Shown here: positions 1 to 34,301 of the stretch, in pieces | Layout of the letters: every line of letters starts with the position of its first letter | Position numbering within the stretch: the first letter of the stretch is position 1 | NCBI GenBank assembly: GCA_015057715.1 | Contig: SVDS01000043.1 | Span: 1 to 34,301, forward strand | Direction of reading: 5' to 3' | Length of the DNA: 34,301 nt | Origin: Paenibacillaceae bacterium | GTDB taxonomy: Bacteria > Bacillota > Clostridia > Lachnospirales > Lachnospiraceae | The notes under the pieces: model-generated | The model's database searches: none | What the model was told of the DNA's origin: nothing | The model's input: only the letters and a program-made list of their open reading frames with translations | Made by a program: the position numbers and the translations under genes

Positions 1-615
1 GTTTCCGCAGGTATGGCGGGGGGAAGCAGCGATGCTGCCGCAGTGCTGTTTGGGGTAAATAAGATGTTTCAGCTTGGTCTTACAAGGGAAGAACTGATGA
101 ACCGGGGGGTAAAAATTGGAGCAGATGTTCCTTATTGTATTATGAGAGGAACTGCATTATCGGAAGGAATTGGAGAAATCCTCACCCCTCTCACCGATAT
201 GCCCCAGTGTCAGGTGCTGATTGCAAAACCTTCCGTAAGCGTTTCCACCAAGTTCGTTTATGACCATCTGAATCTGGCTGAACTAAAAAAGGAAGATCAT
301 CCGGATATAGACGGAATAATAGAGGCGATTAAAAGTCATGACATTTATAAGGTGTCAGAGCGTCTTGGCAATGTATTAGAGACTGTAACTATCCGGGAAT
401 ATCCCGTGATAGCGGACATAAAAGAAAAACTGAAGGAGCTGGGTGCGGTTAATGCACTGATGAGTGGAAGCGGTCCTACGGTTTTTGGCATCTTTACCAA
501 TCCCATCGCCGCAGGCAGAGCATATGAAGAACTGCGGTATGGAGAATGCAGGAATCTGGCAAAACAAGTTTATTTAACGAATTTTTATAATACCAAGGAG
601 GTACCCAATGGGTAA
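1..615 (+). CDS. ispE: 4-diphosphocytidyl-2-C-methyl-D-erythritol kinase (IspE), 5'-truncated by window edge
   Basis: GHMP-family kinase of the non-mevalonate (MEP) isoprenoid pathway. It phosphorylates CDP-methylerythritol with ATP in the cytoplasm. The frame is open from base 1, so the start and roughly the first third of the protein lie outside the window. Visible motifs are the glycine-rich ATP-binding loop (GMAGGSSDAAA, bases 10-42) and the C-terminal GHMP motif MSGSGPTVFG (about bases 460-490). About 204 residues are present of a family length near 290. The stop codon overlaps the start of the downstream GntR gene by 8 bases, so the two are probably co-transcribed and translationally coupled. 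Seen: both GHMP motifs. Known: the family function. The identification is firm, since the SSDAAA loop with the SGSGPTVF block is typical of IspE. Confidence 0.93.
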   Translation, partial: VSAGMAGGSSDAAAVLFGVNKMFQLGLTREELMNRGVKIGADVPYCIMRGTALSEGIGEILTPLTDMPQCQVLIAKPSVSVSTKFVYDHLNLAELKKEDHPDIDGIIEAIKSHDIYKVSERLGNVLETVTIREYPVIADIKEKLKELGAVNALMSGSGPTVFGIFTNPIAAGRAYEELRYGECRNLAKQVYLTNFYNTKEVPNG

Positions 616-1282
616 TGATTTAAAAGTCAATATGAATGAATATCTGCCGCTTCGTGATGTGGTATTTAATACCTTAAGGCAGGCCATACTAAAAGGAGAG
701 CTGGCACCAGGGGAACGTCTGATGGAGATTCAGCTGGCAGAGCGTCTAGGGGTCAGCCGTACCCCCATCAGGGAAGCAATCCGTAAGCTGGAACTGGAAG
801 GCCTGGTTCTCATGATTCCGCGAAAAGGTGCCGAAGTGGCTAAAATTTCCGAGAAAAGCTTAAGGGATGTGCTGGAAGTGCGCCGTTCATTGGAAGAACT
901 GGCCATTGAACTGGCTTGTCAGCGTATGACACCGGAGGCTGTAGCAGAACTGGAGATGAAGCAGGAACAGTTTCGGAATGCAGTGTTAAAAGGAAGACCT
1001 ATGGATATTGCTGAGACAGATGAAGCTTATCATGATGTGATCTACAAAGGTACCTGTAATGACAGACTGATACAGATGATCAATAATTTAAGAGAACAGA
1101 TGTACCGGTATCGCCTGGAATATATTAAAGATGAAGATAAACGTCAGGTACTTCTTTTAGAGCATGACAACATATTAAAGGCAGTAAGACAGCGCAGAGT
1201 GGATGAAGCTAAGGTAGCTATGCGGGAACATATCGACAATCAGGAAATTACAGTATCCAAAAACATTAAGGGACAGGAATAG
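608..1282 (+). CDS. GntR-family (FadR/FCD subfamily) transcriptional regulator
   Basis: A 224-residue DNA-binding regulator. Residues about 10-80 form a winged helix with the recognition segment AERLGVSRTPIREAIRKLE and the wing PRKGAEVAKIS. Residues about 85-212 are an all-helical FCD ligand domain. Asp138, His142, His186 and His208 match the usual metal-binding set of FCD domains, which commonly bind small carboxylates with a metal. The start at 608 is set by a strong AAGGAGGT at 595-602 inside the end of ispE. Overlap with ispE implies one operon, though a link between the regulator and isoprenoid synthesis is not evident. The ligand cannot be told from sequence. FCD regulators often control sugar-acid or amino-acid catabolism, so the position may be historical rather than functional. 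Confidence 0.9.
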   Translation: MGNDLKVNMNEYLPLRDVVFNTLRQAILKGELAPGERLMEIQLAERLGVSRTPIREAIRKLELEGLVLMIPRKGAEVAKISEKSLRDVLEVRRSLEELAIELACQRMTPEAVAELEMKQEQFRNAVLKGRPMDIAETDEAYHDVIYKGTCNDRLIQMINNLREQMYRYRLEYIKDEDKRQVLLLEHDNILKAVRQRRVDEAKVAMREHIDNQEITVSKNIKGQE

Positions 1283-1295
1283 AAAGAGGATTGAT

Positions 1296-1487
1296 ATGAC
1301 ATTTAAAGAAAAATATCTGGCTGGTGAAATCGATTTTGAGGCAATCGACGATTATATTGACGAATGGAATAACAGCACTACATCAGACACGCTTGCTACT
1401 TTCCTGGGACTTAATGAAGAGGAAGAGGACTTATGGATTGAGGAAAGTGATGAAGCATTAAAAGAATATCTGGACAGGAATAAATAA
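1296..1487 (+). CDS. Small acidic protein of unknown function (63 aa)
   Basis: A short ORF begins 13 bases after the GntR stop, behind AAAGAGGA (about 1283-1290), and is probably the last gene of the ispE-gntR transcript. The product is strongly acidic (for example NEEEEDLW and EESDEALKEYL), has no signal peptide, membrane segment or cysteine, and reads as a compact helical protein: YIDEWNNSTTSDTLATFLGL, then an acidic helix ending in LDRNK. I do not recognise a named domain, although small proteins of this type occur widely in Clostridia. A good ribosome site, tight spacing and plausible amino-acid composition support it being real. The function is unknown. Confidence 0.7.
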   Translation: MTFKEKYLAGEIDFEAIDDYIDEWNNSTTSDTLATFLGLNEEEEDLWIEESDEALKEYLDRNK

Positions 1488-1524
1488 ACTAATCAGGAAA
1501 ATTATTAAATAAATATAACCTTAG

Positions 1525-1553
1525 TTGACAAGGTGACAGGGTGTCATTATAAT
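1525..1553 (+). promoter_or_regulatory. Consensus sigma-A promoter of the tetR-RND efflux genes
   Basis: TTGACA (1525-1530) and TATAAT (1548-1553) are both perfect and separated by exactly 17 bases. The tetR start lies 72 bases downstream of the -10 box. The promoter is embedded in the palindromic operator at 1530-1573, so repressor binding would block RNA polymerase directly. Confidence 0.88.
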
Positions 1554-1573
1554 AAATGACATGTTGTCACCTT
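1530..1573. promoter_or_regulatory. 44-bp nested palindrome: probable double TetR operator, may also act as terminator
   Basis: Two inverted-repeat pairs share one centre (1551.5, on the -10 box). The outer pair is AAGGTGACA (1530-1538) with TGTCACCTT (1565-1573). The inner pair is TGTCATT (1542-1548) with AATGACA (1555-1561). Read another way, there are two copies of TGACA-N3-TGTCA, at 1534-1546 and 1557-1569, one on each side of the -10 box. That is the size and form of a TetR-dimer site. In RNA read from the upstream operon the same bases fold into a long hairpin followed by a T-rich run (TTTTGATTTT), so the element could also terminate ispE-gntR transcription. The operator role is inferred from position and symmetry. 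Confidence 0.75.
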
Positions 1574-1624
1574 TTGATTTTATACAAAGTCATGCGGAAA
1601 AAATAATAGAAATGAGGTGTAAGG

Positions 1625-2233
1625 ATGCCTACGGAGCGGTTTTATAATCTTCCGGCGGAGAAAAAGAAAATAATACGGGATGCTGCAACTGAGGAGTTTA
1701 TCAGAGTGCCCTTTGAAAAGGCTTCAATTAATAAGATAATACAGAGCGCAGGAATATCAAGAGGAAGTTTTTACACTTATTTTGTTGATAAGCGGGATGT
1801 GCTGGGATATATTTTTGAAGACGCTGGAGATAATTTTCAGGAGTCCTGGGTCAGATGTGCACAGAAAAGTAATGGTGATTTATGGAAGACAGCGGAGGTA
1901 TTTTTGCAATATTCCATTAATAATACCGAAGAAAAGGTCTTAAGGCTGGTTGAAAATATTCTGGATAGTGAAAAACTTTTCGGAGTCGTTCATAATTTGT
2001 GTCATGAGAAAAAGGATAAACAGACCGAATTGCGTGAGGTAATGTATCGTTGTACTGATATGACAAATTACAGGTATACGGATATTGATACCTTTGGCAG
2101 ATTAGTTTCCATGATCCTTTTTGAACTGGCCCGATGTATGGGCTGGTATTACCATCATCCAGAAGATGAAGAAAAAATTAAGAAAATTTTTCAAGAAAAA
2201 TTAGACATTTTACAGTATGGAATTCGAAAATAA
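1625..2233 (+). CDS. TetR/AcrR-family transcriptional repressor, likely regulator of the adjacent efflux genes
   Basis: A 202-residue protein with an N-terminal TetR helix-turn-helix at about residues 33-54 (ASINKIIQSAGISRGSFYTYF), where the GSFYTYF recognition block is diagnostic, and a helical C-terminal ligand domain without recognisable motifs. The start follows GAGGTG at 1614-1619 with 5-base spacing. The gene opens a run of same-strand genes: 45 bases separate it from the RND adaptor and no terminator lies between. The perfect promoter in front of it is overlaid by a paired TGACA-N3-TGTCA palindrome. The simplest reading is an autoregulated repressor that releases the efflux operon when it binds a pump substrate. 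The effector cannot be predicted. Confidence 0.92.
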   Translation: MPTERFYNLPAEKKKIIRDAATEEFIRVPFEKASINKIIQSAGISRGSFYTYFVDKRDVLGYIFEDAGDNFQESWVRCAQKSNGDLWKTAEVFLQYSINNTEEKVLRLVENILDSEKLFGVVHNLCHEKKDKQTELREVMYRCTDMTNYRYTDIDTFGRLVSMILFELARCMGWYYHHPEDEEKIKKIFQEKLDILQYGIRK

Positions 2234-2278
2234 TAATTAGAATCATATTATGACTGAGAAGATAATAAGGAGCTTGAT

Positions 2279-3418
2279 ATGACAAAGAAAAAAGTATTTA
2301 TAATTGCAGGGACTGTTGTAGTTGTGGCTGTTCTCGCAGGGCTTGTGCTTCCTAAGATTCTTAATGGGGGCAAGGAAGAGCTGGTAGCAGAAGCACCGCC
2401 GGTAGTAACCGCCCAGAAACCGGAGATCCGGACAATAGAAATTAACAATGAACTGATTGGTAGCATTGAGCCGGACAGCATCGTTCATGTAACACCTCTT
2501 GGCGCAGGGGAAGTAACCAATATAGCTGTGAAAACCGGAGACAATGTGACAGCAGGGCAGCTGCTTTGTGTAATTGATACAAAACAGGTAGAAAGTACAC
2601 GGATCGCCATGGAAACTGCCAAAATTACATACGGGGATGCAAAGAAGAATCTGGACCGCTTAACCGTACTTCATGCGGCAGGAGATGTGGCGGATGCCGA
2701 TTATCAGAATACGGTAGGTCAGGTGGAAATGGCCAGACTTCAATATGAAAATGCAAAGATTATGTATAATACCCAGCTGGAAAGCAGCCAGGTGACGGCT
2801 CCTATTTCTGGTAAAGTGGAAAGCTTTAATATCAGCCTTCACGATATGATCTCTCCCCAGACGACAATCTGCGTAATTTCAGGAGATGGCGGAAAGTCTC
2901 TTACCTTTTATGTCTCAGAGCGGATTATAAGCGGATTGAAAGCCGGTGATGTTATCCGGGTAGAGAAAAACGGTACGGATCATGAAGCAGCCATAACAGA
3001 AGTAAGTACCATGGTTGACAGTGGAAGCGGATTATTTAAAGTGAAAGCTTCTATTCCTTCCGGAGATTCACTTGCTACAGGAACTTCTGTAAAGCTTTAT
3101 GTAACGGCCCAGAAAGCAGAAAACGTACTTACGGTTCCTGTTGACAGTGTTTATTATGAGACAGGAAAACCATTTATCTATACATATCTGAATGGAACAT
3201 TGAAAAAGAATGCAGTTACTATCGGACTTACAAATAATGAATATGCAGAGGTTCAGTCGGGAATTGGCGCAGATGATCAGGTAGTTACCACATGGACCAG
3301 CGAATTATACGACGGCTCAAAAGTTACTCTGGCGGAGACTGCCGCGGAAACCACTACGGAAACCGAGACGACACAAGATAATGGACCCGAGGTAGAGACT
3401 TCTGCTTCTGCACAATAA
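2279..3418 (+). CDS. RND efflux membrane-fusion (periplasmic adaptor-type) protein, HlyD/AcrA family
   Basis: A 379-residue adaptor subunit for the RND pump encoded next. It has an N-terminal membrane anchor (residues about 5-27, hydrophobic and not a lipobox) and the first half of a barrel-sandwich (lipoyl-like) domain at about 60-100. An alpha-hairpin follows at about 100-165, then the second lipoyl half (TAPISGKVESFNI) and beta-barrel/membrane-proximal domains. It ends in a low-complexity Thr/Glu tail from about residue 350. The hairpin turn carries Arg127, Leu131, Val137 and Ala138, close to the R-x3-L-x6-S docking motif of adaptors that meet TolC, with Ala in place of Ser. AAGGAG (2267-2272) sets the start. 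It lies 12 bases before the pump gene and is surely co-transcribed with it. Its anchor and extracytoplasmic body would sit on the outer face of the single membrane. Confidence 0.93.
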   Translation: MTKKKVFIIAGTVVVVAVLAGLVLPKILNGGKEELVAEAPPVVTAQKPEIRTIEINNELIGSIEPDSIVHVTPLGAGEVTNIAVKTGDNVTAGQLLCVIDTKQVESTRIAMETAKITYGDAKKNLDRLTVLHAAGDVADADYQNTVGQVEMARLQYENAKIMYNTQLESSQVTAPISGKVESFNISLHDMISPQTTICVISGDGGKSLTFYVSERIISGLKAGDVIRVEKNGTDHEAAITEVSTMVDSGSGLFKVKASIPSGDSLATGTSVKLYVTAQKAENVLTVPVDSVYYETGKPFIYTYLNGTLKKNAVTIGLTNNEYAEVQSGIGADDQVVTTWTSELYDGSKVTLAETAAETTTETETTQDNGPEVETSASAQ

Positions 3419-3430
3419 GGGGGCGCTAAA

Positions 3431-6400
3431 ATGGGAATGACAAAATTTGTATTAAAGCGGCCCATAACTGCCATATTAGCAGTTTTATGCCTTCTTGTAT
3501 TTGGATTATCCTCCGTTTTTTCTTCCAAACTGGAATTGACACCGGAGATGAATTTCCCCATGCTTTTAGTAACAACTACGTATGTAGGAGCAAGCCCGGA
3601 GGATATTAACGATCTGGTTACCAAACCAATCGAAGAGTCCGTAGGTACTCTTTCCGGTGTTAAAAATATTCAGTCCAGCTCTCAGCAGAATATATCTATC
3701 GTGTACATGGAATATAATTACGGTACCGATATGAATAAGGCATACAATGATTTAAAAAAGAAAATGGACAGTCTGGATCTTCCAAAGGAAGTAGAAAAGC
3801 CCTCCATTATGGAATTTAACATTAATGATATGCCTTCCATGACACTTTCCATCAAAGATCCATCTCAAAACAATCTTTACAATTATGTAAATGATAAGAT
3901 TGTTCCTGAATTTGAGAAAATTACTTCCGTCGCAAGTGTCAATATCAGCGGCGGCCAGGAAGGTTACGTAAGAGTTAATCTGATACCTGAGAAGATGAAG
4001 CAGTATCATCTTAATATGGACTCCATCAGTCAGGCGATTAAAGCAGCTGATTTTACATATCCCGCTGGCCAAACAGAAGTGGGAAAACGGGAATTATCTG
4101 TAAGTACCGGTGTAGACGTAAAGACGGTGGAAGCCTTAAAAAAGGTTCCAATTGTGGCCAGTCAGGGTAAGACCATTTACATGGAAGATATTGCCGATAT
4201 ATCAGAAACCAATCAGAAACAGACTGCCATAGGCCGGTATAACGGAGATGACACAATCACTGTATCCCTTAGTAAACAGCAGAAAAACAGTGCAGTTGAT
4301 GTTTCACGGGCAGTTAAGAAAACCATTGATTCTCTGCAAAAGGATTATCCGAATCTGCAGGTAGTAATTGTTGATGATAACAGTGACCAGATTACCACAG
4401 CTCTTAGCAGTGTAAAGGATACCATGATCGCAGCAGTTATTATTTCCATGATTATTATTTTCCTCTTCTTTGGAGATATTAAAGCTTCCCTGATCGTAGG
4501 AACCTCTATCCCGGTTTCCATTCTGGTATCTCTTATTATGATGGCAGGCATGGGATTTTCTTTAAACGTTATTACCATGAGCAGTATTGTATTAGGTGTC
4601 GGAATGATGGTGGATAACTCCATCGTAGTACTGGAAAGCTGCTTCCGATCCCAGAAGGGTACTGGTTTCAGGGAATATATGAGTGCGGCATTAGAGGGAA
4701 CCGGCATTGTAATGCAGTCCGTTCTTGGAGGTACTCTGACAACCTGCGTAGTGTTTATACCTCTGGCGTTTTTAGCAGGTCTGACCGGTCAGTTATTTAA
4801 GCCTCTCGGATTTACAATTGTGTTCTGTATGATGGCTTCCTTTATCTCTGCCATTACCATTGTACCATTATGTTACTCCAGGTTCCGCCCGGTGGAACGG
4901 CAGCATTCTCCCATGGGAGGATTTGTAAGGGGTCTTCAGAGTATCTACAGAAAGATTGTAGATAAGCTTTTAAATAGGCGTGCTCTGGTTATGGTAATAT
5001 CAGTACTGTTGTTATTGGCATCTTTTGGCTTTGCATCAAAACTGGGATTTGAACTGATGCCTTCCGTGGATCAGGGAACCATTTCTATCACGGCTCAGAT
5101 GAAACCAGGAATTAAAGTTGAAGAAGCAGATAAGATATTAAAAAAACTGGAGGGAATTGTCACCAGTGAAGAAGATTTAAAATCTTATATGGCTAGTTAT
5201 GGCGGGCAGGGTCTTAGCTTTTCCGGAGGAACCAACGGAACTTTAACTGCATATCTGAAAAAAGACAGAAAGCTCACAACGGATCAGGTGGTTAATAAAT
5301 GGAAAAAATTAATGAATCAGGTTCCTGATTGTAATGTGACTGTGAAATCAACTTCAAGTGTCAGTGATATGAGCGGAGGTAATAAGCACGATTATGAAGT
5401 TATTCTTCAAAGTGCTCAATTAGATCAGTTAAAACAGGTCTCTGACCAGATGGTAAATGAATTAAGCGCCCGTCCGGAGATGATTAAAGTACATTCCGAT
5501 CTGGAAAATGCAGCACCAGTAATCAAAGTGCGTGTAGATCCCATCCAGGCAGCGGCAGAGGGCGTCAGTCCTGCGGCAGTTGGAGGAATGCTGAACGGAA
5601 TGCTAAGCGGTGTAAAAGCGATGACTATGGATGTAAATGGTCAGAACGTGGATGTTAAAGTACAGTATCCCGATGACACCTATAATACCCTGGAAAAGGT
5701 GGAAGGTGTTCTGGTACCTAATAACATGGGTGGATCTGTGGCACTGACTGATATCGCTAAAATTGGTTATGAAGACAGCCCCACAGCCATCAATAGAAAG
5801 AATAAGCAGTATCTGGTTACCATAACAGGTTCATTCACAGATGCCGTAAAGAATAAGAAAGAGAAAGCGGCAGCGATAAAGGAACTTGACAGTAAAGTTA
5901 CGGGTAAATACTTAAATGATAGTGTAACAAGGGCAAAAAACAGTGAAGATGCCTCCATGCAGGAAGAGTTGGGAAATCTTATGAAAGCCATTTTGATTGC
6001 TACATTCCTGGTGTTTGTAGTAATGGCGGCTCAGTTTGAATCGTTCAAATTTTCCCTTATGGTTATGACCACCATTCCATTCAGCTTAATTGGATCCTTT
6101 GGCTGTTTGCTGGCAGCAGGTGTTGCAATCAGCATGCCTTCCATGCTGGGCTTTCTGATGTTAATCGGTACGGTGGTTAACTCGGGAATTCTTTACATTG
6201 ATACAGTTAACCAGTATCGAGCTTCCATGGATAAACGGACCGCATTGATTGAAGCCGGCGCTACCAGACTTCGACCAATCCTCATGACCACACTGACTAC
6301 GATTGTATCCATGATTCCTCTGGCGTTAGGAATTGGCTCCAACACTGAGACGATGCAGGGACTTGCACTGGTTAATGTGGGCGGTCTTACTGCCTCCACC

Positions 6401-6478
6401 ATATTGTCAATGCTTATGCTGCCTGTCTACTATTCTCTGATGAGTGGAAAAATAGATAAAACCCAGCTGCCGGATTAA
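3431..6478 (+). CDS. RND-family efflux transporter (HAE-type, AcrB/MdtBC/SwrC-like)
   Basis: A 1015-residue proton-driven efflux pump of the resistance-nodulation-division superfamily with full family length and the usual internal duplication. The first membrane helix (about 11-31) is followed by a large extracytoplasmic loop, five more helices, a loop joining the halves, then the repeat. The fourth helix carries VGMMVDNSIVVLES with Asp395-Asn396 where AcrB has Asp407-Asp408. The tenth carries TVVNSGILY with Asn917 where AcrB has Lys940. That D/N...N pattern is common in Firmicutes and Bacteroidetes relatives, so it marks the subgroup rather than a defect. The gene sits 12 bases after the adaptor. 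A GC hairpin covers its stop codon (6466-6488). Likely substrates are hydrophobic drugs, bile-type detergents or lipopeptides, but the sequence does not decide. Confidence 0.95.
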   Translation: MGMTKFVLKRPITAILAVLCLLVFGLSSVFSSKLELTPEMNFPMLLVTTTYVGASPEDINDLVTKPIEESVGTLSGVKNIQSSSQQNISIVYMEYNYGTDMNKAYNDLKKKMDSLDLPKEVEKPSIMEFNINDMPSMTLSIKDPSQNNLYNYVNDKIVPEFEKITSVASVNISGGQEGYVRVNLIPEKMKQYHLNMDSISQAIKAADFTYPAGQTEVGKRELSVSTGVDVKTVEALKKVPIVASQGKTIYMEDIADISETNQKQTAIGRYNGDDTITVSLSKQQKNSAVDVSRAVKKTIDSLQKDYPNLQVVIVDDNSDQITTALSSVKDTMIAAVIISMIIIFLFFGDIKASLIVGTSIPVSILVSLIMMAGMGFSLNVITMSSIVLGVGMMVDNSIVVLESCFRSQKGTGFREYMSAALEGTGIVMQSVLGGTLTTCVVFIPLAFLAGLTGQLFKPLGFTIVFCMMASFISAITIVPLCYSRFRPVERQHSPMGGFVRGLQSIYRKIVDKLLNRRALVMVISVLLLLASFGFASKLGFELMPSVDQGTISITAQMKPGIKVEEADKILKKLEGIVTSEEDLKSYMASYGGQGLSFSGGTNGTLTAYLKKDRKLTTDQVVNKWKKLMNQVPDCNVTVKSTSSVSDMSGGNKHDYEVILQSAQLDQLKQVSDQMVNELSARPEMIKVHSDLENAAPVIKVRVDPIQAAAEGVSPAAVGGMLNGMLSGVKAMTMDVNGQNVDVKVQYPDDTYNTLEKVEGVLVPNNMGGSVALTDIAKIGYEDSPTAINRKNKQYLVTITGSFTDAVKNKKEKAAAIKELDSKVTGKYLNDSVTRAKNSEDASMQEELGNLMKAILIATFLVFVVMAAQFESFKFSLMVMTTIPFSLIGSFGCLLAAGVAISMPSMLGFLMLIGTVVNSGILYIDTVNQYRASMDKRTALIEAGATRLRPILMTTLTTIVSMIPLALGIGSNTETMQGLALVNVGGLTASTILSMLMLPVYYSLMSGKIDKTQLPD

Positions 6479-6488
6479 TACCGGCAGC
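6466..6488 (+). other. Perfect 8-bp GC-rich hairpin over the RND stop codon
   Basis: GCTGCCGG (6466-6473) and CCGGCAGC (6481-6488) flank a 7-base loop that includes the stop codon. What follows is GATAAAAAG rather than a T run, so it is not a classical intrinsic terminator. It may act as a 3' stabiliser or processing boundary between the pump mRNA and the TolC-like genes. Confidence 0.6.
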
Positions 6489-6526
6489 GATAAAAAGATT
6501 ATAGATCTGATATGGAAGAATGTGGC

Positions 6527-6556
6527 TTGGCTCTTTTTGACAGAATGTGATATGAT
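6527..6556 (+). promoter_or_regulatory. Probable sigma-A promoter for the two TolC-like genes
   Basis: An extended -10 element, TG-A-TATGAT (6548-6556), has a weak -35 TTGGCT (6527-6532) at 18-base spacing. An alternative overlapping reading is TTGACA (6537-6542) with TAAGAT (6561-6566), also 18 bases. Either would give the TolC-like pair its own transcript in addition to read-through from the pump genes. Confidence 0.5.
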
Positions 6557-6600
6557 AAACTAAGATATAGTATAAAAATCCCAGTTAAGGAGGATTTAGG

Positions 6601-7749
6601 ATGAGAAAGTGGAAGCAGATTGGCGCATTTACTCTTGCAGCAGTGATGACCTTCTCTGGACCGGCATCGACTGTCTGGGCTGGAAGTCCGGAGTTTTCAA
6701 GGACTGCTGAGGAGTGGGCAAAGCTTAGAGATAATACAATGGAATATGGTGAGCTGAAAGATCTGATACATGAATATAATGTGAAGGTGCAGAAAAACCA
6801 GCTTGATATCAGCGATAAGAAAAAAGATGACCGGGTTACCAGTGATGAGTATGCCAGGTATTACCGGGATGCAGCAGATAGTGCCCGCAGTTCAATTGAT
6901 GGAGATAATGCATTAACGGATGCGCAAAATGCCGTAAATGCAAGAAAGGCAGACGAACAGGCGGATAAAAATGTTGAAGATTTAACGGTTGACCAGCTCA
7001 CCTATGACCAGGAAGAGGCTACGCTTGTGGCTTCGGCTCAAACTTCGATGATTAACTATTTTCAGCAGAACTATGAGCTGGAAACTTTAAAAGATAATCT
7101 GGAACTTTTACAGGCAGTTTATCAGTCTGTACTGGTAAAGCAGAGTGCGGGAATGGCAACCCAGACAGATGTGCTTGACGCATTGCAGAATATCCAGAAC
7201 ACTCAGACGTCAGTGGATAAAACCACGGCAGCCATAGAACAGACAAGACAGAAATTATGTATCATGCTTGGCTGGAAATATAATGATACGCCTGAGATCA
7301 AAGATATTCCCCAGGTAGATATGGCACAGATTGATACCATGAATCCTGATTCCGATACGGAAACTGCATTAAACAATAACTTCACACTGAAAATCAATAA
7401 ACGGAAGCTTGGAAATGCAACTGCAGATATCACAAAGGATACCCTTAAGCGGTCTATCTCCAGTAACGAGCAGAATATCGGCACAGACGTGGTAAAGAGC
7501 TATCAGGAGGTTCTGCAGGCCAAAGCAGCCTATGAACAGGCGGTAACAGAATTTAATCTGGAGAGCAAAAATATGGAAGCTGCCGAACGGAAAGCCCAGG
7601 TTGGCACTATGAGCGGAATTGATTACAGAAAACAGAAAAATGCACTGGTTACGAAAACCAATGGAGTGAAAACAGCAGAGCTTGCACTATTTCAGGCAGT
7701 TCAGACTTATACGAATGCAGTGAATGGTCTTGCTTCGACAGGGGGTTGA
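6601..7749 (+). CDS. TolC-family-like secreted coiled-coil protein 1 (no room for a beta-barrel)
   Basis: A 382-residue exported protein. AAGGAGG (6587-6593) sets the start and a signal peptide spans about residues 1-27 (cut near VWA-GS). The rest is two TolC-type helical halves. Hairpin-tip motifs are SAGMATQTDVLDA (about 182-194) and QVGTMSGIDY (about 333-342), equivalent to the VGxxxxxDV tips that form the alpha-barrel entrance of TolC. The first half ends in the usual LCIMLGW block. Between ALNNNF and the following coiled coil (VVKSYQEVLQAKAAYEQ) there are only about 40 polar residues, where outer-membrane TolC proteins have the beta-strands. The LP-rich strand segment is missing in both halves. 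It lies directly after an RND adaptor and pump, so it is probably the pump's third component, reshaped for a cell without an outer membrane. Confidence 0.85.
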   Translation: MRKWKQIGAFTLAAVMTFSGPASTVWAGSPEFSRTAEEWAKLRDNTMEYGELKDLIHEYNVKVQKNQLDISDKKKDDRVTSDEYARYYRDAADSARSSIDGDNALTDAQNAVNARKADEQADKNVEDLTVDQLTYDQEEATLVASAQTSMINYFQQNYELETLKDNLELLQAVYQSVLVKQSAGMATQTDVLDALQNIQNTQTSVDKTTAAIEQTRQKLCIMLGWKYNDTPEIKDIPQVDMAQIDTMNPDSDTETALNNNFTLKINKRKLGNATADITKDTLKRSISSNEQNIGTDVVKSYQEVLQAKAAYEQAVTEFNLESKNMEAAERKAQVGTMSGIDYRKQKNALVTKTNGVKTAELALFQAVQTYTNAVNGLASTGG

Positions 7750-7753
7750 TGAT

Positions 7754-8956
7754 ATGAAGAAAAGATGGATCTCATCGACTTTCCTCGCTGCTGCGTTAGC
7801 AGTTTTTGCCACATTTCCAGCTTTCGCCGCAGGACCGGGTCAGACAGAAGATCCTAAGCCCGAAGAAGTGACTCAGGAGCAGTGGAATCGTTTGAATGAT
7901 CATACTATCGAATTTGATGAATTGCCAGATCTGGTGAGATATTTCAATCCAAATATTCAAAATATTAAACAAAACATTGATGTGTCTTTGGATGATATGA
8001 AGTATATCAATGATCAAGTTAGACGTCAGATTATGGACTTACAAGATGATGCGGATAAATTAAAAGATTCTGGCGGGCTTGGCACAAAAGAGGGAATGGA
8101 TCAGTATGTTCAATTGAATATAAATCTGAAAGTCTTAAAAGTTACTGCAGACTCTATATTAAAATCTTATAATTACATGAACCGGGCTGATTCCTCTGTG
8201 AAATCAAATATTACATTTGCTGCAAAAAATTATAATTATTACGCAGATCAAATAATGATAGGATATAACAGTGCATTATCCAATAAAGGGATGATAGAAA
8301 AGATTGTGGAGTTAAGCAATGCAGCTTATGAAGCCCAGGTTTTAAGCAAACAGCTGGGGCTTGCAACTGACGCTAATGTGTTATCAGCGCAAAAGGATCT
8401 GCTTCTTGCAAAAGGATCTTTAATTAAAATAAACAGCACGATTGATAATTTAAGTCGTTCTCTCTGTATGATGACTGGATATGCTGCTGATGCAGCACCT
8501 TCGATCGGAGGGTTACCACAGCTTTCGGATGAGACGATAGCATCTCTGAATCTGGAGGAAGATACAAAGAAAGCAGTCTCCAATAATTACGATTTAATTT
8601 CTGAACGCCATGCTTCTTCCGGTAAAACGACTACTGGAATGAAAAATAAGGAGCAAAGCGTATCTGAGGCAGAGCAGAATGTAATAGTTAAAATGCAGAC
8701 CTATTATCAGGGAATCCTGCAGTCAAAGTCTGCTTATGAAGCAGCAAGTACTGCATTCCAGAAGGCCACTCTGGATAAGGATAAGGCAGACCGCTCTTAT
8801 CAGTTAAACATGATGAGTAAGATACAATATCTTCAGGCACAGATGGCTTACTTAAAGGCGCAGGGCGAAAAAGACAGTGCTTATAATACTTACTATCAGG
8901 CATATACCACGTACCAATGGGCCATTCAGGGAATTATTATGGATTCTGCGAAGTAG
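7754..8956 (+). CDS. TolC-family-like secreted coiled-coil protein 2 (paralogue of the upstream gene)
   Basis: A 400-residue exported protein. I take ATG 7754 rather than an upstream in-frame ATG at 7724, because 7754 follows GGGGG (7741-7745), begins four bases after the previous stop and gives a clean signal peptide (MKKRWIS...FAA, cut near residue 26). As in its neighbour, two helical halves carry tip motifs, LGLATDANVLSAQ (about 201-213) and LNMMSKIQYLQAQ (about 351-363), and the first half closes with LCMMTGY. The second half again goes from AVSNNYDL to coiled coil with only about 30 polar residues, so no barrel strands fit. The N-terminal region shares the motif EQWNRLNDHTIEFDELPDL with the first protein (EEWAKLRDNTMEYGELKDL), showing the pair arose by duplication. 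Its 3' end overlaps convergent spoIIR by 20 bases. Confidence 0.83.
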   Translation: MKKRWISSTFLAAALAVFATFPAFAAGPGQTEDPKPEEVTQEQWNRLNDHTIEFDELPDLVRYFNPNIQNIKQNIDVSLDDMKYINDQVRRQIMDLQDDADKLKDSGGLGTKEGMDQYVQLNINLKVLKVTADSILKSYNYMNRADSSVKSNITFAAKNYNYYADQIMIGYNSALSNKGMIEKIVELSNAAYEAQVLSKQLGLATDANVLSAQKDLLLAKGSLIKINSTIDNLSRSLCMMTGYAADAAPSIGGLPQLSDETIASLNLEEDTKKAVSNNYDLISERHASSGKTTTGMKNKEQSVSEAEQNVIVKMQTYYQGILQSKSAYEAASTAFQKATLDKDKADRSYQLNMMSKIQYLQAQMAYLKAQGEKDSAYNTYYQAYTTYQWAIQGIIMDSAK

Positions 8957-9587
8957 TTACTTTTTTATGAACAGGCAGTAGATCCAGTACTTTAAGCTTT
9001 ACATGGATTTTTACAGGTTCTTTTCTTAATTTTAAATAATCGGATTCATCGATGGAGTGGCGCAGGATCTCTTTTGAGGTATCCGGAACGACTGCATAGG
9101 AAGAATCGGTAAAGCATAGCGGAGGATAGAGGACGCACCACCAGTTGCGTCCTTTTCCTTCGCCTATTTTTACCCTTACAGCTTCGTAAGTTCCGCAGGG
9201 GAATACCATATCTCCGTAGGTTTTGGTGGGAAAGTAGCAATCGGTCAGTTCCATATGTGCGGGATAATCATATCCCAGGTTCTTCATGTAGTTTTCTGCT
9301 TTTTTCTCAAGAATGGATTCGTGGGAGCGGATATAGGTTTTTGTATCTTCCAGGGATGCATTTTCACCAAGGTCTTCATATATTGAATTGAGAAGCATGG
9401 TGCGTACTTTTAATTTTAAATTCTGGTCCCCAGTGCTGTTGCTGTTTGCAAGAACATGAAACCGCAGGATTTCGGGGGCGATCCTGGCGGCAAGGGCCTC
9501 GTCGCTTGATCTGTCATTTGCCAGTGTCAGTAAAAAAGCAATGAGCAGACAGGTAATACATAAGAATAAATCACGTTTCTGTTTCAT
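8937..9587 (-). CDS. spoIIR: Stage II sporulation protein R (SpoIIR)
   Basis: A 216-residue secreted sporulation signalling protein. In Bacillus it is made in the forespore under sigma-F, exported to the intermembrane space, and triggers SpoIIGA to process pro-sigma-E in the mother cell. It has an N-terminal hydrophobic signal or anchor (residues about 7-23), then the conserved ILRFHVLANSNSTGDQNLKLKV block (about 40-61) and the hallmark GEGKGRNWWCVLYPPLCF (142-159). AAGGAGA lies at 9594-9600 on the complement. A sigma-F-like promoter sits upstream (9620-9649). No terminator separates its 3' end from the convergent TolC-like gene; they overlap by 20 bases. Its presence marks the organism as an endospore former. 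Confidence 0.95.
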   Translation of the reverse strand: MKQKRDLFLCITCLLIAFLLTLANDRSSDEALAARIAPEILRFHVLANSNSTGDQNLKLKVRTMLLNSIYEDLGENASLEDTKTYIRSHESILEKKAENYMKNLGYDYPAHMELTDCYFPTKTYGDMVFPCGTYEAVRVKIGEGKGRNWWCVLYPPLCFTDSSYAVVPDTSKEILRHSIDESDYLKLRKEPVKIHVKLKVLDLLPVHKKVTTSQNP

Positions 9588-9615
9588 AGGGTATCTCCTT
9601 TTTTCTGGAATCTAT

Positions 9616-9643
9616 TTGTAATTGTAACCATATGTGCTATAAT
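9616..9643 (+). promoter_or_regulatory. Sigma-A promoter for ddl-murI
   Basis: The element TG-C-TATAAT (9635-9643) is a perfect extended -10. TTGTAA at 9616-9621 gives a 16-base spacer. It lies about 40 bases upstream of the ddl start and overlaps the divergent spoIIR promoter. Confidence 0.75.
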
Positions 9644-9649
9644 ATAAAC
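9620..9649 (-). promoter_or_regulatory. Possible sigma-F promoter for spoIIR
   Basis: On the complement, GTTTA (9645-9649) and GGTTACAATT (9620-9629) are 15 bases apart. This matches the Bacillus sigma-F pattern (GYWTA, then GGNRANAHTR) except at two positions of the -10. SpoIIR is a known sigma-F gene, so the placement is sensible. The match is by eye. Confidence 0.45.
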
Positions 9650-9682
9650 GCTGTAAATCAAGAATTTATTAAGGAGATTGAA

Positions 9683-10747
9683 ATGAGTAAGAAAACTGCG
9701 GTTGTATTATTTGGCGGACAGTCATCGGAGCACGTTGTTTCCTGTATGTCAGTTGTCAATGTGATAGACCATATAAATAAAGATAAATATGATCTGCTTT
9801 TGATCGGAATCACTGAGGAAGGACACTGGATTAAAACGGAGTCTTTAAAGGAAATCAAAGACGGAACCTGGAGAGAGGGAAGTGTCCGTGCAATTCTTTC
9901 TCCTGATGCTGGCATGGGGGCTGTTCTATTACTTGATGGAACGAAGGCAGAACTTGTTAAGGCAGATGTGGTATTTCCTGTACTCCATGGTCTGCTGGGC
10001 GAAGATGGAACCGTCCAGGGGCTGCTGGAGCTTTCCAGAATTCCATATGTGGGGTGCGGCGTACTTTCTTCTGCTGTTTCCATGGATAAATTATATACAA
10101 AGATTATTGTCGATGACCTTGGCGTGCGCCAGGCGGCCTATGTACCAGTCATGCGCCATCAGTTAAAGGATATGGAGCAGGTAATCGACAGAGTGGAAGA
10201 ACGGTTTGATTATCCCGTATTTGTAAAGCCATCCAATGCCGGGTCTTCCAAGGGCGTAAGCCGGGCGGAAGATAGAAAGGAACTTGAGACAGCATTACTT
10301 GAGGCAGCCAGACACGACCGTAAGATTCTGGTAGAAGAGATGATTGTGGGAAGAGAGATTGAATGTGCTGTTTTAGGTGGTGGCAATCAGCCGGTTAAGG
10401 CTTCTGGTGTAGGAGAGATTCTTGCAGCGGCTGAATTCTATGACTTCGATGCGAAGTATAACAATGCAGATTCAAAAACAGTAATCGACCCCCAATTGCC
10501 GGGTGGTGCTGCTGAACGTGTGAGAGAAGCAGCAAAAGCGGTATTCCAGGCAGTGGATGGCCGCGGTCTTGCAAGAGTGGATTTCTTTGTTAAGAGCGAT
10601 GGAACAGTTGTTTTTAATGAGATTAATACCATGCCGGGATTTACGGCAATCAGTATGTATCCCATGCTTTGGGAAGCAGCGGGAATCAGCAAAGATCAGC
10701 TCGTTAATTGTCTCATGGAAGACGCTTTGAGCCGGTTTGACGATTAA
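9683..10747 (+). CDS. ddl: D-alanine--D-alanine ligase
   Basis: A 354-residue ATP-grasp ligase that joins two D-alanines for the peptidoglycan pentapeptide. The start at 9683 follows AAGGAG (9671-9676). The longer frame from 9632 would begin inside the promoter and is rejected. N-terminal VVLFGGQSSEH (7-17), the ATP-grasp loop VKPSNAGSSKGVS (181-193), LVEEMIVGREIECAVLG (216-232) and the C-terminal NEINTMPGFT metal/phosphate motif (312-321) are all present. The omega-loop reads FYDFDAKYNN with Lys258-Tyr259, equivalent to Lys215-Tyr216 of E. coli DdlB. That favours D-Ala-D-Ala over the D-lactate-forming VanA type. It is followed by murI after 12 bases, so both D-amino-acid supply steps for the wall are in one operon. 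Confidence 0.95.
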   Translation: MSKKTAVVLFGGQSSEHVVSCMSVVNVIDHINKDKYDLLLIGITEEGHWIKTESLKEIKDGTWREGSVRAILSPDAGMGAVLLLDGTKAELVKADVVFPVLHGLLGEDGTVQGLLELSRIPYVGCGVLSSAVSMDKLYTKIIVDDLGVRQAAYVPVMRHQLKDMEQVIDRVEERFDYPVFVKPSNAGSSKGVSRAEDRKELETALLEAARHDRKILVEEMIVGREIECAVLGGGNQPVKASGVGEILAAAEFYDFDAKYNNADSKTVIDPQLPGGAAERVREAAKAVFQAVDGRGLARVDFFVKSDGTVVFNEINTMPGFTAISMYPMLWEAAGISKDQLVNCLMEDALSRFDD

Positions 10748-10759
10748 GGAGCAGATATT

Positions 10760-11578
10760 ATGGCAGATAGAAATTCTCCCATTGGAGTATTTGATTCCGG
10801 TGTAGGCGGACTTACGGTTGCAAGAGAAATCATGAGGCAGATGCCGGATGAAAGAATTGTATATTTTGGTGATACGGCACGGGTTCCTTATGGAAATAAA
10901 TCCTGCAACACAGTCATCCGTTTTACCAGACAGATCATTCGTTTTCTTATGACCCAGGATGTAAAAGCGATAGTAATTGCCTGTAATACGGCCACTGCCT
11001 GTGCCCTGGAGACAGTAGAGCATGATCTGGATATCCCCATCATCGGAGTCATTCACGCAGGTGCAAGATCTGCAATTGAATCCACCAAGAATGGTAAGAT
11101 TGGAATTATTGGAACCGAAGGAACCATAAGAAGCGGTGTATACACACGGGTAATAAAAGAAATGCGGGAAGACATAGAAGTTACGGGAAAACCCTGTCCC
11201 CTCCTGGTGCCCCTGGTTGAAGAAGGACTGCTTCACGATTCCGTAACAGATGAAATTGCATCCCGGTATTTAAGCGAATTAAAAGGCAAATACATTGACA
11301 CACTGATCTTAGGCTGCACCCATTACCCACTTCTGCGCTCCACCGTAGGCAGGCTGATGGGTCCGGAAGTGACCCTGGTCAATCCGGCTTATGAGACAGC
11401 TCTGGAATTAAAGCAGGTTCTGGAGGATAATGGGCTGATCTGTGATCATGATGGCAGCAGCATTGATAAATATCATTTCTATGTCAGTGATCTGGCGGAA
11501 AAGTTCACAAGCTTTGCTGCCTCCATTCTTCCAGGTCAGGTGAAAGAGACGAGACAAATAAATATAGAAGAGTACTAG
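10760..11578 (+). CDS. murI: Glutamate racemase
   Basis: A 272-residue cofactor-independent racemase that makes D-glutamate for peptidoglycan. The N-terminal signature IGVFDSGVGGLTV (8-20) and DTARVPYG (38-45) are intact. The two catalytic cysteines are Cys75 in ACNTATA and Cys186 in GCTHYPLL. Length is normal for the family. AAGGAG overlaps the ddl stop (about 10746-10751), and the gene lies 12 bases after ddl. The DUF1934 gene follows after 14 bases, so the three are probably one transcript. Confidence 0.96.
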   Translation: MADRNSPIGVFDSGVGGLTVAREIMRQMPDERIVYFGDTARVPYGNKSCNTVIRFTRQIIRFLMTQDVKAIVIACNTATACALETVEHDLDIPIIGVIHAGARSAIESTKNGKIGIIGTEGTIRSGVYTRVIKEMREDIEVTGKPCPLLVPLVEEGLLHDSVTDEIASRYLSELKGKYIDTLILGCTHYPLLRSTVGRLMGPEVTLVNPAYETALELKQVLEDNGLICDHDGSSIDKYHFYVSDLAEKFTSFAASILPGQVKETRQINIEEY

Positions 11579-11592
11579 AGGAGTTATAAACT

Positions 11593-12039
11593 ATGACGAG
11601 AGATGTTCTGATCAGTATCAGCGGTGCACAAATCGTGGAAGATGATAATCAGGCTGTGGAAATGATCACAAGAGGAGATTATTTTCTGAAAAACGGCAGC
11701 CATTATATTCTTTATGATGAAGTTCAGGAAGGGGTAGATGGTGTGACCAGAAACACCATTAAGATCCATCCGGCAGGAATGGATATCATAAAAAGAGGAA
11801 GCACCAGTGTTCATATGACTTTTGAAAAGGAAAAGAAAAACATTTCCTGTTATGCAACGCCATTTGGAGAGCTGATGATTGGGATCAGAACCAACGATAT
11901 CAGGGTTGCGGAGGAAGAAGATCGTTTAAAGGTTCAGGTGGATTATTCTCTGGATATTAATTACCAGCATGTTTCAGAATGCAATATTGTGCTTGAGGTC
12001 TGTTCCAAAGATACTGCCAGTATTCATCTGCTTAGTTAA
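11593..12039 (+). CDS. DUF1934 (YwiB-like) protein
   Basis: A 148-residue protein beginning VLISISGAQ and carrying YFLKNGSHYILYDEV, TRNTIKIHP and the C-terminal VDYSLDINYQHVSECNI. These features fit the DUF1934 / B. subtilis YwiB family, which adopts a small beta-barrel of lipocalin-like shape. The cellular role is not established. GAGGAG just after the murI stop (about 11578-11583) supports the start. There is no signal peptide, so it is cytoplasmic. It ends the ddl-murI transcript at the hairpins at 12042-12115. In Firmicutes this family often sits beside argS or cell-wall genes, and the wall context here suggests but does not prove a link. Confidence 0.85.
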   Translation: MTRDVLISISGAQIVEDDNQAVEMITRGDYFLKNGSHYILYDEVQEGVDGVTRNTIKIHPAGMDIIKRGSTSVHMTFEKEKKNISCYATPFGELMIGIRTNDIRVAEEEDRLKVQVDYSLDINYQHVSECNIVLEVCSKDTASIHLLS

Positions 12040-12041
12040 AA

Positions 12042-12067
12042 ATAGACATACTTAACAGTATGTCTAT
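12042..12067. repeat. 10-bp perfect inverted repeat after the DUF1934 gene
   Basis: ATAGACATAC (12042-12051) and GTATGTCTAT (12058-12067) pair perfectly around the loop TTAACA. It begins just after the stop codon. It is AT-rich and lacks a T run, and is the first of two hairpins between convergent genes. Confidence 0.7.
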
Positions 12068-12077
12068 AGTCTGAAGA

Positions 12078-12115
12078 AGGGAAAACAAGTATGTTTTCCC
12101 TCCTTAAAGTTTTTA
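12078..12115. terminator. Intrinsic terminator between the ddl-murI operon and sodA
   Basis: AGGGAAAAC (12078-12086) pairs with GTTTTCCCT (12093-12101) around AAGTAT and is followed by CCTTAAAGTTTTTA on the plus strand. On the minus strand the hairpin follows the sodA stop. It probably serves both convergent transcripts, most clearly the plus-strand one. Confidence 0.72.
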
Positions 12116-12733
12116 ACCTTTTATAACTTTTTCATAATTATTTGATACTTCTTTCCAGTTTATGACTTCGAAATATGCTTTGATGTAATCGGCTCTTAAA
12201 TTCTTATACTTAAGATAATAAGCGTGCTCCCAAACGTCAATTCCAAGAATTGGAACTTTACCGCTGCCCTCTATCAGCGGATTATCCTGGTTGGGACTTG
12301 ATGAAAGAAAGAGCTTTCCTGCCTTGTCGGCTGAGAGCCATCCCCAGCCAGAACCAAATTGTCCGGCTGCAAGTGTGCTTAACTGAGCCTTAAATTGTGA
12401 AAAGCTTCCGAAAGTGTCTTGCAGAGCTGTTTTCAGCGGACCTTCCGGTTCCCCGCCTCCGTCAGGACTCATAGTTGAGAAGTATAAGTTATGATTATAA
12501 AATCCGCCGCCATTGTTCCTGATTGTTTTTCTTAATGCTTCATCAGAAATCTGATTGAGAGAAGATAGAATGGAAACAATGTCCATATTCTCAACCCCGG
12601 CAATCTGTACTGCGTCATTTAGGTTCTTTGTATAAGCTGCATGGTGCTTGGAATAATGTGTTTCCATGGTAATGGCATCGATATAAGGTTCAAAAGCTTC
12701 ATATTTGTATGGTAGTAAAATTTGTTCAAACAT
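12113..12733 (-). CDS. sodA: Superoxide dismutase, Fe/Mn family (manganese-type second sphere)
   Basis: A 206-residue cytoplasmic enzyme that converts superoxide to oxygen and hydrogen peroxide. The four metal ligands are His26 (THYSKHH), His81 (NHNLYF), Asp166 and His170 (DVWEHAYY). The second-sphere glutamine lies late in the chain (Gln149, SPNQDNP), and the site before His81 is glycine (NNGGGFYNH). Both point to the Mn rather than the Fe type. AAGGAGA lies just upstream on the complement. The N-terminus starts unusually (MFEQILLPYKYEAFEPYID) but keeps the LPY-x-LEPYI pattern in altered form. It has its own consensus promoter and a palindrome in the leader. SOD in an anaerobe serves oxygen tolerance. 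Confidence 0.95.
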   Translation of the reverse strand: MFEQILLPYKYEAFEPYIDAITMETHYSKHHAAYTKNLNDAVQIAGVENMDIVSILSSLNQISDEALRKTIRNNGGGFYNHNLYFSTMSPDGGGEPEGPLKTALQDTFGSFSQFKAQLSTLAAGQFGSGWGWLSADKAGKLFLSSSPNQDNPLIEGSGKVPILGIDVWEHAYYLKYKNLRADYIKAYFEVINWKEVSNNYEKVIKG

Positions 12734-12788
12734 AGCAGTTCTCCTTTCGGGTTTTTGATTTATAGTTAAGCATGTTTGTTTGAAATTA

Positions 12789-12806
12789 AGTTAGTTAATA
12801 CTAACT
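12789..12806. promoter_or_regulatory. Palindrome in the sodA leader, possible metal- or redox-regulator site
   Basis: AGTTAGT (12789-12795) and ACTAACT (12800-12806) pair perfectly across TAAT. The site lies between the sodA -10 box and the gene, where a bound repressor would block transcription. The string ACTAACTAT recurs at 12930-12938. It loosely recalls DtxR/IdeR half-sites but the spacing differs, so the regulator is not identified. Confidence 0.45.
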
Positions 12807-12819
12807 ATCTTGTAGCTTG

Positions 12820-12847
12820 ATTATATCATATATTTCCATAGTGTCAA
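12820..12847 (-). promoter_or_regulatory. Sigma-A promoter of sodA
   Basis: On the complement, TTGACA (12842-12847) and TATAAT (12820-12825) are both perfect, with a 16-base spacer. The promoter is about 90 bases upstream of the sodA start. Confidence 0.82.
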
Positions 12848-12887
12848 TAGATTTATCTGACATTTGAAAATATTTCAATTAAAATAG

Positions 12888-12965
12888 TAAAAACTGTGGG
12901 AGTGATCCATAATAGTAAGATATAGAAAGACTAACTATGTTATACAATTAGGGTATACTCCCACA
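12888..12965 (-). terminator. Long-loop hairpin with T run after the ATPase gene
   Basis: On the complement, TGTGGGAGT (12957-12965) begins 14 bases past the ATPase stop and pairs perfectly with ACTCCCACA (12895-12903), which is followed directly by GTTTTTAC. The loop is 53 bases, unusually long for a terminator, and contains an ACTAACTAT copy. It is probably the end of the recombinase-ATPase transcript, but could be a regulated structure. Confidence 0.5.
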
Positions 12966-12979
12966 CCTTTCCGCAAGCC

Positions 12980-14200
12980 TTAAAAAAAACTATCACTAAC
13001 AAATGGAACGGCTCCGTATTTTCCGAGAAGATAGTCCTTAGAAAAACTGGCATCAGACCGAACCTTTATATCAGCTAAAGTGTAGAGCCTGGATTCCTGA
13101 TATTCATTAATATCAACAAAAGCTACTTCATCCCGCCGGAACTGCTGGTTGTTTAAAATAGAAACATCGTAAGTTGTAAAAATCAGCTGCATATTACTAT
13201 TTTTTTCCTGCTGAAAGGAATCAATAATAAACTTTATTACGGTGGGATGAAACATGTTTGAAATATTGTCAATAATCAGAACACCTCCATTTTGGGAAAT
13301 GAAATAAATCTGCATAAACAAACGAAGATATTTTATTGTTCCCATGGAAATTTTCGTAGAATCCATATATCGTATTTTGTACTCATCAGAAGAGCGGGAT
13401 TTGATCCGGTATCCCAATTTAAGAATTCCCTTGTCTACTATAAACTCTTCTACAGGAATTCCCAATTTACGCAGCTGTGACAATCCATAATTAAGCGCGT
13501 TGGGGGACTCAAGGGCCTTATAGAGCCGGTCTTCTTTGAATAAGGCGCCAGCAAGCTGGAACGGTTCCTGATAGTCATGATAATAAAGAATGTGTTCCAG
13601 GAAAAAAGTTTCAAACGGTTTCATGATTGCCGAAAATTCCGGAATATCAAGGCATAATAAGATTGTACAGAATAACCGGTTGTCATTCGGTTGTATGCCA
13701 GCCTTTTGGCGTAACAATTTTTCATAAGAGCGCCCAATGGACAGTTTACCGCAGTTTCGTGTAAAAACCACATGGTGGTCAACCGTCAGCTGTTCTGATA
13801 TAATTTTCTGTTCGAATATGGAGAAACCATATTCGTAGACTTTCCCTCCGCTTATAAAGGATAACTCCATTTCCGTGGGTGAGTTATTATCATCAGCTCC
13901 TTCAAATGGAACAATCCTGCATACGCTGCTAAAATGCAGAAGTGACATAAAATGGTTTCTGGGAATATCTCTCAGTGAAAATATTTCCCCCCAGATAAAC
14001 GTATGGAAACTGGCAAAAGCGAGGAACAGATTGGTTTTTCCACTGGCGTTTGCGCCATAGACGGCTAATGTCTTTATTATCTTTTTATTGTCAGTCATAA
14101 TTAAATGGTTTGGGTGCTCTTTGTAATTGACTGCCTTCATATCTACATATGTTTCGTCCATAAAGGAACGGAAGTTTTTAAATCGAAAAGAAATTATCAT
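12980..14200 (-). CDS. AAA/ABC-type ATPase of the AAA_15/AAA_21 (RloA/Abi-like) group, atypical active site
   Basis: A 406-residue SMC/ABC-like ATPase. The N-terminal strand IISFRFKNFRSFMDE (2-16) is the usual RecF/OLD-like start. Walker A is YGANASGKT (48-56), the signature region SMGT is at 285-288, and the C-terminal YLLGKYGAVPF (390-400) is typical of RloA/COG1106 proteins. Two catalytic positions look changed. Walker B reads VLIIDN (307-312), with Asn312 where the catalytic Glu is expected, and the switch region reads FTTYD (341-345), with Tyr344 where relatives have His. Family members include phage-abortive-infection and restriction-linked ATPases, often with a RloB-type nuclease partner. 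None is present here. It is the last gene of an operon with two tyrosine recombinases. The function could be defence, regulation of recombination, or a decayed remnant. The frame is intact. Confidence 0.82.
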   Translation of the reverse strand: MIISFRFKNFRSFMDETYVDMKAVNYKEHPNHLIMTDNKKIIKTLAVYGANASGKTNLFLAFASFHTFIWGEIFSLRDIPRNHFMSLLHFSSVCRIVPFEGADDNNSPTEMELSFISGGKVYEYGFSIFEQKIISEQLTVDHHVVFTRNCGKLSIGRSYEKLLRQKAGIQPNDNRLFCTILLCLDIPEFSAIMKPFETFFLEHILYYHDYQEPFQLAGALFKEDRLYKALESPNALNYGLSQLRKLGIPVEEFIVDKGILKLGYRIKSRSSDEYKIRYMDSTKISMGTIKYLRLFMQIYFISQNGGVLIIDNISNMFHPTVIKFIIDSFQQEKNSNMQLIFTTYDVSILNNQQFRRDEVAFVDINEYQESRLYTLADIKVRSDASFSKDYLLGKYGAVPFVSDSFF

Positions 14201-14273
14201 ATGTCGTTATCCCCCTTTTCGAAATTATAACGCATAAAGGCAAAAAAATAAATAAAAACAGAATAAAAGTTGT

Positions 14274-15119
14274 TTACCATGTGATAATTTCGTCAAGAAG
14301 CTGTTGCTGCTCCTGGCTGGAATGGGTGAGGTATATTCTTGTGGTTTCTATACTATCGTGCCCCATTAAGTCAGCCAGAAGAGAAATGTCATTAAACCTG
14401 GATAAAAAGTTTTTAGCGAACCGATGACGGAATGAATGAGGGTAAACGGTATCCGGATTTATTCCATAACGCTTTGATAGGTATTTTAGCTGGGCGTTGA
14501 TTCCGCGAGGTGTGATTAAGCGTCCTTTTTTATTTAAAAACAGAAAACCACTGTGAATACCTTTTTCATTGCACCAGTCCAGCGCTTCCGTACACAGAGA
14601 ATCCGGAAAATAAATGCGGCGTATCTTCCCGCCTTTGGAGTAAAGGTCTAAATATCCCAGGTTTATATGCTCTACCTTAATCTGAATTAGTTCACTGACC
14701 CGGGCACCGGTTGCGGCCAGAAATCGGACGACAAAGTACCAGAAATACTTTTTTTCTTCTTTCAATTTACTTTTTAGAAGTTCATAATCCTCCACTGAGA
14801 TGGTGGTATCCAGGAAAGTTTTTTGCTGGACTTTGACAGATGGAAGCTGAAAAGAAGATAACGGGTAAAATTCTTCTTCATTTGTTTCCGTCAAAAAGCG
14901 GGAATAATGATTCATTGCATAAATCCGCTGATTAATGGTTGACGGGCGATAGCTGGAAATTAAGAAGTTTTTATACTGCTGAAGATACTCCGGCGTTATT
15001 TCGTGATATAAATTGAAAAAAAGGCGGACACTGCCAGTATATGCCATAATTGAATTATTTGACAAATTTTTTTTCTTCAAATATTTTATATATTTATTTA
15101 GCATTTCTTCATCTAACAT
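14274..15119 (-). CDS. Tyrosine recombinase (XerC/D-like phage-integrase family), second of a tandem pair
   Basis: A 281-residue site-specific recombinase. The N-terminal SAM-like core-binding domain spans about residues 1-95 and the catalytic domain about 105-281. The catalytic set is complete: Arg140 (ATGARVSEL), Lys165 (SKGGKIRR), His228 and Arg231 (HSFRHRF), His254 (LMGHDS) and nucleophile Tyr263 (TTRIYL). It starts six bases after the stop of its paralogue, with no clear Shine-Dalgarno, which suggests translational coupling. More than half of the residues in the catalytic domains of the two proteins match. It lacks the long N-terminal DNA-arm domain of phage integrases and has no excisionase next to it. 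It is probably a chromosomal inversion or resolution enzyme rather than a prophage integrase. Confidence 0.92.
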   Translation of the reverse strand: MLDEEMLNKYIKYLKKKNLSNNSIMAYTGSVRLFFNLYHEITPEYLQQYKNFLISSYRPSTINQRIYAMNHYSRFLTETNEEEFYPLSSFQLPSVKVQQKTFLDTTISVEDYELLKSKLKEEKKYFWYFVVRFLAATGARVSELIQIKVEHINLGYLDLYSKGGKIRRIYFPDSLCTEALDWCNEKGIHSGFLFLNKKGRLITPRGINAQLKYLSKRYGINPDTVYPHSFRHRFAKNFLSRFNDISLLADLMGHDSIETTRIYLTHSSQEQQQLLDEIITW

Positions 15120-15125
15120 AATATT

Positions 15126-15989
15126 CTACCAATTCACAATTTGATTTACAATCTGCTTTTGTTCTGTGCTGCTCCGATGTAGGTAAATTCTTGTTGTTTC
15201 AATACTTTCGTGCCCTAAAATATCAGAAAGCATGGATATATCACCACATTTTTCAATGAAGTTCTTGGCAAAACGGTGACGGAAAGAATGTGGATAGACA
15301 ACCTTGGGATCCAAATCGTAAAGGGTAGTAAATTTTTTTAGCTGACCCCGAATCCCGGCAGGAGTAATTGGCTCTCCATAGCGATTTAAAAATATGTATC
15401 CATTGACCCGGTCAATTTGACGAAGCCATATCAGGGCATCAATACGAAGGCTCTTAGGAATATAAATTCTTCTTATTTTATTGTCTTTGGAATAGATGTC
15501 CATGTATCCACGTGCTACATGTTCCGCCTTGATCTGAACCAGTTCGCTGACTCTGACCCCTGTAGCTGCCATAAAACGGATAACGTAATAATACAGCATG
15601 TTTCCGGAACGAATCAGGCATTTTTTTAAATATTCATAGTCTGCCTGGCTGATCACATTTTCCAGAAACGTTTTCTGCTGTACGCGCACCATCAATACTT
15701 TGGAAGAGGACAGTTTTAAAAATTCTGTATAGCAATTAAGTGCTCTTATTCTTAAATTCACTGTTTGAGGTTTGTAATGCTCCATAAGAAAGCATTTATA
15801 GAGCAATAAATTATCGTGGTTGATCACATGATAATATTGTATAAATTGTTTTGCTGCAAATATGTATACATGAATTGTATTTTCTGACATATTATTAAAT
15901 TCCAAATAGTTTCGAAAACCATCAATACTATTTTCTTCGGCGCTTTTTTCTTCTACCTTTGCTTTCGTGCTTGTCTTCTCTTTTGTCAT
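15126..15989 (-). CDS. Tyrosine recombinase (XerC/D-like phage-integrase family), first of a tandem pair
   Basis: A 287-residue recombinase. I start it at 15989 (MTKEKTST...) because AAGGAGAG lies about ten bases upstream on the complement. The longer frame to 16052 has no ribosome site and covers the promoter. It carries a lysine-rich N-terminal tail, a core-binding domain, and a catalytic domain with all residues visible: ATGVRVSEL, SKDNKIRR, HSFRHRF, LGHES and TTRIYL. It is a paralogue of the next gene. It opens a minus-strand operon (recombinase, recombinase, ATPase) with its own promoter at 16037-16065, and faces away from a repeat-rich surface protein gene 231 bases distant. Paired recombinases beside surface-protein genes are known from phase-variable loci in gut bacteria, so that role is possible here but no inversion site was found. 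Confidence 0.92.
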   Translation of the reverse strand: MTKEKTSTKAKVEEKSAEENSIDGFRNYLEFNNMSENTIHVYIFAAKQFIQYYHVINHDNLLLYKCFLMEHYKPQTVNLRIRALNCYTEFLKLSSSKVLMVRVQQKTFLENVISQADYEYLKKCLIRSGNMLYYYVIRFMAATGVRVSELVQIKAEHVARGYMDIYSKDNKIRRIYIPKSLRIDALIWLRQIDRVNGYIFLNRYGEPITPAGIRGQLKKFTTLYDLDPKVVYPHSFRHRFAKNFIEKCGDISMLSDILGHESIETTRIYLHRSSTEQKQIVNQIVNW

Positions 15990-16220
15990 GTCTTTTTCTC
16001 TCCTTATATGTTGGTGAAAAAACAGTCTACCCCACAAGTATATTAATAACATATTAAAAAATCAAGAAAAAATCGAAAAAATAGCAAAAAAAATACATTT
16101 ATGAGCTCTTAAAAGGCAATTGCTTTCGATAATTTCCAATATTAGAAGTATAATTACCTCGTAATGCAATTAGGAATTTCAGAAAATATTTCAAGAAGAA
16201 AAAAGGAGAGTGCATTAATT
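15990..16220. promoter_or_regulatory. AT-rich divergent region between the recombinase operon and the surface-protein gene
   Basis: These 231 bases hold the minus-strand promoter of the recombinases, a weak plus-strand promoter (TATAAT at 16149-16154 without a good -35) and AAAGGAG (16202-16208) for the surface protein. A short palindrome, ATTAC-CTC-GTAAT (16153-16165), lies just past the plus-strand -10 and could be an operator. I see no long inverted repeat that would mark an invertible promoter. Confidence 0.5.
16037..16065 (-). promoter_or_regulatory. Sigma-A promoter of the recombinase-ATPase operon
   Basis: On the complement, TTGATT (16060-16065) and TATACT (16037-16042) are separated by 17 bases, and the recombinase start lies about 48 bases downstream. 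Confidence 0.7.
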
Positions 16221-17933
16221 ATGAGAAAGCAGACAAAATTAGTTGCTGTATTATCCACAGCAGCACTGCTGGCAATAGGCGCTTCTATGACCTCTTTCGC
16301 AGCAACTGGCTGGCAGGAAGAAAATGGTACATGGGTGTACTATGATAAGAGCGGAGAGTTAGAAACAGAGAAGTGGGCAAAATCAGGAGATAACTGGTTT
16401 TACTTAAACGAAGATGGCGAAATGGCTACCGATATTATTGTTGAAGACAATGATAATTACTACTATGTAGATGAGAATGGTTCCATGGTAACCAACAAGT
16501 GGGTTTCAGTAGAGAACGAAGACTATGATGGTGATGATGATGAAGAACCAATGAATTACTGGTACTATTTCGGAACCAACGGTAAAGCTTATAAGAGTTC
16601 TGCAAATGGTAACAGTGCTGCCTTTAAGTCCATCAACGGAAAGAAGTATACATTTGATGATGAAGGCAAGATGCTTTTTGGCTGGATTGATGACAACGGC
16701 GAAAGAGTAACCGGTGATGATGACTGGCGTGAGGGTGTTTATTACTGTGGCGATGAGAATGATGGTGCCCAGAGAGATGGTCAGTGGGAGAGTCTGGAAA
16801 TTACAGATAATAACTATGACGATATTGATACCGGTGTGTCCAGCAATAACTTATTTGATGATGAGGAGCAGACACGTTGGTTCTACTTCAAAACCAATGG
16901 TAAAAAGATGACAGATGAAAAAGGCAAGACCATCAATGGCAAGAAGTACAGCTTTGATTCAGATGGCCGTATGAATGCTGAATGGGTTAATTTTGTAGCC
17001 ACACCTACAACATCTACTACACCTACTACAGCTTCAACCAGCCAGGGAAATAAAGATTACACTCATGAATATAGATATTATGGAAGCCCTGAAGATGGTG
17101 CAAGAATAACCAAAGGCTGGTTCCAGGTTGTTCCTGATTCCTATTTAAGTCTTGATGATTATAATGATGATGAGTCTAACTGGTACTATTCTGATAAGGA
17201 TGGCAGACTTGTTGCAGGTGAGGTTAAGACCATTAATGGTAAAAAATATGCATTTGATTCCTATGGTGTAATGAAGTCTGGTTTAGTTGCTATCAAATTT
17301 GAAGGCAATAGCACGACAGAAATTGCAGATGTAGCAGGTGATGATGACTTATCTGGATACTTCTTTGATACAGAAGATGCATTTAAGTCCAATGTATCAG
17401 CACTTTATACTGAAGCACAGTATAAGTTATACTACTTTGGCGGTGATGATGACGGCGCTATGAAGACCGGAAAGCAGAATGTTACCATTGATGGAGATAC
17501 TTTCTCCTTCTTATTTAATAAGTCCGGCAGCTCAAAAGGTCAGGGTAAATTTGGCGTAGATGATGATAAATATTATCTGGGTGGTATGTTATTAAAGGCT
17601 GATAAGGATGATAAATATTCTGTAGTTAAAACTGTAAAATCTGCTGATGGTTATGTAGAAATCAAATTGTTAACAACAGAAGAGTTCTTAGATGATATGG
17701 ATGTGTCTTCTTCCGTTGCTGCGAAGGATGCAGATGATTATGATGAATACTATGACGTAAAAGCGAAAGCTAAAGACGGTCAGACGGATGAACACGGCAA
17801 TGCGATCGAATATAGATTGGTTAACACAGCTGGAACTGTTCAGAAGGGCAAGAGCAAGGCAAAAGATGGAGATGACCGTTGCTATAAAGTTAACAGTAGC
17901 AAGGAAATTGAAGCAGTATTTGTAGAAGACTAA
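16221..17933 (+). CDS. Secreted cell-wall-binding repeat protein, very acidic
   Basis: A 570-residue exported surface protein. I start at ATG 16221, which gives a textbook signal peptide (MRKQTKLVAVLSTAALL...SFA, cut near residue 27). An upstream in-frame ATG at 16164 would bury it. AAAGGAG (16202-16208) is somewhat distant at 12 bases. The mature protein opens with choline-binding-type repeats (GWQEENGTWVYYDKSGEL, WAKSGDNWFYLNEDGEM). The element TINGKKYxFDxxGxM then recurs at residues 138, 238 and 338 in exact 100-residue steps, with a degenerate fourth copy near 423 (IDGDTFSF). A Thr/Ser linker (TPTTSTTPTTASTSQG) spans about 261-276. Asp and Asn runs make it strongly acidic. No catalytic domain is recognisable and the C-terminal 130 residues are unassigned. 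It probably coats the wall by binding teichoic acid or glycan. It stands alone between two terminators. Confidence 0.88.
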   Translation: MRKQTKLVAVLSTAALLAIGASMTSFAATGWQEENGTWVYYDKSGELETEKWAKSGDNWFYLNEDGEMATDIIVEDNDNYYYVDENGSMVTNKWVSVENEDYDGDDDEEPMNYWYYFGTNGKAYKSSANGNSAAFKSINGKKYTFDDEGKMLFGWIDDNGERVTGDDDWREGVYYCGDENDGAQRDGQWESLEITDNNYDDIDTGVSSNNLFDDEEQTRWFYFKTNGKKMTDEKGKTINGKKYSFDSDGRMNAEWVNFVATPTTSTTPTTASTSQGNKDYTHEYRYYGSPEDGARITKGWFQVVPDSYLSLDDYNDDESNWYYSDKDGRLVAGEVKTINGKKYAFDSYGVMKSGLVAIKFEGNSTTEIADVAGDDDLSGYFFDTEDAFKSNVSALYTEAQYKLYYFGGDDDGAMKTGKQNVTIDGDTFSFLFNKSGSSKGQGKFGVDDDKYYLGGMLLKADKDDKYSVVKTVKSADGYVEIKLLTTEEFLDDMDVSSSVAAKDADDYDEYYDVKAKAKDGQTDEHGNAIEYRLVNTAGTVQKGKSKAKDGDDRCYKVNSSKEIEAVFVED

Positions 17934-18121
17934 TTCTATTCAAATTAAATACTTTTAATTTATAATCAGGGGTAAACGGTATACCCTGTGCTAAAAAAAT
18001 AATAGCTCCTTTCCAGGCAGACAAGTGAAAAAACAAATCACTTGATGCTTAGAAAGGAGCATTTTCTATATCTGAAATATCAGCTCTATAGTATACATAG
18101 AAATATCTGCTTTATCAGTCG
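17934..18121 (+). terminator. 3' region of the surface-protein gene with a nested two-stem hairpin
   Basis: The main structure is GCTCCTTTC (18005-18013) pairing perfectly with GAAAGGAGC (18052-18060), followed by ATTTTCT. Inside it sits a second perfect stem, CAAGTGA (18022-18028) with TCACTTG (18038-18044). A weaker GC hairpin, CAGGG (17967-17971) with CCCTG (17984-17988), precedes it. The two-stem element is the likely terminator, although its T run is short. Nothing else is visible here. Confidence 0.6.
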
Positions 18122-18165
18122 AAAAAAGAATACCGGAAGCAAAAATAAATTACGTCCCGGCATTC
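18122..18165 (-). terminator. Intrinsic terminator of the small membrane protein gene
   Basis: On the complement, GAATGCCGG (18157-18165) pairs with CCGGTATTC (18128-18136), with one G-U pair, and is followed at once by six T (18122-18127). It lies about 25 bases past the stop codon at 18190. Confidence 0.82.
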
Positions 18166-18189
18166 ATTAAGGAATTTTTTCCCAATATC

Positions 18190-18636
18190 CTATTTTTTCT
18201 TCTTAAACCTGTCCATTAAGCTTTTCTTTTTCGGTGCTGCAGGAACCGCTTTCCCTCTAAGGCTCTTTATTTCGGTTATGTAGATACCGCTAATCACAAC
18301 CTTTGCTTCTGTCTTAACAGGAAGTACATCAAAAACCTTTGCGTCTGCAATTAAAGTCATAACCTTTGGTCCGACCTTTGCTTTTACGATCGGTAGCTTA
18401 GTACGGCGCATGTACTTTGGCGTTTGTTCATACACGATCTTTGGGAGCCCGGCATCCTTTAGCCTCATCTTTTTCTTATCGATCACAAGCATGGAAACGG
18501 TCTGTGCCGCAGCTTCCAGTGCCTGCTGCTGTTCTACCTGACGCTTTTCCAGCTTTCTTCCAAGAAAGTAAAGGACTGCCAGAGCTATCACTACGATGAA
18601 AAGAATCACTAATAATACGTTTAAAAATGTGCTCAC
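18190..18636 (-). CDS. Small membrane-anchored protein of unknown function
   Basis: A 148-residue protein. I start at GTG 18636, which follows GGAGG on the complement at 8-base spacing and gives VSTFLNVLLVILFIVVIALAV. The longer ATG frame to 18717 runs through the promoter. The single membrane helix (about residues 4-25) is followed by a charged segment (RKLEKRQVEQQQALEAAAQ), a folded basic region (IVYEQTPKYMRRTKLPIVKAKVGPKV, then MTLIADAKVFDVLPVKTEAKVVISGIYITEI) and a very basic tail (KKKSLMDRFKKKK). The topology is probably N-out with a cytoplasmic basic domain. The ADAKVFDVLPVKTEAKVVISG stretch reads like a small beta domain. I do not recognise the family. It has its own promoter and terminator and is divergent from rpoB. 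Confidence 0.78.
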   Translation of the reverse strand: MSTFLNVLLVILFIVVIALAVLYFLGRKLEKRQVEQQQALEAAAQTVSMLVIDKKKMRLKDAGLPKIVYEQTPKYMRRTKLPIVKAKVGPKVMTLIADAKVFDVLPVKTEAKVVISGIYITEIKSLRGKAVPAAPKKKSLMDRFKKKK

Positions 18637-18684
18637 CGGGAATACCTCCAATAGTTCATATTGTAAATTGGGCCTATCTGCAAT

Positions 18685-18713
18685 AGTATAACACATTTTT
18701 CTGGGAAATACAA
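18685..18713 (-). promoter_or_regulatory. Sigma-A promoter of the small membrane protein gene
   Basis: On the complement, TTGTAT (18708-18713) and TATACT (18685-18690) are separated by 17 bases, about 49 bases upstream of the GTG start. Finding the promoter here supports the shorter reading frame. Confidence 0.65.
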
Positions 18714-18724
18714 GCAAAAAATGC

Positions 18725-18753
18725 TTGACACCTTGACAGCACTATGATATTAT
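18725..18753 (+). promoter_or_regulatory. Sigma-A promoter of rpoB-rpoC
   Basis: TTGACA (18725-18730), 17 bases, then TATTAT (18748-18753) with an extended TG-A before it. A second TTGACA at 18733-18738 has no correctly spaced partner. The leader to the rpoB start is about 85 bases and holds only a weak 5-bp hairpin. Confidence 0.75.
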
Positions 18754-18844
18754 GGAATGTGCACTATTGTGGCTTTGTGTGCCTTATTGGGACATTTATG
18801 CCCAAAACAGAAATGAATAGAAAGAAAACAGGGGTGAAACGTCA

Positions 18845-21800
18845 ATGGAGAAAAGCAGAATGCGTCCGGTCCCGGCCGGTAAGAGCCTGAGAATGAGTTT
18901 CTCAAGACAAAAAGAAGTGCTTGAGATGCCAAACCTGATTGAGATTCAGAAGAATTCCTATCAGTGGTTCCTTGATGAAGGATTGAAGGAAGTCTTTGAA
19001 GACATCTCTCCAATTGCAGACTTTGCTGGACACTTAAGTCTTGAGTTTGTCGATTTTACATTATGTAAGGATGACATCAAGTACACAATAGAAGAATGCA
19101 AAGAACGAGATGCAACTTACGCAGCTCCTTTAAAGGTTAAAGTAAGACTTTGCAATAAAGATAAAGATGAAATTAATGAACATGAGATCTTCATGGGCGA
19201 TCTTCCGCTTATGACAGATACCGGTTCCTTCGTGATTAACGGTGCCGAACGTGTTATTGTAAGCCAGCTGGTACGTTCCCCAGGTATATATTATGGTATC
19301 GAACACGATAAGGTAGGTAAGGAATTATATGCATGTACGGTGATTCCAAACCGTGGTGCATGGCTGGAGTATGAGACTGACTCCAACGACATTTTCTACG
19401 TACGTGTGGACAGAACCAGAAAGGTTCCAGTTACCGTCCTGATTCGTGCTCTTGGTTATGGTACCAATGCAGAGATTATTGATCTGTTTGGTGAGGAACC
19501 AAAATTACTGGCCAGTTTTGGTAAAGATACTTCTGATAATTACCAGGATGGCTTATTGGAGTTATATAAGAAGATCCGCCCAGGCGAGCCTTTATCTGTT
19601 GATAGTGCTGAAAGTTTGTTAAATAGTATGTTCTTCGACCCGAGACGGTACGATCTGGCCAAAGTCGGACGATATAAATTCAATAAAAAGCTTCACTTTA
19701 AAAACCGCATCACTGGTCATGTTCTGGCTGAGAATGTGGTGGATACCACAACCGGCGAAATCTTAGCTGAGGCTGGAACGACTGTAGACAAGCAGCTTGC
19801 GATTGATATTCAGAATGCAGCTGTTCCGTTCGTGTGGCTGGAAGGTGTGGAACACAAACAGAAAGTTCTTTCTAACTTAATGGTTGACTTGTCAGCCCAT
19901 GTGAAATTTGATCCAAAGGATGCCGGGATTACAGAATTAGTATTCTACCCAGCTCTTGAAAAAATCCTGTCAGAAGTTGGAAGCGATGACGAAGAAGCAT
20001 TAAAGAAAGCTATTCACAGACACGTGAATGAACTGATTCCTAAGCATGTTACAAAAGAAGATATTTTAGCTTCCATCAACTATAACATGCATCTGGAAGA
20101 AGAAGTAGGTAACGCAGATGACATCGATCATCTGGGCAACAGAAGAATCCGTGCGGTAGGAGAACTGCTCCAGAATCAGTACCGGATTGGTCTGTCCAGA
20201 ATGGAACGTGTTGTCCGTGAACGTATGACAACACAGGATATGGATGGCATTACGCCACAGTCTCTGATTAATATCAAGCCGGTTACTGCGGCTGTTAAGG
20301 AATTCTTCGGCAGTTCCCAGCTGTCCCAGTTCATGGATCAGAATAACCCGCTTGCTGAGCTTACCCATAAGAGACGTTTATCTGCCTTGGGACCTGGAGG
20401 TCTTTCCAGAGACCGTGCCGGATTCGAGGTTCGAGACGTTCATTATACTCATTACGGCCGTATGTGCCCGATTGAGACACCAGAAGGTCCTAACATCGGT
20501 CTGATCAACTCCCTTGCTACCTATGCGAGAGTCAATCAGTACGGTTTTGTAGAGGCGCCTTACCGCGTGGTAGATAAAACCAATGTGAACAATCCGATCG
20601 TTACTGATGAGGTTGTTTACTTAACTGCAGATGAAGAAGATAACTTTGTTGTTGCTCAGGCGAATGAGCCTCTTGATGAGGAAGGACACTTCATCCATAA
20701 GAATATTTCCGGACGTTTCCGTGAGGAGACATCCGAATTCCAGAGAAAGAATATAGATTTAATGGACGTTTCTCCGAAGATGGTATTCTCCGTAGCTACA
20801 GCCATGATCCCCTTCCTGGAAAACGATGATGCGAACCGTGCGCTCATGGGATCAAACATGCAGCGTCAGGCCGTTCCATTATTGACAACTGACGCACCTG
20901 TTGTAGGAACCGGTATGGAAGCTAAAGCTGCCGTTGACTCCGGTGTGTGCGTTGTTGCAAGAAACTCTGGTGTGGTAGAGCGTTCTGCCTCCAACGAAAT
21001 CATTATTAAAAGAGATTCCGATGGCGGAAAAGATGTTTACCGTTTAACCAAGTTTAAGAGAAGCAACCAGTCCAACTGCTACAACCAGAAGCCAATCGTA
21101 TTTAAGAATAACCATGTGGCAAAGGGAGACGTTATCGCTGACGGTCCTTCTACACAGAAGGGTGAGATCGCTCTTGGTAAGAATCCTCTGATCGGATTCA
21201 TGACCTGGGAAGGTTATAACTACGAGGATGCGGTTCTCTTAAGTGAGAGGCTGGTACAGGAAGATGTCTATACTTCTGTTCATATTGAGGAATACGAGGC
21301 AGAAGCCCGTGATACCAAGTTAGGACCGGAAGAGATTACCCGTGATGTTCCTGGTGTCGGAGAGGATGCATTAAAGGATCTTGATGAAAGAGGTATTATC
21401 CGTATTGGTGCGGAAGTCCGTGCAGGAGATATCCTTGTTGGTAAGGTAACTCCAAAGGGAGAGACCGAGCTGACAGCAGAAGAGAGACTGTTACGTGCAA
21501 TCTTCGGTGAGAAGGCAAGAGAAGTACGTGATACTTCCTTAAAAGTACCTCACGGTGCTTACGGTATTATCGTTGATGCTAAAGTATTTACCAGAGAAAA
21601 TGGTGACGAGCTTTCACCGGGTGTGAATCAGACTGTCCGTATTTATATCGCACAGAAGAGAAAGATTTCTGTTGGTGATAAGATGGCTGGACGTCATGGT
21701 AACAAGGGTGTTGTTTCCCGTGTACTTCCCGTAGAAGATATGCCATTCCTTCCAAACGGCCGTCCTCTCGATATTGTATTAAACCCACTGGGCGTTCCTT

Positions 21801-22711
21801 CCCGTATGAACATCGGTCAGGTACTTGAGATCCATTTAAGCCTTGCTGCAAGAGCACTTGGATTTAATATATCCACACCGGTATTTGACGGAGCAAACGA
21901 GATTGATATTATGGATACCCTGGACGTAGCCAACGACTATGTAAATATGGAGTGGGAAGACTTCCAGGAAAAATATAAAGATATTTTAAGACCTGATGTA
22001 ATTGAATATCTGGGAGAACATTTAGAGCACAGAGGCTTGTGGAAAGGTGTTCCGCTGAGCAGAGACGGAAAAGTTCGCCTTCGTGACGGACGGACCGGAG
22101 AATACTTTGACAGTGCGGTTACCATTGGACACATGCATTATCTGAAACTGCATCATCTGGTTGATGATAAGATCCATGCCCGTTCTACCGGACCATACTC
22201 CCTGGTTACACAGCAGCCTCTGGGCGGTAAAGCTCAGTTCGGCGGCCAGCGTTTCGGAGAGATGGAGGTTTGGGCTCTGGAGGCTTATGGTGCTTCCTAT
22301 ACACTGCAGGAGATCATGACAGTGAAATCCGATGATGTGGTAGGACGTGTAAAAACCTATGAAGCCATCATTAAGGGAGAGAATATTCCTGAGCCTGGAA
22401 TTCCAGAATCCTTTAAGGTATTGTTAAAGGAACTTCAGTCACTGGCTCTCGATGTAAGAGTGCTGCGTGATGACAATACCGAGGTTCAGATTGCTGAAAG
22501 CACAGATTATGAGGAAACTGATTTAAGATCCATCATTGAAGGCGATAAGCATTACCGCGATGAGGAGTCCTTTAGTGAATTAGGTTATCAGAAACAGGAA
22601 TTCAAGGATGATGAACTGGTAAATGTTGATGAAGAAGAGGATGCGGACGGTGTCGACGATTCTTTTGAGGATTTCGATGACGTAGAATTTGACGATTCAG
22701 ACGAAGAATAA
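18845..22711 (+). CDS. rpoB: DNA-directed RNA polymerase beta subunit
   Basis: A 1288-residue catalytic core subunit. The rifampicin pocket is wild-type in appearance: [20 protein letters not shown] starts at Ser490, and Asp498, His508 and Ser513 match E. coli Asp516, His526 and Ser531. Further landmarks are [16 protein letters not shown], the GNKGVVS/KMAGRHG block near residue 955 and the C-terminal [24 protein letters not shown], all intact. The last 50 residues are an acidic tail ([18 protein letters not shown]). The start ATG follows AGGGGTG (18830-18836). It is followed by rpoC after 18 bases. There is no rplJ/rplL upstream: the gene has its own promoter and a divergent neighbour of unknown function. 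Confidence 0.99.
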
Positions 22712-22729
22712 TAGAAGGGAGAACCGCTC

Positions 22730-25700
22730 ATGCCTGAAAATAATGAAACTTACCACCCGATGACATTCGATGCCATAAAGATCGGTCTGGCATCTCCGGA
22801 GAAAATTCTGGATTGGTCCCACGGCGAGGTGAAAAAGCCTGAGACAATTAACTACAGAACCTTAAAGCCGGAAAAAGACGGTTTGTTCTGTGAACGGATT
22901 TTCGGACCAAGCAAGGACTGGGAATGTCATTGCGGCAAATATAAAAAGATCCGGTATAAAGGCGTTATCTGTGACCGATGCGGCGTTGAAGTAACAAAGG
23001 CCAGTGTCAGAAGAGAACGTATGGGTCATATCCAGCTCGCTGCTCCTGTTTCCCATATCTGGTATTTCAAGGGAATACCAAGCCGTATGGGTCTGATCCT
23101 TGATATTTCACCCAGAACACTGGAGAAGGTGCTGTATTTTGCTTCTTATGTTGTTTTGGATGCTGGAAATACAGGTCTTCAGTATAAGCAGGTTTTATCA
23201 GAAAAAGAATACAGAGAAGAAGTGGATAAGTACGGTTACGGTTCCTTCCGTGTGGGAATGGGTGCTGAAGCTATTTTAGAGCTCCTTCATTCCATAGATC
23301 TTGAAAAAGATTCTGCGGATTTAAAGAAAGGCTTAAAGGACGCAACCGGACAGAAGCGTGCAAGAATTATCAAGAGACTGGAAGTTGTGGAAGCATTCCG
23401 CAACTCCGGTAACTTACCAGAGTGGATGATCATGACAGTAGTTCCTGTAATCCCTCCGGATATCCGTCCTATGGTACAGTTAGACGGCGGCCGTTTCGCT
23501 ACTTCCGACTTAAATGATTTATACAGAAGAATTATTAACCGTAACAACCGTCTGGCTCGTCTTTTAGAGCTGGGCGCACCGGATATCATTGTCCGCAATG
23601 AAAAACGTATGCTTCAGGAAGCGGTTGATGCATTAATTGACAACGGCAGACGTGGCAGACCGGTTACCGGACCTGGAAACCGTGCCTTAAAGTCCTTATC
23701 TGATATGTTAAAGGGTAAACAGGGACGTTTCCGTCAGAACCTTTTAGGAAAACGTGTTGACTACTCCGGCCGTTCCGTTATCGTAGTAGGACCAGAACTT
23801 AAGATTTATCAGTGCGGTCTTCCAAAAGAGATGGCCATTGAGTTATTCAAACCTTTTGTTATGAAAGAGCTTGTTTCCAATGGTACAGCACACAACATTA
23901 AAAATGCAAAGAAGATGGTAGAACGTCTTCAGACAGAGGTATGGGATGTCTTAGAGGACGTAATCAAAGAGCATCCGGTTATGTTAAACCGTGCGCCTAC
24001 CCTTCACAGACTGGGAATCCAGGCATTCGAGCCGATTCTGGTAGAAGGTAAGGCAATTAAGCTTCATCCTCTTGTTTGTACCGCATTTAATGCCGACTTC
24101 GATGGTGACCAGATGGCGGTTCATCTGCCTCTTTCCGTAGAAGCCCAGGCAGAGTGCCGTTTCCTTCTGCTCTCTCCAAACAACTTATTAAAGCCTTCCG
24201 ACGGTGGTCCTGTAGCAGTACCATCTCAGGATATGGTCCTTGGTATCTATTACCTGACACAGGAAAGACCTGGTGCCAAGGGAGAAGGAATGGTATTCAA
24301 GAGCATTAATGAAGCAATTCTTGCTTATGAAAACCAGGCAGTTACCCTTCATTCCAGAATTAAGGCAAGAGTCAGCAAGAAGATGCCTGATGGTACCGTA
24401 TTAAGCGGAGTTGTAGAATCCACAGTCGGACGTTTCATATTCAATGAGATTGTTCCTCAGGATCTTGGTTTCGTAGATCGTTCCATTCCAGGCAATGAGC
24501 TTTTAATGGAAGTCGATTTCCATGTAGGCAAGAAGCAGTGTAAGCAGATCCTTGAAAAAGTTATTAACGTTCACGGAGCTGTACAGACCGCTGAAACTCT
24601 GGATGACATTAAGGCCATTGGTTACCGGTACTCAACAAAGGCAGCCATGACAGTATCCATTTCCGACATGACCGTGCCGGAGAGCAAACCGAAGCTGATC
24701 GCAGATGCCCAGGCTACGGTTGACCAGATTGCAAAGAACTTCCGCCGTGGTCTTATCACAGAGGAAGAGCGTTATAAAGAAGTAATTGACACATGGAAAA
24801 CAACCGATGATCAGTTGACCCATGACCTGCTGACAGGACTTGATAAGTACAACAACATCTACATGATGGCAGATTCCGGAGCCCGTGGTTCTGATAAACA
24901 GATCAAACAGCTTGCAGGTATGCGTGGACTTATGGCAGATACAACCGGTCACACCATCGAACTTCCTATTAAGTCAAACTTCCGTGAAGGACTTGACGTA
25001 TTGGAGTACTTTATCTCTGCTCATGGAGCCCGTAAAGGACTTTCCGATACAGCGCTTCGAACAGCCGACTCTGGTTATCTGACCAGACGTCTGGTAGACG
25101 TATCCCAGGATATGATTATCAGAGAGATCGACTGTTGTGAAGGGAAAGATATTCCGTTTATGGAGATCAAGGCATTCACAGACGGACAGGAAACCATTGA
25201 AGGCCTGGAAGAGCGTATCACAGGAAGATTTATTGCAGAAACCATTACAGATCCGGATACAGGAGAAGTAATCGTAAAAGCAAACCACATGTGTACTCCT
25301 AAACGTGCGGGAGCCGTTATGAAAGTGCTCAATAAGATGGGGCGTGATTCTATCAAGATCCGCAACGTTCTTACCTGCAAATCCCATCAGGGTGTCTGCG
25401 CGAAATGTTACGGAGCCAACATGGCAACCGGACAGCCGGTTCAGGTTGGTGAGGCAGTTGGTATTATTGCAGCTCAGTCAATCGGAGAACCTGGTACACA
25501 GCTGACTATGCGTACGTTCCATACCGGCGGTGTTGCCGGTGGCGATATTACACAGGGTCTTCCCCGTGTCGAGGAGCTTTTTGAGGCACGTAAGCCGAAG
25601 GGTCTTGCAATCATTGCAGAATTCCCAGGTGTAGTTGCCATTAAAGATACGAAAAAGAAACGTGAAATTATCATTACTGAGAACGAAACAGGAAATTCAA

Positions 25701-26389
25701 AGACTTATCTGATTCCTTATGGTTCCAGAATCAAGGTGCAGGATGGTCAGGTACTGGAAGCTGGCGATGAGCTGACTGAAGGTAGTGTAAATCCTCATGA
25801 CATCTTAAAGATTAAGGGTGTTCGTGCCGTACAGGATTATATGATCCAGGAAGTACAGCGTGTATACCGTCTGCAGGGTGTTGAGATTAATGATAAGCAC
25901 GTTGAGATGATCGTAAGACAGATGCTTAAGAAGATCAAAATAGAAGAAAGCGGAGACAGCGATGTCCTTCCAGGAACTTCTATGGACGTTCTTGACTATA
26001 ATGATTTAAATGATGGCCTTCTTGCCGAAGGCAAAGAGCCGGCAGACGGAAAGCAGGTAATGCTTGGTATCACCAAGGCATCTCTGGCTACCGATTCATT
26101 CCTGTCAGCTGCTTCCTTCCAGGAGACCACTAAGGTTCTGACTGAAGCTGCCATTAACGGTAAAGTGGATCATTTAATCGGATTAAAAGAGAATGTTATC
26201 ATTGGTAAGCCGATTCCTGCCGGTACAGGTATGAAACGTTACCGTACCATTAACTTAAGCACAGATGCTGCTTGTGAGGAAAGTGATGAGATCCTTTTAA
26301 CTGATGATGATGAGATTCTGTTATCTGATGACAATTTTGATGATGCAGATGAGATTTTAGCCATTAGTGAAGGTGAAATAGAAGAATAA
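22730..26389 (+). CDS. rpoC: DNA-directed RNA polymerase beta' subunit
   Basis: A 1219-residue core subunit with the active-site motif NADFDGDQM, whose Mg-binding aspartates are Asp456, Asp458 and Asp460. The N-terminal zinc site is Cys66, Cys68, Cys81 and Cys84. The second zinc site uses a cysteine at 802 or 803 with Cys883, Cys890 and Cys893. The bridge-helix/trigger-loop region ([23 protein letters not shown]) is intact. The C-terminus ends in an acidic, repeat-like tail ([21 protein letters not shown]). It lies 18 bases after rpoB, behind GAAGGGAGAA. A strong terminator follows 10 bases after the stop, so the operon ends here rather than continuing into rpsL. Confidence 0.99.
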
Positions 26390-26399
26390 GTATCAAGAT

Positions 26400-26433
26400 G
26401 CCCTGACAGGTTTTTCTGTCAGGGCGTTTTTTT
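26400..26433 (+). terminator. Strong intrinsic terminator of rpoBC
   Basis: GCCCTGACAG (26400-26409) and CTGTCAGGGC (26416-26425) form a perfect 10-bp stem with a 6-base loop, followed by G and seven T. It separates rpoC from the sugar locus. Confidence 0.95.
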
Positions 26434-26473
26434 ATGGAAATGACAATATTCTATAATATTTGCATAATTAAAC

Positions 26474-26504
26474 TTGATTTTTCTCTTTTTTTTAATGCTA
26501 TAAT
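26474..26504 (+). promoter_or_regulatory. Promoter of the sugar-utilisation operon
   Basis: A perfect extended -10, TG-C-TATAAT (26496-26504), is preceded by TTGATT (26474-26479) at a long 19-base spacing. The poor -35 fits a promoter that needs an activator such as the AraC protein encoded at 31830. It lies only 23 bases before the first start codon, so the leader is very short. Confidence 0.6.
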
Positions 26505-26526
26505 CATAAAAAAAGGAGGTAAAACA

Positions 26527-27402
26527 ATGAGGAAGTTTGAGCGGAATATATTCCCTTATCTGTTGCTTGCTCCTACTTTAATTATATTCGGCCTGTTTTT
26601 GTTCTTTCCGGCAGTAAATGGGTTGTGGATATCACTGACAAAGTGGGATGGGATAAATCCTCAGGTATTTGTGGGGATTCAAAATTATATCAAGCTGTTT
26701 TCGGACCGGGGATTCTGGAATTCGTTTCTCCGTACCATTTTCTTTACCGGGGTTTCGGTTCCCCTTGTCTATGTATCGGCCATGGGTCTGGCCTTGTTAT
26801 TGTCGGGAGCCAGAAAAGGAAATGATTTCTTTCGGGCTGTTTTCTACTGGCCTACCATGATTTCCAGTATCATAGTAGGACTGACCTGGAGATTCCTTCT
26901 GGGAGAAGAATTCGGTGTCATTAATTATCTTCTCACTGTAATGGGACACTCCCCTGTTAAATGGCTGACGGATCAGAATTATTCCATGGGGGTGGTAATC
27001 TTTGTGACTGCATGGAGTATGTCCGGTTATTACATGGTCATGTTCATATCAGGAATTAAGGCTATCTCTGAAACTTATTATGAGGCGGCGCGCATCGACG
27101 GTGCAGGATTCTACCATCAGTTTCGCTATATCACGCTGCCGCTCCTAAAACCAACCAGCCTGCTGGTTCTGGTTTTATCCACCGTTACGATCATAAAAAC
27201 ATATCCGCTGGTATATGCTCTGACCCAGGGCGGACCTGCAGGTGCTACTAAGTTTATGGTTCAGACGATTCAGGAAACCGGTTTTGAAAAAAATCAGATG
27301 GGTTATGCCAGTGCCATGACCATGATCCTGTTCGTGCTGCTGGCAATGTTTACAGTAGTACAGTTTAAGGTAAATAAAGGAGGTGAGCAGGATGCAGACT
27401 AA
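26527..27402 (+). CDS. ABC sugar transporter permease, MalF/CUT1 type
   Basis: A 291-residue membrane permease. ATG 26527 is chosen because AAGGAGGT (26513-26520) precedes it. The longer frame from 26434 starts in the rpoC terminator. About six membrane helices are visible, beginning with YLLLAPTLIIFGLFLFFPAV. The EAA loop that docks the ATPase is EAARIDGAGFYHQFRYITLP (from Glu186). The family takes up oligosaccharides in the CUT1 group. The next permease overlaps its 3' end by 11 bases. Upstream and downstream genes suggest an oligosaccharide containing uronic acid as substrate. No ATPase gene is present in the locus. Confidence 0.93.
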   Translation: MRKFERNIFPYLLLAPTLIIFGLFLFFPAVNGLWISLTKWDGINPQVFVGIQNYIKLFSDRGFWNSFLRTIFFTGVSVPLVYVSAMGLALLLSGARKGNDFFRAVFYWPTMISSIIVGLTWRFLLGEEFGVINYLLTVMGHSPVKWLTDQNYSMGVVIFVTAWSMSGYYMVMFISGIKAISETYYEAARIDGAGFYHQFRYITLPLLKPTSLLVLVLSTVTIIKTYPLVYALTQGGPAGATKFMVQTIQETGFEKNQMGYASAMTMILFVLLAMFTVVQFKVNKGGEQDAD

Positions 27403-28225
27403 AGGCAGAAAATATTTATTAAACGGAGTGACATTGGCAATTTTGCTGATTCTGACCTTTTTATTCCTGATCCCCATTCTCTGGGTGATTGGTTCCTCCT
27501 TTAAAAGTACAGGAGAGCTGTTTTCCTGGCCGCCAAGCCTGATTGGGAAAAACCCTTCCTTCTCCAATTACCAGAAGGCATTGGAAGAAGGCCATTTCGG
27601 AATTTATTTTTTCAATACCGTGTTTACCAGTGTTACAGCCACGTTCCTCACCATAGTGGTAAATGTAATGTCAGGATACGCCTTTGCAAAATACCGGTTC
27701 AAAGGGGACAAAATTTTATTTGGTATTGTACTGGCCACGCTGATGATTCCACTTGAGGTTATCATGATTCCCATATTTAAGGTTATTGTGGCAACCGGTC
27801 TTTACAACAGCTTATGGGGACTGATTATTCCAGCTGTGGCTTCCCCAACCGCCGTATTTTTAGTAAGACAGTATTACGTAGGGATTCCGGATGCCTATAT
27901 GGAAGCGGCCAGAATTGACGGAGCGTCGGAAACCAGCATTTTACTGCGGATTATGCTTCCGCTGGCAAAACCGGTAATCTCTGTGCTTTGTATTTTCTCC
28001 TTTATGTGGAGATGGAATGATTACCTTTGGCCCAAGCTGGTGATTAACAGCAAAGAACGTTACACCATACAGCTTGCGCTTGCAAATTACTCCGGTGAAT
28101 ATTCGGTTGACTGGAACAGCCTTCTGGCCATGTCGGTTATATCCATGATTCCGGTGATCATTGTGTTTGTAACACTGCAAAGTCATATCATAGGCGGTAT
28201 GACAGCCGGAGGAGTAAAAGAGTAA
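27392..28225 (+). CDS. ABC sugar transporter permease, MalG/CUT1 type
   Basis: A 277-residue permease, partner of the preceding one. ATG 27392 follows AAAGGAGG (27376-27383) at 8-base spacing. An in-frame GTG at 27383 lies inside that ribosome site and is rejected. Six helices are visible, opening with LAILLILTFLFLIPILWVI. The EAA loop is EAARIDGASETSILLRIMLP (from Glu171), followed by the characteristic FMWRWNDYLWPKL, in which the WNDY block typifies MalG-type subunits. The start overlaps the previous stop by 11 bases, so the two are made together and form the heterodimeric channel. Confidence 0.93.
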   Translation: MQTKGRKYLLNGVTLAILLILTFLFLIPILWVIGSSFKSTGELFSWPPSLIGKNPSFSNYQKALEEGHFGIYFFNTVFTSVTATFLTIVVNVMSGYAFAKYRFKGDKILFGIVLATLMIPLEVIMIPIFKVIVATGLYNSLWGLIIPAVASPTAVFLVRQYYVGIPDAYMEAARIDGASETSILLRIMLPLAKPVISVLCIFSFMWRWNDYLWPKLVINSKERYTIQLALANYSGEYSVDWNSLLAMSVISMIPVIIVFVTLQSHIIGGMTAGGVKE

Positions 28226-28242
28226 ATGGGAGGAAAGAGAGC

Positions 28243-30741
28243 ATGAAGTACTTGGAATATCCGCTGTTTGCGGAAGGATTTGTAAACCGCTTCCTCATAA
28301 GCGAGGTTCATACCCAGGTCCGGGAATTTACCAGATCTACCTTAAGCGGAAGAGTCAATGAATGGCTGAAGAAAGGATTTGCCATTCATGAGAATCCCTG
28401 CAGGAAAGAATTTTTAGAGGAGCGGAGACGGGAAGTTCCCGGTTATCCTGATTTTAAAGAACTGTCAGAGGGCAATAAGCTAAAACAATATTTCCCATTT
28501 GGAAATCCGGGAATCGATGCATCAGGCTTTTATTACCGTCCTACTTATTTAAGAATGTTTGGTTTTACCACGCTCTGGTCTGATGTAGCAAACACCATAG
28601 ATTTTGAGCTGGAGACCTGCGGCGGGTTAACAGTCTGGGCAAATGAACAGCTGATCTGCGATTTCACACCATTTACCAGAAACCTGGTTAAAAAAACAAC
28701 CGTTTCCATCCCACTTTTAAAAGGGGAAAACTCACTGGTGGTGTGTCTTGATGATCTGGCAGAGCGGGATACGGATTACTATTTCCGAATGAAGCGTCTG
28801 GGAGGAGCCGATTTAAAGATACTGATTCCAGTGAAGGAAGAGGTAAATGAAAGCGTTTTAACAAAAATGGAGCAGATGTTAAACGCAATGAGCTTTGATA
28901 AAGAGGCTTATATCAGCGAATCTATAAAAATGAATCTTAGCAATCCGTTTGATATGAACCTTGACCTTGAGGTTATAATAACTCCCGGCGAATTTATAGA
29001 AAAAATGGAACAATCATGGAAGCTTATAAAAACCAGAAAATATACCATGGAGCCTTTGCAAAAAGGGCTGGAGCTGTTCCATACTGATGACATTTCACCA
29101 GGATATTATTATTTCACTGTTGTACTTACCTATCAGGGAATCTCCATAAAGAGAAAAATCGGAAATCAGCTGGTGCGGGAAGAATTCCTCTTAAGCGGGA
29201 ATGAAGACAGCAGCATTCGCAGAAAACTTGCAATGGATGCAGTAATTCGTTTTGCTCCTGACAATACATATAAAGCCGCAACCTTGCTTTATATGAATCA
29301 GGATTGCCAGCGGGCGGAAGCGATTCTGATGGAAGAGCTGGAAGGTGTGAGAAGCAGAAAAGACTGTTCCGATTTTCATTTTATCATCATGATTTACATT
29401 TACCGTATGTTCCCAAGCCGTATTACTGACACATTAAAGAAGGCTCTGGAAGAAACCATGGTTCAGTACAGATACTGGATTGATGAACCTGGGGACGATG
29501 TAATGTGGTTTTTCAGTGAAAATCATGCACTTCTTTTTCATTGCTGTCAGTATTTGACCGGAACCTACCTGCCTGACCGGATTTTTACCAACAGTGGCAG
29601 AACGGGGGCAGAGGTAAAGGCAAGAGGAGAGGAGCTGCTTCATCAATGGTTTGACGACTTTTTCCGGGAATTTATTACAGAATGGAATTCCAACGCCTAT
29701 ATTCCAGTGGATGTGCTTGGAATTGGCACCCTTTATAATCTGACTGAGGAAGATAATCCACTTCATAAAAAAGCACAAAAGGCACTGGACATGATATTCT
29801 ATTCTCTGACGGTCAACGCCCATAAGGGGGCCGTAATGACCAGCTTTGGCAGGAGTTATGAAAAGGAGATGAAGGGAAATTACAATGCGGGTACCACCTC
29901 CCTGCTTTATGTTGCTTATAATGCTGGGTATCTAAACAGAGCCTGTATCGGTTACATTTCTCTTATACTTGGAAATTATGAACCTCCAATGGAGTATAAA
30001 AAGTATGCAGTAATAGACGAAGAGGAAGAACTGATCTTTGAAAATACACAGGGATTCGAAAATCACGTCAATCTCTATCTTTACAAAAATAGCCGTGCTC
30101 TTTTGTCCACCGCAGTAGGTTTTAAGCCATTTGAGAAAGGATATCAGGAGCATATCTTACAGGCAACAATTGATGAGACGGCTCAGGTCTTCATCAATCA
30201 CCCGGGAGAGGCGTTTCCATATGGAAGCGGCAGGCCAAATTTCTGGGCAGGTAACGGTGTACTTCCCCTTGGGGCTCAATTTGAAAATACTGCAGTTTTG
30301 AGATTTCATATTGAGGAAGAAGAGAGAATTGGGTATACTCATGCTTACATTCCAATCAGTGCATTTTCCCGATATAAGGGAGAAGATGGCGTTCTGGTGC
30401 TGGAAAAGGACGGAGCCTATATTGCAGTAAAAGCCCTTCAGGGACTTACCATACAGGAACACGGCCCCAATCAGTTCCGGGAATTTATCAGCCAGGGCAG
30501 AGATAATGTATGGGTCGTGCGGGTAGGCAGCTTAAGAGAAGACCAAAGTCTTGATGATATTTTTTCGGCTTTCAAAAAACTTGCCATCACCATGGACGGA
30601 ACCAGCACGTCTGTTACAGATGAAAATGGAACAGAGTATCTTCTTGAGAAAGAAACCATATTAAAGGTCAACGGGGAAACTGTATACCATTATCCGCAGA
30701 CAGTAGAAGGCACAATCAGATGGAGGAAAAAGACGACGTGA
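28243..30741 (+). CDS. Putative cytoplasmic polysaccharide lyase or glycoside hydrolase of (alpha/alpha)6-toroid type
   Basis: An 832-residue protein with no signal peptide or membrane helix. The N-terminal 230 residues look beta-rich (GGLTVWANEQLICDFTPFTRN), like the jelly-roll domains at the front of sugar enzymes. The middle (about 330-590) is helical and carries WFFSENHALLFH with Asn427-His428, and EWNSNAYIPVDV with Glu480 and Tyr486. An N-H pair followed by an E-[aromatic]-N-S-x-x-Y block is seen in toroid-fold lyases and related hydrolases, where Asn, His and Tyr act in catalysis. The C-terminal 230 residues again look beta-rich. I cannot name a CAZy family. It lies between the permeases and a GH105 gene, and GAGGAAAGAGAG precedes the ATG at 18 bases past the permease stop. 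A cytoplasmic enzyme that trims an imported oligosaccharide is the best reading. Confidence 0.7.
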   Translation: MKYLEYPLFAEGFVNRFLISEVHTQVREFTRSTLSGRVNEWLKKGFAIHENPCRKEFLEERRREVPGYPDFKELSEGNKLKQYFPFGNPGIDASGFYYRPTYLRMFGFTTLWSDVANTIDFELETCGGLTVWANEQLICDFTPFTRNLVKKTTVSIPLLKGENSLVVCLDDLAERDTDYYFRMKRLGGADLKILIPVKEEVNESVLTKMEQMLNAMSFDKEAYISESIKMNLSNPFDMNLDLEVIITPGEFIEKMEQSWKLIKTRKYTMEPLQKGLELFHTDDISPGYYYFTVVLTYQGISIKRKIGNQLVREEFLLSGNEDSSIRRKLAMDAVIRFAPDNTYKAATLLYMNQDCQRAEAILMEELEGVRSRKDCSDFHFIIMIYIYRMFPSRITDTLKKALEETMVQYRYWIDEPGDDVMWFFSENHALLFHCCQYLTGTYLPDRIFTNSGRTGAEVKARGEELLHQWFDDFFREFITEWNSNAYIPVDVLGIGTLYNLTEEDNPLHKKAQKALDMIFYSLTVNAHKGAVMTSFGRSYEKEMKGNYNAGTTSLLYVAYNAGYLNRACIGYISLILGNYEPPMEYKKYAVIDEEEELIFENTQGFENHVNLYLYKNSRALLSTAVGFKPFEKGYQEHILQATIDETAQVFINHPGEAFPYGSGRPNFWAGNGVLPLGAQFENTAVLRFHIEEEERIGYTHAYIPISAFSRYKGEDGVLVLEKDGAYIAVKALQGLTIQEHGPNQFREFISQGRDNVWVVRVGSLREDQSLDDIFSAFKKLAITMDGTSTSVTDENGTEYLLEKETILKVNGETVYHYPQTVEGTIRWRKKTT
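28848..28863. promoter_or_regulatory. cre-like sequence inside the 832-residue enzyme gene
   Basis: TGAAAGCGTTTTAACA matches the CcpA operator core (TGAAAGCGTTTTCA) at 13 of 14 positions. It lies about 600 bases into the coding region, where a bound CcpA could act only as a roadblock. It may be chance. Confidence 0.25.
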
Positions 30742-31817
30742 TAGATTTAAAGACATTAGAAGAGAAACTAAATCTGGTATCAGAGAAAATGATGGTTTTA
30801 AAAAATAATGGCATGAAAGAAGTATACCCCATCAGCCTGATTAATTTTAATTGTTGGGAGTGGCCCCAGGGAGTGGGAATATTCGGTCTTTATAAGTATT
30901 ATGAAGTAAGCGGGAGGCAGGAGATTCTCGACTCCATCATTGACTGGTATGATAACCGGATCAGGGAGGGAATACTGGAACGGAATGTGAATACGACTTC
31001 TCCCATGCTCACCCTTACTTATCTATATGAAAGAACGGGAAAACCAGAATATCTGGAGTTTATCAAAGACTGGGCTGACTGGATTATGAAAGATCAAAAG
31101 CTGATCCGCACAGGAGATGGCTGCTTTCAGCATATGATAACGGGAAGTGCCAATGATGATGAGATTCTCATTGATACACTGTTTATGGCAGTGCTATTTC
31201 TGTCAAGAGCCGGTAAGCTTCTTGACCGGAAAGATTATTATGATGAGGCCAATTATCAGATTCTTTCTCATATCAAATACTTATTAAATAAAGAAGAGGG
31301 GCTGTTTTACCACGGTTTTAACTTTAAAAGAAACGATAACTACGGTAAAGTTTTATGGGGAAGAGGAAACTGCTGGTACACCATAGTCATCATGGAGCTT
31401 TTGGAGGACATTCCTATGGATGAAGGCCTGAAGCGGTATTTCTTAAGTGTTTATAAAAATCAGGTAGAAGCACTGAAACGGTATGCAGATTCCGCAACCG
31501 GCTTATGGCATACCATTATAGATGATGATTCTTCCTATATAGAGATATCCTGCAGTGCTGCATTCCTGTATGGAATTATGAAGGGGGTGCGCCTTGGAAT
31601 ATTAAAGAAAGAAGATTATCATGAGCTTATTGAGCTGGGAATGAAAAATCTTTTAAATTATATAGATGAAGATGGTACTGTTAAAAATGTTTCCTACGGA
31701 ACTCCTATCGGGCTTAACGGAGAATTTTATAAGACAATCCCATGCTGCCCGATGACCTATGGACAGGCACTTGTAATATTGGTGCTGCAAGAGGCTATGA
31801 ATACTGATTGGCATTAG
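30720..31817 (+). CDS. GH105/GH88-type unsaturated uronyl hydrolase (YteR/YesR-like)
   Basis: A protein of about 365 residues with an (alpha/alpha)6 barrel. GH105 enzymes remove the unsaturated uronic acid that polysaccharide lyases leave on the non-reducing end of oligosaccharides, such as delta-4,5-galacturonyl-rhamnose. The catalytic Asp is Asp152 in EILIDTLFMA, equivalent to Asp143 of YteR. Also visible are WEWPQGVGIFGLYKYYE (46-62), GLFYHGF with His198, and LWGRGNCWY (212-220), where most relatives have GNGW. There is no signal peptide. Two starts are possible: ATG 30720 (AGAAGG at 30705-30710, 22-base overlap with the previous gene) or GTG 30738 (GGAGG at 30722-30726, 4-base GTGA overlap). 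I list the longer one. A lyase product is implied as the imported substrate. Confidence 0.88.
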   Translation: MEEKDDVIDLKTLEEKLNLVSEKMMVLKNNGMKEVYPISLINFNCWEWPQGVGIFGLYKYYEVSGRQEILDSIIDWYDNRIREGILERNVNTTSPMLTLTYLYERTGKPEYLEFIKDWADWIMKDQKLIRTGDGCFQHMITGSANDDEILIDTLFMAVLFLSRAGKLLDRKDYYDEANYQILSHIKYLLNKEEGLFYHGFNFKRNDNYGKVLWGRGNCWYTIVIMELLEDIPMDEGLKRYFLSVYKNQVEALKRYADSATGLWHTIIDDDSSYIEISCSAAFLYGIMKGVRLGILKKEDYHELIELGMKNLLNYIDEDGTVKNVSYGTPIGLNGEFYKTIPCCPMTYGQALVILVLQEAMNTDWH

Positions 31818-31829
31818 AAGGGACTGGTT

Positions 31830-32750
31830 GTGGAGATGAAAGAACGGGTTTTTTTTGAAGAATTTGACTCATTGTATTATTTTCATGGAGGCTCTGAAAA
31901 CTGGGCTATGCAGGGGTTTCACTTTCACAACCAGTATGAAATTATTCTGTTTCTTACAGACGGGGCTTTGATGGAAGTTGGAAACCGCACGTACCATGTA
32001 AGATCGGGAGACTTATTTCTTATTAACAACAAGGAGTATCACCGCACCAGCGGTGCTGCGGGGAAAACTTATTACAGGTATGTCCTCATGTTTGAGCCGG
32101 AGCTGTTAACCATGATGGCAGAGGTGTTCCATTACGACTTCTCCCGCTTTTTTGAAAACCGACCTGATCCTTTTCTGCATCGTCTTCATTTGTGCGGGGA
32201 GAATCTTCAGAAAGTAGAAAAACTATTTGAAAAAATAGAGCAGAGCATTCATTCCCAGAACAGAGACAGGGCCGAATCAACAGTGAGAATCAAGCTTTCC
32301 ATACTGGAGCTGATTGCATCCATTAATGAGATGTACCAGTTTTTTATGGAAAGGGAGAAAAATAAACCGGCTCAGGAATTTGTAGAAAAACAGGAAGAGG
32401 AATTTAAAGATCCCGTTCTTTACCGGGACAGAATTGAACAGCTAAAGAAGTATATTGCTTCTCATGTGGAAGAACGACTGGATTTAAATGAGATTTCCAG
32501 CCGGTTTTATATGAACCGCTATTATTTGAGCCACTATTTTAAAAAGGAGACGGGCTTTTCCCTGACTCAGTATGTGGCAAACCAGAAGATCATTGCAGCA
32601 AAGGCTTTGCTAAAAGAAGGACATTCTGTTACCGATGTTGCGCTGGCACTTTCCTATAACAGTGACAGCCATTTCATCTCAGTATTTAAGAAAATGACTG
32701 GAATTACACCGAAAAAGTATGCGCAGTCAAAAGAAAGCAAAAAAGAATGA
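31830..32750 (+). CDS. AraC-family transcriptional regulator, probable activator of the sugar locus
   Basis: A 306-residue regulator with an N-terminal cupin-type sugar-sensing domain (about 25-95, with HFHNQYEIILF and SGDLFLINNKEYHR, the typical effector-binding barrel). The C-terminal double helix-turn-helix covers about 205-303: the first HTH is DLNEISSRFYMNRYYLSHYFK, the second covers VTDVALALSYNSDSHFISVFKK, and the family signature is TGITPKKY. GTG 31830 is preferred because AAGGGA (31818-31823) is correctly spaced for it. An in-frame ATG two codons on is the alternative. It lies 12 bases after the GH105 gene, in the same operon, and divides the enzymes from the binding-protein gene. It probably responds to the imported oligosaccharide or its uronic-acid product. 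Confidence 0.92.
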   Translation: MEMKERVFFEEFDSLYYFHGGSENWAMQGFHFHNQYEIILFLTDGALMEVGNRTYHVRSGDLFLINNKEYHRTSGAAGKTYYRYVLMFEPELLTMMAEVFHYDFSRFFENRPDPFLHRLHLCGENLQKVEKLFEKIEQSIHSQNRDRAESTVRIKLSILELIASINEMYQFFMEREKNKPAQEFVEKQEEEFKDPVLYRDRIEQLKKYIASHVEERLDLNEISSRFYMNRYYLSHYFKKETGFSLTQYVANQKIIAAKALLKEGHSVTDVALALSYNSDSHFISVFKKMTGITPKKYAQSKESKKE

Positions 32751-32830
32751 TTTCATGTCTGAAATATGAGGTTTTTGTATTGCTGCAAATGTTAAAATGA
32801 ATGTACTAAATCACAAAGGAGAGGTATTTT

Positions 32831-34090
32831 ATGAAAAAAATGGTATCGTGGCTGCTTATGGGGGCATTGGCGCTTGGAACATTAACAGGCTGTTCTGGTG
32901 GGGGAAAAGCAGAGAGCAAGGAGAAAAAGCTTGAAGTAGTCTGGTTCAGCGACAACAAGGAAGGCGAATCTTTCATGAAGCTGGCAGATGCGTATATGAA
33001 AGAGCATCCAGACATCAAAATCGAGCTGATTGAGGTTCCTTACTCAGATCTGGAAAGCAAGATTAAGAACATGATTAATGGTAAGGAAGCTCCAGCAATT
33101 GCCAGACTCACCAATTTAGGACCGTTTCAGAACCAGCTGGTTGATCTGGGGCAATACGTTTCAAACAAAGATGAATTTGTAAACAGCTTTGGTGAAGGCT
33201 TAAAATTTGTATTTGATGATAAGGTGCTGGCTGCGCCTATGGATATAACGGCTAACGGACTTATTTATAATAAAACAGCTTTTGAGAAGGCCGGTGTTGC
33301 TGTACCCCAGTCTGAGGATGAGATCTGGACATGGGATGAGTGGAAGACAGCCATGAAAACCGTAATGGAAAAAGGCGGCTGCAAATACGGTCTGGTATAT
33401 GATAAATCTCCGCAGCGATTCACAACCCTTCTTTACCAGGCAGGAGGCGGTCTTTTAAATAAGGATCTCAATGCTTCCGATTTTAATACCGAAGAAAACA
33501 AACATGCCATACAGTTTTTTAAAGATCTTCATGACGAGGAAATCGTTCCCTCCTCTGTCTGGCTTGGATCAGAAAATCCAAACAACTTATTCCGTACCGG
33601 CCAGGTGGCAATGCATTTTTCCGGAAGCTGGATGATCGCCAATTACAAAGATCAGATCACAGACTTTGACTGGGGTGTGACCTATCTTCCTAAAGACGCA
33701 ATGCGCTCTTCTGTACCGGGAGGAAAGTATCTGGCTGCATTCCAGAACACCGGAGTGGAAAAGGAAGCAGCAGAGTTCATTGAATGGATCTCTAAGGCTG
33801 AGAACAATGCAAAGTACTGTGAAGAGAACAGCTACTTATCTCAGGTAAAAGGAAATGAGAGTTTAAACTATGCCTTTGGTAAAGAATATTTTAATATCTT
33901 TTCAAAGGAACTGGCTGCAACCTCATCACGTCCCGGATCAGAGTGGGGGTATCAGGCTTTAACCGGTGCGGTCCAGGGCGATCTTCGTGACAAGCTGGTG
34001 GAAGTTCTTGCAGGAAAACTTTCCGTTGATCAGTATACCGAAGAAATGGATGGTCTGATTAACGAAAAGCTTAAGGAACTGAAACAATAA
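32831..34090 (+). CDS. ABC transporter sugar-binding lipoprotein, CUT1 type
   Basis: A 419-residue extracellular solute-binding protein. The lipoprotein signal is MKKMVSWLLMGALALG with lipobox LTGC (Cys21), so it is anchored by lipid to the outer face of the membrane. The mature part begins with a short GGG/Lys-rich linker and then the MalE-type fold: LEVVWFSDNKEGESFMKLADAY, TANGLIYNKTAFEKAGV, WTWDEWKTAM, FRTGQVAMHFSGSW (the characteristic G-x-A-M block) and a helical C-terminus. AAGGAGAGG (about 32817-32825) precedes the start. The 80-base gap after the AraC gene contains TG-T-TAAAAT (32790-32798), so the highly needed binding protein may have its own promoter. A terminator follows. It is the receptor for the two permeases at 26527-28225. 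Confidence 0.95.
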   Translation: MKKMVSWLLMGALALGTLTGCSGGGKAESKEKKLEVVWFSDNKEGESFMKLADAYMKEHPDIKIELIEVPYSDLESKIKNMINGKEAPAIARLTNLGPFQNQLVDLGQYVSNKDEFVNSFGEGLKFVFDDKVLAAPMDITANGLIYNKTAFEKAGVAVPQSEDEIWTWDEWKTAMKTVMEKGGCKYGLVYDKSPQRFTTLLYQAGGGLLNKDLNASDFNTEENKHAIQFFKDLHDEEIVPSSVWLGSENPNNLFRTGQVAMHFSGSWMIANYKDQITDFDWGVTYLPKDAMRSSVPGGKYLAAFQNTGVEKEAAEFIEWISKAENNAKYCEENSYLSQVKGNESLNYAFGKEYFNIFSKELAATSSRPGSEWGYQALTGAVQGDLRDKLVEVLAGKLSVDQYTEEMDGLINEKLKELKQ

Positions 34091-34106
34091 CAAAATTAAA
34101 AAAACA

Positions 34107-34145
34107 GGACCGCCGTAAAATTTCATTACAGCGGTCCATTTTTTT
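34107..34145 (+). terminator. Intrinsic terminator of the sugar locus
   Basis: GGACCGC (34107-34113) pairs with GCGGTCC (34131-34137), and GTAA (34115-34118) with TTAC (34126-34129) inside, across one mismatch. A run of seven T follows (34139-34145). It insulates rpsL from the sugar genes. Confidence 0.9.
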
Positions 34146-34170
34146 GCAATTATATCTAAAAAAGAAAACC

Positions 34171-34199
34171 TTGACAAAAAAAAACAATATGTATATAAT
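34171..34199 (+). promoter_or_regulatory. Consensus sigma-A promoter before rpsL
   Basis: TTGACA (34171-34176), 17 bases, TATAAT (34194-34199): both boxes are perfect, with an A-rich spacer. The 90-base leader carries small hairpins (GCGT with ACGC near 34207-34220; CAC with GTG near 34222-34233). This strength fits a ribosomal-protein operon. Confidence 0.9.
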
Positions 34200-34290
34200 A
34201 ATTAGGCGTGCATAAACGCGTCACGTTTTTGTGCGTAAATTAAGCTGAAGATGACAGCAACCACAGACAATATCACAGGAGGTGAATGGA

Positions 34291-34301
34291 ATGCCAACAT
34301 T
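34291..34301 (+). CDS. rpsL: Probable 30S ribosomal protein S12, first codons only
   Basis: ATG CCA ACA TT encodes Met-Pro-Thr and the start of Phe or Leu, agreeing with the universal S12 beginning MPTF. AGGAGGTG (34277-34284) and the consensus promoter upstream support a highly expressed gene. rpsL is the usual gene after rpoC. Only eleven bases are visible, so the call rests on context. Confidence 0.65.

Follow-up and report, generated by a model that had tools for sequence, protein, structure and literature searches.

Two adjacent genes, here called A and B, encode TolC-like proteins without a beta-barrel and lie directly downstream of an RND transporter and its adaptor on a contig of the Lachnospiraceae. 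Profile and fold both place the two proteins in the OEP superfamily, but they are not canonical outer-membrane factors: the barrel strands are absent, and an Omp85 search, used as a proxy, gives no sign of an outer membrane. Textbook tripartite pumps serve to cross an outer membrane. We consider it probable that A and B form an exported, all-helical duct docked on the short-hairpin adaptor of the RND pump in a single-membrane cell. The core of this idea, namely TolC-like proteins with an omission in the barrel and encoded in pump operons of monoderms, has already been published (Stubenrauch et al. 2022, PLoS Biol, PMC8809574). A conserved pair, the loss of all strands, MacAB-type loci with the pair and a relation to adaptor length were not found described in the open-access papers searched. 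If the reading is right, the pump–adaptor–duct principle would also work in the single-membrane envelope of gut-type Firmicutes by means of a doubled duct without its membrane part, thereby making the passage of exported compounds across the thick wall testable; hairpin length against duct presence would be a simple predictor of which adaptors need a partner, and the system may bear on the debate over the descent of Firmicutes from two-membrane cells.

Gene content of the window and its host

The window, that is, the whole stretch of DNA analysed, is the complete contig C17 of 34,301 bases, taken from an assembly of 5.4 Mb in 283 contigs. Both open reading frames were recovered where the first-pass annotation had placed them, with the RND transporter and adaptor adjoining. 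The features of this region are as follows:

1625..2233, + strand: TetR-type regulator (PF00440, 41.8 bits, cut-off 24)
2279..3418, + strand: RND adaptor (membrane fusion protein; TIGR01730 RND_mfp, 175.7 bits, cut-off 94.9)
2576..2797, + strand: adaptor hairpin, 74 residues, with an RLS-like tip motif in which the S position is A
3431..6478, + strand: AcrB-type RND transporter (PF00873, 683.7 bits)
6537..6566, + strand: weak promoter-like site TTGACA-18-TAAGAT 5' of gene A (10/12 matches)
6601..7749, + strand: gene A, barrel-less TolC-like protein, 382 aa including the signal peptide
6841..6966, + strand: A residues 81-122, helical hairpin replacing strands 1-2 (model)
7147..7170, + strand: first hairpin tip of A, around G184
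7417..7425, + strand: A residues 273-275, turn replacing the second two strands (model)
7600..7614, + strand: second hairpin tip of A, around G335
7754..8956, + strand: gene B, barrel-less TolC-like partner, 400 aa including the signal peptide
7949..8182, + strand: B residues 66-143, long antiparallel helical hairpin replacing strands 1-2 (model)
8354..8368, + strand: first hairpin tip of B, around G202
8804..8818, + strand: second hairpin tip of B, with N352 replacing Gly

Gene B most likely starts at 7754 rather than 7724, because the ATG at this position leads into a typical signal peptide and has a G-rich stretch before it (by eye); 4 bases lie between the stop of A and the start of B. The adaptor has an N-terminal membrane anchor (judged by eye). 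Promoter-like sites in the region numbered 30, and 21.1 ± 4.5 were expected.

The host had been described as a likely monoderm, and a genome search, taken as a proxy for the number of membranes, fits this description. Omp85/BamA (PF01103) was matched in none of 50 genomes with A or A-like genes (30 from the same family as the window, own genome included, and 20 other Clostridia) and in 7 of 14 control genomes, which supports a single membrane in the carriers, by the Omp85 proxy rather than by microscopy. A diderm host or a contaminant contig, with A and B as ordinary outer-membrane factors, is hardly credible. The contamination listed for the source assembly is 4.42%, but spoIIR is present on the same contig as the pair, the best-scoring named relatives of gene A belong to Lacrimispora and Hungatella (genera of Lachnospiraceae), and the cassette recurs in named isolates. 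The Omp85 counts and the strand-free models described below also argue against this explanation.

TolC fold and loss of the barrel strands

The claim of a TolC fold without a barrel was borne out by profile scores, AlphaFold2 models and structure comparison. Pfam OEP (PF02321) was matched at 40 bits by A and 35.4 bits by B (cut-off 22). The models and the structure comparison showed a duplicated repeat, four long helices and hairpin tips in both proteins, and the single-chain models contained no strand of at least 3 residues. Compared with TolC, both proteins matched the whole-length fold with Z far above that of unrelated rows. The profile of A matched 6 solved chains, all of the TolC type, and that of B matched 18 chains, 6 of which are designed or unrelated helical proteins. 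Searches with single sequences gave less: phmmer against the PDB returned nothing convincing for A (best value 0.071, to OprN) and nothing of TolC type for B, and hhalign of A and B against the single E. coli TolC sequence was weak (probability 3.2 and 1.5%, respectively).

All four hairpin-tip motifs had been reported as kept. Three of them stand: A has Gly at both of its tips (G184, G335) and B at its first (G202). The second tip of B carries N352 in this position.

The strand segments had further been described as replaced by 30-40 polar residues. The strands are indeed replaced, but the two halves of each protein changed differently. Spacing was measured between the tip and the conserved Asn that opens each repeat, in an A set of the window and 76 of the 77 listed A rows (L092 left out) and a B set of the window and 73 listed B rows. 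In repeat 2, this distance is 75 residues in 77/77 A rows and 72-84 in the 74 B rows, against 145 in E. coli TolC and 135 in both CusC and MdtP; repeat 2 is therefore 60-70 residues shorter than in canonical outer-membrane factors, and the strands were deleted there. Two strands and the flanking helix ends are gone, and the model of A has a three-residue turn at the strand position. In repeat 1, the length is kept (A 120-137, B 127-163; E. coli TolC, CusC and MdtP 133-148), but the strand segment has become charged and helical, with 42% charged residues in A and 31% in B compared with 7-16% in four TolC and CusC segments. The model of A folds this segment into a short helical hairpin (81-97 and 104-122), and that of B into a long antiparallel hairpin (66-105 and 112-143), which matches an Smc coiled coil in the structure comparison (rmsd 1.3 over 70 residues). 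The description of 30-40 polar residues thus does not hold for both halves.

A canonical TolC whose strands had been overlooked by sequence comparison was ruled out by the models and the spacing. A chance OEP match on a coiled coil was likewise ruled out for A and B, since the same cassette recurs in the own genome and in relatives. Such a chance match seems to explain the OEP match on contig C20 of the own genome, which falls in the frame L008:6826-8265 and belongs to an apparent coiled-coil NlpC/P60-type protein (by eye). PADLOC gave no match, LPxTG was absent from the 77 A and 74 B rows, and a simple lipobox pattern occurred in 8/77 A rows and 3/74 B rows.

Distribution and gene neighbourhood

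By profile search, 30 of 299 genomes from the family carry A; 28 of the 30 carriers had at least 2 matches, and 2 carry A without B. Another cassette with this layout is present in the own genome, and its A is 63% and its B 53-54% identical. Named genomes were scanned with A, and the best 80 of 133 candidates were kept, giving 78 loci; named Lacrimispora, Hungatella and [Clostridium] isolates have the same cassette. In 78/78 of these loci from the best 80 of 133 candidates, A and B are neighbours in the order A-B, and because the scan was seeded with A, only the presence of B is informative. Of these 78 loci (best 80 of 133), 69 contain an RND transporter, 68 an adaptor, 67 both and 63 a TetR gene, so the proposal that an RND–adaptor–TolC-like neighbourhood is kept in relatives holds in 67/78. 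Eleven of the 78 (best 80 of 133) do not have both RND and adaptor.

Other arrangements were also observed. In L091, an adaptor, an ABC ATPase and an FtsX-type permease (matched to query proteins) precede A and B, with an apparent histidine kinase and response regulator between the permease and the pair, and L071 has the pair with an adaptor, an ABC ATPase and an FtsX-type permease (by eye). Six loci (L144, L145, L147, L150, L151 and L152), in [Clostridium] clostridioforme, [Clostridium] citroniae and similar records, have TetR-A-B with no recognised pump gene nearby. L100 and L130 end at contig ends, L080 contains a masked run, and L081 has several RND pieces and no adaptor was found in it. 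The pair is thus found with RND pumps, in two loci (L091, L071) with a MacAB-type ABC pump, or alone. Over the class Clostridia, the A profile matched 33/391 genomes; among 20 class-wide loci fetched, 13 had an RND transporter, 4 an ABC/FtsX set and 3 neither. In L194, L197 and L201, from other Clostridia, two neighbouring ORFs match the A profile, and in L194 and L201 these adjoin the ABC/FtsX set.

Coiled coils occur in wall enzymes, and A and B could in principle be secreted proteins of this kind, acting on the wall or as an external scaffold for the pump, with no conduit at all. The apparent coiled-coil wall protein behind the C20 match (by eye), the resemblance of the extra hairpin of B to Smc and the six named loci without a recognised pump gene nearby favour this explanation, but the TolC fold over the whole length, with a Z far exceeding that of unrelated rows, the linkage to two kinds of pump with adaptors and the conserved adaptor tip make it very improbable.

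Descent of the pair

A tree of 73 rows (29 A rows, 28 B rows and 16 others) was built by a quick method. It placed 29 B rows on one side of a branch with support 99, and 30/32 A rows formed a second group with support 94. The single relatives L067 and L068 and 12 class-wide rows branched outside both groups, long branches were flagged for L071_B and L136_B, and several sub-groups recurred in both the A and the B half (for example, L149 with L153 and L123 with L129). The A and B distances correlated at 0.79 over 65 loci, and at 0.68 after removing RND; the corresponding values were 0.56 for A-RND, 0.65 for B-RND and 0.89 for RND-adaptor. Taken as sequence evidence, these results suggest one old duplication followed by joint inheritance of A and B. 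The annotation had noted two unequal copies, and the separate clades, adjacency and correlated divergence support their being inherited together. In a second set of 36 loci, partly the same as the named ones, the order was A-B in 22 and B-A in 10, and 4 were single or not separable.

Two partners do not by themselves require a mixed assembly. A and B may instead be separate homo-oligomeric ducts that serve different pumps or substrates, since each keeps the hairpin tips and the whole TolC core, a 1:1 ratio of A to B cannot fill a TolC-like trimer, and A stands alone in L067 and L068. Against this stand the adjacency of A and B in 78/78 named loci (best 80 of 133 candidates) and the correlation of their distances beyond that with RND, and we regard separate ducts as rather unlikely. 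For the duct reading in general, the higher RND-adaptor correlation (0.89, against 0.79 for A-B) is a point against. So are the two carriers of A without B, the A residue at the S position of 28 of 69 short hairpins, the weak matches of the single sequences to solved outer-membrane factors, and the enrichment of SLH domains described below, which suits an S-layer outlet.

Adaptor hairpin length

Next to the pair, the hairpin of the RND adaptor is 74-75 residues long in 96/96 rows (89 distinct, in 57 clusters at 80% identity; 7 are the same locus in two collections), and 95/96 carry the RLS-like tip pattern. In 69 aligned rows, R and L are invariant (69/69), and the third place is S in 41 and A in 28. 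The RLS-type tip of an RND tripartite pump was thus found, the window's own adaptor having A.

RND matches of at least 936 bits, the closest class, occur in 26/299 family genomes, and all 26 carry A; the next RND class (734-854 bits, 39-43% identity) occurs in 22/299, of which none carries A. No OEP-like gene was found near any of the 20 pair-less RND loci covered, out of 22, and no OEP match in these 22 genomes exceeded the cut-off; sub-cut-off matches were G023 with 18.8 bits, in the pair-less class, and G021 with 21.4 bits. The adaptors of the pair-less class have hairpins of 173-625 residues in 19 intact rows, from which L208 (contig end, 50 residues) and L208b (MacA-type adaptor, 249) were left out, and a lipobox in 17/21 rows. 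This class comprises loci L207-L226, L230 and L231, and the adaptor hairpin of L224 contains a long Ser/Gly-rich stretch. Many family genomes also contain a third RND group, with a length of about 1,300 aa and an identity near 30% across residues 194-1007.

This contrast predicts a short hairpin for RND operons that have no pair beside them but whose genome contains one elsewhere, and a 74-residue RLS hairpin was found in 3/3 such operons; two further pair-less loci have hairpins of 225 and 226 residues. The RLS-like pattern also occurs in 3/21 long hairpins. In other Clostridia, the adaptors next to single-copy relatives have hairpins 95-202 residues long, and 5/13 show the RLS pattern, which means that a duct can occur together with a longer hairpin. 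Most simply, either the duct or the adaptor itself would provide the reach beyond the membrane; within the family, the contrast may stem from a single split of the RND tree.

The relation to hairpin length gives new support to an outlet or extension of the adaptor, which is most likely the best reading of A and B. On this reading, A and B would be a branch of the TolC/OEP superfamily, duplicated and without a barrel, in a bacterium with one membrane; they would be exported and would form an all-helical tube, in a putative mixed assembly. With its hairpin tips, the tube would dock on the adaptor (2279-3418), whose hairpins are short and RLS-tipped and which presumably sits on the RND pump (3431-6478), and the tube could extend the export path into or through the wall without needing a membrane-embedded end. 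In family members without the pair, the related RND class with its much longer adaptor hairpin may do the same job in one protein.

S-layer and comparison with known systems

In the account of Stubenrauch et al. (PMC8809574), each example has S-layer genes, the S-layer is proposed as the seat of the TolC-like protein, and in C. difficile this protein is shed with an S-layer protein. The corresponding explanation here, that the TolC-like proteins end in, and are held by, a proteinaceous S-layer that replaces the outer membrane, bears on the outer end of the duct and can be true together with it. SLH-domain proteins were found in 19/30 carriers compared with 36/269 other family genomes (p = 7e-9), and compared with 3/22 genomes of the pair-less RND class (p = 5e-4); these raw genome counts make the association clear in this sample but are uncorrected for genome size and relatedness. 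Nine SLH matches lie in the own genome, and SLH domains are no proof of an S-layer. These counts and the shedding in C. difficile (PMC8809574) favour an S-layer outlet, but SLH matches are absent in 11/30 carriers, one of which (genome G185) is a single contig with a listed completeness of 100%, and CW_binding_2 was found in 0/30 carriers (1 match among 50 of the 269 other genomes). The published rule of S-layer genes in all examples fits only partly, as judged by these two domains, and an S-layer outlet appears unlikely here.

The duct reading can be extended, although we offer the wider form tentatively and with somewhat less than even confidence. RND export lines of Lachnospiraceae might use, interchangeably, a short adaptor with a hetero-oligomeric A and B duct or a lengthened adaptor hairpin; the duct might be shared by RND and MacAB-type pumps, and its outer end, with the hairpin of B, might be adapted to the wall or S-layer.

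Among known systems, the closest are the TolC-like proteins of monoderm Firmicutes described by Stubenrauch et al. (PMC8809574). These share with A and B an operon of OEP protein, adaptor and transporter, an omission in the barrel (in C. difficile, from a Phyre2 model of the barrel domain) and the lack of BamA; one operon of L. gingivalis encodes two TolC-like proteins. Unlike that set, as far as the sections drawn on here describe it, the present models lack every strand, the two copies belong to old clades that are conserved as a pair, some of the operons are of ABC type, the length of the adaptor hairpin goes with the pair, and 11/30 carriers are without the S-layer domains tested. With E. 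coli TolC and the other outer-membrane factors CusC, MdtP, OprM and VceC, A and B share the duplicated repeat, the four long helices, the tips and the pump context, and they differ in having no barrel strands or outer membrane and in being two partners. Spr0693, the Gram-positive MacA-like adaptor of a MacAB-like pump (Nat Commun 2018, PMC5768738), forms a tube that extends from the membrane, with the apex at about 154 A in the assembly model; no TolC-type partner is described in the part of that paper drawn on here, whereas the present system has a short adaptor with a TolC-fold pair. The pair-less RND operons of Lachnospiraceae likewise consist of RND and adaptor, but with a long hairpin, mostly a lipobox and no OEP-like gene.

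Other features of the window

Further genes were recorded in the window and at one related locus. Tandem phage-integrase-family genes lie at 14274-15119 (-) and 15126-16052 (-) with PF00589 scores of 87-89 bits, adjoined by an AAA_21-type ATPase at 12980-14200 (-) (PF13304, 68.7 bits). Four integrase-like ORFs stand in a row beside A and B in L051 at 3569-7137 (+), and the two that were checked scored 88-90 bits with PF00589. At 16164-17933 (+), the window encodes a protein with choline-binding/cell-wall-binding repeats (PF19127, 71 bits).
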